Positions 1 to 64,000 of a DNA stretch of 64,000 bases are shown piece by piece. Within the stretch, counting starts at the first letter, position 1; each line of letters begins with the position of its first letter. The position numbers and the translations under genes are program-made. The stretch is from Perognathus longimembris pacificus (lineage: Eukaryota; Chordata; Mammalia; Rodentia; Heteromyidae): positions 73,286,575 to 73,350,574 of the forward strand of contig NC_063166.1 of assembly GCF_023159225.1 (NCBI RefSeq), read 5' to 3'. A model generated the notes under the pieces. It saw only the letters and a program-made list of their open reading frames with translations, ran no database searches and was not told the origin of the DNA.

Positions 1-317
1 ACATCGACAGATAGTATGCAGTCCCAAGGTCACTGGGGAAGGCACCCTCAGAAAGGGTTAAGGTAGATCTCATAGGAACTGACTCTAAGAATACCAACCC
101 CCACACAACCCTGGCTTTCTATGTGGAGATGTGATCTCTTCCTCCTGTACACATGCCCTCTTGTCATGAGGCCATCAGGCCCTCGCCCCTCACCAGAGTC
201 AAGCTGATGATAGGGTTGAATCTCCAGATCTATGAGCTACACTAACTTTTTTTTTACTTTATAAAGTTGGCCTGCCTCGAGTATAGTGTGATAGCAATGC
301 AAAGTGAACTAATACAG
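1..317 (+). mobile_element. MaLR-type LTR, 3' part
   Basis: The end of this stretch (about 240-317) has the usual MaLR 3' layout: a 'ctttataaag' block, then 'gatagcaatgcaaagtgaac' and a terminal 'taatacag'. The upstream 'gccctc..cctcaccag' block also fits. It is old and the 5' part may lie outside the window. The exact subfamily (MST/MLT-like) is not resolved. Confidence 0.5.
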
Positions 318-562
318 AGACTAAACCAGAATAGTCATTTAGGTGGAACAACAACAACAAAAAGGCAGAAGGGAACCATAAATACTAAGAGAGAGAAGCG
401 TATCAAAGAAAGAATCAGATACTACAGAGAAGCTAAGGGGAAAAAAAGATGAAAATTAGGGTTACTGCCTTAGCTTTGGCAATGTTCAAGTCACAATTAT
501 TTACTGAGTACCTACTGTAGGCTAGACTGTGTCAAATTCCAGGGAAGCAAAAATAAAATGGA

Positions 563-775
563 GGGCTGGGAATACGGCTTAGTGGTAAAGTGCTCGCCTC
601 GTATACATGAAGCCCTGGGTTCGATTCCCTCAGCACCACCCATATAGAAAAAGCCAGAAGTGGCGCTGTGGCTCAAGCAGTAGAGTGCTAGCCTTGAGCA
701 AAAGGAAGCCAGGGACAGTGCTCAGGCCATGAGTTCAAGCCCCAGGACTGGCAAAAAAATAAAAATAAAATAAAA
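563..775 (+). mobile_element. IDL-Geo SINE
   Basis: The left half is an ID-like tRNA-derived unit with A box 'cggcttagtgg' and B box 'ggttcgattcc'. The right half is the Geo unit (from 'ccagaagtggcgctgtggct' to 'ggactggc'), followed by an A-rich tail. Flanking 'ataaaatg' repeats are probably the target-site duplication. This is an older-subfamily copy ('cgtatacatgaagccc'). Confidence 0.93.
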
Positions 776-1140
776 TGAAACACAGGGTCATGAGAGCAGG
801 GAATTCAAAACAGAGAATACACAAATCATCCCAGGGATGTGTTCAGTGGTGGAGGATCTCAGAAGAAGGGCAGAAGAACTCTACCCAGGAGCCTAAAGAA
901 CTTCTGAGATGAGGGTACATCTGATTGGATTATACAGGCGTTTACTAGACATATGAGGAAAGAAAGAGAGAAAACATCATTGGCAGCAGTATCAGGAGAT
1001 ATGTTCAGGAATGCCAGGGAGATGAGGCTGAGGTAAAGCAGGGGAGGTAAAGTAACTCTCAGCCACATCTAGGAGTTGGGGGTTTGTTCTCTTGGTAATG
1101 AGAAGGTTTGGAGGGTAAGAGCCTCAAGTATGCACTTTAG
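776..1140. other. Unassigned sequence
   Basis: I recognise no repeat, exon or RNA in this stretch. Short open frames on both strands show no family resemblance. Confidence 0.4.
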
Positions 1141-1240
1141 AAAACAGTCTCTGGCTTTGAGTCTCAGCCTTAGCTCCTCAGTCAAGTCCCTTCCACACCT
1201 GGGCCTCACTGTTGCCCTCATTGAAATAGAGAAATGGGAC
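1141..1240 (+). mobile_element. MIR-like SINE fragment
   Basis: The order 'gggcctcactgttgccctca', 'gaaatagagaaatggga' follows the MIR core and tail ('tgcctcagtttcctcatctg', 'taaaatggg'). It is diverged, as expected of MIR. Confidence 0.5.
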
Positions 1241-1727
1241 GGTCCCTTTCCAGTTCTTACAGCCTGAGGCTTCCAGAGCTACTGCCGGAGTCAGTGCAGT
1301 TCTGAGGGCAGAAATAAATTCACAGATAAATTCACTTACTAGGTTCTGGTTTTCAGTCATAATTTGCTTTGGGATTTTGCAAAGGGCGGAGAGACTTGGG
1401 CTCCAGCATGCCAGCAGCGTAAGTAGGAGGCTTTCCCCCAATTCCCTGGTGGAGATGAGAAGAGAGGACTCCATCAGGGCCCAGGGCACCGCCTAACGTT
1501 TGATGAGATGTCTGTATTTAACTCCCACTGCTTGACATCTGTTTCCAATTAATTTGCCTGTGTTAAGAGGGAAGCTGCCCAGAGCTTGCCACTCCAGCAG
1601 ACCAGAAAGGGGACCAGGAAGGGCTTGGCTGTCCCTGGTCTTACCCATTGCCTCCATCCCATGTCCTTGGGGTTCCCTTGAACCTCTAGGGAAACTTATC
1701 CTGCAAGTTACCTGAAAATCTAGTCGA
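1241..1727. other. Unassigned, partly AT-rich sequence
   Basis: No repeat is recognised. The segment around 1500-1570 includes 'ccaattaatttgcctg', a homeodomain-like TAATT context. It could be conserved noncoding DNA, but the signal is weak. Confidence 0.3.
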
Positions 1728-1937
1728 GGGGCTGGGAATATTGCCTATTGGCAAGAGTGCTTGCTTCGTATATATGAAGCCCTAGGTTAGATTCCCCAGC
1801 ACCACATATATAGAAAAGGCCAGAAGTGGCGCTATGACTCAAGTTGGCAGAGTGCTAGCCTTGAGCAAAAAGAAGCCAGGGACAGTGCACAGGCCCTGAG
1901 TTCAAGCCCCAGGCCTGGCCAAAAAAAAAAAAAAAAA
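1728..1937 (+). mobile_element. IDL-Geo SINE with TSD
   Basis: Both monomers are complete and an 18-A tail follows. The duplication 'aaaatctagtc' lies before the element (ending at 1725) and directly after the tail. Confidence 0.95.
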
Positions 1938-1945
1938 ATCTAGTC

Positions 1946-2274
1946 TACTCCTCCTTTGCAAGTCACACCACAGCAACACCAGGAGTGGCAGGTTTGAAGA
2001 AGTGAAACAAAATCCAAGGTCGCTGGGTGCCCTGAGAGGAAGGGAGGGGGGAATGGGGCGGGCTGGCGAGCTTGGCAAGAGGCCGCTGACGCCAGGCCTT
2101 GCAGACCGCAGACTGTAGGAAAGAGTTCTTACTCGTATCCTAGGCCACATTTCAACTTCCCTGGCTGTTCCTGGAGAAGAAATTGAACAAAAGCAAGAGT
2201 GGGAAAGAAGATCATTTAGAACTTCACTGTCTAACTGGGCTTCCATGGCCACACTTAGAAATGTGCGTTTTTGA
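1946..2274. other. Unassigned sequence
   Basis: I recognise nothing here. Several CpGs occur at about 2010-2110, but no longer island is present. Confidence 0.35.
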
Positions 2275-2512
2275 AAGCCAGCTGCCAGTAGGATAGCACA
2301 CATAATCTTGGCTTCTCGGGAGGCTAAGATCTGAAGAGCACAGTTCAATTCAAGGCAAGCCCAGGCAGGAAAATCCATGAAACTCTTATCTCTAATTAAT
2401 CACCCAAAAAGCCAGAAGTAGAGCTGTGGCTCAAGTGGTAGAATGCTAGCCTTGAGCACAAAGGCTCAGGGACAGTACTCACACCCTGAGTTCAAGCCCC
2501 TGGACTGACAGA
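2275..2512 (+). mobile_element. B1-Geo dimeric SINE
   Basis: The left half is 7SL/B1-like ('aatcttggcttctcgggagg', 'ggctaagatctga'). The linker 'ctcttatctctaattaa' leads into the Geo right half ('gtggctcaagtggtagaatg', 'ctgagttcaagccc'). Its A-rich tail runs into the following purine microsatellite, which probably grew from it. Confidence 0.88.
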
Positions 2513-2517
2513 GAAAA

Positions 2518-3584
2518 AGAAGGAAGGAAGGAAGGAAGGAAGGAAGGAAGGAAGGAAGGAAGGAAGGAAGGAAGGAAGGAAGGAAGGAAGGAAGGAAGGA
2601 AGGAAGGGAGGAAGGAAGGGAAGGAGGGAGGGAGGAGGGAGGGAGGGAGGGAGGGAGGAAGGGAGGGAACAAGGAGAAGGAGAAAGAAGTAAAGAAAGAA
2701 GAGAAGGAGAGAGGAAGAAAGGAAAGAAAGGAAGGAAGAAGGAAGGAGAGAGAGGGAGGGAGAGAATGAAAGAGAGGGAGAGAGAAAGAAAGATGGGAGG
2801 AATGGAGAGAGAGGAAGAAAGGGGAAGAGAAGAAAGAAGGGAAGGAGGGAGGAAAGGAGAAAGAAAAAAGAGCACAGGGAGAGGGAAAGAAAGAAAGAAA
2901 GAAAGAGAGATAGGGAGGGAGGGAGGGAAGAGAGGGAGAGAAATAAAGAGGGAGAGGAAGGAAGGAAGGAAGGAAGGAAGGAAGGAAGGAAGGAAAGAAG
3001 GAAGGAAGGAAGGAAGGAAGGAAGGAAGGAAGGAAGGAAGGAAGGAAGGGAGGGAGGGAGGGAGGGAGGGAGGGAGGGACAGAGGGACAGAGGGACAGAG
3101 GGACAGAGGGACAGAGGGACAGAGGAGAGAGAGAAAGTGAGGGAGGAGAGAGAAAGTAAGAGAGAGGGAGAGAAAGAAATAGAGAGAAGAAGGCAGGAAG
3201 GAAGGGAGGGAGAGAGGGAGAGAGGGAAAGAAAGAGGGAGAAGAAGGAAGGAAGGAAGGAAGGAAGGAAGGAAGGAAGGAAGGAAGGAAGGAAGGAAGGA
3301 AGGAAGGAAGGAAGGGAGGGAGGGAGGGAGGGAGGGAGGGAGAGACAGAGGAGAGAGAAAGCGAGGGAGGAGAGAGAAAGTAAGAGAGAGGGAGAGAAAG
3401 AAATAGAGAGAAGAAGGCAGGAAGGAAGGGAGGAAGGGAGGGAGGGAAAGAAAGAGGGAGAAGAAGGAAGGAAGGAAGGAAGGAAGGAAGGAAGGAAGGA
3501 AGGAAGGAAGGAAGGAAGGAAGGAAGGAAGGAAGGAAGGAAGGAAGGGAAGGAGGGAAGGAGGGAGGAAGGGAGGGAGGAAGGA
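2518..3584 (+). repeat. Purine-only (GGAA)n/(GGGA)n block with higher-order repeat
   Basis: This is about 1.07 kb of almost pure A/G on the plus strand. It holds long GGAA and GGGA runs, an 8-bp unit (acagaggg) repeated about six times at 3078-3125, and a complex segment starting near 3133 that recurs near 3357. Long open frames here are translations of the repeat, not genes. Confidence 0.97.
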
Positions 3585-3596
3585 CTGAATCAAGGT

Positions 3597-3745
3597 CAAT
3601 GGTTGTAAACCTAGCTACTTAGGAGGCTAAGATCTGAGGATAAAGGTTCAAGTCAGCCCAAGCTCTTATCACCAATTAACTAGCAAAAAGATAGAAGTAG
3701 AGGTGTGGCTCAAGCAGCAGAGCACCAATAGCTTGAAAAAGTGAT
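3597..3745 (+). mobile_element. B1-Geo SINE, truncated at both ends
   Basis: The left-half core 'ctagctacttaggaggctaa' is followed by 'ctcttatcaccaattaac' and the start of Geo ('gtggctcaagcagcagagca'). It stops before the Geo B box. Confidence 0.8.
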
Positions 3746-4674
3746 TCCTCTTTTTCTAACTGCAAATTTTATAAAATTTAAATATGGATCCATGTTTCCT
3801 ATGAAAATTTAGCACCCACATCAAAATGTGCTGAGAGTGTAAAGTATACACTGGATTCTGAAGACACAGGACCCAAGAAAAAGAAGAAATGCAAAGTATT
3901 TCAGTGATACTTGATTGAGGCGAGTCAGGTCAATGTGACCATAGTTTGAATCCTGTGAATGAAGTAGTAAAATCAAAGTCATCTATTTTGTTGTTTTGTT
4001 TTACTTTTTCAAAAGTGAAGGCCCAAGAAAATATTACTGCCAAGTGAGTCTCACTATGCTTCCCCAGAGCAGCACCGAGTCAGAAGAGTGACCGTGACTT
4101 AGACTAGGGTGGTAGTGGTAAATAGGAAAGATGAGGCAGCCATGATTGACTGTCAGGAATGAAGGGGGAGGAGGGGAACTAGCAGAGATAATGGCTGACA
4201 TACTGGCTTGAGCAGCTGGAGACAGGATTGTATAATTTCCTTGAAGGCTTTGGGGAAGGGCAAAACTGGGGGGACAGGGGACTATGGGTTGTTTTGAGGG
4301 TTTAAGATGCCAGCAAAAAGTCAAGTAGACAGTTGGATATTCAGGTCTCACAGTCAAAAGTAATATCTTCAGAGAAGGTCTAAACCTGGAAGCAACCACT
4401 TGCACAAATTAGGTCCCTGTTCTGGGTACACATCGCATGACAGACAGACAGACCAAAGATATGTAAACATACTCCCCTCCCTCAGTTATAATAAAATTTT
4501 GAATATGCAAATCTTCTCTTCACCATTGACTGTTTTCTGTATATGGCCGGCTCCTCCCTCTTCCCGACCCTCTCCCTCCCCAGAGAAGCTCCTTGCTTGG
4601 TTCAACCCCCACCACTGTGGATGGGAGATGCCTGGAGGGGCCAGCAGCCATGGTAGGCAGAGTTAGGCATCACC
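3746..4674. other. Unassigned sequence
   Basis: About 0.9 kb without a repeat I can name. Open frames at 4034-4405 (minus) and 4400-4666 (plus) lack coding signals that I can defend. Confidence 0.35.
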
Positions 4675-4925
4675 GAGCTGTGGGTCAGGATGTTTACACA
4701 AACGCGGCACGGCATCATTTATCTTGAGGGATGTCAACTCGAAAAAATGTTAGTTCGTGTCACTGTCAGGGTAAATGCCAAAAATTAGCTCTCTTTCATC
4801 AGAAAACGGAATAATTAACTTTGCAACTGTTTCCAAAACTGCTAATTAATGAGTTTTACCCACTTGGTTTGTCAGGCTACATTGTGAGCTCAGCAGCAGC
4901 CTCGGCCTCTGGAGGATTACCTCCC
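4675..4925. other. Candidate conserved noncoding element
   Basis: An unusual block has several retained CpGs ('aaacgcggcacggcatc', 'actcgaaaaaatgttagttc', 'aaaacggaataatt') mixed with AT-rich motifs, including 'ggaataattaac' and 'gctaattaatgag'. No repeat is recognised. This composition is typical of developmental enhancers; conservation is inferred, not measured. Confidence 0.4.
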
Positions 4926-5229
4926 TCCCCTATCTCTCCCTCCTTCCTTCCCTCCTTCCACTGTATCCAGAAGTTGGAAATCCTTTCCGGTACCAGCAGG
5001 AAGAGCACGTCTAAGGAAAACACCTCTATTTTGCAGTGGAGAGATTCCTGTTTTCTTTCTAAAGCAGTCTAGCCCCTTTCCAATCCCTCCAGGGGATCTC
5101 AAAATTATGGTGCTTGGTACCTGCAGAGGGGCTACTGTCTACTTGTCCCCAAACATAGAGATCAGATTTATAGTTGTCTTCCTTCCCTAAAGTGGGAGGG
5201 CCCTAGAGGCAGACAGAGGTGAGATTCAA

Positions 5230-5448
5230 GGTCAGCTCTGTGTAATCCTAGTTACTCAGGAACCTGAGATCTAAGGATCACAGTTCATAGCCAGCCCCAG
5301 CAGCAAAGTCCATGAGACTCTTCAAGGAATCACCAAAAACCTGAAAGTAGAGCTGTGGCTCAAGTGGTAGAGTGCCAGCTTTGATCACAAAAGTTCAGGG
5401 ACAGCACATAAGCCCTGAGTTCAAGCTCCAGGACCTGCAAAAAAAAAA
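5230..5448 (+). mobile_element. B1-Geo dimeric SINE
   Basis: The B1-like core 'taatcctagttactcaggaa' precedes Geo ('gtggctcaagtggtagagtg', 'ccctgagttcaagctcc') and an A tail. The linker 'actcttcaaggaatcacc' is shortened relative to other copies. Confidence 0.88.
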
Positions 5449-5460
5449 TTTTTTTTTTAA

Positions 5461-5560
5461 AGCCATCTCTGATTCCTCCACCTCTGTGGCTTTAAGCAAG
5501 AGCCTTTTTCCTTCTTATAACCTCAGTTTCCCCATCTGTAAAACTGGATTGTTCTTGGAA
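5461..5560 (+). mobile_element. MIR-like SINE fragment
   Basis: The segment 'cctcagtttccccatctg' plus 'taaaactgga' is the MIR 3' core in plus orientation. The upstream 'ctctgtggctttaagcaag' fits the preceding MIR part. Confidence 0.65.
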
Positions 5561-6169
5561 GTCCTTATATCACTGGACTCCGGAAAGCTTAGAGGAGAGC
5601 TTTAAGGCCTCAGGCGTGGTATTTTAGGATCAGCAAGTCCATCTTTGACACGACCCCCCCCCCATCTCCCCCCTCTTCCCTACTGCTGGCCTTGCTCCAG
5701 GTCTCTCTCACATGCACTGCGAATCTAAGCATCAGTTAGATTGCCTTCTCTACTCCAATTCTAGCACCACCAGGGCTGTACATCCCCAGCCCTGGCCTTG
5801 TAACTTTGCAGGGCTCCATGGTAGATGATTCTACTTCTGTACTCCATGGATTTTTTTTCAATTGTGGCAAAACATACATAATATGAAATATATCTCCTCC
5901 TCTTTCATGGGGCTGCTATAAAGCTGGTTGTTAATAGCTTCTTCTCTGGAGAAATGCTACTGGCTAACAGATCTACAGATTTGTAGGCTGATCATTAACA
6001 AAAGAGGGGGTACTTCAAATGACTTTTAGGAGGAGCCAATGCTGGGGTACAATTTTTGCTCCAGGTTTCTCCTTGAAGCCAAGTGGAAACTAATGTCAAT
6101 GTTCTTCTGGAAAATGGAGAAAATTGACATTATTTCCTCTTCTCCTGAGAGCAGTCAACCCAATAAAAT
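5561..6169. other. Unassigned, with a short L1M-like patch
   Basis: It includes a C run at 5654-5663. A patch at about 5860-5910 ('caattgtggcaaaacataca') resembles old L1 3' sequence. The rest is unrecognised. Confidence 0.3.
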
Positions 6170-6540
6170 ATGGCACTATCATCCCCATGAGCAGTAACAA
6201 ATGGTTGTTGTCTTAGGGTACTGAGATTTGAAGTATTTTGTTACAAGCATTAAGAAATGATACAATTAGAATACACAAAACAGGGAATACTATCCAGCCA
6301 TTAAAAATGATGGGGTTCAATATATTGACTCTAAAACATGTCAACAAGGCAATTTTCTGTCAAAGAGAAAACAAACAAGTTGGACACACAAAAGCATGTA
6401 CAGCAGTATTCTTTCTGGTAAACTCACACCTGGTCCCATTCAGTGAGTCAACCAGAGAGTTCTTCAAGGAGGAAACGGTGCCCGACACACTAAGGACACT
6501 TGTCACGGGATTTAGGACCAATCTAGATAATATGACATGA
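6170..6540 (+). mobile_element. Old LTR end followed by L1M-like fragment
   Basis: The string 'gtattttgttacaagcatta' to 'gatacaatta' resembles an MLT1-type LTR 3' end. Next, 'gggaatactatccagccatt' resembles the L1 ORF2 3' region. Both are weak matches and boundaries are uncertain. Confidence 0.35.
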
Positions 6541-6938
6541 TCTCACCTCAAAATCCTTAATAAAATCTCTGGGGATTGTTTTTTTTTCCAAATAAGGCCA
6601 TGTTTACAGAGTCCAGGGATTTGACAGGGACATCACAGGGCATTTTTCAGTCTAGACTCGGCAGTGTCCATATCCTAGAAGAAGCTTGCTAATTTCCCAC
6701 GACCACCTACAGCATAAGACGGCGAGCGTGGCTCCTGGGACCCAGCCTCAACACAGTGAGCCCCCAGAACCTCAGGCACAATTGATTGTGTGCGCATGCC
6801 CCAGCATGATACCATGTGCGCATGCCCGAGGTGAGCCCAAGGATCCCACCTAGTTGGCTTCAGTCAGGCCTTTGTGTGTTTCCTCTCCCTTTCAGTCTGC
6901 CTTATTTCTAACCAGCAGGATGCCCAGTCCAGTAGACC

Positions 6939-6941
<3 letters not shown>
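6541..6941. other. Unassigned, low repeat content
   Basis: No repeat is recognised. The stretch contains two spaced 'tgcgcatgcc' motifs, listed separately. Confidence 0.3.
6791..6825 (+). promoter_or_regulatory. Paired NRF1-like half-sites
   Basis: The motif 'tgcgcatgcc' occurs at 6791-6800 and again at 6817-6826. It matches the core of the NRF1 palindrome (TGCGCATGCGCA) on one side. Occupancy is speculation. Confidence 0.25.

Positions 6942-7003
<62 letters not shown>
6942..7003 (+). repeat. (CA)n microsatellite
   Basis: A pure CA run of about 31 units. Confidence 0.98.
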
Positions 7004-7006
<3 letters not shown>

Positions 7007-7109
7007 CTTCTAATGCCAGCCTTTCCAAGTCTTTCTCCCTCAGGATCTGAGGCACCAGGGTGCCATGTTGTATACTGTTTGTGGAGAGGGCCCTCTCTCA
7101 GGAAATTAA

Positions 7110-7395
7110 AGGTGACTAGAACATGAGCTGGTAAAGAAGCCAGTGAGAAAATAAACCCTCAGCTCACAAGCCTGCAAGGCCCTGAATGCTGCATCAAATA
7201 CACAAATCTGGAAGTTGTTCAGCTAAGACCATAGCTCTGAGCAACACTTTGCAGCTCTGTGAGACACTGAACAGAGAACCTAGCAAAACCAGAGAAATCA
7301 AGATTATAAATGTATGTCATTTTAAGCCACTAAGTTTATAGAGTTATCTTAAAATAATAAATAACTAATCCAGAATCTATCATGGACTCCTCAAG
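7110..7395 (+). mobile_element. MLT1-like LTR, 3' part
   Basis: The 3' end has 'aaatgtatgtcattttaagc', 'cactaagttta' and a terminal 'aactaatccag', the recognisable MLT1 ending. The 5' part is diverged. It continues up to the site where the following L1 inserted. Confidence 0.55.
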
Positions 7396-7500
7396 CCAGC
7401 AATTTCTTTTTTTTTTTAATTTAATTTTATTGTCAAGGTGATGTACAGAGGGGTTACACTTACATACATAAGATACTGATAAGGTAGTGAGTACATTTCT

Positions 7501-7711
7501 TTTTTTTTTTTTTTTTTTGGCCAGTCCTGGGCCTTGGACTCAGGGCCTAAGCACCGTCCCTGGCTTCTTCCCGCTCAAGGCTAGCACTCTGCCACTTGAG
7601 CCACAGCGCCGCTTCTGGCCGTTTTCTGTATATGTGGTGCTGGGGAATCGAACCTAGGGCCTGGTGTATCTGAGGCAGGCACTCTTGCCACTAGGCTATA
7701 TCCCCAGCCCA
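7501..7711 (-). mobile_element. IDL-Geo SINE, young subfamily
   Basis: It is a full-length antisense copy flanked by 'tgagtacatttct' on both sides (7488-7500 and 7712-7724). It carries the young-subfamily states 'cttcccgctcaagg' and 'gaacctagggcc'. Confidence 0.96.
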
Positions 7712-8556
7712 TGAGTACATTTCTTGTCAAACATCGTTACCCCTCCCTCGTTTTTCCCTCCCTCTCTACCCCTCCCCCAAGCTGAAAGTTCATTTCAAAT
7801 ATATTGTCTTGTAGGTATCACTGTTGCATTGATTCACCCATTGTCCTTTGTCTCACCATTTTGTTGTTTCCCTTCCCTAATTCAAATAAATGTATATATA
7901 ATACCCAGGGTACCAAAATCAAATACCATGACAACAGGGATAAACCAAAGGAAAGAAAAACAACAGAAAAAAGAAATGTCACATAGTACATTTAAAACAA
8001 CAACAACAAAGCAAAACCTCTCATTTCCATATCTTGGAGTTCATTTTGCTTAGTATCATCTTTTTTTTTTTTCCTTCTTTATTGTCAAAGTGAAGTACAG
8101 AGGGGTTACAGTTTCATATGTAAGGCAAGTACTTTTTTTTACATTTATTTTCTTTTGGGGGGAGGTTATTACATTTATTTCACAGTATACATTTTGACAT
8201 TCACAATGATGAAAATTGTTCTACTCTACTTAGCTTATGAAGTCTATGATCTTTAACCATACGGACACTTTCTCCATTTCAGGTGCTTTGTACTTTATGT
8301 TTCTTTTGTTTAGCAACATCCGTTCCCTCCTTCATTCCTTCCTTCCTTCCTTCCTTCCCAATCCCACCTATGAGATGCTTAGCTACCTTTCCTCATTGTC
8401 TAATATAGGGATGGTTCCCTCTGTTAATTTATTGCTGTTGTTGTTATTGTTACTATTCCCACACACTTTGCACTCATTCTGTGTCCTCTTTGCTTTGTAC
8501 TGTGTTTTGGTATCTTGAGACCTGTTTACTTTGCTCTATCTCTTTGCATTTTAATT

Positions 8557-9125
8557 CTAAAACCCACATATCAGGGAGACCATATGCCGTTTGTCTCTCT
8601 GTTCTTGGCTTGTCTCACTCAGCATGATTTGTTCTAGTTCCATCCATTTTCCAGCGAATGCCATTATTTTGTCCTTTCTAATGGCAGTGTAAAATTCTAT
8701 TGCATATAGGTACCACAGTTTTTGAATCCATTCATCTGTAGTGGAGCTTCTGGGTTGTTTCCATATCTTGACTACTGTGAATAGTGCAATGAACATGATG
8801 TGCAGGCGTCCTTGTCATATCATGGTTCCTGTTGTTCAGGATAGATGCCTACGAGTAGTAAGGCTAGATCATAGGGTATTTCTATGTTTGGTTTTTTGAG
8901 GAAACTCCAGACTTCTTTCCAGAGTGGTTGTACTAGTGGTTTGCATTCCCACCAGCAGTGTAGTAGGGTTCCTCTTTCTCCACATCCCCACCAGCATTTG
9001 TTGTTGTCTGAGTTCAGAATATAGGCCATTCTTACTGGGGTAAAGTGGTATCTCAGTGTTGTTTTTGTTTGCATTTCCTTTATGGCCAGGGATGTTGAGC
9101 ATTTCTTCATGTGTTTCTTTGCCAT
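8557..9125 (-). pseudogene. L1 ORF2 C-terminal remnant
   Basis: Two minus-strand open frames (8820-9125 and 8557-8796) are consecutive pieces of the ORF2 C-terminal domain, split by a frameshift or stop near 8800. They include the cysteine-rich '[18 protein letters not shown]' block and end in 'MVSLICGF' before the stop at 8557. Reverse transcriptase and endonuclease domains are absent because of 5' truncation, so it cannot be functional. Confidence 0.9.
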
Positions 9126-9506
9126 TTTTATTTCTATCTTCTGAGAAGTGTCTATTTAGTTCCTATGCCCATTTAGTGATTGGTTTGTTAGGTTAGCTCT
9201 CTGTAGATGATGGATATTAGGCCTTTATTGCCTTGCTGGTAAATATCTTTTCCCAGTTGGTTGGCTGTCCTTCTAGTTTAGAAGCAATGTTTTTATCTGT
9301 GCAGAAACTTTTTATTTTAATATAGTCACATTTGTCTAGTCTCTCTCCAATCTGTTGTGCTCCTGGGACTCTGTTCAGGAAGTTCTTGCCTGTGCTGAAA
9401 AGTTCTAGTGTTTCTCCTACTCTGTCCTGTAATATTTTCAGAGTTTCAGGTCTGATGTTGAGGTCTTTAATCCACTTTGAGTTGATCTTAGTGCCAGCAA
9501 TTTCTT

Positions 9507-9720
9507 ATCGATATATCTGGACATCACCCCGAGCTCCAAGATCCCCTTCTCAGCCCCATTCTTACACATCCAACCCATCACCAGGTCCCACAAGTGTTCC
9601 TTCTGTCTTTCCGTCTCATCGATTTAACATCCTGGTACCTTGAAGAACACCATCAGAAACTCAGGGGCTATGGAACTGAAAGTGAAGTGCTCCACCACTA
9701 AACCAACTAAAACACTATGC
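9507..9720. other. Unassigned sequence
   Basis: Sequence flanking the L1 insertion. I recognise no repeat with confidence. Confidence 0.3.
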
Positions 9721-9905
9721 CAGATGGATGCCAGTGGCTCCCACCTGTAATCCTGGGTGCTCAAGAAGCTGAGATCAGAGAATTCCATAGCCAGTCTAGG
9801 CAGAAAAGTTCATGAGACTCTTATCTCCATTTAACCAAAGTAGAGGCAGAACTCAAGAGGTAGAATGGTCAGTCATTGAGTGCAAAAGCCCAGTAAGAAC
9901 CCAAA
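9721..9905 (+). mobile_element. B1-Geo SINE, decayed
   Basis: The B1-like start 'gatgccagtggctcccacct' and the linker 'gactcttatctccatttaac' are clear. The Geo part is degraded ('gaactcaagaggtagaatgg'). Confidence 0.8.
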
Positions 9906-9924
9906 GATAGAAATTTAATCTAAC

Positions 9925-10213
9925 TGTATGGTTTTTAGAGGCCGACTGTGGGAGATGCTTAGGATTGGATAAGGTTATCAGAGTGGAGCTTCTACAACTG
10001 AACCCCATTGGCTTTATAGGAAGATGCTAGAGGAGTATTCATGTGTCCTTCCTGCCTTTCATTACATAGTACCATGCACCACTCTGGGACACTGTCAGCA
10101 AGAAAGCCACCACCAAACCCTAGAGTCTTCAGAACTGTGAGTTCAAGAAATGTGTTTTCCTTATACCTATCCATTGTGTGGTACCGTGTTATTAGCAACA
10201 GAAAACAAAACAA
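9925..10213 (+). mobile_element. MaLR-type LTR
   Basis: The 3' half shows 'tcttcagaactgtgag', then 'ttccttatacctatcc' and 'gtgttattagcaacagaaaa', matching the order of MST-like LTR ends. The 5' half is diverged. Confidence 0.5.
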
Positions 10214-11504
10214 ATTTAGGATCCAGCAAATAGAAATTCCTGGGGCCAATCACACACATACTCTCTGGAGAGGCCGAGACCAGATGTGCAGCCACTGCCT
10301 TGGCCAAAGGCTACAAGCTTTATCTACACATCTCCAATGGAACATCGGTAGGACCAGAACAACCCTGAGGATGGTAGCACCAGTGGGTCAGCTAGAGATA
10401 ACCTAGCTGTCCAGTCAGAAGTGATATCATCATACCTTGGTCCTTCCACCCATGCCCATGTATAATACTCTTGTTTGTTTCACCCCTTGAGCAACTTGTT
10501 TATCTATGATCAACAGCCTACCAGTATTCTTACTCTCTGCATTTGACACCATTTATGAAGTCTACCTGAGTCTCCTAGGCAGAGAAGTATTGTATATCTG
10601 TAACCCATTCTCTCTAGGTTTTGCCTCTATTGCTTAAGCTTCCTGCTTATGCCAAATACTTCACTGAGAGGTTCATCCACCCTATTTGCTTTTCTTGTCC
10701 TTTACAGTAAGATTAGTTATTCTCAAGCAACACTGCAAACACATAATACATTTTCCAAACAACCCACTTTCTTCCAACTCCACCAAGATACAAGTCCCCC
10801 CTGCCCCCCGCCGTCTCATTAGACAATCTCTTAACTGGTTGGTCACTTACTGCCACACTGGCCATCCATGGCATTCAAGGAGTACTTTCTGAGATAGAAA
10901 GCTCTCTCTATTCAGCCTGACCAAAGACACCCAGGTCCAGCTTCTTCTACAATCACTTCCGGTCCCACTGTCCCCATCCTGGGCAGACCAGACATTCTCA
11001 GCACCAGCCCTGCTTTGTCTATACCCTGCCTCAACCGAGCTCTTCCCACTGTGCCTTCCCAACTCCTACAGTCCTGTCAAAACCCACAGCAGCACCACCT
11101 CTTCTAGGAATCATTCTCTAATGCTCTCTCCAATAAATACCGAAGAAGAAAAGAGTGAGGCAAAGGGAAAGGATAGAGTTGGGGGGGGGGGGAAGAAATG
11201 AAGAAACCTCTCACTTTCTCACTAGAGAAGGGAATGCCTCCAGAGATGATAATTGCCTTGCTCTCTAGGTATGGGTAGAAGCCAAATACTAAAGGGTGTT
11301 TGGGAAAAATAATCACAGGAATGATTCAAACACAGAATGTGTGGTTGGACCAAGATCTTTCCTTGGATTCTGAATATTCTTGAATGAGTACAAAACAAAT
11401 TACTTAATGTTCAGGACAATTATTGTATTATATCTCTTGGTTCTAGGGCAAGAGTTTACCCAGGCTGTTTTCCTATTCTATATGGCACTGACTGTGCACT
11501 CTCA
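10214..11504. other. Unassigned; possible L2-like patch
   Basis: Mostly unrecognised. A C-rich segment at about 10980-11130 resembles L2 3' sequence in antisense, weakly. A G run lies at 11180-11192. Open frames at 10847-11062 and 11104-11316 are not supported as genes. Confidence 0.3.
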
Positions 11505-11880
11505 GTATTCAGCAAACAGCTGGGCTGGGCTGGAGAAACCAAGATGGCGTCCCTCATGGGAGTGCATCTCTACAGGACCCAAAAGGCTAGGCTCAACCTG
11601 GCACCTCCCCTTTCCTTGTGTATCCAGAGTTTGTCCTGTGTGTCCAGAAGTGTGATCAGACTTTTGACTTAGTCTAGCTCAGGCTCCAAGAGACCAAAGT
11701 GGGAGCTACCAGTCCTTTAAAATAAAACTAGTCCCAGAATTGGCCCAGCATCATTTCACTCATCTTGGATTGGTTTAAAAAAAAACTGGCCAGCATAGTT
11801 TCAAGAAGAAGGGAGATAGATCCCCCATCTCTTAAGAGTAATGTCAAGCAATTTGCAATGATCCTGAAATTCCAGGAGCA
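11505..11880. mobile_element. Ancient interspersed repeat, unassigned class
   Basis: The order 'accaagatggcgtccctc', 'aagtgggagctaccagtcc', 'catcatttcactcatcttgg', 'aagaagaagggagataga' resembles a common old mammalian repeat that I cannot name with certainty. It includes a YY1-like 'aagatggc'. Confidence 0.35.
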
Positions 11881-12842
11881 AAACTAAAGAGCACAACTCC
11901 AGAGAGACCCAGGAGGCCTGGGAATGGAACAGAAGAAACATCCCCCCAACTCAAGACCACAATAGCTGTAGGAGCTAAAATAGATGCTTATTGTTAGTCA
12001 AAGCCAGTTCATTTGGAGGTGGTTTGTCCCATGGCGTTAGATCTCAAACCCACTTCCCTTCTCCAAAGCTCTCCCTCTGTCCCCGTCTAGAGTCTTGGAT
12101 GGAAAGAAGCCAGAGATGGAGCCTATGATGTATTTCAAGATAGGAACCTGAAGGTGGATGATGTAAAGAATTCACGGATGAGATGCTCAAAATCTACTCT
12201 CAAGAACAACGATCACTCCTCCATTCACTTGACATATGTGTTTGAGTACCGACCCCCTGCTATGTCCTAAGCCACGAATGAGATAAAACAGGGAAAGTTC
12301 CCCAAATTACAGATCCTGCTCTGCTACCTGGAACGTTCTCCCCAAGGTAGTTATTACTCGATAGTGTGGGCCCTGGGTCCTTTGAGTGTTCCCAGCATCC
12401 ACCCTGAGGCCATCTCACATTTTACAACTCATTCTTCTCCTTGACTTCTGACCCCAAGGAGAAAGGACCCCTCACCTGCCCAGGCCTTCCTTGGCCGTCA
12501 CTCTCCTCTCTCACTGCTGGCTTTTCTCATAGGTCACAAATCGGCTTACTCCCCAGTTCCAAACCCAGTGCAATGATTGGGCCATAAACTTGACATCAGT
12601 ACCAGGATCCCAGGACCGGAAGTCCATGCCACCTCTCCGGAAGTTGTTCAGGTCTCCCCACAGGCCTGCAGAAGCCAGTTCTTCTTCAACTCAACAGAAG
12701 AGTCATCCCAGGTTGCACTGGCTCGTTGCTTCCCCACTCCGAGCTGGGAGCCATTGTCCCCAACCAGCCAGGCGCATCTCAGAGAAGCCCCATCTCCTCG
12801 GGCTCTTTTTTCCTGCTCTGTCTGGATTGGGCTCATTTACTA
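11881..12842. other. Unassigned, low repeat content
   Basis: No repeat, RNA gene or exon is recognised in this 1-kb stretch. Overlapping plus and minus frames around 12580-12850 contradict one another and have no family match that I know. Confidence 0.35.
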
Positions 12843-13165
12843 AAAATTAGTTGGGAATGAAAAAAGCCCCTAGTTTATTAGCGTGCTATTATTCCCTCCC
12901 GCCATTCCCCTGCAGCATGATGGATTGCCTGGTGAGAGGACGCAGCCCCAGCCCGGGAGTGAGCGAGCTCTACGCGGTCCCCGGCGCAGACAGATGGGGA
13001 GGCCGAGTCCTGACCATGATTGATTAGCTCCGCAAAGCCTGTTGAGCGGAGTTCCATCAAGATTGATGCTTTCTCCTCATAACAGCATTTCCAAAAAGTT
13101 TCTATTACATTTTGATTATGTTTATAGAATCTCGCTGGTCCGGAGGAAGATGCAATCTTGTTCGC
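12843..13165. other. Candidate conserved element with CpG cluster
   Basis: AT-rich flanks ('aaaattagttgggaatg', 'gtttattagcgtgctattat', 'ccatgattgattagctcc') surround a short CpG-dense core at about 12940-13060 with eight or more CpGs ('gagcgagctctacgcggtcc', 'ccggcgcag', 'gagcggag'). It is too short for a standard CpG island. Retained CpGs in CpG-depleted surroundings suggest constraint or an unmethylated enhancer. Confidence 0.45.
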
Positions 13166-13170
13166 TCCCA

Positions 13171-13225
13171 GTGCGTGTATGTGTGTGTGTGTGCGTGCAC
13201 GCACGTATGCATGTGTGTCTGCGTG
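13171..13225 (+). repeat. Imperfect (TG)n tract
   Basis: Alternating TG/CG/CA dinucleotides ('gtgcgtgcacgcacgtatgc'), which could adopt Z-DNA. Confidence 0.85.
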
Positions 13226-13737
13226 GGTTGCCACAGTGTCAACCCAGGCCCAGCCTGTTAGGCCTCTGCACGGTGACCCCTGAAGCTTCCTGGGCAGCAG
13301 AAAGGCTCTTCCTTGCCTTCCAACATCAAAGTGGAGGAAGCCAGTGTCCACCATCCTGAGGCCTAACATCCAAAGTGACAGCTGCCCTCCCCTACTCACC
13401 AGGCCAAGGCCTTGAGGGTTCTCAGGTCTAAGCCTAAAGATTGGAGAAACTCAGAAAGCAAAAGATGTCTAAGAGCCGCAATAGTCAAGGAAGTGATTGT
13501 GTGGCCTTCATTTTTCTAGCCTGATTCCCAAGGACACCCCTAGGGCCATGTCCAATGAGGGATAAAATCCAAGTTTAAATATTTATACGAATGTATCTGT
13601 ATGCCCGAGTCAGGGAGGGCCCTCCTCACATCTCACAAGGGATTTGAATGATGTACAGGAAATGGTGAAAAATAAATAAAGAAGAATGAGGACCAGAGAA
13701 ATGCAAAGCAGGCAGCTATGCCAAGACACAAGAAAAA
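13226..13737. other. Unassigned sequence
   Basis: Nothing recognised. Confidence 0.3.
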
Positions 13738-13818
13738 TTACATATATATACCTATATATGTGTGTATGTGTGTATATATATGTGTATATACATGTATATA
13801 TACACACATACATACACA
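13738..13818 (+). repeat. TA/TG-rich simple repeat
   Basis: Interrupted TATA and TGTG dinucleotide runs. Confidence 0.9.
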
Positions 13819-14060
13819 GCATGTAAGATCCTATACATATAGTCGTTACTCTTAGGTCTTTGATTTGGTCTGAGTTTCCTGACTGTCAAAGGGAAAAGGG
13901 AAATAAAACAAACTACTTTGTTCTTTTCTTACTGTCATTAATAAAAGAAAATTTTAAAAAAAAATAAGATAAAAAGCTAGTTCCTCCGGAGAATGTTAGA
14001 GCTTCCTCAGATTGCACACTAAAGGAAATTTCATACTTGAAGACTGAAACGCGTGTTAAA
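13819..14060. other. Unassigned AT-rich sequence
   Basis: Nothing recognised except A-rich runs near 13950. Confidence 0.3.
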
Positions 14061-14265
14061 CTGGAGCTTCTCGACCTTAACACTATGACATTTTGAAGGA
14101 AATAAATCATCGTTGTTTCAGGACTGTACTCTGAGCTTTTAGTGTGTTTCACATTCCTGGCCTCTGCCCACTAGATAGCAGCCAGTGGTAAACCTTCAAG
14201 TTGTGACAGCCACAAATGTCTCCAGACAATGTCAAATTTCCCCTGGGTAGAGTAGCTAGAGTTAA
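14061..14265 (-). mobile_element. MER20 (hAT-Charlie DNA transposon)
   Basis: The blocks 'cctggcctctgcccactaga', 'agttgtgacagccacaaatg', 'tctccagacaatgtcaaatt' and 'tcccctggg' follow MER20 in antisense order. It is a short non-autonomous element without a transposase. MER20 copies are known to have been co-opted as regulatory elements in placental mammals; whether this copy is active is unknown. Confidence 0.85.
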
Positions 14266-14498
14266 AAATTCAGAATTCCCGGATGGATTTGAATTTCAGA
14301 TTTTTTTAAAAAATGATACTTTAGTATACGTAAGTCCTGCAACACTTAACTGCATTACATACACTAAAATAGTATTACTTTGTTAACTGAAGTTCAAATC
14401 TAAATGTCCATCCTACATTCTCTCACCCCTGTCTGACAAGCAACATTTTCTGATGGGAACCTTTACAATGTGATGCGTTACAGAAGTAACCACTCATT
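14266..14498. other. Unassigned AT-rich sequence
   Basis: Nothing recognised. Confidence 0.3.
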
Positions 14499-14721
14499 GG
14501 GCGCTGGTGACTCGTCTCATGCCTATAATCCTGGCTAGTGAGGATCACAGTCTGAAGCCAGCCTAGGCAGTGAAGCTCAAAGTTCTTATTTCCAGTTAAC
14601 CACTGGAAAACCAGAAGAGGTGCTGTGGCTCAATGTGGTAGAGCACCAGCCTTGACCAAAGTAGCTCAGGGACAATGCCCAGGCCCTGAGTTCAAGCCCC
14701 ACAACCAACAACAACAAAAAG
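14499..14721 (+). mobile_element. B1-Geo SINE with TSD
   Basis: It starts 'gggcgctggtgactcg', continues through 'cttatttccagttaacc' and ends in Geo plus a CAA-rich tail. Flanks 'aagtaaccactc' and 'aagtaaccagtc' form an old duplication. Confidence 0.9.
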
Positions 14722-15072
14722 TAACCAGTCTCCCAAGGCCATATTGTTAAGGTGTTATAATGCTAAAAACATGATTTTCTTCTATGTTTCTTTTTACATT
14801 TATATTACCAACAGTTTGTCCTCTGTTTGGCATTTTTTTAACTGTCAAATTTCATGGTGCTGTATCTTGCAAATAAATCAAATAATACTTTTGTTTTCAA
14901 AGCAAAATAAAAATTCAAAGCTCTAGTTTCTAGAACTGGTAAATTAAACAATGCCCTCAAAAATAGCCCTGTATGTAACACAGCTAGAGAAATTTCAAAA
15001 GGCTGTTTCTTGTAAATCCTTCAAAATCTCATTAGAAAAAGGAAAAAGAAAAAAGAAAAAACCCTAAATGTA
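14722..15072. other. Unassigned AT-rich sequence
   Basis: No repeat recognised. A-rich at 15035-15062. Confidence 0.3.
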
Positions 15073-15291
15073 GCTTGGTGAGTGCTGGTGGCTCACACTT
15101 AGAATCCTAGCTACTCAGGAGAGTGAAATATGAGGATTGCAGTTCAAAACCAGCCTGTACAGGAAAGTCCATGAATCTCTTACCTCCAATTAACCACCAA
15201 AAAAGCCAGAAGTAGAACTGTGGCTCAAATGGTAGAGCACTAGCCTTGAGCCAAAAAAAAAAAAAAATTAGGAGCTCAAGCCCCAGGACAA
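15073..15291 (+). mobile_element. B1-Geo SINE with internal deletion
   Basis: The left half and linker are typical. In Geo, an A run replaces the central segment between 'ccttgagcc' and 'agctcaagccccagg'. Confidence 0.88.
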
Positions 15292-15419
15292 AGAGAGAGA
15301 GAGAGAAAAAGAGAGAGAGAGAGAGAGAGATGGAGAAAAGGAGAGAAGAAGGAAGGGGGAGGAAAGGAAAGAGAGATGAAAAGGGTAAGGGTAAGGGAAA
15401 GGAAAAGGGAAGAGAAAAA
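15292..15419 (+). repeat. (GA)n purine tract
   Basis: A GA/GGAA-type run directly after the SINE, probably grown from its tail. Confidence 0.95.
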
Positions 15420-15440
15420 CCTAAATAAAGGCAATGAAAA

Positions 15441-15613
15441 GTCAAATATGGTGATACACATCAGTAATCTTGGCTACTTAGAAGGCAAAGGCAGGAAGAT
15501 CACTAGTTCAAGACTTTGTCTCAGAAACAAAATAGAAAGGAATGGGGCTTAGCTCAAAGTGATACAATACTTGCATATTACAGGGGAAGCCTTGAGTTCA
15601 ATCCCTAATACTG
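15441..15613 (+). mobile_element. B1-ID dimeric SINE (old)
   Basis: The B1-like half (15441-15530) has 'aatcttggctacttagaagg' and 'gactttgtctcag'. It is followed by a true ID-like half ('ggggcttagctcaaagtgat', 'cttgagttcaatccc') that lacks the extra segment found in Geo. This may represent the ancestral arrangement. Confidence 0.65.
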
Positions 15614-16039
15614 CAATCATCAATAATATTTAAAATATAAATAAATAAGTAGATGGAAAGATCTCTGGTGCCCAGTCAAGACTTAATAACAATATTCCTC
15701 ATATAAATCCATAGAACTGAGGAGAATTAGGCCTCCTCAGTTAAATAGAAAGGGATAAAAATGGCAAGACATAACACAGGGCAGACAACACATGGCCCAT
15801 CAGAGCACTTCTTCTTCCCAGAATGCACTGTTTCTGCTCAAACACTTCTTCCATCAAACCCAGAGTTCTCACTCAAATGCTTCTTGGGCTTCTGGTCAAC
15901 TAATAAAATGAGCCGTGAAGCAATCAGCACAAAGCCCAGGGGAGGAGATATGGGAGGAACCATTTTTCTGCAATAACCATTCCCCAGGAGGACTCCATTG
16001 ACCTCCTAGCGCTGGAACCCCTCTTTAATGACAGTGTTT
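15614..16039. other. Unassigned sequence
   Basis: Nothing recognised with confidence. Confidence 0.3.
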
Positions 16040-16139
16040 CACTGTTGTCCATCTGTTTTCAAAGAAATGTGCTCTATCTGCTTTAAACACATTCATTCCT
16101 ACTTTTTAATTCTTTACTTGGCAGAGAAACAAAACCACA

Positions 16140-16651
16140 CCCCAGACAGCATCCGAATTTATACCATCTCCACCAAAATCTCCATTTCTTTTGTTGAAGA
16201 AATTGAAAAAGTAATCCTTAAAATACATATGCAAATGCAAGAACAGACAAAAATAATAGTAGACACAATAGGCAAAATCATCTTGGAAAGGCAGGACAAA
16301 GTAAAAAGTCTCATGCTTCGCAATTTTAAAACATCCTATTCAGCAACAGAAATCAGGACATTGTTATTCTGGTGTAAGGACAGAAAGACGGAATCAAATT
16401 CTAAATCCAGAAGTGGAACATCTACATTATGGTCTTTATTTTCAAGACAGGTCAATGGAGAAAGATCAGTCTTCTCAAAAAATGGTGTTGAGATAAACAG
16501 AAATCCACACGTGAAAGAACAAAGTTGGTCCCTGTCTCACCCCATTCAAAAATTAACCCCACATCAACAAGACCTAAACAGAAGGGGGAAATCCATAAAA
16601 GTATTAGAAGAAAATATAAGGGAAACATCTTCATATCTTCAGATTAGGTAG
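16140..16651 (+). pseudogene. L1 ORF2 remnant
   Basis: An open frame starting upstream at 16028 enters ORF2 sequence after residue 40. The 'EIEKVILKI' block and, later, 'KVLEENI' match the region downstream of the reverse transcriptase. The intervening part is shifted out of the ORF2 frame by compensating indels. It is a fossil and not a gene, even though it stays open for 207 codons. Confidence 0.8.
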
Positions 16652-16736
16652 TAGTCTCTCAGACATAACACCAAAAGAATAAACAACAAAGGGAGAAAAA
16701 AAATCAGACTTCATCAAACTTAAAAATGTGTGCGTT

Positions 16737-16947
16737 GGGGCTGGGGATATAGCCTAGTGGCAAGAGTGCCTGCCTCAGATACACGAGGCCCTAGGTTCGA
16801 TTCCCCAGCACCACATATACAGAAAAAATGGCCAGAAGCGGCGCTGTGGCTCAAGTGGCAGAGTGCTAGCCTTGAGCGGGAAGAAGCCAGGGACAGTGCT
16901 CAGGCCCTGAGTCCAAGGCCCAGGACTGGCCAAAAAAAAAAAAAAAA
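16737..16947 (+). mobile_element. IDL-Geo SINE, young subfamily
   Basis: A full-length copy with the 'cggcgctgtgg' and 'gagcgggaagaagcc'-type states, a long A tail and a perfect TSD 'aaaaatgtgtgcgtt' (16722-16736 and 16948-16962). Confidence 0.96.
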
Positions 16948-16962
16948 AAAAATGTGTGCGTT

Positions 16963-17062
16963 GGGGCTGGGAATGTGGCTTAGTGGTAGAGTGCTTGCCT
17001 AGCATGCATGAAGCCTGGGTTTGATTCCTCAGTACCACATTTAAAAAAACAAACAAACAAAT
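16963..17062 (+). mobile_element. Monomeric ID-like SINE
   Basis: It is a single ID unit ('gtggcttagtggtagagtgc', 'gcctgggtttgattcc') with an A/CAA tail. The downstream flank 'aaaaatctgtgcatcc' is a diverged copy of the upstream flank, so it probably has its own old TSD. Confidence 0.85.
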
Positions 17063-17079
17063 AAAAATCTGTGCATCCC

Positions 17080-17584
17080 AGGTTTAGGCAAGTCACAGCA
17101 GAGGATCACAGGAGCCCAATAGCTATACCCTTATGAACACATAAGATGATGCTAAGTGAAATGAACTCCATGTTATGGAAACGAATGTTATATCACTGTT
17201 GTAACTATTTTCAATGTGCTATGTGTAACCGTAGCTTCTATTATTGATGATCTTTTTGTATCCCCTTCCTGTGGTGTACCTGCACTATCTCTGTATCTTA
17301 TCTGTGTACATTGGAAACCGTGTATACTGGTATTAGAACTAGGAAATGAAAGAGAATACCAAAATCGAGAGACACAGGGTAAAAAAGACAAACTACTACA
17401 AAAGCAATACTTGCAAAACTGTTTGGTGTAAATGAACTGAACAACTCATGGGGGGAAAGGGAAAGGAGGAGAGGGGAGAGGGGAATGAGGGAGGAGGTAA
17501 CAAACAATACAAGAAATGTATCCAATACCTAATGTATGAAACTGTAACCTCTCTGCACATCAGTTTGACAATAAAAATTTAAAA
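17080..17584 (+). mobile_element. Younger L1 3' UTR fragment with TSD
   Basis: Sequence matches the reverse complement of the 54.7-55.3 kb L1 segment. It contains the G-rich polypurine tract (17450-17500) and ends 'tttgacaataaaaattt' plus A run. The TSD 'aaaaatctgtgcatcc' lies at 17063-17078 and 17585-17600. Confidence 0.9.
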
Positions 17585-17973
17585 AAAAATCTGTGCATCC
17601 AACAACACTTTCAAGAAAATAAAAAGATGATGCCATTGTTTCTGTTACCCATAATGCATAAACAAAACATTAATAAAAATGAGTCTTCTTCAATATAAAA
17701 ATGAAAGTAAAAAGGCAACCCACAAGGATAGGAGAAAATCTTTGTAAATAATATAGTTGATAAGAGGCTTCAAAGTAGTCTCTGTATAGAACTTTTATAT
17801 AACTTGACAGAAAAAGACAAATAACTCAATTTTAAAATAGGCAAAGGTTTTGAATAAGCATTTCTCTGATACATACAAATAACCAATAAGCAAATGATGT
17901 CACCGTCATTAGTCAGTAAGGAAATGTCAATCAAAACACAATGAGAAACAGCTCTCTCTCTCACACACACACA

Positions 17974-18016
<43 letters not shown>

Positions 18017-18186
18017 ATCACTGCAAGTAGATAATAACAATTGTTAACCCTTGGTGTGCACTGACAGTAAACTGTAACATGGTGCACTCAGGAAAACAAG
18101 CTGACATTGCTTCAAAACAGCTACTACAAAACCCAGTAATGCCACATTTAAGTATATATACAAGAGAGTTAAAAAATGAAAAACTT

Positions 18187-18391
18187 GGGCTGGGACTGTG
18201 GCCTAGTGGTAGAATGCTTGCCTCATATACATGAAGCCCTTGGTTCGATTCCCAGCACCACATATATAGAAAAAGCCAGAAGTGGCGCTGTGGCTCAAAA
18301 GGTAGAGTGCTAGTCTTGAACAAAAAGAAGCCAGGGACAGTGCTCAGGCCCTGAGTCCAAACAAAAAAAGAAAAGAAAAGAAAAGAAAAAC
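18187..18391 (+). mobile_element. IDL-Geo SINE
   Basis: Complete left half and most of Geo, with a short deletion before an AAAAG-rich tail. 'gaaaaact' flanks both ends. Confidence 0.93.
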
Positions 18392-18604
18392 TCTGACGAT
18401 AAATATTCATAGCAGCATTATCCATAATAGCTAAAAAGTGGAGAAAACACAGATCCCCTCCATTGGAAAATGGCCAAATAATAGAATATTAGTTACCCCT
18501 AAGAAGGGATACATTCTGAAGCATACTACAACACAGATAAAACTTGAAACTATGAACCTAAAAGGTCATACATTGCAGGATTCCATTTATATAAAAGGTC
18601 CAGG

Positions 18605-18671
18605 GGCTGGAGGCATTACTCATCAATAGAGTGGAGTGAGGAGAGATGAGGAGGGCCTGGGTTCAGTGCCC

Positions 18672-18716
<45 letters not shown>
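18605..18716 (+). mobile_element. Degraded ID SINE with (CA)n tail
   Basis: The ID-like core 'gggcctgggttcagtgccca' is followed by a (CA)n tract at 18677-18714. The L1 flank 'gtccag' is duplicated on both sides and the L1 reading continues after it. Confidence 0.7.
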
Positions 18717-18717
<1 letters not shown>

Positions 18718-19080
18718 TCCAGAAGTGGCAAATTCACAGAGACAGAAAATAGATTAGGAGAAGGAAATGGGATGCAACTCTTACTCGGTACTTTCCAGAA
18801 GTTTCTTTCTGGGGAGATGAAATGTTCTCGAATTGGATTGTAGCAATACATGCACAGCTCTGTGAATATAATTAAAACCATTCAACTGTACACTTTTAAA
18901 GAGTAAACTTTATGGCATGTGAATTATATCTCAATAAAGCTGTTATCTGAAAAGAGGCAAAAAAATGTTTAAACCTCAACAATGAAACAGCAAGCAACTC
19001 AATTAGAAAATGGGCAAAAGATGGAGATATTTCATCAAAGCAGACAAATACGTATCAAAAATCATGTCAAAAGGTTTTTA

Positions 19081-19299
19081 AGCCAGCACTGATGGGCCCT
19101 GCCTGTTAATCCTAGCTACTCAAGGAGGCTGAGATTTGAGGATCCTTGTTCAAAGCCAGCCCAGGCAGAAAAGTTCACGTAAGACTCTTATCACCAATGG
19201 GAAGTGGCGCTGAGGCTCAAAGTAGTAGAGCACTAACCTTGAACAAAAAAAAGGTCAGAGGCAGTGCCCAAGCCCCATGACAGACAAAACAAAAAAGAA
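19081..19299 (+). mobile_element. B1-Geo SINE
   Basis: 'taatcctagctactcaagga', 'gactcttatcaccaat' and a partially deleted Geo. Confidence 0.85.
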
Positions 19300-19348
19300 T
19301 TTAGTATCATTAGCCCTGAAGAAAAGAGAAATCTAAACCCCAAGGAGA

Positions 19349-19461
19349 AGCTGGATATGGGCATGCTCAGCCCCCAGGAGGCTAAAGCAGGAAGATTTTG
19401 AGTTTGAGGCCAGCCTGGGATAATATTGAGACTCAGTCTCTAAACTTAATAAATAAAACAC
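19349..19461 (+). mobile_element. B1-like monomeric SINE
   Basis: B1 signatures 'gaggctaaagcaggaagatt' and 'ttgaggccagcctgggataa', then 'gagactcagtctcta' and an A-rich tail. Confidence 0.8.
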
Positions 19462-19634
19462 AAGATATACCACGCACAGCGTCAAAAATAACTGAAATTT
19501 ATAAACAGTGACAACTCCAAGAATAGAGAGAAACTAGACCACTCATATCTGACTGGTGAGAACATAAAATATCACATCTCTTCAGACAACAGCTTAGCAA
19601 TGTATATAAAAACTGAACATAGAGTTATCACATG

Positions 19635-19987
19635 TGAAGGACTGACTCCCACACTATTGACCCAGGTACCTACAGACACCAGGCAAAACCTCAGGTAAGC
19701 ACAAACCTGCTTTGATATGCATGCAGTCAGGGCAATTCACCTAGACCCAGCTGCAAACAGTCCTTAATGGGCCCAGTGGAAAAGCCCCCAACTTCCTGGA
19801 CATAGTGGTACTTTTATTAACCCCTGCCTCCTTGCTCAGACCCCTTATAAGCCTGGCCCCAATTCACCCCCTTACACAACCCAAACCCTTGGGAGGTCTA
19901 TGCCCCTCCCTGGCAATAATTAGTCCTAGCGTGTTGTGATGATGGAGTCCATCCTTTCCTTTTCCATTCTCCTCTATTTTCCTAACA
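19635..19987 (+). mobile_element. Solo LTR with 5-bp TSD, inside L1M
   Basis: The 353-bp unit begins 'tgaaggactg' and ends 'tttcctaaca' (TG...CA). It is flanked by 'acatg' at 19630-19634 and 19988-19992. Removing one copy restores the L1 string 'cacatgacctaac'. A TATA-like 'cccttataagcc' lies near 19848. No internal retroviral sequence is present. The class is unassigned; a 5-bp TSD fits ERV3/MaLR or some gammaretroviral-type LTRs. Confidence 0.75.
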
Positions 19988-20280
19988 ACATGACCTAACA
20001 ATTGCTCCCTGAGATATTTATCCCACAGAAAACCTGCGTGGATGTTTGTAGCAATTTTATTAGTAATAGTCAGATGTCCTTCAATGAAAGAAAGGTTGAA
20101 CTAACTCTGGTACATCCACACATGGAATCATATCAGCAATTTAAGAAGAACTTGTGCATGCATACAACACCTCCTCTAAATCTCCAAGAAATTATGCTGA
20201 GTAAATAAAGTCAATCTGAAAAGGTTATGACGGTTTGACTCCATTTGTATAGGACTATTGAAAAACTACATGTTTAGAGA

Positions 20281-20485
20281 TGGCTGGGCACTGGTGGCTC
20301 ACAGCTGTAATCCTAGCTACTCAGGAGGCTGAGATCCAGAATATTGCAGTCGGAGGCCAGACAGGGCAGACTCCATCTCCAAACAACCAACCCCTCCAAC
20401 AAAAACGTAGGGCTTGAGGTATGTAGAGCACCAACCTAGCAAGCAAGCTCAAGGCCTTGTCTGAGCTCAAGCCATAGACCTGGTA
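20281..20485 (+). mobile_element. B1-ID dimeric SINE
   Basis: A well-kept B1-like half ('ctgggcactggtggctcaca', 'actcaggaggctgagatcc') is followed by an ID-like half ('agagcaccaacctagcaagc', 'gtctgagctcaagcc'). Confidence 0.7.
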
Positions 20486-20911
20486 GGGGTGGGGAGGGGG
20501 ATAAGTGAGTGATATCCAGGGATTGGAAACTAGAGCTGGGGCGCAGGAAGGAGGGGGGTGCTGTCATCATGAGCTACATGAGGGGGTTTTGTCCACATAA
20601 TAGACTGGTAACATGGATCTTGATTGTTGTGATGGACACATAACCAATAAGCAAGTATATATAGCCAAGTTCATATGTGCATACAACTGCAAGTAAAATG
20701 GGGGAAGGATTAAGAAGATCTGTGGGTTGAAGCAATGTCAATATCCTGGTTGTGACATTGTGCTATGGCTTTACAAGGTATTACCACTGGAAGATTTTGG
20801 CAAAAAAAAAAAAAATACACAGAGTACTCATTTTTCCTTACAATTTTATATAAAGCAGAAGTTACCTCAAAATTAAATGATCATTTTTTAATGCTATCTG
20901 CTATGATTGAA

Positions 20912-21064
20912 GAAAAGAGAGTGAGAAACAGGAAAAGAAAATGAGAAGAGGGAAAGGGGAGAGAGGAGAGAAGAGGAGGGAAAGGGAAAGGAAGAGGGGG
21001 GCAGGAAGGGAGGAAAGGGGAAGGGAGGAGAGGGGAAGGGGAGAAAGAAAGAAAGGAGGAGAGA
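20912..21064 (+). repeat. Purine-rich GGGAAA-type tract
   Basis: Almost only A/G on the plus strand. Minus-strand open frames over it are Pro/Ser/Leu-rich artefacts. Confidence 0.95.
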
Positions 21065-21129
21065 AGTTGCAGCCTTTACAATGCGTGTACCACACTCCAA
21101 AACTCTGAGCTCTTTAACACCCAATTGCA

Positions 21130-21235
21130 GAGAAACACGATTATCCCCATTATATAGACAGAGAAATTGAGGCTCAGAGAACTACTATCCTGTTCTCAAA
21201 GACTCACTTAAGAAGTCAAGCCCTGCTCTCTGCCT
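21130..21235 (-). mobile_element. MIR-like SINE
   Basis: 'attatccccattatatagac' then 'gagaaattgaggctcagaga' is the antisense MIR core. Confidence 0.75.
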
Positions 21236-21284
21236 CTCCTCCGTCTGCCTCCATCCTTTACCCGGATGCAGCCATCAATCAAAT

Positions 21285-21530
21285 GCAGGCGATGACTGCA
21301 TTACTCAAGAGGAAATTGAAGGCAGACTGTAAGATGCAGTCCACAAAATTCATGATTTCTTCCTCCCACCCCACTCCTTCTCTTTGGTCCCTTTTTTCAT
21401 ATGGATTGGGTTTTTATTTCTGCATTTATTGCACACGCAAATTACAGATGAGAGCATCGACTATACAAGTCATTACTCAGAGTAGCATCTTCTTCAACTG
21501 CCACGGGCCTAGGACAGAACAGCTTGCAGT
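21285..21530. other. Candidate conserved noncoding block
   Basis: A repeat-free AT-rich stretch with 'ttcatgatttcttcc', 'catttattgcacacgcaaat' and 'gagcatcgactatac'. It keeps CpGs in AT context. Evidence is compositional only. Confidence 0.25.
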
Positions 21531-21904
21531 TAATTTGCTGGATAATCACTGCAGTGACAGGGGCCAGGGCTGGGCCTGTGCTAATATTAGGAAAGGAGAA
21601 ACTGAGCAGAGAGGACCCCTGGAGCGTGGGGAAGGAGGGTGGTAGTGAACCACTGGGAGGTTTCCACGATCCTCTCCTCCAGTGTGAAGCCACACAAAGG
21701 CTCCATTCTGTTCTATGTCTCCATGGCAAAGCTGAACAAAATCTGCATCCTCCCGGCCTCTGTCATGTCGTAGTCAATGCCCTCAGAGCACCTACCCTCA
21801 GAGCAGGGGATTTATATACAAACGCAACGTGTGCTAGAATGTATATCTACAGAATAGGCAGGGTGAAATTTGCCAGCAGAAAAGAATTAAGAATCCATCA
21901 GTCC
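21531..21904. other. Unassigned sequence
   Basis: Nothing recognised. Overlapping open frames on both strands continue into the simple repeat and are not credible. Confidence 0.3.
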
Positions 21905-22152
21905 AGTAGTGTGTGTCTGTATCTGTGCCTGTGTGTGTGTGTATGGGTATGACATATATATGCATGAAAATGTGTACATAATATATATAGACCCATATAT
22001 ATTGACCCAATATAACATATATGCATATTATATGTTGACTCAATATAGTATATATGGGTCAATGAGTATGTGCATGGAAAATATATATGCATACATATAT
22101 GTATATATGTGTTTGCACACACACACACATACACACACACATATATATGCAA
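21905..22152. repeat. Palindromic TG/TA/CA simple-repeat tract
   Basis: (TG)n lies at the left and (CA)n at the right. Between them sit AT-rich inverted arms: 'gacccatatata' at 21989 mirrors 'tatatatgggtc' ending near 22060, with 'catatatgcatat' at the centre. Strong hairpin or cruciform potential. Confidence 0.85.
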
Positions 22153-22234
22153 AGGATGTGGATAAGGAGATCACAGATCAGGAAAGTTAGCCCAAAGGAT
22201 TGCTCAACTGCTCTCCTAATAAAAAAGGAAATGT

Positions 22235-22418
22235 TGCTGGGCGCTGGTGGCTCCTGCCAGTAATCCTAGTGACTTAGGAGGCTGAGACCTAAGGATCACA
22301 GTTCAAAGCCAGCCTGGTCAGGACAGTGAGACTGTGGCTCAAGTGGTAGAGTGGTAGCCTTGAGCAGAAAGAGCTCAGGGACACCACCAATGCCCTGAAC
22401 TCCAGCCCCACAGCTGAT
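22235..22418 (+). mobile_element. B1-Geo SINE with fused halves
   Basis: The B1-like half runs straight into Geo ('cagtgagactgtggctcaag'), so the TTATCTCC linker is deleted. 'gaaatg' flanks both sides. The tail grew into (CA)n. Confidence 0.88.
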
Positions 22419-22423
22419 ACACA

Positions 22424-22481
<58 letters not shown>
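22419..22481 (+). repeat. (CA)n microsatellite
   Basis: Tail-derived CA run after the B1-Geo SINE. Confidence 0.97.
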
Positions 22482-22483
<2 letters not shown>

Positions 22484-23045
22484 AAATGGCAATTCAAACC
22501 CTGATGAGATACTATTGTTTTTTAAACAAGGGCAAGGTTCAAGATGTGTGCTGCTGGAAAAGCTGGGTGAGGTAAAAGCACCTGTGTCTAAATTGGCACC
22601 ATTTCCGCGGATGGCAGTTGAGCATTCCTTTTGTCAAAATTTTCCAGGCACTTATCCATTGACCCATAAATCCCTCTGCTCTGGGATGCATCCCACAGCC
22701 ATGCTTGCATATATGTATGCAAAGTTGGATGTTCGAGGCTATTCACAGCAGCACAGCTTATAATAACAGAAGATGCAAGACAGCTTCAACGTCCATCAAG
22801 AGGGGACGGCTTAGATAAATTGCAATACATTCTTACAATGGAAATCTTTATGGCTGCTAAAACAAAAATGAGACAGCTCTTTATGTAAGGATATGAAACC
22901 ATCTCCAAGATAGATTGTTAAATGAGAAAGGCAAAGTGCCGAACAGTGTGATTAGAATATTGCTATTTGAAAGAGTTTAAGAATATAGACTCACAGGCAG
23001 TTCTGCTCATGTAGAGGGAGGATCACTCTATAAGGATGGCAGATA
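22482..23045 (+). mobile_element. Old L1 (L1M-type) ORF2 3' region
   Basis: 'ttcacagcagcacagcttat', 'acgtccatcaagagg', 'ttacaatggaaatctttatg' and 'ctccaagatagattgttaaa' follow the L1M ORF2-end order. Confidence 0.75.
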
Positions 23046-23089
23046 TTTGATTCTGTAGACTCAAACCCCTCTCCCTGCTCCCCCACCCC

Positions 23090-23404
23090 TCACAAGTACC
23101 CATTTCCTGGGGCTGATTGTGTTGGGCTTTGACTTTGTCTTTCTACAAAATTACACTATTTGAACTCTCCATAGAATCTACTATACTTCGGTTAATTCAT
23201 TTGCATACCACCCAATGTGTTTCCTTATTTGTTTGTAGGCTCATTCTAGCTGCCACAAATCAGGGAAACGGTGTAACCTTTGTTTCTCTGGGTCTGACTA
23301 ACTTAATGTACTTTTTTCCAAGTCTTTCCATTTCCTTACAAATGGTGCAATAGCATTCTTTCTGATGGAGGAGTAAAAGCTCTCATGTTTATGGCCAGTC
23401 TTAA
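23090..23404 (-). mobile_element. L1 ORF2 3' end and 3' UTR
   Basis: 'ccaagtctttccatttcctt', 'caatagcattctttctgatg' match the antisense L1 segment at 55.35-55.42 kb. Confidence 0.65.
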
Positions 23405-23582
23405 TGAACTGTGATCCTTCTAGTTGTGCTGGAATGACAGGTACATGCCAGCACATCTAGCTTTTATTGGTTGAAATAAAGCCTCACAAACTTTTTTTCT
23501 GGTCTTTCCTTGAACTATGAAACTCCCAGTCACAGCTTCCACTGTAGCTATGATTGTAGGCATGAACCACAGTGCATGGCAA
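23405..23582 (-). mobile_element. Two tandem B1-like units, antisense
   Basis: Antisense B1 patterns occur twice: 'tgctggaatgacaggtacat' and 'gctatgattgtaggcatgaa'. Diverged. It may be part of the B1-B1-ID type. Confidence 0.5.
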
Positions 23583-23739
23583 CTGTTTGTTTCTATTTTA
23601 AACCATCTGTTGGCTTGTCCTGTCCAGGAGTCAAACCTTGGCCTGACAGCTTGGCATTCACTGTTGAACTTAAGCTTACTCCTCTTCACCTCCTGGCATC
23701 CCACTGCAAGCACTCTCCCCTCCTTGCTCAGGGAGCTTT
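23583..23739. other. Unassigned sequence
   Basis: Nothing recognised. Confidence 0.3.
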
Positions 23740-23925
23740 GTCCTTCTCCCAAATGGATGGTGTTACCACCTCAAGACATTTGCTGTTTGTCATGTCCAGA
23801 ATGCCACTCGCACCCTCACTTGCTTTATACACTCTTATTCAGCCTTCAAGACCCAAACTTAACATGACCCAAAGAATATGACCTTCCCTGACCCCTCTAA
23901 TTCCCCTCTCCTTTGCTCCCACAGT
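23740..23925 (-). mobile_element. L2-like LINE 3' fragment
   Basis: 'acatttgctgtttgtcatg', 'agaatgccactcgcacc', 'cagccttcaagacccaaa' and 'tgaccttccctgacccc' follow the antisense L2 3' end. Confidence 0.6.
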
Positions 23926-24194
23926 ACTGCAGGACAAGCTTCTAACCTCATACAACAGAGTGGCAGCCAGTCCACATTCAAAGCAAGGCCACTGATTTGG
24001 TCCAACCTCTGGAAATCACCAGCATCTGCCGGCAAAGGTCCACCTAGTATCTCCAGTGTGCCCACTTTCCTCCAAATCCTGGGAAACAGAGCAGGGTCCC
24101 ACAACCTAGTCCAGGAATAAAAAGAGTTCCTGTATCCACGGGAGCTCTGGCTGCTCTCAAAGCACCATGCACTGGACGGTACCAAGACAACAGT
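23926..24194. other. Unassigned sequence
   Basis: Nothing recognised. Confidence 0.3.
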
Positions 24195-24440
24195 ATATTC
24201 TAGAAGTTCAAGATCAAGGTGCTGACATGGCCAGGTTCTGACCCCCTTCCAGGGGGCAGACTGCTGACTTCTGGCTCCATCCTCACTATGGTGGAAGGGT
24301 GGGAGAGCTCTCTGGGACTGCTGGAATAAAGACACTAATCCCATTCTTAGGGGTTCCACCTTAATGACCTTACTATTCACAGAGAATATCAGGCTAGGGA
24401 TTAGGATTCCAATACACAAATTTGGGAGGGGGTCATAAAT
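24195..24440 (-). mobile_element. MaLR-type LTR
   Basis: The antisense order 'gttcaagatcaaggtgctga', 'atggtggaagggtgggagag', 'gacactaatcccattcttag', 'accttaatgaccttac' is characteristic of the same LTR family as the copies at 31.2 and 58.4 kb. Confidence 0.75.
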
Positions 24441-24935
24441 AATGTCCCTTACTTTTTACTCAAAGAACAAACATATTTCCTTGGAATAGCTGCTAACCAT
24501 CCCACTGAGCTGGTGGTCTTCTATGGATAAAGATAACGTGGAGACATGTTGGTCTTCAACCCTTCCCTAGAAGGATTCTTACATTAAGAACTGCAAGTGG
24601 GCTATAATAGGATTGGGATTCATCCTGAATGATGTCTCCATGTGGTTTGCCAACCTGTTGACTTAATTTTTTCAATCCTCCAGCTTTAATAAGTGTGCAG
24701 AGTTTCAGGCTTGGGAGCTTGCTTGCTTCTTGCTAAGGGATGGCTGGTTTTTATATCATGGAGAGGAAAAGTCTCAACCCTTGTTCACAACTTCTCCTGT
24801 TCTTGCTTGACAAGGTGCTCAGAAGCCTCAGTTCCCTAGCAGGTGTCCCATCCCACCTGCTGCCTGGGGTTAATCCTAGCCTTGCTTCAGGGCTTTGAAC
24901 TTCCAACAGCAGCAGCCTGTGCTTCAACTGCAGAA
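24441..24935. other. Unassigned sequence
   Basis: About 0.5 kb with no recognised element. A 71-codon minus-strand frame at 24751-24966 runs into L1 and is not credible. Confidence 0.35.
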
Positions 24936-25119
24936 GTACACTGATGGTTGTAGCCTGATTTTGCATTCTACAATTTTACCAAATTCATTGTTAGTTTTAA
25001 AAGGTTATTTGTAGCCATTCAATCATGCTATTCAGTAGACACTATGTGGGAAGTGACCTATGTAATTTGTGGGCAGGGATGGGAGGGGGAAATGGGGAAA
25101 GCAAAGGAAAGAAAAAAAT

Positions 25120-25320
25120 GGAAGGAAGTAAGGGAGGGAGGGAGAAGAGAGAAAGAAAGAACAAGAGGGAGAGAAAGAAAGAGAGAGAGGGAGAGAAGGA
25201 AGGAAGGAAAGAAGGAAGGAAGGAAGGAAAGAAGGAAGGAAGGAAGGAAAGAAGGAAGGAAAGAAGGAAGGAAGGAAGGAAGGAAGGAAGGAAGGAAGGA
25301 AGGAAGGAAGAAAGGAAGGA
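25120..25320 (+). repeat. (GGAA)n purine tract
   Basis: Pure purine run replacing the usual L1 3' UTR polypurine tract. Confidence 0.96.
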
Positions 25321-25385
25321 ACTCATTACTTGACCTATGAAATGGTAACCTGTCTCAATACAATGCTTTAATAATACAATAAAGT

Positions 25386-25590
25386 GGGTTGGGAATATGG
25401 CCTAGTAGCAAGAGTGCTTGCCTCGTATACATGAAGCCCTGGGTTCGATTCCCCAGTACCACATATATAAAAAACGGCCAGACGTGGCACTGTGGCTCAA
25501 GTGGCAGAGTGCTAGCCTTGAGAAAAAAGAAGCCAGGGACAGTGCTCAGGCCCTGAGTCTAAGGCCCATGACTGGCCAAAGAAAAATAAT
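25386..25590 (+). mobile_element. IDL-Geo SINE with TSD
   Basis: Both monomers are complete. The TSD 'aataatacaataaagt' is at 25370-25385 and 25591-25606. Confidence 0.95.
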
Positions 25591-25740
25591 AATAATACAA
25601 TAAAGTTTTTTAAAAGTTATTTGTAGACGGTTTCCTTTCTCTAGGATGTCTTCAGCAGATGGAATAGTTCTCTTCTTTATTTTTTACCTATATGTGTACT
25701 ATTCCTTTCTCGTTTCTAATTGCTCTTGCTAATACCACAA

Positions 25741-25954
25741 GTATTATGTTGAACAGAAGTGGTGAGAATAAGAACTCTAACTTTACATCTGGTCTTTGAG
25801 AAAACATTTTCTGTTTTCTCACATTAATTATGACATCAGTTCTGTGGTAGTATTATGTTGAACAGAAGTGGTGAGAATAAGAACTCTAACTTTACATCTG
25901 GTCTTTGAGAAAACATTTTCTGTTTTCTCACATTAATTATGACATCAGTTCTGT

Positions 25955-25957
<3 letters not shown>
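25741..25957. repeat. Perfect 109-bp tandem duplication
   Basis: The 108-bp sequence from 25741 recurs without a visible mismatch from 25850. It lies inside strongly diverged L1 ORF2 sequence and abuts a (TG)n run. Confidence 0.97.

Positions 25958-26001
<44 letters not shown>
25955..26001 (+). repeat. (TG)n microsatellite
   Basis: A pure TG run of about 22 units. It may be the tail of the adjacent antisense ID element. Confidence 0.97.
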
Positions 26002-26005
<4 letters not shown>

Positions 26006-26078
26006 GAGGATTAAACATGGAACTTTGTGCTTGCTGGGCAGGTCCTCTTCCACTTGAGCCATACCCCCACTCCCAGCT
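26002..26078 (-). mobile_element. ID-like SINE, antisense
   Basis: 'actgaggattaaacatggaa' and 'cttccacttgagccatacc' are antisense B-box and A-box regions of an ID unit. Confidence 0.65.
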
Positions 26079-26593
26079 TATGTGCTTTTTACAATAGGTC
26101 TTAATTATATCGAGTAAATTTCCTTCTCTATCTAATTGCTGAGAGTTTTTAATCCAGAAAATAGGTTGAACTTAATTAAGTGTTTTTTTTCTTTTGGTAT
26201 ATCTGTCAAAATGATTGTCTGGTCTTTATTTTTTTATCCTATTGATGCTGTGTATCACATTGATTGATTTGTATTGGCTTGCCCTTGCATTATAATCCTA
26301 TAATGTATAATTTCTGGGACATGTTGTTGAATTAGACTTTCTAATATTTTTTGAGACTTGCCACATCTGCCCTTCTGAGACATTGGCCTGTAATTTTTTT
26401 TCTTGGTATCTATGTTGCCTCAATGTTGTGCAAATTGTCCAGGGCACTTTGGTGTTCAAGTGATGACATCACCATAAAAATGAGTTTGGAAATAGGACCT
26501 TCATCTCTATTTGAGGGATGAGACTGATGTTAAACCTCTGAATGTCTGGTTGAATTCAGTGATGGAGCCATCTAGAAGCTCTTTACTCATATG

Positions 26594-26897
26594 TTTTTGA
26601 TTCTAGGATTTGAACTCAGGGCCTTACATTTGCTAAGTAAGTGCTCTACCACTTCAGCCATAGCCCCAGAACTTTATTTTTGGCTTTTGATTATTTTTCA
26701 GGTAGAATCTCATATTTTTGCCTTGGTGTAGTCTCAGATTGGGAACCTCCCATCTACGTCTCCCACTCTGCATGGATTATCGGCATGTACCACTACAACT
26801 GGCTTGTTGGTTAAGCAGGATCTCACTAAACTTTGTGCCTAGGCTGGCCTTGAACCACGATCCTCCAGGCATCTACCTTCTTAGTAGCTGGGAGTAA
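26594..26897 (-). mobile_element. Trimeric B1-B1-ID SINE, antisense
   Basis: From low to high coordinate there is an antisense ID unit (26594-26672: 'gaactcagggccttac', 'ctaccacttcagccatagcc') and then two antisense B1-like units (about 26675-26800 and 26801-26897: 'ttatcggcatgtaccactac'; 'ctaggctggccttgaaccac'). The order matches the sense copy at 59.0-59.3 kb. Confidence 0.6.
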
Positions 26898-27040
26898 CCA
26901 GCATCTTCTACTCTGCAAAGCTTGCTTTGGTCTTCCAGATTCTACTCAGATTGGCAGTAGCAACTTCAGCAATCTCATCTCCTCTCTCTCTTCCCATGGC
27001 TCATTGTTCTCCCACCTTGTCATCCTCACACCTCTAAGAT
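26898..27040. other. Unassigned sequence
   Basis: Nothing recognised. Confidence 0.3.
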
Positions 27041-27054
27041 CTCATGCTCCTTCT

Positions 27055-27277
27055 TCTTCTTTTTGTTTATTTGTTTGTTTGTTTGTTTTGCCAGTCCTAG
27101 GGCTTAAACTCAGGGCCTGAGCACTGTCCCTGGCTTCTTTTTGCTCAAGGCTAGCACTCTACCACTTGAGCCACAGTGCCACTTCCGGCTTTTTCTACAT
27201 ATGTGGTGCTGAGGAATTGAACCCAGGGCTTCATGTACATGAGGCGAGCACTCTACCATTAGGCCATATTCCCAGCC
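27055..27277 (-). mobile_element. IDL-Geo SINE with TSD
   Basis: A full antisense copy. Flanks 'ctcatgctccttct' (27041-27054) and 'ctcatgttccttct' (27278-27291) form the TSD. Confidence 0.95.
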
Positions 27278-27291
27278 CTCATGTTCCTTCT

Positions 27292-27855
27292 AATTGTCCC
27301 TGACCAGTTCCATGCATGGTCCTGTTCCCAGAGTAATGCCTTCTGTGCAGCACATACCATCTTTTCACTACAAATTAGCATAAACCATACAAACCAACAA
27401 TTTTAAGTGTTGGCAAGGATGTGAGCAGCTGGCATAAAGTGGTACAGCCAGAGTGGCAGATAGGAACAGGGAATCCATTAGTCTGTGGTGGGCACCTTTA
27501 AGAAGAGGTAGATATCAGGGAGAGGAAGATCTTGGAGACAGCTACAGGGATGGGTAGACAAGAGGAGAGAAACAAGGCAGAAATCACCTTCAGAGGATTT
27601 TTGCAGGGAGCCTGAGAGACAGCACCCAGGTGGCCTCCTTAGGATCTACTGGGTTCACAAAGGCAAGGTGGATGGCAAAAGTTAAGAATCCTAGAAAGGG
27701 ACCCAACCTGGAAGGTTGGGACAGATTAAAATGAAGCTGTTGAGCTTCTGTGCCCTGGTGAGACATGCACCAGCAACTGGATCCGTGGATCAGATGACAA
27801 AGAAGAGAGCTGACTGTAGATAGGGCCTCAGCTTTCCCAGGAGTACCTTGCCCAC

Positions 27856-27858
<3 letters not shown>
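27292..27858. other. Unassigned sequence
   Basis: No repeat recognised with confidence. A 141-codon minus-strand frame at 27590-28015 crosses the GA microsatellite and is rejected. Confidence 0.35.

Positions 27859-27914
<56 letters not shown>
27859..27914 (+). repeat. (GA)n microsatellite
   Basis: A pure GA run of about 28 units. Confidence 0.98.
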
Positions 27915-27918
<4 letters not shown>

Positions 27919-28424
27919 CAAGCACATGTGCACATAAAAAGAGACAGACAGACAAGCTCAGAGATAACTCCAGGAGAGCAAGTGAGGATGGAGATGGAAT
28001 TAAGAGTTGAGTCATAGGGTAAGAACCAGGCCTACAACCTCCTTAGAAACTTTACTGGACCATCACAGGCTGTGAACAGGTGTGTCCAGGAATGGTCACC
28101 AGGGCTAATAAGGAAGATGTCCTAAGAAGGACACAGGAAGGATGGGACCTGGTGTTCACATCTCCTCATTGTCACTCACAGCTTTACTAGAGACAGGCAT
28201 ACACATCCCTATTGGACTGAGAAGAAAACCAAGAATCTCAAGTCAGGAGACATCTCCTCCAGGCCACTGAGCTTGTCTGTGCTCCATACCTAGGGGACTC
28301 GGGCACTCTTTTAGGGTCCCAGAATAAGGTTCATGAGGGCCAGGCTTGAACCAAGAACCCACCAATGACCCTTGAGGGGCTGTGCAGGGCATGTCTGAGA
28401 CAGCTAGCATGAAAAAGGGAGCCC
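27915..28424. other. Unassigned; possible MIR trace
   Basis: 'cactcacagctttactagag' to 'aaaaccaagaatctca' near 28180-28250 may be an antisense MIR remnant. The rest is unrecognised. Confidence 0.25.
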
Positions 28425-28560
28425 AGCTAATTGCCTGTACAAATTAACTCTAATGTGGTCGGCATCGACATACTTAGCTTTCTTTAATTACATTAATCAA
28501 TTAATGAAGAAGATGGCTCCCTCTTATTCTGACTTCCACAGCCCATATGTTCTCAGGGGT
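28425..28560. other. Candidate conserved noncoding element
   Basis: A dense TAATTA-type cluster ('cccagctaattgcctg', 'tctttaattacattaatc', 'aattaatgaagaagatgg') with a retained 'gtcggcatcgac' CpG pair. No repeat is recognised. The pattern fits homeodomain-bound enhancers; function is inferred. Confidence 0.45.
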
Positions 28561-28972
28561 CCATCTGGTGCTCGGGTTTCCTCTCTATCCTTGGCTTGAA
28601 CAGGGGATAGAGTGGACATCAAAAGGAGAAATTGTGTCCCTGTACCCTAAAGCTGAGCTCCCAGAAGGGAAACAGCAAAGGCAATGATGCTGAGGCAAGG
28701 TAATCAGTAGAAAAAGTCCAGGCACCCTAACTCAGCCTTCAAGGACCCTTTCCAACACTGCTTCGTTGACCCATTTGCATCAGTGTGGAAGACTCTGAGC
28801 TGCTCTGGCATGTTCAGCCTCCCTTACCCCCCCATGTCTTTCTCTCTGCAGGAAATCCAGGTCCCATCAGTCAGAGTCTAGGTCAGGCCTTCAGTCTCTA
28901 GCCATTTCCCATAGTACCTTCTAGAAAGTTTGCTTTGTAGTTGTCTCTCCATTCATTCCACTTTCTTTTTCA
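28561..28972. other. Unassigned sequence
   Basis: Nothing recognised. Confidence 0.3.
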
Positions 28973-29115
28973 GCTTGATTGAGGTAATTGACAAATAAAA
29001 ATTATATACATTTAAGGTGTGCAACTTGATGTTGTGATACACATACACATTTTGAAATGATCATTGCAATCAAGCTAATTAACATATCCATCATTAAACA
29101 GTTTGTGAACAGAGA
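28973..29115 (-). mobile_element. L1M 3' UTR fragment
   Basis: 'cagcttgattgaggtaattg', 'atttaaggtgtgcaacttga' and 'atcaagctaattaacatatc' match the antisense end of L1M-type 3' UTRs. Confidence 0.65.
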
Positions 29116-29284
29116 TGTTTAATCTAACACTGCTGCCACCTTCCAGGCTGATGTAGAAAACAGCCTCCTGCTCCATTTTAGGGGGTAGAAGCTGTGAAAG
29201 GTTCATACTCTCCACCATTTCTGTTCCTGTCATTCCATAGCCCAGGCGGCTTCAGAGCAGGAAGCCTGCTCTGACAAGTGCCCA

Positions 29285-29405
29285 GTTTATAACTGAGAAG
29301 GGACTCCAGCCTCAGTGTTACCCAGCTGATAAGCCTGCAAAATCCTGGGTCCTCAGAATCAGAAACACTTGTGGCAGAGCCCAGCATCCTGTGCACTAAC
29401 AAGCC
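29285..29405 (-). mobile_element. MIR-like SINE, antisense
   Basis: 'tttataactgagaaggga', 'gttacccagctgataagcc', 'gagcccagcatcc' keep the MIR order in antisense. Confidence 0.4.
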
Positions 29406-29465
29406 ACTACATGATTCCGATGAGCTTCCAAACAGAGGATGGCCACTTAAAGAAAATGCACATAT

Positions 29466-29708
29466 TAGGTGTCTGTGCCTATAATCCTAGCTTCTCGGGA
29501 GGCTGAGATCTGAGGATCCTGTTTCAAAGCCAGCCTCAGGAGAAAAGTCCATTGAAACTCTTATCTCCAATTAACCAGCAAATAGCTAGAGTGGAGCTGT
29601 GTCTCTACTAGTTGAGTGGTGGAGTGGCTCAAATGGTAGAGTGGCAGCCTTGAATGAAAAAGCCAAGGAAAAAAAAATGAAGCCCTGAGTTCAAGTCCTA
29701 GTATCAGT
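29466..29708 (+). mobile_element. B1-Geo SINE with internal rearrangement
   Basis: The left half and linker are normal. The Geo part has a partial internal repeat ('gttgagtggtggagtggctc'). Confidence 0.85.
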
Positions 29709-29820
29709 ACGCCCTCCTTGCCCCTCTCCTCCCAAAAATAAAATACTCATAAACCCTTTGAATCTTCCAGATTCATACTTTGATCACTTGTATTATTTTT
29801 TTATAAAAATAATTTTTAAG

Positions 29821-30047
29821 TAGCTTTCTCACACCTGTAATCCTAGCTACTCAGAAGGCTGAGATCTGAGGATCATGGTTCAAAGCCAACCTGGGCAGGA
29901 AAGTCTGTGAGAGTCTTATCTCCAGTTAACCATCAGAAAAACAGAAATGGAGCTGCAGCTCAAAGTAATAGAGCACTAGCCCTGAGCAAAAGAGCTCAGA
30001 GACGAGGCCCAAGCCCTGAGTTCAAGCCCCACCACACACACAAAAAA
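29821..30047 (+). mobile_element. B1-Geo SINE
   Basis: 'cacacctgtaatcctagcta', 'gagtcttatctccagttaac' and Geo ending 'gttcaagccccacc', then an A tail. The 5' end is shortened. Confidence 0.9.
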
Positions 30048-31186
30048 AAATTTAACTTCCAAGGGACAAACCTTCCAACATGGCCGGGACTATGCTAAGT
30101 AACTTGTATCAAACAAAGGTTTTGTTCAATCATTAGACCAATGCAACACGATCTCTATTTAACACACAGGGAAAGGAGGACTTGGAGGGGGTGAACTTTG
30201 TCCACCTGTTAGGTGGTAAATCCAGGACAATTGTAGCCTCTGCCCCATCCTGGCCCACCCATTCCAACCATCACACGGTCATCCATTAGACCTGTGCAGC
30301 CATCATTTACAACTCCAACATATTATTTTCTTTCAATGATTCAGTGTTCTCAATACCTCACCCTCTTTTCCTACCCAGTTACCTGCTTTATAAAACTAAT
30401 GTTCCTTGTCACAATTGAGTTTTTCAAACTGCTTAAAATCATCCATTCACCACCCTAATAGAGGGCACATATTCTTTGCTTAGGAAAATTGTGGAACTTA
30501 TTTGAATTTTCAAAATGCAAAGACCCAGGGCACTTTCCCTCAGAGGAATGAGCGTTAGAAGAAAAGCAAAACTTCACAGGTACCACTCCTGGCAGGTCCC
30601 CATGACTTAAAAGACTCAAGCACCAACTGTGGATAGCCTTCTGACCCTCTAACAGTCATTCTCCAACACCCTTGTACCTCATTGCTGGGGAAAGGATGCT
30701 ACCGTCCGACCAAACCCAGCCCTTCCAAGTGGCTGAACTAGTCCAGTTGGTACCTCTGGAAATGTGTGCCCTGGGCTAAACATTAGTCAAAGATAAGGAG
30801 AGAACTAGCTTGTGTCTTTAGAATGCTCCAGCCACTCTGTTTTACAATCACATGTGACAGCCTGGAATGATCCACTTACCAATTTGCCCACAGAACAGTC
30901 CCAATTTGGAGGCTTAAAGCCCCATCTCCCAAGAAACAATGGATGCTCTAACAGCACCTGTTGTTGGGGTTTGCCTTAAAGATGGAGGGGTGCGTTTCTG
31001 TTCCCTGAGGCCATCCCTGGTGCAGTTACAGAGCTTCTGAGATGTCCCCTGGCTCCCACAGAACGGGGCATGCTGCTCAGAACCAATGTCAAAAATCTGC
31101 CTAGCAAACAAGGTGCCCTGAACCGTGTAGCCCTACAAGGGGTACAGGTTTCTCACCTATTCATTCTGTTCCAAAGGTTGGAGTGT
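30048..31186. other. Unassigned, low repeat content
   Basis: About 1.1 kb without a recognised repeat except a possible L1M 3' trace near 30290 ('gacctgtgcagccatcattt'). No supported gene. Confidence 0.3.
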
Positions 31187-31420
31187 GAGAGCAGGGTTCC
31201 TGCACAGCCGGCGCTTGGTGAGGGCCACATCCTCACATGCCCTTAGTGGGAAGAGAGTCTAGTCTTCTTATCTCCTTTTAAAGGGGGATGAATCCCATCT
31301 GTGAGGCCCCTAATTATCACCTAAAGGCTCCATCCAAATACCGTCACATGGGGAAGTTAGTCTTCAGCCTTTGGGGTGGGGGAGGGGATAACACAAACAT
31401 TCCATTCATAGCAAGGCAGT
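31187..31420 (-). mobile_element. MaLR-type LTR
   Basis: Antisense order 'ttggtgagggccacatcctc', 'ctgtgaggcccctaattatc', 'ggctccatccaaataccg', 'aacacaaacattccattcat'. Same family as 24.2 and 58.4 kb. Confidence 0.75.
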
Positions 31421-31884
31421 TGGGGACCAGAGAGACACTAGCCTGAACAGGGACTGTGTCTTCCATAACTCCCCCAGACAAACTCCACAGGAGTCAAGAG
31501 ACAGAACTCCCCACACCCCCAGGCTGCCACCTCTTCCTCACATACAAACAGCCCAGATGACCTTGGGCAGGGGGAGAGGAGGGACAGCAAGAAAGGCAAA
31601 GACAGCTCAAGACTAAGACTCCATTCCCAGCTTCCTTTGGCTCTCTGGTACTACCAGCCTGGGCCAACCCCATAGCACCTGTCAGCTGGTCCCCACCAGA
31701 GCAGAGGCTCAGAGGGCAGGACAATGGGCTGGCGAGATGGTCCCCAAAAGGTGAGATTTTAATACAAATCTATTCCAGATAGATATAAATATCCAGAAGA
31801 TGCTGTCACCAAGCAGCTACTGGCTGCTGTGACAGGGTCCCCATCCAGAATTAGCTCAACATCCTTCCTCTCTGTCTTTCCCAG
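31421..31884. other. Unassigned sequence
   Basis: Nothing recognised. Confidence 0.3.
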
Positions 31885-32025
31885 TCCTTCCCCATTGCTG
31901 TGTGTGTGACCTTGGTCAAATGACCTTCTCAGAGCATCCCTTTTCTCATCTACAAGATAGGAAGAAAACTAGTCCCAACCTCAAAGAATCACTGAGGTGT
32001 TCATTGAGTCAAGGGCAGTATCACC
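31885..32025 (+). mobile_element. MIR-like SINE
   Basis: 'gtgtgaccttggtcaaatga', 'ttctcatctacaagatagg' follow the MIR core. A repeat-like extension may continue to about 32190. Confidence 0.65.
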
Positions 32026-32235
32026 AAGTGGTAGCCATTGTCGTTCCCCACATCCTGAGGTGCTCAGGAATGCAGAAGAAACTGAAGAGGAAGATAGAGC
32101 GAAGGGCCTCACCCCTTCCCTGAGCCACAAAGCAGGGGACCTGAACTCCAAGTCCTACCAGTGCCTTGCTCCAAACCAGTGCACTTTTTCCTTCAAGCAC
32201 AGGAGCAGTAGCTATAGCCCATGAAAATGAGACCC

Positions 32236-32413
32236 AAGTGCTTGCCTAGCATGCATGAAGCCCTGGGTTCGAGTCCTCAGCACCACATAACCAGAAAAAG
32301 CCAGAAGTGCTGTGGCTCAAGAGGTAGAGTGTCAGCCTTGAGCAAAAACAAGCCAGGGACAGTGCTCAGGACCTGAGTCCAAGCCCTAGGACTGACCAAA
32401 AAAAAAAAAAAAT
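32236..32413 (+). mobile_element. IDL-Geo SINE, 5'-truncated
   Basis: It starts within the left unit at 'agtgcttgcctagcatgcat', keeps 'gccctgggttcgagtcc' and Geo, and ends in a long A run. Confidence 0.88.
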
Positions 32414-32414
32414 C

Positions 32415-32632
32415 ATGGGCATGGCCAGGTACTGGTGGTTCATGCCTAGAATCCTAACTACTTAGAAGGCTGAGATCAGAGAATCTCATTTTGAAGCCAG
32501 CCAAGACAGAAAAGTCTGTGATACTCGTATCTCCAATGAACCATCAAAAGGCCAGCAGCAGTGGTATAGCTCAAGTTGTAGAGCAAGTGTGTAAGGCCCT
32601 GAGTTTACGCACCAGTACTGGCACAAAGCAAA
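32415..32632 (+). mobile_element. B1-ID/Geo SINE
   Basis: It directly abuts the preceding SINE tail. The B1-like half is clear. The right half is short ('gtatagctcaagttgtagag', 'gccctgagtttacgc') and lacks the Geo-specific insert, so it may be B1-ID or a deleted B1-Geo. Confidence 0.75.
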
Positions 32633-33346
32633 ACAAAATCAGGAGAGATATAAACTATTTAGGGAGACAAAAATGCTTCCCCTTTTTTTCTCAGAAAAAA
32701 AAATGAAACAAATTAAATTACTAATACCCATGAAAATCTATCCAGAGGGAAGACCAAAAAAGTAATGGTTAACCCCCAGGGCCTGCAGAGGTTATAAGGC
32801 AGCCCTGCCTCTGTGGTTTTTCCATTCCCAGTACCTCCAGTCTTATTCCAGGTCACCTTTATCTCAGCCAGCACAATCTGATAGCAGCACAGATCTGACT
32901 AGGTTTCCTCCTGTCCCTGCAGCTCCAGTGGCTCCCGACTGCCCTCAAGATGAACTCCTTAGCATGGTACAATTCCCTGGGAGTGATCAGGTGCTCATCT
33001 GGAAGCCTGAGAGTGTAGGGCCCCTGGGAGCATTGGCAGCAGCCAAACCCCAGGTGGGTAGAGCAGTGACCTTCACCAGAAAAAAATCTCCCCAGGAGAA
33101 GCCATCAAGGCTTGGAGAGAAAGCATTTCACTCTGGGGTGGGGGTGGGGGGGCAAACAAAAACCAGAGATCTTGTTCAGAGACATGGACCAAGAGATCAT
33201 GTCCAGCCTTTGTCTGCATATGACTGCATACCCCTCTATGCCTCCGTTTCCCTATCTGCTAAAGCCTCTGAGAAAGGGGATTCTTCCAGCTCCACTTGAA
33301 GGGTCTTCCATCCACCCAGGCTGGGTTTGCAAATGCAGTGGGGACA
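32633..33346. other. Unassigned, low repeat content
   Basis: No recognised repeat apart from a possible MIR trace near 33230. A 123-codon frame at 32928-33299 overlaps a competing frame and lacks splice or family support. Confidence 0.3.
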
Positions 33347-33360
33347 GCGCCACCTACTGG
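33347..33360 (-). promoter_or_regulatory. CTCF-like core motif
   Basis: On the minus strand this reads CCAGTAGGTGGCGC, which fits the 14-base CTCF core CCASYAGRKGGCRS at every position. Motif only; binding is not shown. Confidence 0.5.
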
Positions 33361-33694
33361 CCCCAGCTCCCAGGCTCCCTCCAGAACTGCACCACCAAAA
33401 GACCAAGACTGAGAAAACTCTCCAGAGAACAGTCTGCCTTCTCCCACTGCATAGCCACAGCCACCTCCCTCTCCTGGAGTGAGGGGGGGGGGGCGGCGGG
33501 AGGCAGTCTCCAGCTCCATGGAGAAGAGAACCTTCGACCACTCTACTAACTTCCATTGCCCCATGCCCCAAATCCCCCAAGAAAGTCAAAAGCCCCCCAC
33601 CCCCCATCCTGTCAGAGCCATCACCAGGGCACCCCGGGCGCTGCCAGCCCCCCTCACTCTGGGGCTAGCTGGAGGTGGAGAACAATGATCCCTA
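33361..33694. other. Unassigned C/G-rich sequence
   Basis: Contains a G run at about 33482-33492. Several long frames on both strands (33112-33549, 33236-33607) conflict and reflect GC content. Confidence 0.35.
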
Positions 33695-34330
33695 TTGTGA
33701 CTAAATTTCCCCCTGAAGATCTCATTCAAGATGTTAGAGAGAGCGATCATAAAAGGAATTAATAGTTGATTCGCTGTATAATTTCCTAGTTCAATATACT
33801 TTAGTGCAGCGACTAAATGAGCCGTCCCGGCCGTTCGGTGGGGCCAGATAGCGACTTTATCACTGGGATCTCAGGCTGAGGAATAAAAGCAATTCTTCTG
33901 AAGTAATTGCGTCTAATTAAAAGAAACATTTAAAAAGTGTAACCAAAAGGAATTCATTTCAAATGGAAAATTAATGCTGAAAAATAGCCCTGAGCTAATA
34001 GCCAGGCAGCCGCAGAATAATTAAACTGTTTCGAAATGTCGATACCATCCTCCTCTGAAGAAGATGGGCACGGCTGAGCACATTCTGGGCATCAGCAAAA
34101 GGGGTAGCTCCCCAGAAGTAGCCACCCCCAGGGACGCAAGGTCAGCTGCTGGCTTCCTGGAGGGATGACAATGCCGCAGCTACTTCAGGACCTGGCGAGA
34201 AGAAGTGGGTAGCCCTTAATGGAGAGGCCACTTTCTGAGTGACTGGAGTGTCCCAGAACGACCCTACTAGTCACGCCTTATTATTGGTCATTATTATTAA
34301 TCATATTATCATAGTTCAAAAAGCAGGTGC
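33695..34330. other. Strong candidate conserved noncoding element
   Basis: About 0.6 kb free of repeats. It combines TAATTA/ATTAA sites ('ggaattaatagttgattc', 'gtctaattaaaag', 'gaataattaaactg') with many retained CpGs ('gagccgtcccggccgttcgg', 'gatagcgac', 'tttcgaaatgtcgatacc') in AT-rich context. No frame stays open. This is the classical look of an ultraconserved-type developmental enhancer; conservation must be tested. Confidence 0.55.
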
Positions 34331-34704
34331 CATGTGATAAGACACAGTGACCCAAATCACAGGTAATTTGTAGCAGAAACATTTCTCCCTGGTATCAAGA
34401 CACGGCATCAGGAAAGGGGTTGGATGCTTTCTAATGCCGGAGTTCTTCCTGCTTGCTGGAGACTCCTGCAGGGCTACCTGAGTCTCACCTAGGTATGGTA
34501 ATGTATGGTATGGGGGCAGCCCCAGGATCAGTGTAGATGAATGGGGGGATGAATGGACAGACAGATTGACAGATAGATAGAGCAATGCAGGTGGTACTAT
34601 TGCATAGTCAAGGCTGAGAATGATGGATCTAATCCCCTAGCTTCTAGCACCTTCAATTGATGAGAATTCCTGAAATCTTCCCACCCATTTCCCATCACTT
34701 AGTC

Positions 34705-34707
<3 letters not shown>
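34331..34707. other. Unassigned sequence
   Basis: Nothing recognised apart from a short GATA-type run near 34563. Confidence 0.3.

Positions 34708-34756
<49 letters not shown>
34708..34756 (+). repeat. (CA)n microsatellite
   Basis: A CA run of about 24 units. Confidence 0.97.
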
Positions 34757-34758
<2 letters not shown>

Positions 34759-34873
34759 ATTCTATTTTGCTAAAGTAAGCCTTCTAATCCTCGATCACTG
34801 GCAACTCTTGACCTACTTTGAGTATCTATTGGCTTTGTTTAAAAGGTGGGTTTTGTATATATTCAGTAATTCA

Positions 34874-35070
34874 GTACTTGGGCTTGAACTCAGAGTCTTG
34901 GTGCTGTCCTTTAACGTTTTTGCCCTGGCCCTCTACCATTGAGCCACAGCTCCACTTCTGGCTTTTTTGTAGTTAATTAGAGAAAAGGGTTTCACAGACT
35001 TTCCTGCCCAGGCTAGCTTTGAACCACGATCCTCGATCCTCAGATCTCAGCCTCCTGAATAGCTAGGAGG
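34874..35070 (-). mobile_element. B1-Geo SINE, antisense, 5'-truncated
   Basis: Antisense Geo ('gagccacagctccacttctg'), linker and B1 core ('ctcagcctcctgaatagcta'). The B1 5' end is missing. Confidence 0.88.
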
Positions 35071-35592
35071 TGAATAAAATCACTGATAATCTGTGAATTG
35101 TTCATATGCTACCAGATGTTATTAAAAGCCTTAAGAACAGTACCCCTAAAGTTTCTATCCCTATGTAAATTGAAACATGCCCTGAATCTTATTTATACCA
35201 GTATGGTTATTCAGGAAAGCCTTCTTTATACATATGCAAAGATCTTCAGCCACCTCCCTTTCTGAATTGCAAATCGATTCCAGTTTTCAAAGATCATCAG
35301 CAAAGCACCATCTGTTGTTATGGCGGACACCCCCCCCCCCCCCAAAAAAAAAGTAGCCCAGGGTGAGAGAGAAAGTAATATGTGTGAGGGAGAAATTCAG
35401 AATCAGAAGAAAAGCATTGCTTTACTTTCTGATGAAACAGGGCTTACAGTGACCCCAAAGGCTTAGCCAAGTAGAAGGGATTCCTGCAATATTAGGTGGG
35501 CAAATGGGGAGGTGCTGCCAACCGTCATTTTTTTTTTTTTTTTGCATGAGTTTTCTCTGTCCATAAACACTGTATCCACTGGCAGGCCACTG

Positions 35593-35639
<47 letters not shown>

Positions 35640-35977
35640 CTCCAGTGTGTGATGAGAGTTTGTGGATACATGCTCAGCTCCCTGGTCTTCTGGTGGAATA
35701 ATTCTGGTAGATTCTATCCAAATTCCCACATTTCCCAGCACAACTGAGCCTCAGCTGCCCCATGAGAAGTAAGGACGCTGCACTTCTATTGCCCACATCC
35801 CTCCCTGAGTCCCTGGATCCTTCCCCAGAGCTGCCTCTGCCTTCCAAATAAACCGCCTGCATTTGAATTCAAGCCTGCCAAAACGTAGAGGAGAACAGGA
35901 GCCTTGGGACCACTGAGTCAGCAGTTACACAGGAGAGCCATCTCAACAGTGGTCCCTGTGCATGCTGCAAGGCTCAG
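35071..35977. other. Unassigned with simple repeats
   Basis: Contains a C run (about 35330-35343), a T run (35528-35543) and (CA)n at 35597-35637. The rest is unrecognised. Confidence 0.4.
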
Positions 35978-36175
35978 GAGGAGAGATGCCCTAGCTTCAG
36001 AGCTGACCCAGAGGCTTCTCAGCTGTGTAACTTAGGAGCCGCTCATTGGCCTTGCTTTTCCTTACTGTAAAATGGGCATAATCATGGGCATCGTTGCACA
36101 GGGCTGCTGAGAAGATGCACCTTAACCCTGCAGGTTAAGCCCGTGGCCCAGAAGATGTTTACTGAATGAGTTTGG
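35978..36175 (+). mobile_element. MIR SINE, well preserved
   Basis: 'cagctgtgtaacttaggagc', 'actgtaaaatgggcataatc', 'gcacagggctgctgagaaga' and 'gatgtttactgaatgag' cover most of MIR in order. Confidence 0.85.
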
Positions 36176-36249
36176 AGGAGAGCTTATTCCGTGTAGGCTC
36201 TGAGTGTGACAACAGGGGTGTACAAATGATGAGACAAGACCCTCTCCAC

Positions 36250-36351
36250 AGCTGGGCACTAGCTATGGCTCTAGTTGTAGAGTGCTAGCCTTGATCACAG
36301 AAGCTCAGGGGCAGCACCCAGGCCTTAAGTTCAAGCTCCAATACTGGTACA
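36250..36351 (+). mobile_element. B1-Geo SINE, deleted to B1 start plus Geo
   Basis: 'agctgggcactag' is joined directly to 'ctatggctctagttgtagag'. Most of the left half is missing. Confidence 0.75.
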
Positions 36352-36504
36352 AAACAAAGCCAAAGATGCTGCTCACTTCCTGGATCTCCCAGCAAGATGA
36401 CTCCTAAGACAATGCAGCCATAATATTGCTGACAAACCAAGGGGCTGCCCCAAGATCTCCAAGGGAACTGCATAATCCAATACAGTAACCCCATAGCCAC
36501 ATCA

Positions 36505-36632
36505 GAAGCCTTGTACGGTTGTACATGCCTATAGGCCCAGATAATCAAGAGGCTGGGACAAAAGGAGCTTATATCCACAAGTTAGAAACCAGTCTGTACA
36601 AAATACTGAGATTCTGTCTCAAAAAAGACATA
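36505..36632 (+). mobile_element. B1-like monomeric SINE
   Basis: 'gtacatgcctataggcccag', 'gagattctgtctcaaaa' and an A-rich tail. Confidence 0.7.
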
Positions 36633-36662
36633 AATTTACATTCATTAAAATTAAATACAACT

Positions 36663-36871
36663 GGGGCTGGGGATATGGCCTAGTGGCAAGAGTGCCTGCC
36701 TCATATACATGAGGCCCTGGGTTTGATTCCCCAGCACCACATTTACAGAAAATGGCCAGAAGTGGCGCTGTGGCTCAAGTGGCAGAGTGCTGGCCTTGAG
36801 CAAAAAGAAGCCAGGGACAGTGCTCAGGCCCAGAGTCCAAGCCCCAGGACTGGCCCCCCCAAAAAATAAAT
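36663..36871 (+). mobile_element. IDL-Geo SINE with TSD
   Basis: Complete copy with 'aaaattaaatacaact' at 36647-36662 and 36872-36887. A C run precedes the A tail. Confidence 0.96.
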
Positions 36872-36887
36872 AAAATTAAATACAACT

Positions 36888-37804
36888 ACCAATTCAGACC
36901 CTTAGACCCACTGGCTACTTTTCAAGTGCTTGGTAATCGTGTGTGGCTAATGGCTACCATACGTCACAGGGCAGCTACAGAATTCCTCCACTGTCACCAA
37001 AAGTTCTGTACAAATCACCTTACACCAGGAGCAGAGTTATCACCAACTGAACAATTTCTGTTCTATGTGCAAGCCCTGGATCAGCAAAATTTTTGTCTAC
37101 AAAATCCTAAAGCGCAATCAATGCCAATGGAATCTGCTCGGGCATTTCGTTTTGTTCTTGGTCCTCTTAGAGTCACTGGTTCCAAGCCTTCCTGGTTTTC
37201 TAGCCAGTCTGAGCTAAGCTCTTTCTCACTCCCCGCTTTGTGGTCTTGGTTGCTTTTCCCACACTATGAAGCAATCAGCGCTGGGGCCTGGCTGGCTGGG
37301 GCAGAGGGCACAGACAGAACCAATGGTTGGGTCACAGCAAGGTCACAGGTTAGCTCCCCTGGGCACTGAGAGGTGAGCCTGAAGAAGAGAGGCACTGGAG
37401 GCAGGTGACTAGACCAAAGCCAATCTGAATAGCACACATTTGTGGAAGCCCGTTGAAGGTAGCATTAAGAGTGACTGGTCCTGTAAGCCATGGTTTGGTG
37501 AGGGTCACCATTGTAACAAACACACTCCTCCTGTGAGGGATGGACATATGGAAGGCCTCTAAAGGAGGACAGGGGGAGGAGGGATTTGAGGACTCTGTTC
37601 TTCCTGCTCCGTGTTGCTGTGAACCCCAAAGATTCTAAAAATCAAAGACTTCTCTTTCAAAGACAAAGATACTTTTTAGTGGTTTTTCAGTATCTTGGTC
37701 CAGAGCAGACAATAACCAACAACAATAACCAGGTTAGAGGAAGAGCCATCATGGAGGGGCAAGTGAAGAAAACACACTCCAAAGCTCAAGCTTGAAAGGA
37801 AAGA
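36888..37804. other. Unassigned, low repeat content
   Basis: No recognised repeat. A 147-codon frame at 36926-37369 has no family resemblance that I can identify and no clear splice context; I do not call it a gene. Confidence 0.3.
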
Positions 37805-38065
37805 AATGGACCTAGGACAAATCATGGTAAGTGAGGTAAGCCAAACTCAGAGATGCAATTGGCACATGTTTTCTCTCATATGTGGAAGCTAGATCTAAAA
37901 TACACTGGGACATAGCAAATTATATAGGACTCTAGGCATTCACACACAGTGAGGCCAAAGGAGAAGACTCTTTGGGGAGGAACACAAAGGTGTGATGCCT
38001 ATATGCCGCTGATCATATAAAATATGTTTATCAAAATGAACTCCAGGAAATGGAAACAAAAGAAA
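37805..38065 (+). mobile_element. L1 3' UTR fragment
   Basis: 'ggtaagtgaggtaagccaaa', 'cacatgttttctctcatatg' match the L1 segment at 63.29-63.35 kb. It runs into an expanded purine tract in the place of the L1 polypurine tract. Confidence 0.75.
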
Positions 38066-38505
38066 AAAGGGGGGAACTCTTAAAGGAAAAGGAAAAAGAT
38101 GACAAGGAGAGAAGAAGGAAGCAAAGAAAAATAGGAAGGAAAGAAGGGAAGAAGAGAGGGAAGAAAGAAAGGAGGAAGAAAGAAAGAGACGGAGGAAAAA
38201 TCATGAGAGAGGGAAGAAAGGACTGGGAGCAAAGAAAGGATGGAGGGAGGGAGGAGGGAGGGAAGAGGGAGGGAGGAGGGAGGAGGAGGGAAGGGGGTAG
38301 GAGACGAAGAAGGGAGGGAAAGAAAGAGGGAAGTGAGTAATAAAGAAAAAAGGAAGAGAGGAAGGGAGAAAGGAAAGAAGGGAGCTAGGCAAAAAAAAAG
38401 GAAGGGGAGAAAGGAAGAAAGTGAGGGCGGAAAGGGAAGGAGAGAGGAAAAAGGAGGGATGGAGTAAATAAAGAAAGGAAGGAGAGAAAGAGAGGCAAAA
38501 AGATC
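38066..38505 (+). repeat. Purine-rich tract
   Basis: About 440 bp nearly all A/G on the plus strand. Open frames over it are artefacts. Confidence 0.95.
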
Positions 38506-38714
38506 CTACCAAATAAGATCAAGGCCCCAGCACGCGTGGGGACCCTGTCCTTAGCCACTGCAGAGCGGTGCAGCCCAGCCAAGTTTACTAATCTTCCAGC
38601 CAGAAGGTTCCAGCAGAACCTTTGCCCAATATCTTCATTCCCCTTTATCTGTTCCTCCTTTGCCTTCTACCATCCTATGTTCAAATCAGCCCAAACTTTC
38701 CCTTTATCACTGAA
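38506..38714. other. Unassigned sequence
   Basis: Nothing recognised. Confidence 0.3.
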
Positions 38715-39075
38715 CCTCCCTAATTAAGCTAATGTTATTAGAAGGTTGAAGGGGGGAAAAAAAACCACCTCCCAAATTCTCTTTGCGTTTCAGTAGCTCT
38801 TTAATATGCGAGGCAAGGAGAGATGAGCTGCTTCTAATTGCCAGTCCCTGGAGTAGCCAGTCAGAAAATGAATGGATGCGGGGTTTTTTTTTTCCTTATG
38901 AACAATGCATGTAGCACAAATTGTGGCGGCCGTCACCAGAGATTTAATTACAAAATATCATTACTTTCACACATCATTTCAGATTTGGCCTGATCAAATC
39001 AAAGTTCGAGGCGAGAGGGAGAGAAAACTGCACTCTTAGCAGGGTCATTCATGGAGGGGTGGCTGCAGAGCGATG
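38715..39075. other. Strong candidate conserved noncoding element
   Basis: Repeat-free. It has 'ctaattaagctaatgttatt', 'agctgcttctaattgccag', 'gagatttaattacaaaatat' and 'cctgatcaaatcaaag' (LEF/TCF-like) with retained CpGs ('gtggcggccgtcacc', 'gttcgaggcgagag'). No open frame. Same signature as the 33.7-kb block. Confidence 0.55.
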
Positions 39076-39358
39076 GAAACTAGAAACTTCCTCCCGGCCA
39101 TTTCAGGAGAAGCAGCTGCCAGAGACTCGGGTGGGAGGGAGGTGCCCCGTGGCTCAGAGCTGAGGCAAAGGGGAGGCTCTGCCCCTCCCCCAGATATGAA
39201 AAGCTCCCCTCAAAGAAGAGATTGAGCTGCAGAGAAGCCCAGAACCCAAAGTCACTGAAGAAAATCCCTCCTCTAGGACCGAGGTCTCCCCTTTATTCAT
39301 TCCACAGTTTCTTTTTTTTTTTAATGGGGGCAGAGCGGGGAGGCTGACTTCTAACTGA
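39076..39358. other. Unassigned sequence
   Basis: Nothing recognised; T run near 39311. Confidence 0.3.
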
Positions 39359-39592
39359 AATCCTCAGATTTCAATTTCCTGAGTAGCTAGGATCACAGGC
39401 ATTTATCCTAGTTCAAAGCCAGCCCAGGCAGACAAATGCAAGAGACTCTTATGTCCAATTAACTAAGAAAAAAAAAAAGCCAGAAGTGGCGGTATGGCTC
39501 AAGTGGCAGAGTGCCACTTGAGTAGACAAGCTAAGCAAGCAAGTATGGGAAACCCTGAGTTCAAGCCCCCATACCAGCACAAAACAAAAATA
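39359..39592 (+). mobile_element. B1-Geo SINE with internal micro-inversion
   Basis: From 39402 it reads as a normal plus-strand B1-Geo ('ttcaaagccagcccaggcag', linker, Geo). The preceding 39359-39401 reads as the adjoining B1 segment in reverse complement ('gagtagctaggatcacaggc'), so that part is inverted in place. Confidence 0.85.
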
Positions 39593-39864
39593 AAAGAAAT
39601 GTACAAAGAAACAATATAAAAATCTAGCCATTTCTTAACAAGCCAGAAATGTAAGAGGATTTGCAAAAGTAATGAGATGTCATTTCTCACATTTCAGTTT
39701 GGAAAATGAGTAATTTTTTTTCATGGAAAACATTTATATTAATATGAAATGGGTTTATTAATGGTAAGCAAATAATTGGGGGTTTTTTGTTTCCGTTTCT
39801 GGTTCGGTAAACATTGGTAGATACCGCTCACATAAATAACAGGGTGTTTTTTTTTTTAGGGGGG
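39593..39864. other. Unassigned AT-rich sequence
   Basis: Possible very old L1 trace near 39675; otherwise unrecognised. Confidence 0.25.
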
Positions 39865-39879
39865 GTCTCAATAATCTTT

Positions 39880-40092
39880 TTTTTTTTTTTTTTTTTTGCC
39901 AGTCCTGGGCCGTGGACTCAGGGCCTGAGCACTGTGTCCCTGGCTTCTTTTTGCTCAAGGCTAGCACTCTGCCACTTGAGCCACAGCGCCACTTCTGGCC
40001 ATTTTCTATATATGTGGTGCTAGGGAATTGAACCCTGGGCTTCATGTACACGAGGCAAGCACTCTTGTCACTAGGCCATATTCCCAGCCCGG
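39880..40092 (-). mobile_element. IDL-Geo SINE with TSD
   Basis: Full antisense copy. TSD 'gtctcaataatcttt' at 39865-39879 and 40093-40107. Confidence 0.96.
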
Positions 40093-40154
40093 GTCTCAAT
40101 AATCTTTAGACACATAAAATGGTTCTGAAGCCAAGCCTTTGGTTCCACAATGCT

Positions 40155-40262
40155 GTCTGCTTTGTGCTAGGAAGAAGGAGGCTGAGGCTCAGAGAGGGAC
40201 CTATAGCTCTCTGGCTCACACAGCTGTCTGCAAGCACAGCTGGGAATCAAATGTGAGCTACC
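40155..40262 (-). mobile_element. MIR-like SINE
   Basis: 'aggctgaggctcagagaggg', 'ctcacacagctgtctgcaag' and 'ctgggaatcaaa' are the antisense MIR core. Confidence 0.7.
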
Positions 40263-40369
40263 TACCACCAAGGCAGGCACACACTTGGGCCTCCATTGCC
40301 CATGAGATAAGAGGCCAGGGGAGCACCGGAGAGAGAAACAGCCCTGGAAAGTGACAGAGACTGATTGAT

Positions 40370-40570
40370 CTCAATGATCAGCTACCAACGGTCCTTCCAT
40401 GTGGCCATGTTAATCAGCATCTCCCAGCCAGGATCTGACCAGCTTGAAAGGTTTATAGCAACAATGTGGTGTTGATTTATTTCTCCTTAATAAAAAAGTG
40501 ATCAAGTGAAACCTGCATCTATCATTCTATTTATCACTCAGGATGATTTATTAACTAATTACACGTGCAG
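40370..40570. other. Candidate conserved noncoding element
   Basis: Repeat-free AT-rich block with 'atgttaatcagcatctccc', 'gttgatttatttctcc', 'gatgatttattaactaatta' and 'cacgtg' at its end. Evidence is compositional. Confidence 0.45.
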
Positions 40571-40846
40571 TGGTTGCTGGCTCTGAGGGTGGACGGTGGG
40601 GGGAGGGGAGGTCAGAGCAGCCATGGGTGATCCCCAGGCCACATCTACTGTCTTCTGCTCTAGCCTGGACACTCATACACAAGCAAGGACAAGCTCTCAG
40701 CTTATGGGGTCAAGGCTCTTCCAGAAAGGGAAGGAGACAAAAGAGGAGTCACCTGGTACCTGCCTTTCCTCCTTCCTTCTCGTCCATGGGGAAACCACAG
40801 TGCACCATAGAGCAGGCTGGGCTGCTAGGTAGAACATGGCGACCCA
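40571..40846. other. Unassigned sequence
   Basis: Nothing recognised. Confidence 0.3.
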
Positions 40847-41045
40847 AGCAGGTTGCCAGTGACTCACACTATCCCAGAGTAAGGCTGAGATCTGAGGATC
40901 ACGGGTCAAAACCAGCCTGGGCAGAAAAGACCATAAGACTCTTATCTCCAATAAGCCAGACATAAGAGCTATGACTCAAGTGGCAGAGCACCAACTCACA
41001 GCAGAAAAACTGTCTAGCCTCAGAACTCGGGTCCCAGGGCTGGCA
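40847..41045 (+). mobile_element. B1-Geo SINE
   Basis: 'agtaaggctgagatctgagg', 'aagactcttatctccaataa' and a degraded Geo; followed by (CA)n at about 41060-41092. Confidence 0.85.
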
Positions 41046-41092
41046 TGTGCATGTGCACGCACACGCGTGTATACACACACACACACACACAT

Positions 41093-41673
41093 CACAGCTT
41101 CCCAGGAAGGGATCATGATGTAGTCCAAAGAAGATACACAGTATTAAGAAAGAAGGAAAGATGCTTGTTAGCCTGCTAAGACTTCTAAGATCTGACCTAT
41201 TACTATAATTAGAAAAATGCAAGTTGAGAACATTCCAGACCCGGATGCCTGAGCCCCAGCTCCAGGGCAGGATAATTCACAGTTGTCTGTGCCCTGGGGT
41301 GGGGGGGGGGGGTCTGGGCAGCACTCCTGACCTCTGCCTTCTGGGTGCAGGGTCATCCTCAGCCATGATGACATTATATAATGCCCCTCAGGGAACAGGG
41401 TAAAGTCAGCCCCAAGTGAGAGCTCCTAGTCTAGACAGCAAGGGGGATGTCTGTACGCAAGCAAAACCCCAAATTGGCACTCCCAGAGGAGCTCTGTTGA
41501 GTGTATGAGATGCTGGAGGCAGTCTGCAAGTGTCTCAGCCTGGAGCTGGGAGCTGGGCTTCCTCTGGGGGAAATCTAGGTGAGGGGAAAGGAAGAGGTGA
41601 ATAGAGGGACGAAAGCTTTCCCTGTGTGTTACCTGCTCATTGGTGAGCATCAATGTGCCAAAGACTTATAGAA
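41093..41673. other. Unassigned sequence
   Basis: G run near 41300; otherwise unrecognised. Confidence 0.3.
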
Positions 41674-42011
41674 CAGAAAGGGAGAGAGGGAGAGAAGGAG
41701 ATAAAATGGGAGGGAGGAAAGAAGGGGAAAGGGAAGGAGGGGAGGGAAGGAAAGAGAAGGAAATAAAGGAAAGGAAAGAGAGAGGGAGGGAGAGGAGGAG
41801 GGAAAGGGAGGCATAGAGAGACAGAAAGGAAGGAAAACGAAAAGAGGGAAGAAAAGAGAATGGAGGGAGGGAAGGAGAGAGGGGGAGGCGGAAGGGGAAG
41901 AAGGGACAGAAAGAAGGGAAGGAAGGAGGAGGGGAGGAAGGGGGAAGGAGGGAGGAAGGAAAGAAGGAAGGAAGGAAGGGAGGGAGGGAGGGAGGGAGGG
42001 AGGGAGGGAGG
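41674..42011 (+). repeat. Purine-rich GGAA/GGGA tract
   Basis: About 340 bp of almost pure A/G ending in (GGGA)n. Confidence 0.96.
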
Positions 42012-42130
42012 GGACCCCAGCAGCACTCTGCAGCTCAGAGGCTGAGATGCTGTCCTGACTTTCCCTTTAGTCCCCCTGTTTTCAAGATGAAATAAGGAAA
42101 CTGGACATTCAGGCTTTGAAAGACTCCTCC

Positions 42131-42387
42131 TGTGAAGCCCTAGATTCTATTCCTCAGCACCACATATATAGAAAATGCCAGAAAAGGCACTGTGGCTTGA
42201 GCAAAAAGAAGCCAGACATGAATCCCTTGGTTCGATTCCCCAGCACCACATATACAGAAAATGGCCAGAAGGGGCGCTGTGGCTCAAGTGGCAGAGTGCT
42301 AGCCTTGAGCAAAAAGAAGCCAGGGACAGTGCTCAGGCCCTGAGTCCACGGCCCAGGACTGGCAAAAAAAAAAAAAAAAAAAAAAAA
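42131..42387 (+). mobile_element. Two fused partial IDL-Geo units
   Basis: A 5'-truncated unit with a deleted Geo ('ggcactgtggcttgagcaaa', ending near 42215) joins a second unit that begins at the same left-unit position ('atgaatcccttggttcgatt') and continues through a full Geo and long A tail. Offset between the two is about 85 bp. Confidence 0.85.
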
Positions 42388-42444
42388 GGCACCTAGAATT
42401 GGGATAAAATATAAGACCAGTAATTTTTTCTTAAAATCTATTTT

Positions 42445-43335
42445 TTATTTTTAAAAATGTTGTCTTTGTTGAAAAGGTAATGATCTGGGGGTATAGTTAC
42501 ATAAGGAAGGTAATGATTACATTTGGGGTTTTTTTGTTATTTTATTTTCCATTTCTTTATTGTTAAAGTGAAGTACAGAGGGGTTATAGTTTCATACGTA
42601 AGGCACTGAGTACATTTCTTATCCAACTTGTTACCTTCTCCCTCATTTTCCCCCACCTTCCCGCCTTCCCCCCTTCCCCGTCCCACCCCCTCCATGAGTT
42701 GTGCAGTTGGTTTATACTGTATCGTTTTGTAAGTATTGCAGTTGCATTGGTTTGTGTGTGTATATATATATATATATATATTATCAAACTGAATTACAGA
42801 GAGGTTACAGTTTCATACATTAGGCATTGGATACATTTCTTGTACTGTTTGTTACCTTGTCCCTCATTCCCCCTTCCCCCCTCCCCCCTCCCCCTTTCCC
42901 TTCCCCCCACCATGAGTTGTTCAGTTGTTCAGTTCATTTTCACCAAACAGTTTGTAAGTATTGCTTTTGTAGTTGTTTGTCTTTTTTTACCCTGTGTCTC
43001 TCGATTTTGGTATTCCCTTCCAATTTTGGTTTGTCTTTTTATCCTTTGCCTCTCGATTGTGATATCCCCTTCCCTTCCCTAGTTCCAATACATGTATTCC
43101 CATGGTTTTACCCCTGATATCACTATAACTGATTTTGGTACCTTGGGTATTGTATACACATTTGTTTTTAAACAATGCTACCCCCATCCTTCATTTTCTC
43201 CCACTTACCCCTCCCTACGCCCCCTGCCCAAGTTATACGGTTGATTCCAACCTATTGTTAAGTGACTATCGTTGTATTAGTTTGTCCTTTGACCTGCTGT
43301 TTCTGTGATTCCCTTTCCCTTCCCCTGGTCAAAGG
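42445..43335 (-). mobile_element. Stacked L1 3' UTR units
   Basis: The 3' UTR start (antisense 'attgttaaagtgaagtacag', 'ttatagtttcatacgtaagg') recurs at about 42455, 42553 and 42780. Pyrimidine-rich blocks (the L1 polypurine tract) follow at 42640-42690 and 42870-42910. A (TA)n lies at 42765-42781. No ORF2 is seen. The stack may be successive insertions into A tails or duplicated modules. Confidence 0.8.
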
Positions 43336-43559
43336 ATCTTTTATACAAGACACAAGGTACAGCAAATTAAGAGAGATGAAAGGAAAAAAATAAGACTAAA
43401 AATTTAAAAATAAAAAAAAAAGAAGTAAGAAAGAAAGTCTCTTCGTATCTTATCCTCGGGGCCCAGAAGCCCTGGTCACCGTGGAGCCCCAAGGTGACCT
43501 AGGCCCCTCCCTGGAGGCCAGCCCTCCCACACAGCCCAAGTGCACAAAGGAAGATGGTG
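43336..43559. other. Unassigned sequence
   Basis: A-rich then GC-rich; nothing recognised. Confidence 0.3.
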
Positions 43560-43725
43560 CTGGGGGCTGGCCCCCTCCCCTCCAGAGCTCTGATTATGCT
43601 CCTGGGGAATGGGGGGAGTGGGTGAGGAGGGGGATGGGGCCTGGTCAGCACCCAGCTCCAAGCAGAGGACTTGGTTGGGGCTTGATTAAATAATTACACA
43701 GAAACTACTGAGTAATCACACCCTC
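43560..43725. other. Candidate conserved noncoding element
   Basis: 'gctctgattatgctcctggg' and, after a G-rich middle, 'gcttgattaaataattacac' and 'actgagtaatcacaccc'. Repeat-free. Weak to moderate support from composition. Confidence 0.35.
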
Positions 43726-43894
43726 TCAAGAAGCAAGAGCACCTTCCAGGGGGGAAGGGGGGGGCTTTGTGATTTGGGGGCGTGAGTGCATTTGTCTCCT
43801 GCCTGGGATCATTTTTATCACTGGCAGGTCTCCTTTGCAAAATTCATCTGTATCTGTGTGTCCCCCCCACACCTCCTTCCATGTGGATAATAGA

Positions 43895-44000
43895 GCCCTC
43901 CATGAATGGCCGAGGAAACTGAGGCTCAGAGAGGTTTGGCACTGCCTCAAAGTACCACAGGGCTCAGAGCCAAGTCCAGCTCTGACTGTCAACCATGGCA
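43895..44000 (-). mobile_element. MIR SINE
   Basis: 'gaggaaactgaggctcagag', 'aggtttggcactgcctcaa' and 'gagccaagtccagctctgac' are the antisense MIR core. Confidence 0.8.
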
Positions 44001-44429
44001 CACACAAAAATAAACCCTGGTGCCTGGGACAAAACAGGAAGTGGTCCCAAGGCAAGGAGCAGGCTCAGACTAGGAAAGGTTACTTAGTTACTTGGATTTC
44101 ATCTTGTCATTCCCACTAGGATTTATCTCCCCTTTCAGTGTCGGAAAACAAATCTGGCAAAGGCCCCATGAGCCTTCCTAAGGGTCTTGCTGCTTTCCGC
44201 TGGGGGTCCAGCGGCCCTTCCTGCCCTGGCCAGGAGCTGCTGAGGATGAGCCTGGGCCCTTCAGGTTTGCACAATGCCACCCCCAACAGTACAGGAGCTC
44301 CCCTCCCAGCTGCGTGCCTGGCCAAACTGGGTGGGAAAACAAATAAAAGGCTAAAGACAGGTTTTCCCAAGGCCCTGGCTTCTGAGATGCCCACTGCTAC
44401 CCACCAGCCGGTCCCACTGGCTCATTTAT
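44001..44429. other. Unassigned sequence
   Basis: Overlapping frames (43769-44119, 44138-44509) have no family match known to me. Confidence 0.3.
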
Positions 44430-44520
44430 GGTGGAGCAGCCCAAACTCATTCATAATGATTAGTCTCTCCTCAAGAAGAGGCTCTGCAATCAAACGGTCA
44501 TTAAAATGAAATGCTGAAGC
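44430..44520. other. Candidate conserved noncoding element
   Basis: 'ctcattcataatgattagtc' and 'atcaaacggtcattaaaatg' with a retained CpG. Short and repeat-free. Confidence 0.35.
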
Positions 44521-45967
44521 GGTGGGTGGAGGAGGGGCCGGGAGGGGGATGGGTAGAGATGGTGTGAATCCCCACTGGAATTAGGTAGTGCCACACCATA
44601 CCATGCTATGCCTTGCCATGCCGTGCTGTCCTGCAGGATCTTGGCTTAGCCATGTCTTGGCCTGTTTGAAGGCTGTTTCATCGCCTCTGAAAGGAAGCAG
44701 GCTTCCTAATCAGTGACATTGTGCAGGGGAAGAAGTGGGAGGTGACTCTAACAGGAAGCTTGTAGGGGAAGGTTGTAGAAATGGAGCCAACCCACGGAAG
44801 TCCAATCTGTGGGCAGACACTTCTCACTCCCAGCCACCCTGCATGGGCCCCTGGGCCACACACACAGCCCACCTCACCTGGGACACGGCCATGTCCTGCC
44901 TTCTGTGTCAAGAGGCAGAGATGTCAGGGGCATCATGGGAAATGGGGAGCCAGATGTCCTCACTACCAACTGAGCTTCCCATTGTCCTGGGTAGAAAGAG
45001 ACCAAGGCATAGTTCAGTGATAAGAACCTGGCAGCTAAGAGATGGGCCTGTCTCCCAAACAATACAACTGAAATATGGTCATTGGGTCTCCATGGCACCA
45101 TCTTGGCATGATTAGGGGGACTTTCTGAAAACTCTCAGAGGTGAAATCCACTTCCCCACCCCCACCTCCAAGTGATGGAGCCTGAACTCCTAGAAGCAGA
45201 TGGAGCAGTAGGTTCCCAGACCTGCCAGACCTGTACCATGAACTCATGAGACACTTTGAACTCTGGAGCTCCCTGTGACCCTGCCTTCTACCCATGACCC
45301 GATTTAGGTGCTTCTACCCCTACGGCCATTGTACCATGCCGCCTGTCTCCTGACTCTCCTCAGGTCACCATGGCGTCCCCCTTCAACTCTCTAGTACATC
45401 TGGTTGGTTGAAATGGTTTTTCTGCTCTTTCCTTACTACTCTCATGGCTCAGTTTCCTAACAGTATCATAGTGCATTTCAGGATGCAAGTTTTTGGGGGA
45501 CGTGTGTCTGCTCACAGTCACCAGCTTTGTAATAAGGACTCCTGATTCAACCTCTCAAAATGCTTCTCTGTATCTTGTGATCAAATTCCCATATAACACA
45601 AACTAAACAGGAACAAAGAAAAGAAGGGGAAAAGGGAAAGGGAATCCTGTGGTCTGTTGTACAAGGTCTGGGCTTTCTTTGGGAGAGAGAGAGAGAGGCC
45701 AAAACCTCCACACATCCTGAGGGTCCCTGAGTGAACGTGGTCATCTGATTCCCCCTGAGATCAGAAAGTGACATTTCACAAAGGCCTCCAAAGATGGACC
45801 AAGGGCCTGTCACTTCCTGTAACAACCACAAGAATGGAGCAAGATTGGAAATCCTCGCTCCCCACAGACTCGTCCAAGATCATGTCTCAGTCATCATGCC
45901 AAAGCCAAGGCTCGAGGAACATTGAATTTTTTTATTAATTAATTAATTTTTTTTTTTTGGTGGAATG
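44521..45967. other. Unassigned, low repeat content
   Basis: About 1.4 kb without a recognised repeat. Several frames of 70-126 codons occur on both strands; none shows a known domain or splice structure that I can defend. Confidence 0.35.
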
Positions 45968-46077
45968 ACATCTTACAATGCAGGTTAGGCTGGCTCTGAA
46001 TTCCGGAACTCAAATGATCCTCCCACTTCAGCTTCCCAGGTAGCTGGAACTACAGGCATGCAGCACTGAACCCAACT
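45968..46077 (-). mobile_element. B1-like SINE, antisense
   Basis: T run (45949-45958), then 'ttaggctggctctgaattcc', 'tcagcttcccaggtagctgg' and 'actacaggcatgcagcac'. Confidence 0.8.
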
Positions 46078-46129
46078 AGGATTTCCTCCTACAGGGAGGG
46101 AGGAGGGACTTGGGATCAGCACAGGAGAA

Positions 46130-46290
46130 CTGCACTACAAGGCTCAACTCTCAGCCCTGCCACTTTCTACCTGCAACTTCCTTAGTTTGTCTCTGCGTCA
46201 ATTTTCTGATGGAAAGAGTGAGGATAATCATAGTTTTTCCCAGTGAAGACTGTTAGGAGACACAAAGACAGTCACATACAGCTTAGCACG
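46130..46290 (+). mobile_element. MIR SINE
   Basis: 'agccctgccactttctacct', 'tgtctctgcgtcaattttct', 'gaggataatcatag' and 'agcttagcacgtgg' follow MIR. Confidence 0.75.
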
Positions 46291-46437
46291 TGGAGGTATC
46301 TCTGTGCCACTGTGGGTGAGCACAGCTGAGATGGAATGGCCACTTGATCTGGGGAGCTATAAGAGAAACTGGAAGCCACTTTCTAGCTTTGTAAGAACCG
46401 ATGGACTGGGTCAGCAGCACCCATACAAAGGACCACA

Positions 46438-46451
46438 GCGCCTCCTGGTGG
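46438..46451 (-). promoter_or_regulatory. CTCF-like core motif
   Basis: On the minus strand it reads CCACCAGGAGGCGC. One position (A for G/T) departs from CCASYAGRKGGCRS. Same orientation as the 33.35-kb motif. Confidence 0.4.
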
Positions 46452-46607
46452 TCAGATGGTGGATGTCTCGGCAGGTCCCCTGATCCAGGTGCTTCTTGCA
46501 ACTGGCCTTACAGTCAATGAAGGGACTAAAGGCCCTAATAACAACCGCTTTGATGGATTGCTCTGGTGCAATGTATCATTTTTAGTTCTAGCAGAACTAA
46601 ATCATAG

Positions 46608-46685
46608 TATGGTGGTACATACTTACAATCCCAGCACTCAGGAGGCTGAGGTGAAGACAGCAAATCTGAAGGGATCATCCTTGTG
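46608..46685 (+). mobile_element. B1-like SINE, 3'-truncated
   Basis: 'gtatggtggtacatacttac' and 'tcccagcactcaggaggctg' mark the B1 5' half. Confidence 0.75.
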
Positions 46686-47557
46686 GATATTCTAATTCAT
46701 TCAGGGTCCCTCCATCCCCATCAGAAAGCCTTTCCAGCTGAATACAATATTATATGTTGTCCCTTCAGGCACAGGGAATCTCCTCCCAACCCCCTGCCCC
46801 ACTCCAGGCATCGATTTTTCCCCCAGGACTCTGCTCCATTCCATCACACTGGAGTGACCAGGTAAAGCTTACCAGACAGCTTTGGGACACAGAGCCAACA
46901 TGAGGAGCCTGATGAGGCCAGTGTCCAACAGAGAGAATACTTTCAAAGCCTGGCAAACTGTTCCAGTTTCTGTCTCTTCATCTGTAGCCACAAAGTCTTA
47001 AACCCTAGATCTGCTCCAATCTCTAGAACCATGGTCCTGGGCATAGCCCAGCCTGGGAGGCCCTTTCTCTAGAATTTCTCCAGATAAAGATGAAGATCCA
47101 ATATAAAATCTGTGATTTGGGTCTACAAGTCAAACCCTGCCTCAGGCTGCCTGGCTCAAACATAGATTCCTGATTCTCTACAAACACTGAGGCCTCTGGA
47201 GGCCCTGAGTCTCTTGACCATCATGGTTCCATCCAATGAGTTCTGGCCCTCGGCACCACACCTCTAGTAAAGAAAGGCCAGCCTGTGTGGTATCAGAGTA
47301 AGGACAAAATAATCCTAGAGAGCTTGCCCACATCCTGAGGCTCAAAGCCTGAGGTCTGGCAGGCCCCCAATTCATCCACCACTACACAATAACCTTACAC
47401 AATCCTTCATCGCACCTGTCATGATCATAATGACGTTCTGCATACGCTGAGGTGACCTGCTCATGTCCTGCTATAGCACTAACTGGACACCCCTTGAAAG
47501 AAGACCCCTCCACCTATTACATCCCCAGCACACAGCTCCAAAGAGAATAAATGGAGT
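46686..47557. other. Unassigned, low repeat content
   Basis: Nothing recognised with confidence. Confidence 0.3.
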
Positions 47558-47776
47558 CCTGTGCTGGTGGCTTACACTCATGATCCTGGCTACACCTGAG
47601 GCTGAGATCTAAGGATTATGATTCAAAGCCAGCCTCCACAGAAAATTCCATGCAACTCTTATCTCCAAATAACCAGCAAAAAGCCAGAAGTGGATATGGA
47701 GCTCAAGTGGTACACTATCAGTCTTGAGTAAAAAATCTAAGCAAGAAGTCAAGGCCCTGAGTTCAAACCCCAGTAA

Positions 47777-47777
<1 letters not shown>
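47558..47777 (+). mobile_element. B1-Geo SINE
   Basis: 'gtgctggtggcttacactca', 'caactcttatctccaaataa', Geo with 'ccctgagttcaaacccc', then (CA)n. Confidence 0.9.

Positions 47778-47833
<56 letters not shown>
47778..47833 (+). repeat. (CA)n microsatellite
   Basis: CA run of about 27 units. Confidence 0.97.
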
Positions 47834-47834
<1 letters not shown>

Positions 47835-47880
47835 CCACCAAAAGACAGGAGGCCTCCTCTCTCTGCAAATAAGCAAGTGT

Positions 47881-47894
47881 CCAGCAGGTGGCAG
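47881..47894 (+). promoter_or_regulatory. CTCF-like core motif
   Basis: Plus-strand CCAGCAGGTGGCAG fits CCASYAGRKGGCRS at every position. It points away from the motif at 46.44 kb. Confidence 0.5.
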
Positions 47895-48330
47895 GGTAGG
47901 TTCACAGCAGGCATTTTATACATACATGCAAACACAGATGCAGGGCCCTTTAATGGCTGGTGGGGGTGGCAGGTCTTTCCTTTTTCTTCTCCACAACTTC
48001 CTCTTAGAGGAAATGCCAAGTCAGGCTCCAGAAAGGCAGGGCAAGGACAGACAAGGGTGTGCCTAGCCTCAAGGCAGCCAGTTATGGGACCAGCCCTGTT
48101 TCATGTCCTGTGTGAGCCAGGTCCAAAGACCAGAGATCAACCATGCCACAGCTAAGTGAGAGGACTAGTTAGCAGGCAGCAGAAAGAGACATGGTGGTGA
48201 ATTTGAAGCCAGCCTGTGCTGCATAAGGAGGTCCTATCTCAATCTTCCTCACTCCTGATCTGGCTGGGAAGATGATAGCAGAGCCAGCATCGTTATTTAG
48301 TTTCTCCAACTTCCATATAAAGATAAGTAG
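47895..48330. other. Unassigned, with B1 fragment
   Basis: A B1-like 3' fragment at 48199-48246 ('tttgaagccagcctgtgctg', 'gaggtcctatctcaa'). The rest is unrecognised. Confidence 0.45.
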
Positions 48331-48598
48331 GAGCAGGGCAATCAAAGAGAAGGAAAAGATCCCAATAAAAGTGAAGGCAGGCAACTGGTCCAGGAAACCT
48401 CAGCAAACAGGTCTCCATCTTTCCAGTCACCACAGGAAAACCGTGTAAGAGAGTGCCGGTTCAAGTTAGAAATACCATCCGTAATGATGCTGTCAAGTTT
48501 AGAAAAGAAAACCAAGTTCACACAAAAAGAGCAACTGAAAAGTCTGGAATCCAAATCCCATGTGAAGTTAATTTAAGCAAAAAAAAAAAAAAAAAAAG
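48331..48598 (+). other. Open frame ending at a poly(A) run
   Basis: A plus-strand frame without an early Met runs from after a TAG at 48328 to a TAA at 48574-48576 (81 codons). The stop is followed within three bases by a run of about 18 A. The encoded text ends 'KEQLKSLESKSHVKLI', which I do not recognise. It could be a processed-pseudogene or LINE fragment, or chance. Confidence 0.25.
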
Positions 48599-48877
48599 GA
48601 AAGAAGGAGCAAAACAGCATCCCTGTACATAGTGAAACATGCCAACAAGACATTTCTCAGAACAGAAAAAAAACTAGAACCTTCTATTTCAAAATTACTT
48701 AAAAGGCATTTTGAAATCATGCAAGATGTGAAAGACCATCATAAATCAAAAGTTCATATGAATAGCTACAGAACATGAGAAAGAACTAGAAGTACACAAA
48801 AGAGATCCATTTAGAAATGAATACTAGACAAAAGGAACAGAAGAGCAAATCAACACAACCTTAAGACAATGCCTTAA
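48599..48877. other. A-rich unassigned, possibly old LINE
   Basis: A-rich sequence ('gaaagaccatcataaatcaa') with a LINE-like feel but no firm match. Confidence 0.25.
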
Positions 48878-49005
48878 ACCAGGCACTGGTGGCAGACATC
48901 TATAATCCAAGCTACTCAGGAGGCTGAGATCTGAGGACTGAGGCTCAAACCAGCATAGGCAGGAAAGTCCATGAGACTCTTACCTCCAATTAACCAGCAA
49001 AACAT
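48878..49005 (+). mobile_element. B1-Geo SINE, 3'-truncated
   Basis: B1-like half and linker ('gactcttacctccaattaac') only; Geo is absent. Confidence 0.85.
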
Positions 49006-49208
49006 CTGGAAATCAGACATATTGAAGAAGACAGAGTAATAAAAATTACTGGTCTACAAGAAAAGAGAAAAAAATTCTTCTGGCATTTAGGCAGAATAAA
49101 CTGAATACTGAAAATAAGGAATGTAAATTAGAATCATATCCAACTTTTTAAGAGCAATGCTTTAAATACCAGAGAAAACGCAGTGCCGTCAGTAAGATAT
49201 TCAGTAAC
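49006..49208. other. A-rich unassigned, possible LINE fragment
   Basis: 'aagagcaatgctttaaatac' resembles old LINE sequence; weak. Confidence 0.25.
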
Positions 49209-49411
49209 TGAGCCAGTGGCTCATGCTTATATTCCTAGCCACTCAGAAAGCTGAGATCTGAGGATCGAAATACGATAGCCCAAGCAGACAAATCCATGAG
49301 ACTCTTATTTCCAATTAACTAGCAAAACAAAAAGTTGGAAATAGAACTGTGGCTCAAGGGAAAAAGCCAGGCAAGAATGTAAGGCACTGAGTTCAAGCCC
49401 TAGTACCAGTG
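49209..49411 (+). mobile_element. B1-Geo SINE
   Basis: 'actcagaaagctgagatctg', 'gactcttatttccaattaac' and a shortened Geo; (CA)n follows at 49434-49455. Confidence 0.88.
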
Positions 49412-49455
49412 TATATGCAGGGGCACGCATGCACACACACACACACACACACACT

Positions 49456-49554
49456 TATTTATTCAGTTACTGAATATTACATGTGTACTATAATATACAA
49501 TTTAATATATAATCATTAAATTATTTATAATTTATATAGTATATATGTTTTACA
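49456..49554. repeat. AT-rich low-complexity
   Basis: Interspersed TATA/TTAA motifs. Confidence 0.7.
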
Positions 49555-49885
49555 GATATTCAGAACAGATTTGTCATAGCCAGACTCAACTCAGTCATCT
49601 ATCTACAAGTGCATCAATAGATACAAAAATCATGAAACTGTGTACAGTGCAATGTGGATACAATATTACTCAATCATAAAAAGAAATATCCTTTTGATAC
49701 ATGCAATGGCATAAATCTCAAATAATTATTCTGGGCAAAAAAAAGGGCCACATGCACCCTCAAAAAAACGACAATAACTTATATACTCTTGTTGAGGCCT
49801 TTTGTAGAAAATACTAAACTAACCCACAGTGACAGAAAGTAGATCAGTGGTTGCTTAAGAATGGGAGTTTGTGGTGATCTTTACT
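49555..49885 (+). mobile_element. Old L1 (L1M-type) ORF2 3' region
   Basis: 'caatgtggatacaatattac', 'atacatgcaatggcataaat', 'gacagaaagtagatcagtgg' keep L1M order. Confidence 0.65.
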
Positions 49886-49985
49886 TATTTATTTATATAT
49901 TATACATATTTACATAATTATGTATATATAATTTGCACAGTATATATTTATGTATATATAATTTATATATAAATTTATGCCCAGC
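49886..49985. repeat. TATATTTA-rich low-complexity
   Basis: AT-only stretch with inverted 'tatataatttatatata' motifs. Confidence 0.8.
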
Positions 49986-49999
49986 AAAACTAACCTGAA

Positions 50000-50365
50000 G
50001 GTCTAGGGCTTTGGATACTGAATGCCCACAAAGGCCCATGTGTTACCACCAGCGTGATCCCCAGGTGCTGCTACTGGGAGGTGGTAGAAGCTGTGGGAAG
50101 TGGGACCTAGCAGCAGGCCCCGAGGCTTGGAGAGCAGGCCCTGGAGGATTGTGGGCCCTGACCCTTTCTCTTCCTTGGTGCTCACTGGCTACGTGGTGGG
50201 TAGTCTTGCTCTACCACATACTCCAACCTGCCTCAAGCAGGTCAAGCAAGGAAGTCAGCCAAGCATAGACTGGAACCTCCAAAAGTGAGCCAAAGTGAAC
50301 TTCTTTTCCCTTTATGAGTCAGTTCTCTCAGATATTGTAGTGGTGGGAAATGGCCTAACACAGTT
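50000..50365 (+). mobile_element. MaLR-like LTR
   Basis: 'gaagtgggacctagcagcag', 'tgggccctgaccctttctct', 'agactggaacctccaaaagt', 'gagccaaagtgaacttcttt' and 'tctcagatattgtagtggtg' follow a rodent-type MaLR 3' half. Confidence 0.6.
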
Positions 50366-50579
50366 ATTCACATGAAAGGACTCAGGGAATACTCGTCTTA
50401 TGAGTCTTTCCTAAAGAACCTTCAGATAACCCAAATGACTAGAAGTACCAAAAAATCAATTAATTTATTAAATAGTTAAAGGACTGATAGCAACACCAAA
50501 TATATAGTTATTTATACAACTGAGACTACACGGCATAGCAAAGTATAGAACACAGTATGTAATGATTCCAACGATGCAG
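50366..50579. other. Unassigned AT-rich sequence
   Basis: Possibly old L1; not firm. Confidence 0.25.
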
Positions 50580-50595
50580 CTATAAGACCACTTTA

Positions 50596-50806
50596 TTTAT
50601 TTATTTATTTATTTTGGCCAGTCCTGGGCCTTGGACTCAGGGCCTGAGCACTGTCCCTGGCTTCTTCCCGCTCAAGGCTAGCACTCTGCCACTTGAGCCA
50701 CAGCGCCGCTTCTGGCCGTTTTCTGCATATGTGGTGCTGGGGAATCGAACCTAGGGCCTCGTGTATCCGAGTCAGGCACTCTTGCCACTAGGCTATATCC
50801 CCAGCC
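50596..50806 (-). mobile_element. IDL-Geo SINE, young subfamily
   Basis: Full antisense copy with 'ctataagaccacttta' at 50580-50595 and 50807-50822. The tail is a (TTTA)n run. Confidence 0.96.
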
Positions 50807-50835
50807 CTATAAGACCACTTTAAAATAGGGAATAG

Positions 50836-50877
50836 GCTGGGAATACGGCCTAGTGACAAGAGAGCTTGCCTTGTAAC
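50836..50877 (+). mobile_element. 42-bp IDL 5' fragment with TSD-like flanks
   Basis: Only the first 42 bases of an IDL unit are present (from 'gctgggaatacggcc', including the A box), with no tail. 'atagggaata' occurs directly before (50825-50834) and after (50878-50887). Confidence 0.7.
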
Positions 50878-50890
50878 ATAGGGAATATGA

Positions 50891-51120
50891 CGGGGCACTG
50901 ATGGCTCATGCCTGTAATCCTAGCTACTCAGGAGGCTAAGATCTGAGGGTCATGGTTTGAAGCCAGCCTGAGCAGGAAAGTCTGTGAGACTTTTATCTCC
51001 AATTAACCACAAAAAGCTGGAACTAGAGGTATGGTTCAGGTAGTTGCATACCAGCCTTGAGTGAAATAGCTAAGGGACAGCACTCAGGCCCTGAGTTCAG
51101 ACCATAGTAGTGGCACAAAA
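50891..51120 (+). mobile_element. B1-Geo SINE
   Basis: 'actcaggaggctaagatctg', 'gacttttatctccaattaac' and complete Geo. Confidence 0.9.
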
Positions 51121-51121
51121 T

Positions 51122-51122
<1 letters not shown>

Positions 51123-51174
<52 letters not shown>
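51123..51174 (+). repeat. (GATA)n microsatellite
   Basis: About 13 GATA units at the SINE 3' end. Confidence 0.98.
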
Positions 51175-51175
<1 letters not shown>

Positions 51176-51525
51176 CACACATGGAACATTGGTGAATATG
51201 TGTGTATATATAAATTTATATATGGAACATTGGAGAATATATACTTTTAAATGTTATTTTTTAATATTTCTAGCCCTTAAGTGGTTGGTGTATTAACACT
51301 TGGGCTTTGTTGTATGTATAACATGGGATAAGTTACGTGGAGGGCTCTCATTCTATGACCCTATACCCTTGAGAAGCTGGTCCAGGATGGAAGGAAAGGT
51401 ATTTAATACACCAAAGAATGAGGAAAGATGCAATACAGAAGCAATTACATTAGAATCCTAATCACGAATTAGATTTCTCTGAATGCGGCGAGGCCTTCCT
51501 CGTTGCTGGCTGAAGGGTGTGAATG
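51175..51525. other. Unassigned sequence
   Basis: Contains a short direct repeat 'tggaacattgg' at about 51181 and 51226. Otherwise unrecognised. Confidence 0.3.
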
Positions 51526-52047
51526 TGTAATATGGAGAACAGATCTGGCCAGCGCCATCATTGGCCACATGGAGAGTTGTACTATCTGGCATCTTGTCTT
51601 GATGGGAAGTCCCATCCCCAGGTGATGGGTGTTCCTGAATCCCAAGAGACAAGGGTGGGCATGTGGCCTATAGGCTACTGAACCTATTAGGCAAGTACTT
51701 GGGAGTGGGAGTTTCATGTGGCCCAGCCCCCTGACTTGACCCAGATCAGCCCAGGTGCCATATCGCCATGCCACATGTCTCCATGTTCAGGTCCTGTGTC
51801 CTGTGTCCTATGTCCTGGCTCCTCTCCAGTCACCATGGCTCCCAAGTCAGCTCTCCACTGGAGCTGAATTGGTTTGTTGGTATTGTTCTATCTTTCCCCT
51901 CTGGCCTGTTTCCTGATAGTGTTAATTGTATTTGTGGGCTGCAGGCCTTTGTAACAACTGACTGCCTGCAGACTGCTAATACTCTAATAAAGACTCCAAG
52001 ATTTGATCCTTCAATATGTGGCCTCTCGGATAATTCACTATATAACA
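51526..52047 (+). mobile_element. Candidate solo LTR with 4-bp TSD
   Basis: The unit begins 'tgtaatatgg' and ends 'tatataaca' (TG...CA). 'aatg' lies at 51522-51525 and 52048-52051. An 'aataaag' signal occurs near 51985, about 60 bp before the end, as expected for R-U5. No internal sequence. Class unassigned; a 4-bp TSD would fit gammaretrovirus-like LTRs. Confidence 0.6.
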
Positions 52048-52071
52048 AATGTGTGATAAAATACATCTCCA

Positions 52072-52278
52072 GGGGCTGGGGATATAGCCTAGTGGCAAGA
52101 GTGCCTGCCTCGGATACACGAGGCCCTAGGTTCGATTCCCCAGCACCACATATACAGAAAACGGCCAGAAGCGGCGCTGTGGCTCAAGTGGCAGAGTGCT
52201 AGCCTTGAGCGGGAAGAAGCCAGGGACGGTGCTCGGGCCCTGAGTCCAAGGCCCAGGACTGGCCAAAAAAAAAAAAAA
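52072..52278 (+). mobile_element. IDL-Geo SINE, young subfamily
   Basis: Full copy with the young states and an A tail; 'aaaatacatctcc' flanks both ends. Confidence 0.96.
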
Positions 52279-52292
52279 AAAATACATCTCCA

Positions 52293-52590
52293 AGTGGCCA
52301 GAGCAGTAGCAACAGGCATCTCCAAGCCCCAGAGAGTGGTCACAAAATCCATTTTCCATTTAAAAAGAAGAAAACAAAAATTCTTCCCCTAGGAAGGCTG
52401 ATTCTAGTCTGGATCCAAAAATGAGGAAGACGGATGAGCCAGGAATATCTCATCATACAGAATGAAAGAAATGTCTCCTCAATGACTGAGTTTACATCAA
52501 AAAGAAAGTAAAGCTGATCTGAAGAGGATCAGGAATGGGACCATTTGAACTTCAAAAAGACTAATATAAAGGTGGAGACAGGTGGAGGGG
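52293..52590. other. Unassigned sequence
   Basis: Nothing recognised. Confidence 0.3.
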
Positions 52591-52809
52591 AGTCCTGGAG
52601 CTTGAACTCAGGGCCTAGACACTATCCAGGAGCTTTGTTTGCTCAAAGCCAGTACTCAACCACTTGAGCCACAGCTCTACTTCTGGCTTTTTGGTGGTTA
52701 ATTAGAGAGTCTCACAGACCTTTCTGCCCAGGCTGGCTTGGAACCGCGATCCTAATTTCTCAGCCTCCCGAGTAGCCAGGATTACAGTCATGAGCCACCA
52801 GCACCCAGC
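52591..52809 (-). mobile_element. B1-Geo SINE, antisense
   Basis: Antisense Geo ('cacttgagccacagctctac'), linker and a complete B1 half ending 'gccaccagcacccagc'. Confidence 0.92.
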
Positions 52810-52839
52810 AAAAGGACTAATTCTTATGACTGAAAGCCA

Positions 52840-53060
52840 GTGAGCTATGTCAGAAACATAGCTAGCATCTTTCCACAATGTCAGAATTTATTAAATAGGA
52901 ATAAATCCCAAAGCCACATCCATTTCATTGGCTTTAATTTGCCAAGTGCTACTGAATTCACTTGAGTGCAGTGTGTCATTGGCATACCATGCTTTATTTT
53001 AATCACCCAATAATGATATATAGGCATTAGAGTGCCAAGAAGAAAGGGTTAAAGAGGCTG
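52840..53060. other. Candidate conserved noncoding element
   Basis: Repeat-free AT-rich block with 'tcagaatttattaaatagg', 'tggctttaatttgccaag', 'tttattttaatcacccaata'. No frame stays open. Confidence 0.4.
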
Positions 53061-53150
53061 CAAAGATCAGAGGGCTGTGGCTAAAGGCCAAGGGCTGGCA
53101 CAGATGTAAGGGGAAGTCTCAGCAGAGGATCAGATAAGAAGTTTTGATGA

Positions 53151-53335
53151 GGGCTGGGAATATGGCCTAGTGGTCAAGTGCTTGCCTCGTATATATGAAG
53201 CCCTAGGTTTGATTCCAGAAGTGGCACTGTGGCTCAAGTAGTAGAGTGCTATCCTTGAGCAAAAAGAAGCCAGGGACAGTACTCAGGCCCTGAGTTCAAG
53301 TCCCAGGACTGGCAAAAAAAATAAAACAAAATAAA
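53151..53335 (+). mobile_element. IDL-Geo SINE with deletion and TSD
   Basis: The junction between left unit and Geo is deleted ('gtttgattccagaagtgg'). TSD 'aagaagttttgatga' (53136-53150) and 'aagaagctttgatga' (53336-53350). Confidence 0.93.
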
Positions 53336-53350
53336 AAGAAGCTTTGATGA

Positions 53351-53590
53351 GCCAGGAGCCAGGGACTCATGCCTGTCATCGTAGCTACTCAGAAAGTTGA
53401 AATCTGAGGATCATGGTTCAATACTAGCCCAGGCAAGAAAGTCCAAAAGACTCCTATCTCCAATTAACCACCAGAAAAAATGGAAGTAGTGCTGTGGCTC
53501 AAAGTGGTAAAGTATGAGCCTTGAGTTAAAAAGCTCAGCGACAGGGCCCAGGCCCTGAGTTCAAGTCCTACAACCCACCAACAACAAAAA
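53351..53590 (+). mobile_element. B1-Geo SINE sharing the same target
   Basis: It starts directly after the preceding TSD and is followed by another 'aagaagttttgatga' (53591-53605). Left half, linker and Geo are complete. Confidence 0.92.
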
Positions 53591-53605
53591 AAGAAGTTTT
53601 GATGA

Positions 53606-53812
53606 ACCACGGGTATAGAGCAGTTCAAGAAGAGTGGGAGTTGTCAAATGCAGGTCTATATGGCAAGCTACTCCAAGCTCCTGTGTGTCACAGCAGAAAG
53701 ACTGTGCTCCAGCTAGAGCCTGGGGAAGAGGCACAGGGCTCCACCCGTCAATTTTCCTGGACAAGCCTTGTGTGACACATGACCAGGCAATGGACCATAT
53801 CTCCACCTCCAA
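53606..53812. other. Unassigned sequence
   Basis: Overlapping frames on both strands have no known match. Confidence 0.3.
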
Positions 53813-53826
53813 GTATTCCTTCTTTT

Positions 53827-54343
53827 GTTCTGTTGTTTTCTTTTGTGCTGGTACTGGAATGTAAACTCAGAGTCTAGGTACTGTCACTAAGCTTTCTTTG
53901 TTGGTTTGTTTTTACCGGTCCTGGGGCTTGAAATCAGGGGCTGGTTACTGTCCTTGGTTCTCTTTGTGCTAAGTCTAGTGCTCTACCACACTAGCCACAG
54001 TGCCACTTCCCATTTGTTTTTTGAGTAGTTTATTGGAGATGAGTCTCAAGGGGACTTTTCTGCCAGGGCTAGCTTTGAACTATGATTCTCAGATCTCAGC
54101 CTCCTAAGTAGCTAGGAATAGAGGTGTGAGCCACCAGCACCTGGCTTCTGTCACTGAGCTTTTTAGCTCAAGGCTGGCACTCTGTCACTTGAGTCACAGT
54201 TCCATTTCTGGCTTTTTGGTGGTTCACTGGAAGATGAAAGACTCATGGAATTTCTACTTAGGCTGGTTTTGAACTGATATCCTCTGACCTCATTCTTATG
54301 AGTAGATAGGGTTATAGATGTGAGCCACTGGCACCCGGCAGAG
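53827..54343 (-). mobile_element. B1-Geo SINE, antisense, split by a second copy
   Basis: Outer copy pieces are 53827-53895 and 54163-54343. Its own TSD is 'gtattccttctttt' (53813-53826 and 54344-54357). The Geo unit was the target of the inner insertion. Confidence 0.9.
53896..54147 (-). mobile_element. Inner B1-Geo SINE, antisense
   Basis: A full copy flanked by 'ctgtcactaagcttt' (53881-53895) and 'ctgtcactgagcttt' (54148-54162), which are Geo sequence of the outer copy. Confidence 0.92.
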
Positions 54344-54357
54344 TATTCCTTCTTTTA

Positions 54358-54610
54358 TAATTCAGGTTAAGGGGGTGCCTTTGGTATGATTGATGTGTTC
54401 ATGTGTCTAATGTTTTTGATACCATCTGATATATTTACAGATGAAAATGATTATGGGCACAAATATGAATCACTTATCAGTTTGTGCTTCATGTTGCCCT
54501 AACAAATGGTAGTTATTTACCTTTTTAAACAAGATTTGGAATCATTCTATTTTGGCACTTATACTCAAAATGGAGTAGCTTACAGCAAAATGATTGCTTT
54601 ATAAAATGGA
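54358..54610. other. Candidate conserved noncoding element
   Basis: Repeat-free AT-rich segment ('aaaatgattatgggcacaaa', 'tttaaacaagatttggaatc', 'aaaatgattgctttataaaa'). Compositional evidence only. Confidence 0.3.
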
Positions 54611-55722
54611 GCAACTCAGCTGGGCCCCTGTGGCTCATGCCTATAATCCTAGATACTCAGGAAGCTGAGATCTGAGGATCATGGTTCAAAGCCAACCTGT
54701 GCAAAAAAAAAAAAAAAGTCCCTATGATACTCTTTTTTTTGTAATTTTATTTGTTACACCCTCCCTCATAAGTAAAAGATTTTTTTTTCTTATTTATTGT
54801 CAAAGTGATGTACAGAGAGGTTACAGTTTCATACGTTAGGCCTTGGGTACATTTCTGGTACTGTTTGTTACCTCCTCTTTCATTCCCCCCTCCTCCTTTC
54901 CCTCTCCCCCAATGAGTTGTTCAGTTGGTTTACACCAAATGGTTTTGCAAGTATTGCTTTTGGAGTCATTTGTCTTTTTATCCTTTGTCTCTTGATTTTG
55001 ATATTCCCTTTCATTTCCCTAGTTCTAATACCAGTATATACAGTATCCAATGTACTTAGATGAGATACAGTGATAGTGCAGGTACAACCACAGGAAGGGG
55101 ATACAAGAGGATAATCAACAATAGAAGCTACGGTTTCACATGGTATGTTGAAAGTGATTACAACAGTGATATAACAGTTGTTTCCATAACATAGAGTTCA
55201 TTTCACTTAGCATCATCTTATGCATTCATAAGGGCACAGCTATTAGGCTCTTGTGATCCTCTGCTGTGACTAGCCTAAATCTGTGCTAATTATTCCCTAT
55301 GAGGGAGACCATAGAGTCCATGTTTCTTTGAATCTGGCTCACTTCACTTAGTATAATTTTTTTCCAATTCCTTCCATTTCCTTATGAATGGGGCAATGTC
55401 ATTCTTTTGATAGAGGCATAATATTCCATTGTGTACATGTACCACATTTTCCTGATCCACTCATCTACTGAGGGGCATCTGGGTTGGTTCCATATTTTTA
55501 TATGTGGTGCTGGGGAATCGAACCCAGGGCTTCATGTATACGAGGCAAGCACTCTTGCCACTAGGCCATATTCCCAGCCCCCCATGATACTTTTATCTCC
55601 AATTAACCCCCAGAAAATCAGAAGTGGCACTGTGGCTCAAAGTACTAGCCTTGAGTAAAAAAGCTCAGAGACAGTGTCCAAGGCCCTGATTTAAAGCCCA
55701 CCAACAACAACCAAAAAAAATT
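54611..55722 (+). mobile_element. B1-Geo SINE split by an insertion
   Basis: The left piece (54611-54734) ends in the linker region and the right piece (55581-55722) resumes at 'ttttatctccaattaac' and runs through Geo. The insertion lies between 54735 and 55580. Confidence 0.9.
54735..55580 (-). mobile_element. Chimeric insertion: IDL unit fused to truncated L1
   Basis: Read on the minus strand, it begins with a complete IDL left monomer (55580 down to about 55498: 'ggggctgggaatatgg' to the CACCACATATA end). It passes without tail or TSD into L1 ORF2 3' end, then L1 3' UTR and A tail (T run at 54735). 'cctatgatactctt' (54721-54734) and 'cccatgatactttt' (55581-55594) flank the whole. The Geo half is absent. 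Confidence 0.75.
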
Positions 55723-56084
55723 AAGCAACAGAAGGATAGACACAACTTTAATATGTGTTTCTATACAACAGAGTAGCCCAGACATTTCTCCCATGTTTCA
55801 ATCCTAGGGCTGACCATGATACTGAAAACAAATTAAGCAGCCTACTTTGGAAGATGCCTAAAGAATCAATTCATTCTCTTGAAAAATCGGTAAATAAAAG
55901 GCACTGCAAGCATTTGTCTTGCTTTTCTTACAAAGACTATCACCAAGTTGCAAGAGTGAAAGAGAGAAGGTAACTTTCTAACAATTTTCCTACTAACAAA
56001 TGAAAGAGAAAGGGTAGGATTCGAAAGTAACCATTTTGCAACCACTTAAGGAGCCCTTCTCAACCCATAATGATCAGGGACAGC
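55723..56084. other. Unassigned, with a 72-codon plus-strand frame
   Basis: The frame 55755-55973 starts MFLYNRVAQTF and is followed by 'aaggtaact', a donor-like site. An acceptor-like 'tttctatacaacag' lies upstream near 55771. I recognise no protein; chance is likely. Confidence 0.2.
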
Positions 56085-56235
56085 TAGAAAGAGGGGGGAG
56101 AGGAAGGAGGAGGAAAGAAGAAAGAAAAGAGCTAAAGGAGGAGGAGAGGGAAGGGGAGGAAGAAGGAAGAAAAGGGACCAAAGGAGAAAAGGAGGGAGAA
56201 AGAAAGGGAGGAAGAGAAGAAAGGAGGGAAGATGT
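56085..56235 (+). repeat. Purine-rich tract
   Basis: Nearly all A/G on the plus strand. Confidence 0.94.
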
Positions 56236-56569
56236 TATCTGCAGATAAAAACACCAGCCCACCAAGATTCCAGCCAAAGAAATTGTGCCCACATCTGGGC
56301 AAGCCTCTGGATGGAGCTGCTAGAAGCACATAAAGAGAGGCCAGGGCCAAGGAGCCCATTCTGCGCTGGGAGAGAGTACAGTCAGCAAAACCAGAAGGAA
56401 ACTACAGGCTAAGCTTGTCAGAGTAGGGCAGGGAGGGGAAGAGCAGGGCACAAGAGACCCCAAACATTGAGAGACTGCAGAGATGGACCTATTTGTATGG
56501 TCAAGTTTAAATAAACAATTGTATCTAGGGACAGACTTAAGAGGGTAAAAAAAAACAAGTATGCAAACC
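56236..56569. other. Unassigned sequence
   Basis: Nothing recognised. Confidence 0.3.
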
Positions 56570-56745
56570 AAGTGTTTACTATAGTAGGGCAAGGGGGTTA
56601 AGACTGAGAAAGGCACCTGGGGGAGGGAGCCGAGGGGGCATGCTTGCATAGGTCTATTTTTTAACTTGGATAATGGTTACAGAGATGCTGGCTTTGTTAT
56701 ATACATTCATTTTATGTAACGTTCTCAACTTAATTTTTTTAGAAT
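56570..56745 (+). mobile_element. L1M-type 3' UTR end
   Basis: 'ataatggttacagagatgct', 'atatacattcattttatgta' and 'ttagaataaaag' resemble an old L1 3' end. Confidence 0.4.
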
Positions 56746-57339
56746 AAAAGAGGGGGACACAGAGGGACTGAGACAGAGAGACAGATTGAAATGGCTAAAG
56801 GAATGAATTCTCCTTGAATGGATCATGAAGGGAAAACTCAGGGGATTAAGCTGCTCTGCTAAGCTTACAGCCCCAGTGAGGTTCATGTGTTCATTCCACA
56901 CTCCTGGAGTCTGCATCTAGTCTACATTGAGAGACAGCATAGTGAGGGACCTTATGATCTTACAGGCCAGCTAAGCAGCGTCCCAGCGTGCTCCAGGCCT
57001 TATCTCCTCATGCAGGGCTGTGTAATACTCCCAGAAGGGGCCACCAAGCCTGCGACTTCTCACCCAGATTCCAGAGGTGGCAGTGCTTATGAACTCACAC
57101 ACCAAAGCAGACCTTCTGACCAAGTTTCACTTCGGTTTCTCAATAGCTCCTTGGCCTCTTCTGTCCCCTGGAGGGGAAGGAAAATCTGGAAATCTAAGGA
57201 AGGGGGAGGGATGGATGGGCTGGAGGGACACTGAGCCGGAGCAGGTAGGCAGAAGATGAAGCTGGTCCTGTTAGCCCTCCAGACAACACCTCCCACCCCC
57301 ACTCTGGAGCCTGCCCACCTCCTGAAAAGAGCCTTGCAG
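56746..57339. other. Unassigned sequence
   Basis: No recognised repeat; overlapping frames at 56887-57302 conflict. Confidence 0.3.
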
Positions 57340-57354
57340 AAAGCAAAGACACAG

Positions 57355-57564
57355 GCTGGGGATATAGCCTAGTGGCAACAGTGCCTGCCTCGGACACACG
57401 AGGCCCTAGGTTCGATTCCCCAGCACCACATATACAGAAAACGGCCAGAAGCGGCGCTGTGGCTCAAGTGGCAGAGTGCTAGCCTTGAGCAGGAAGAAGC
57501 CAGGGACAGTGCTCAGGCCCTGAGTCCAAGGCCCAGGACTGGCCAAAAAAAAAAAAAAAAGAAA
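57355..57564 (+). mobile_element. IDL-Geo SINE, young subfamily
   Basis: Full copy; TSD 'gaaagcaaagacaca' at 57340-57354 and 57565-57579. Confidence 0.96.
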
Positions 57565-57579
57565 GAAAGCAAAGACACA

Positions 57580-57840
57580 ACGTGTGTTTGTTGCATACAT
57601 GATGGATTGATAGATCGTGTTAATATTGTATTTTGATTTCACATACTTTAAAAATGTATCCTTTTTCCCTCGAAAATGGAAGTTACAATAGCGCCTACCC
57701 CTGGAATCATTGGGAAAACAAAAATCATCTAGCAAATAGAGGGGGGCGGAAGCTTAGCTGTCTGGCACACACTAAGCTTTTTCTTGCAAACTGAGAGAAG
57801 GCAGCCCAAGGTTAAGACCCACTCAGAGTGAGTTTTAGAT
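57580..57840. other. Unassigned sequence
   Basis: Nothing recognised. Confidence 0.3.
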
Positions 57841-58081
57841 TTTGTTTTGTTTTGTCAGTCACAGGGCTTGAACTCAGGGCCTGGGTGCTGTCCCTGAGCT
57901 CTTCAGCTCAAGGCTAGCGCTCTACCGTTTTGAGCCATGGTTCCACTTCCAGTTTTCTGGTGGGTAAATGGAGATAAAGAGTCCCACAGACTTTCCTGCC
58001 TGGGCTGGGTTTGAACCATGATCCTCAAATCTCAGCTTCGTGAGTAGCTAGGATTACAGGTGTGAGCCATCAGTGCCTGGC
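57841..58081 (-). mobile_element. B1-Geo SINE, antisense
   Basis: TTTTG-rich tail, antisense Geo, linker and complete B1 half ending 'gagccatcagtgcctggc'. Confidence 0.92.
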
Positions 58082-58120
58082 AAGATTGTTTAAAAAAAAA
58101 ACAAAAACAAAAAAACACAA

Positions 58121-58239
58121 GATCTTCTATGTATCCCAGAGTGATCTTGAACTCAAGATTCTCCTGCCTTCACATGATTCTCCTGCCTTCACCTGAGGAG
58201 TGCCAGGATTACAGGCAGGAACTACTATGCTGGGCAGCT
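58121..58239 (-). mobile_element. B1-like SINE, antisense
   Basis: 'gtgatcttgaactcaagatt', 'gtgccaggattacaggcagg'. A 19-bp segment ('gattctcctgccttcac') is tandemly doubled. Confidence 0.8.
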
Positions 58240-58424
58240 GTGCTGTGTTTTCATGGACCATCTGTTTGTTTCCTTATGCCCACACTGTTCCAGAAGAATT
58301 CAGGGCGGCTTTTAGTGATACCAATTGCAAAAACGCATGAAAGAGAAAAGATGGATATTTCAATAGACTAAGTGTTTATAACCAGCTCAAAGTTATTATA
58401 CTTCAGCTGCCTGGTTTCTAGTAT
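58240..58424. other. Unassigned sequence
   Basis: Nothing recognised. Confidence 0.3.
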
Positions 58425-58520
58425 GAGAGTGTACAGAGGTGAGGCCTTGGGGAGGTGATTAAATCATGAAGGTGAAGCACTCATGAATGGAATTAGTACC
58501 TTTATAAAAAGAGACAGAAG

Positions 58521-58725
58521 GGGCTGGGAATATGGCCTAGTGGTAAAGTGCTCGCCTCATATACATGAAGCCCTGGGTTCGATTCCTCAGCACCACATAT
58601 ATAGAAAAAGCCAGAAGTGGCACTGTGGTTCAAGTGGTAGAATACTAGCCTTGAGCAAAAAGAAGCAAGGAACAGTGCTCAGGCCCTGTTCAGTCCAAGC
58701 CCCAGGACTGAAAACAAAACAAAAC
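58521..58725 (+). mobile_element. IDL-Geo SINE with TSD
   Basis: Complete copy; 'aaaagagacagaag' at 58507-58520 and 58726-58739. Confidence 0.95.
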
Positions 58726-58739
58726 AAAAGAGACAGAAG

Positions 58740-58857
58740 CTGGGTGTCATGGTAATTACTATAATCCTAGCACTCAGGAGGTGAAGCAGGAGGATCCTGA
58801 GTTCAAAGTCAGCCTGGGCTGACATAGAGAGACCCTCCCTGTCTCAGGAAAGAAGAA
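58740..58857 (+). mobile_element. B1-like monomeric SINE
   Basis: 'ctgggtgtcatggtaattac', 'gcactcaggaggtgaagcag', 'gagaccctccctgtctcagg'. Confidence 0.85.
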
Positions 58858-58862
58858 GATAC

Positions 58863-58976
58863 AATCTCTCTCTCTCCCTCTCTCTCTCTCTGTGTCTGTC
58901 TCTTTCTCTTTCCTTGTTGTCCTCATTTTCTTTCTCTTTTCCTCCTCCTCTTTCTCTTTCTTTCCTCTCTATTTGG
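58863..58976 (+). repeat. (CT)n pyrimidine tract
   Basis: Almost only C/T on the plus strand. Confidence 0.96.
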
Positions 58977-59026
58977 TGAGCTTACAATGAGAAAAACTTA
59001 TGTAGAATGTATGAAGTATGTCCTCA

Positions 59027-59337
59027 GCTAGATGTAGTGGCTCATACCTCTAATCCCAACCACTGAGCAGGTCAAGATTGGGAGAAGGATGAGGTTCAAA
59101 ACTGATCCATGCTGGTCTAAGTGAACCTGGCTCCATCTCATCAATAAGCCAGGGTTGGTGGTGGGCACCTTTCATCCCAGCTATGTAGAACACATAAATA
59201 GAGGAATATGCTCTGAGGCCAGCCCTGGACAAAAATGAGAGATGGTGCCTGAGAAATAACTAAAGCAATAAAAGGACTGGAGCTGTAGCTCAAGTGATAG
59301 AGAGCCTGCCTAGCAAGCATGAGGCCCCAAATTGAGA
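59027..59337 (+). mobile_element. Trimeric B1-B1-ID SINE
   Basis: Two B1-like units follow one another (59027-59145: 'agctagatgtagtggctcat'; 59147-59260: 'gggttggtggtgggcacctt', 'gaggccagccctggacaaa'). An ID unit comes next (59275-59337: 'gagctgtagctcaagtgata', 'ctgcctagcaagcatgaggc'). A (CA)n lies at 59382-59421. Confidence 0.65.
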
Positions 59338-59556
59338 GACTAATAAAAGCAGAAGTCATCAATACTGAACAGTATAACACACGTGCATGCGCACACATGT
59401 ACTTATGCACACACACACACATCTTTACCACACAACCAATGGACAGCACCTTGACCTTGAAGTTCTCAATCTCCAGGACCATGAGAAGTAAGTTTCCACC
59501 ACAGTGCAGTCAGTGCTATTCTGGACTGGCAGCCTGAACTGACTGAGACAGAAGTG

Positions 59557-60178
59557 CATGTGGACCTAGCTAAGGACTTTCACACTGGTACCCCGAGGCC
59601 CTCTCACCACACCCCTGCCAAAGTAGGCTGTGAGAACTCTCCAGTCATCCTGCAGACCCCACTGACAGCCCCACGTCGAACAGAGCCAGCCTCTTGGCGT
59701 TATGATGAGAAGCTCATCGGTTTATCCATGTAAGTACTAGCCCCTAGCAAGTTTTCATTACATGCTTGCTATGGCCATCAGTGCAGGGGATGGAGGTGGA
59801 GCCAAAGAGTGTGGTTCTGAACATGTAGTAAGCCACGCCAGCCAGAGATGAGTAGATGCTCTCCCTCCAAGCAACCCTGGACTCAAAGCCAGAAGTGCCC
59901 AGGTCGATTCCATGGGGGCTCCCTGTATATCTGCAGTTTCAGGGTCACAAGGATGTTGTTTCTGACCCCTCTCTTCTTTTAAGCACCTTTTGGATCTTTC
60001 CAGAATCTAGATGTGGCTTTGGACTCACCTCTGTGCTGTCCCAGCATTTACCTGCAGGACCAACCAAGGGCAAAGACATCAGCCACCAGCCAGCAGCAAG
60101 CTTCACCTATGCAGGAAATCCCATGACCAATTTTACCACACCTTCTTGCTCACCAGTGATTAGATTTTTTTTTTTTTT
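59557..60178. other. Unassigned, low repeat content
   Basis: No recognised repeat. The 120-codon frame 59856-60218 runs into the following SINE and is not credible. Confidence 0.35.
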
Positions 60179-60413
60179 GCACCAAGTGCCGGTGGCTCAC
60201 ACTTGTAATCCTAGCTAATCAGGAGGCTGAAATCTGAGGGTCACAGTTCAAAGCTAGCCTATGTAGGAAAATCCATGAGGCTCTTATCTCCAGTTAATCA
60301 CCAGAAAACTGGAAGTGGAGCTGTGGCTCATAATGGTAGAGTGCTAGCCTTGAGCAAAAAAAGCTAAGGGATAGTGCCCAGGCCCCAAGTTCAAGCCCCG
60401 AGACTGACCAAAA
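60179..60413 (+). mobile_element. B1-Geo SINE
   Basis: 'caagtgccggtggctcacac', 'ggctcttatctccagttaat', complete Geo. Confidence 0.92.
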
Positions 60414-60525
60414 TACAATGGTTTTTTTTTGCCTGATAAGGTAGCCCTAAGAAATAGTAGCCCTCTAAGGAGCTGGCTTCCAGCTCTGCAGAAAACATAC
60501 AATGAAGTCAAAGAAAGAAAGCACT
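60414..60525. other. Unassigned spacer
   Basis: Short unique spacer with a T run. Confidence 0.3.
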
Positions 60526-60765
60526 AAGCCAAGTACTAGTGGCTCCTATCCATAACCCCAGCGATTCAGGAGGCTGAGACCTGAGGATTGTTGTTTGAAG
60601 CCAGGTTGGGCAAGAAAGACCATGAGATTCTTATCTCCAACTAACCACCAGAAAACCAGAACTAGCGCTGTGGTTCAAGTGGTAGAGTGTTAGCCTTGAG
60701 CTGAAGAGCTCAAAGACAGTGCCCATGTTCAGAGTTCAAGCCCCACAATTGACAAAAAAAATAAA
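60526..60765 (+). mobile_element. B1-Geo SINE
   Basis: 'agcgattcaggaggctgaga', 'gattcttatctccaactaac', complete Geo and A/GAAA tail. Confidence 0.92.
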
Positions 60766-61599
60766 GAAAGAAAAAGAGAAAAACAGGAAGATGAAGAAAT
60801 GGGAACAAAGGGGAGATGGGAGAAGGAAAGCTAAGAGCAATCAGGAATAAACTTAATGCAAACAGAATCCTGGGTATTTAGAAACAATGGGCCACAAATC
60901 TGAGCTTCCTAGTAACCATTGTGAAAAGGAAAATATAATCTAGTCTATGATTCATAAGGCCTGTAGCCAAAAGTAAAACTAATCTCCCCAAGGAAAACAC
61001 CTATTCCTATTAAGAAGTTAAAGAAATTTCTTCTGGAGCTCTTAGAGAGTCACAGACAGGCCATTATTGTGAGTATACATCATTCAGAAAGTCTACAGTG
61101 GAAAGGACAGAAAGTCTTCAATGAAAAATATGAGAATGCAATTCAATGGACAAAACATGCAAACACCACCCTCACTAAAATCCTGACAGTAAATCAGGCC
61201 GCCCAGCTTCCTGGGGCTATTTCTTATAACTCTCCTCAATAAAAGTCCAAAGTAGAATGCGAAAGCCCAGTTTAACAAAAACTGTGAGCCCCATTAAATC
61301 CCCTAAAGTGATGACATCTACCCACCGCCTGGTCAGACACTGAGCTTCTGTAACTAAGAAGTGGTTAAGTAAAGGAGGTGGTTCTTTATGAGTTTATGGG
61401 CTTTGGGTGTTTATAACTTTTTTTTTCCCCAAAGTGACTAAAACCTTCTAACTGGGTTTTTAAGTGTTGAGCTGGATCCTTTCTGAGTGTCAATAATAAA
61501 ACAGCAGGCCCAATATTCCATTCAGAAGACCAGTTCTGGGCAGGCTCGCTGCATGGGGCACAGAAATGGAAGGACAAAGGATGAGCAAAGGCAGCAGTG
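60766..61599. other. Unassigned sequence
   Basis: About 0.8 kb without a named repeat. 'gaaaggacagaaagtcttca' near 61098 has a diverged relative near 62365, so part may be an old dispersed repeat. Confidence 0.3.
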
Positions 61600-61604
61600 G
61601 TACT

Positions 61605-62070
61605 TGTTATGCCAAGTCGCGAAATGACCACCAAGAAGGCCACCGAGGCTCAGACATTCCGAAATGCAATAGCAAGGCAAGACTTTATTCAAGCAGGGCC
61701 GCGGCAGGGGCCTTGTCCTACCCACCGACACAGCGGAGGTTAGGAGGCAGCCCCGAGCTGTGATTCCACAGAGCTTATAAAGGCAAAAGACAAAGTTACA
61801 GTAATCAGGTGTTCAAGCAAGACAAAAAACAGAGTTACAGCAATCAGGTGTTTAAGCAAGCAAGATTAGGATACGGGTACAAATCTGATTGGCTCAGGGC
61901 TCGAGGCACTAGGCTCGAGGCATTCTGGGGGCGGTTAGAGTTAAGCATTCCCAGTCGGTTAGAGTTCTAGACCAACTGGGCCCTAATAAGCTTGCCCTGG
62001 GTTTGCTCAGACAACAAAACAGGGGCTGCCTGAAAATGGGGTTCACCCTAACTCTTCATTCCCCCCTTCA
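61605..62070 (-). mobile_element. Solo retroviral LTR with 5-bp TSD
   Basis: The 466-bp unit reads 'tgaagggggg...cataaca' on the minus strand and is flanked by 'gtact' (61600-61604 and 62071-62075). In minus orientation it has a CCAAT box (61888-61892), a TATA-like 'tttataag' (61774-61782), an AATAAA (61684-61689) and a U5 end. Two 39-bp direct repeats at about 61794-61870 resemble U3 enhancer repeats. No internal genes are present. The class (ERV1 or another) is not resolved. CpGs are well kept, suggesting youth. Confidence 0.88.
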
Positions 62071-62075
62071 GTACT

Positions 62076-62260
62076 CACTAGACACTATGTGAAAAACGAA
62101 CTATACAACTTGTGGGTGGGGACAGGAGGGAAAACCTGGAAGAGAGTGAGGGAAGGGGTGACACTGTCCAAAAAGAAATGCACTCATTACCTGACTTAGG
62201 TAACTGTAACCCTGCTGCACATCACCTTTATAACAATAAAAAAAATTTAATAAAGAAAGA
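62076..62260 (+). mobile_element. L1 3' UTR fragment
   Basis: 'actagacactatgtgaaaaa', 'gaaatgcactcattacctga' and 'ataacaataaaaaaaattt' match the insert at 25.0-25.4 kb. The solo LTR inserted at or near its 5' end. Confidence 0.8.
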
Positions 62261-62401
62261 ATAAATTCCAATTTTAAAAAAGATCACTTCTAGTTACTGA
62301 TAAAAAACCAATACATCTGTGTATATGCAATCTGTACCACAGGCCCATCTCCAAGTCCAATATAGAAAGAACAGAAAGCCTTCAACAAAAAATATGACTA
62401 G

Positions 62402-62460
62402 CTGGATGTGGGATAGCACCAGGTCCTTAGTTCAAGCCTTACTACTGAAGAGGGGAAAAG
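62402..62460 (+). mobile_element. Deleted B1-ID fragment
   Basis: 'tagctggatgtggg' joined to 'ccttagttcaagccttacta', that is B1 start plus ID end. Confidence 0.45.
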
Positions 62461-63134
62461 TACACTAGTAGTCCCTAAAAACTAAATAGGTAGGGGACAG
62501 AGAGATAAATATTGGATAATACAAACCAAAACACAATGCTATAGAAGTCTTGGTTCACCACAGGAGTCCTGATGTAGCTGACAATCCGCTATCATATTTT
62601 CCATGAAGAATTGAAACAAGGGAAGTTTGAAGGCTTCAAACACAGGCATGAAAATGTACAAGGAGTTGGAAATGAATACTCATTTGATCCCTGTACACTG
62701 TACATACACACTTTAACCCACAAATAGGAATACTTGGCATGTGTCAATTCAAAAGAAAATTAAATTTACAAAACCTAGCATTTACAAAATGCCTAGCATT
62801 CCCCTTCCAGATACAGTGTTTGCAACTGACATCAACTCTAAGATTCACAATCATACTACTTTTTCTTTCTTTCTTTTTTAAGAGGGGAAATTGAGCATGT
62901 ATAGTGTGTCTGGTACTTACCATGTGATTAATGCTTTCTCACTATTCATATGGGTATTGTTTCACTTTAGGAGGATTAAGCTATCCAATCTTCCAAACGA
63001 CATACCATTAGATACATTCCTGTTACTCCAGCAAAGCTATTTATAATCATCTCCAACTGGAAACACTCAAACACTCATCCACAATCCAATGGACAGCTAA
63101 CTTGTGGCATAAATGCACATTAAGAAAAGGTAAA
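62461..63134. other. Unassigned AT-rich, partly old L1
   Basis: Near 62640-62720 'gaaaatgtacaaggagttgg' and near 63035-63120 'aatcatctccaactggaaac' look like old L1 3' sequence; the rest is unrecognised. Confidence 0.35.
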
Positions 63135-63845
63135 TAGCTCAGATACCCAACAACAGATAAGTGGATCAAGATATGTATTTAAATATATATAATGGAGCTT
63201 AGAATTATCATATTTATTATATTATTATAATTATTTATCCATTAGGAAAAATAATATGCCATTTACAGGGAAGTATATGGACCTGGAAAAAATTATGTTA
63301 AGTGAAGTCAGGCTCAGAGAGACAAAGGGCACATGTTTTCTCTCCTATGTGGAAGTTGATCTAAATTATAAACACATATAATAACATATACAGGGTCTTA
63401 GGCATATATATGCAAACTGACCAAAGTATGGAATGCACAGGAAGGATTCCAAGGGTGCAACTCCTTTGAACAACTAAGTTACAGTTTCACAAAATGAATA
63501 CTAGGAAACTGAAACATATGCTGTTGGGGGAGAGGGGAAGAGGTCAAGGGGAGGGCAGACAAATGGAGAGAGGAAGGGTGGGCAGATGCAGACATGGTAT
63601 TCAATGTACATATGTAAAAATGGAACTGGCTAAGGAAGAGATGGGTGGGACTAGGAGAACTGGGGGGAGAACAATGGAAGGGGTGACATTGGCCAAGGCG
63701 CATTATACTCATAAACTGACATGTTGAATGAAATCCTTTGTAATTCTATACATTTTTAAAAGATGCACTGTACCTATAAACTGACATACTGAAGTAAATT
63801 GCTTTGTACAACTACTTACAGATTTTAAAAATTAAATGAAACAAG
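63135..63845 (+). mobile_element. L1 ORF2 3' end and 3' UTR
   Basis: 'gatacccaacaacagataag', 'gaagtatatggacctggaaa', 'aattatgttaagtgaagtca', 'acatgttttctctcctatgt' then a G-rich polypurine tract (63520-63680) and 3' end. Confidence 0.8.
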
Positions 63846-63884
63846 AAAATTTATAAGTCAAAGAAAATAAATAATAGACACATT

Positions 63885-64000
63885 AAGCCAGGCACTTGTG
63901 GCTCATGCCTGTAATCCTAGCTACTCAAGAGGCTGAGATCTGAGGATCATGGTTCAAAGCCAGCTGAGGCAGGAAAGTCTATGAGACTCTTATCTCCAAT
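63885..64000 (+). mobile_element. B1-Geo SINE, cut by the window end
   Basis: 'aagccaggcacttgtggctc', 'taatcctagctactcaagag', 'gactcttatctccaat'; Geo lies beyond the window. Confidence 0.93.

Follow-up and report, generated by a model that had tools for sequence, protein, structure and literature searches.

A probable single L1-mediated insertion of an IDL monomer joined to a truncated L1 in a B1-Geo SINE of Perognathus longimembris pacificus

An intriguing question raised by this locus is by what history half of a dimeric SINE came to be joined, with nothing between, to the 3' part of an L1. On the minus strand of the window (the whole 64,000-nucleotide stretch analysed here), an intact IDL left monomer passes straight into L1 ORF2 3' sequence of the same sense at about 55498. 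We consider the unit to be, most probably, a dead retrocopy that resulted from one L1-mediated insertion of two joined RNAs, IDL and L1. The names IDL, Geo, IDL-Geo and B1-Geo, in keeping with a first-pass annotation of this DNA, are applied here as putative names for these repeats.

Parts of the unit and their boundaries

The first-pass annotation described an IDL left monomer leading into a truncated L1 on the minus strand, within a B1-Geo SINE, and both this anatomy and its coordinates proved correct when the minus strand was read. The parts, in the order in which that strand runs and followed by the host element, are:

55580 to 55594, minus strand: target-site duplication (TSD), 5' copy, AAAAGTATCATGGGG; the final two G's may be the IDL's
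55499 to 55581, minus strand: IDL (ID-like, tRNA-derived) left monomer, consisting of a tRNA-like part and about seven unpaired linker bases
IDL linker sequence: CACATATA, AU-rich
55498 to 55499, minus strand: joint, ...CACCACATATA/AAAATATGGAACC..., placed to within about 4 bases
54789 to 55498, minus strand: 5'-truncated L1, consisting of the ORF2 C-terminal coding part (two frame changes) and the 3' UTR, ending ...CAATAAATAAG
54780 to 54788, minus strand: first A run (A9), the L1's own tail
54741 to 54779, minus strand: 39-base post-tail segment, with AATAAA 5 bases from its end and including ATGAGGGAGGGTGTAACAAA
54733 to 54740, minus strand: second A run (A8); the last two A's may be part of the 3' duplication
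54720 to 54734, minus strand: target-site duplication, 3' copy, AAGAGTATCATAGGG
54619 to 55719, minus strand: host B1-Geo SINE, antisense, interrupted by the unit; outer ends estimated by eye

In this order and orientation, with the IDL 5' terminus at the edge of the insertion, the two main parts meet directly inside a single outer duplication. The monomer closes with CACCACATATA, and the bases next to it, AAAATATGGAACCAACCC, belong to L1 ORF2. From near the joint, at about AAAATATGGAACC (55498), the L1 side can be aligned with an older L1 at 8769-8569. Five consecutive A's stand at the joint and four of them align to L1; because of this run, the position of the joint is uncertain by about 4 bases. 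No Geo half, A tail or separate duplication is present there, as had been claimed. A short TATA overlap at the joint, also claimed earlier, was not recovered: the sole L1 relative in the window that spans the point reads GTAGTCAAGATATGG, and the bases preceding the match in that relative (8769-8569) are GTAGTCAAG, with no TATA in common. Splicing is thought unlikely as the origin of the joint, although its exclusion is not full. The IDL-Geo linkers that were compared have no GT just after the joint, and the relative at 8769 offers an AG on the L1 side (TCAAG/ATATGG) only if the joint lies about 4 bases later.

RNA folding gave a closed tRNA-like domain for the IDL piece, with its last seven bases unpaired. 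The joint thus falls in an open, AU-rich, single-stranded linker just past this domain, where the enzyme could plausibly have jumped or the RNA have broken; ligation after such a break would fit this position no less well than a jump. Folding stability on the L1 side was not decisive, as 10 of 124 windows of the unit (self included) equalled or exceeded in stability the 60 bases that follow the joint on its 3' side. The one Rfam match over the window is a tRNA at 16969-17037, outside the unit, with none in the unit itself; ARAGORN found no tRNA, and pattern scans of viral contigs (two) returned 0 matches.

The IDL monomer starts at 55581 or 55580 and ends at about 55499, and the Geo half is absent after it. 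When 16 ID and IDL copies in the window were compared with their downstream sequence, 14 IDL copies led into Geo, one ID copy (16964) into an A-rich tail and the copy at 55580 into L1. The copy at 53151, which is one of the 14, has Geo and lacks the monomer end. Four partial matches (32237, 42216, 50835 and 42133) are omitted from this table, and 42216 has Geo after it. No free IDL monomer, without Geo, was seen among the 14 other IDL copies tabulated in the window. Since all 14 carry the Geo half, the earlier suggestion that a left-monomer RNA was the donor is unproven.

At the unit's two ends, AAAAGTATCATGGGG (55594-55580) and AAGAGTATCATAGGG (54734-54720) are identical at 13 of 15 positions. 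The earlier description of one duplication around the whole unit within B1-Geo (14 bp, two mismatches) is upheld, with a length of 13-15 bp and the same two mismatches. Its score was equalled by 6 of 500 random left flanks, and the duplication taken alone is moderately strong evidence. Better evidence for it than the flank score comes from the host element. The flanks joined across the site (with one surplus A kept) align continuously with the 10 other B1-Geo copies aligned, and GTATC, which is present in both duplicates, occurs in 0 of those 10. The insertion edge appears compatible with an L1 endonuclease site, the bottom strand reading CTTTT/AT at the 5' copy and CTCTT at the 3' copy. The host B1-Geo also carries a run of 15 T's (54703-54717, minus strand) that is absent from the 10 other aligned copies.

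No duplication was found around the L1 alone (score equalled by 264 of 500 random flanks) or around the L1 plus the post-tail segment (254 of 500). A 10-base near-match between the upstream flank and the joint, ATAAAAGTAT / ATAAAAATAT, was equalled by 21 of 500 random flanks and counts on the other side; we do not read it as an IDL duplication because it stops 6 bases short of the IDL start and resembles L1 on the side of the joint. Separate insertions of the IDL and the L1, each with its own duplication, were rejected as an origin, as no such duplications lie at the right places.

Reading the L1 coding part in three frames revealed two frame changes, which the first-pass annotation does not mention, and the post-tail segment (54779-54741) with its second A run had been overlooked as well. 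The L1 ends ...CAATAAATAAG plus A9 (54788-54780), after which come 39 bases, A8 and the 3' duplication. A comparison of the upstream flank with the sequence after the first A tail gave a score equalled by 461 of 500, and thus the 39-base segment belongs inside the insertion. As in an L1 3' transduction, extra sequence past the L1 tail is followed by a second A run within the TSD, and the segment's AATAAA lies only 5 bases ahead of that run, which is very close for a polyadenylation signal. Within the segment, ATGAGGGAGGGTGTAACAAA matches the L1 3' UTR at 17485-17504 at 90% of 20 bases. The local-alignment score of the segment against that L1 copy was reached by 0 of 500 shuffles; the corresponding counts for five other L1 targets were 37, 4, 0, 12 and 40 of 500, and for three SINE controls 162, 62 and 101 of 500. 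The full 39 bases match one place in the window, which is the unit itself. The segment may be a 3' transduction; in view of the scores against L1 3' UTRs, it may instead represent another short L1 3' end, or flank in which L1 sequence was already present.

Histories that could have joined the IDL and the L1

The mechanism that we favor is target-primed reverse transcription by the L1 machinery at an A/T-rich site in the B1-Geo SINE. The L1 enzyme would have begun at the A-tailed 3' terminus of an L1 RNA reaching beyond the L1's own tail. After copying some 710 bases of L1, it would have gone on along an IDL-type SINE RNA as far as the 5' end of that RNA, and the product would have been inserted with one target duplication of 13-15 bp. 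Arrival of the IDL and the L1 together is suggested by the direct same-sense joint, the single outer TSD, the B1-Geo that closes around the unit and the lack of a duplication around the L1 alone. The possibly unequal ages of the parts and the missing Geo half argue against it. The chimeric retrotranscript of the first-pass annotation stands in so far as a single co-insertion of SINE and L1 is the best fit; its template switching, on the other hand, is not separable from prior RNA ligation. If the two parts did arrive together, template switching during reverse transcription is somewhat the likelier way for them to have been joined, with prior ligation of the RNAs a strong second candidate.

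Sequential nesting would be expected to look different, as a second locus in the window illustrates. There, an ID copy at 16964 precedes an L1 at 17079-17589; the two are joined through an A-rich tail, and TCTGTGCATCC flanks the L1 at either end. An A tail and a separate L1 duplication are the expected mark of ordinary nesting of an L1 with a SINE, and the chimera locus has neither. The pair at 16964-17600 was itself tried as another chimera and rejected on account of this tail and the repeats around its L1.

A history with two steps, the strongest rival of this reading, would nevertheless leave the same outer duplication, and therefore the single TSD, on which the first-pass annotation relied and which is itself confirmed, does not decide between one event and two. 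An IDL-Geo would have inserted first, generating the outer TSD, and an L1 primed later in its A tail would have deleted the Geo half. The L1 5' end would have been joined at the left-monomer end, with about 115 bases (by eye) and the tail lost and no target duplicated. This history predicts the A run ahead of the 3' copy and the absence of an internal duplication, and it explains why the Geo half, carried by all 14 other tabulated IDL copies, is missing here. The window does contain, at 16964-17600, an L1 lodged in the tail of a SINE. In HeLa cells, deletions at the target occur with 5'-truncated L1 insertions (PMC2912911), insertion-mediated deletions have been called in genome comparisons (PMC3024322), and Doucet et al. 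give a second insertion into the 3' end of a first as an alternative for tripartite chimeras (PMC4476161). We nonetheless regard two steps as unlikely, since they need two events and a deletion that ended a few bases from the monomer boundary, and since the rest of the unit looks older than the IDL, the reverse of what they require.

The apparent youth of the IDL comes from comparison with three copies in the window (25386, 40090 and 1729) that are presumed to form its subfamily. The IDL piece has 0 changes in 82 bases from the point at which these copies join; they differ from it at 3, 5 and 6 bases and among themselves at 8, 9 and 11. Had the piece aged like the three copies (mean 4.67), the chance of 0 changes would be about 0.009. 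The duplicates differ at 2 of 15 positions, and the placement of both changes in the 30 TSD sites with none in the IDL has p of about 0.07. In the 226 L1 3'-UTR columns that could be compared between the unit and the copies at 17079 and 43025, the unit stands alone in 18, copy 17079 in 6 and copy 43025 in 20; set against a fourth copy, at 42763, the unit's 18 comprise 6 derived-looking, 6 ancestral-looking and 6 unplaceable columns. The parts may be of unequal age, with the IDL looking young and the L1 less so, because 0 of 82 IDL bases are changed while the L1 has its frame changes and 3'-UTR changes and the TSD its mismatches. The mismatch in age may be a matter of luck, the L1 RNA that served as template may have been defective, or the parts may have had two histories. 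The age data do not favor an IDL that predates the L1, as the two-step history would require.

Other histories would involve more than two RNAs or an earlier fusion. It is possible, if improbable, that the product is tripartite or is one copy of a composite IDL-L1 element mobile in geomyoid rodents. In the tripartite version, synthesis may have started on a short L1 3' end (the 39-base segment, in part L1-like, and A8), jumped to the A tail of a second, defective L1 RNA and then passed to the IDL RNA; in the composite version, an IDL-L1 with its own Pol III promoter may move as a unit. We think it very improbable that the IDL-L1 fusion pre-existed at a source locus, was transcribed, by 5' transduction or from the Pol III promoter that the IDL itself carries, through the truncated L1 and its flank, and was then retroposed as a unit. 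Such an origin would account for a copy with the IDL 5' end as its start and a second A run, beyond the L1 tail, as its end, and the L1 frame changes suggest that a copy already dead may have served as template. It merely shifts the joint back one generation, however, and no second copy of the joint sequence occurs within the window. Moreover, Pol III is expected to stop at a T4 run, and one stands at the start of the post-tail segment. In favor of such an origin, PMC3024322 explains the L1 cases with repeats upstream that it describes by 5' flank transduction or insertion in preference to template switching. Chance, rearrangement after insertion or an assembly error is hardly to be credited, given that a duplication lies at both boundaries and that B1-Geo closes around the unit, although the outer duplication taken by itself is no more than moderately unusual when set against random flanks (6 of 500) and the joint is known from one assembly.

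Relation to published chimeras and to other repeats

The insertion that we favor, of an IDL and an L1 together, is of a known kind, since Alu/L1, tRNA/L1 and B2-U6-L1 chimeras have been published, B2 being tRNA-derived; IDL was not found described as a partner. The literature searched (titles and abstract openings, with most subscription journals outside it) held no description of an IDL/L1 chimera and no occurrence of the term "IDL-Geo"; geomyoid and beaver retroposons are the subject of PMC5335264. In human, 452 Alu/L1 chimeras, most of them same-sense with a truncated L1, and 21 tRNA/L1 chimeric loci have been reported (PMC13174262, Law and Burns 2026). As an alignment criterion for a chimeric insertion, that work uses the joint presence or joint absence of the two parts in different species. 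Same-sense chimeras are ascribed by these authors to template switching or RNA ligation (PMC13174262), whereas template switching is held unlikely for L1 in PMC3024322, given low processivity. Two B2-U6-L1 chimeras with the SINE at the 5' end are known from mouse (PMC2104539), and in the geomyoid Dipodomys ordii a retrotransposon is associated with 12 of the 18 U6 copies analysed, its kind not being given in the table (PMC4476161 Table 2).

The features of LINE chimeras listed in PMC2104539 are (i) a full-length 5' RNA, (ii) a 5'-truncated 3' part, (iii) random truncation sites, (iv) a direct same-sense joint and (v) flanking repeats. The unit shares three of the five, namely the 5'-truncated LINE 3' part, the direct same-sense joint and the flanking repeats. 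With respect to the full-length 5' RNA, its left monomer is complete, but the Geo half of the expected IDL-Geo RNA is absent. Full-length 5' partners are the rule in that list (PMC2104539), for U6 and for most Alu, while U3, 5S and tRNA partners are often truncated (PMC13174262).

Like Alu/L1 chimeras (PMC13174262), the unit has a SINE 5' of the L1, in the same sense, with one TSD around both; unlike them, its SINE is a tRNA-derived rodent element represented by the left monomer only, where most Alu are full length, and here co-arrival is inferred. It resembles tRNA/L1 chimeras (PMC13174262) in that a tRNA-like RNA adjoins the L1, but those typically contain tRNA halves, mostly antisense, whereas the unit has a whole tRNA-like domain in sense orientation. 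The direct joint, same orientation and flanking repeats are common to the unit, U6/L1 chimeras and the bipartite and tripartite retrogenes (PMC2104539, PMC4476161), from which it differs in having no U6 and, as 5' partner, half of a dimeric SINE. An L1 insertion with a target-site deletion inside a SINE (PMC2912911, PMC3024322) could leave the same anatomy and needs a pre-existing IDL-Geo.

As a single dead copy, the unit alone changes little. If it is confirmed by orthologues, SINE/L1 chimeras would extend beyond primate Alu and mouse B2-U6-L1 to a geomyoid SINE that is dimeric and tRNA-derived, and a joint just past a tRNA-like fold would bear on the choice between template switching and RNA breakage with ligation as the origin of L1 chimeras.

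The window contains further repeats with joined or nested parts. At 16727-17600, an IDL-Geo flanked by TGTGTGCGTTG on both sides adjoins an ID-type copy, which Rfam matches as a tRNA (16969-17037), and an L1 3' end with its own duplication lies in the A-rich tail of that ID. Two L1 3'-UTR ends stand in tandem on the minus strand at 42539-43025, the second beginning in mid-UTR. Five IDL-Geo copies (7710-7629, 16738-16831, 50807-50727, 52073-52154 and 57353-57434) differ from one another at 1-5 of 82 monomer bases, and apparently represent a recently active subfamily that is distinct from that of the chimera.
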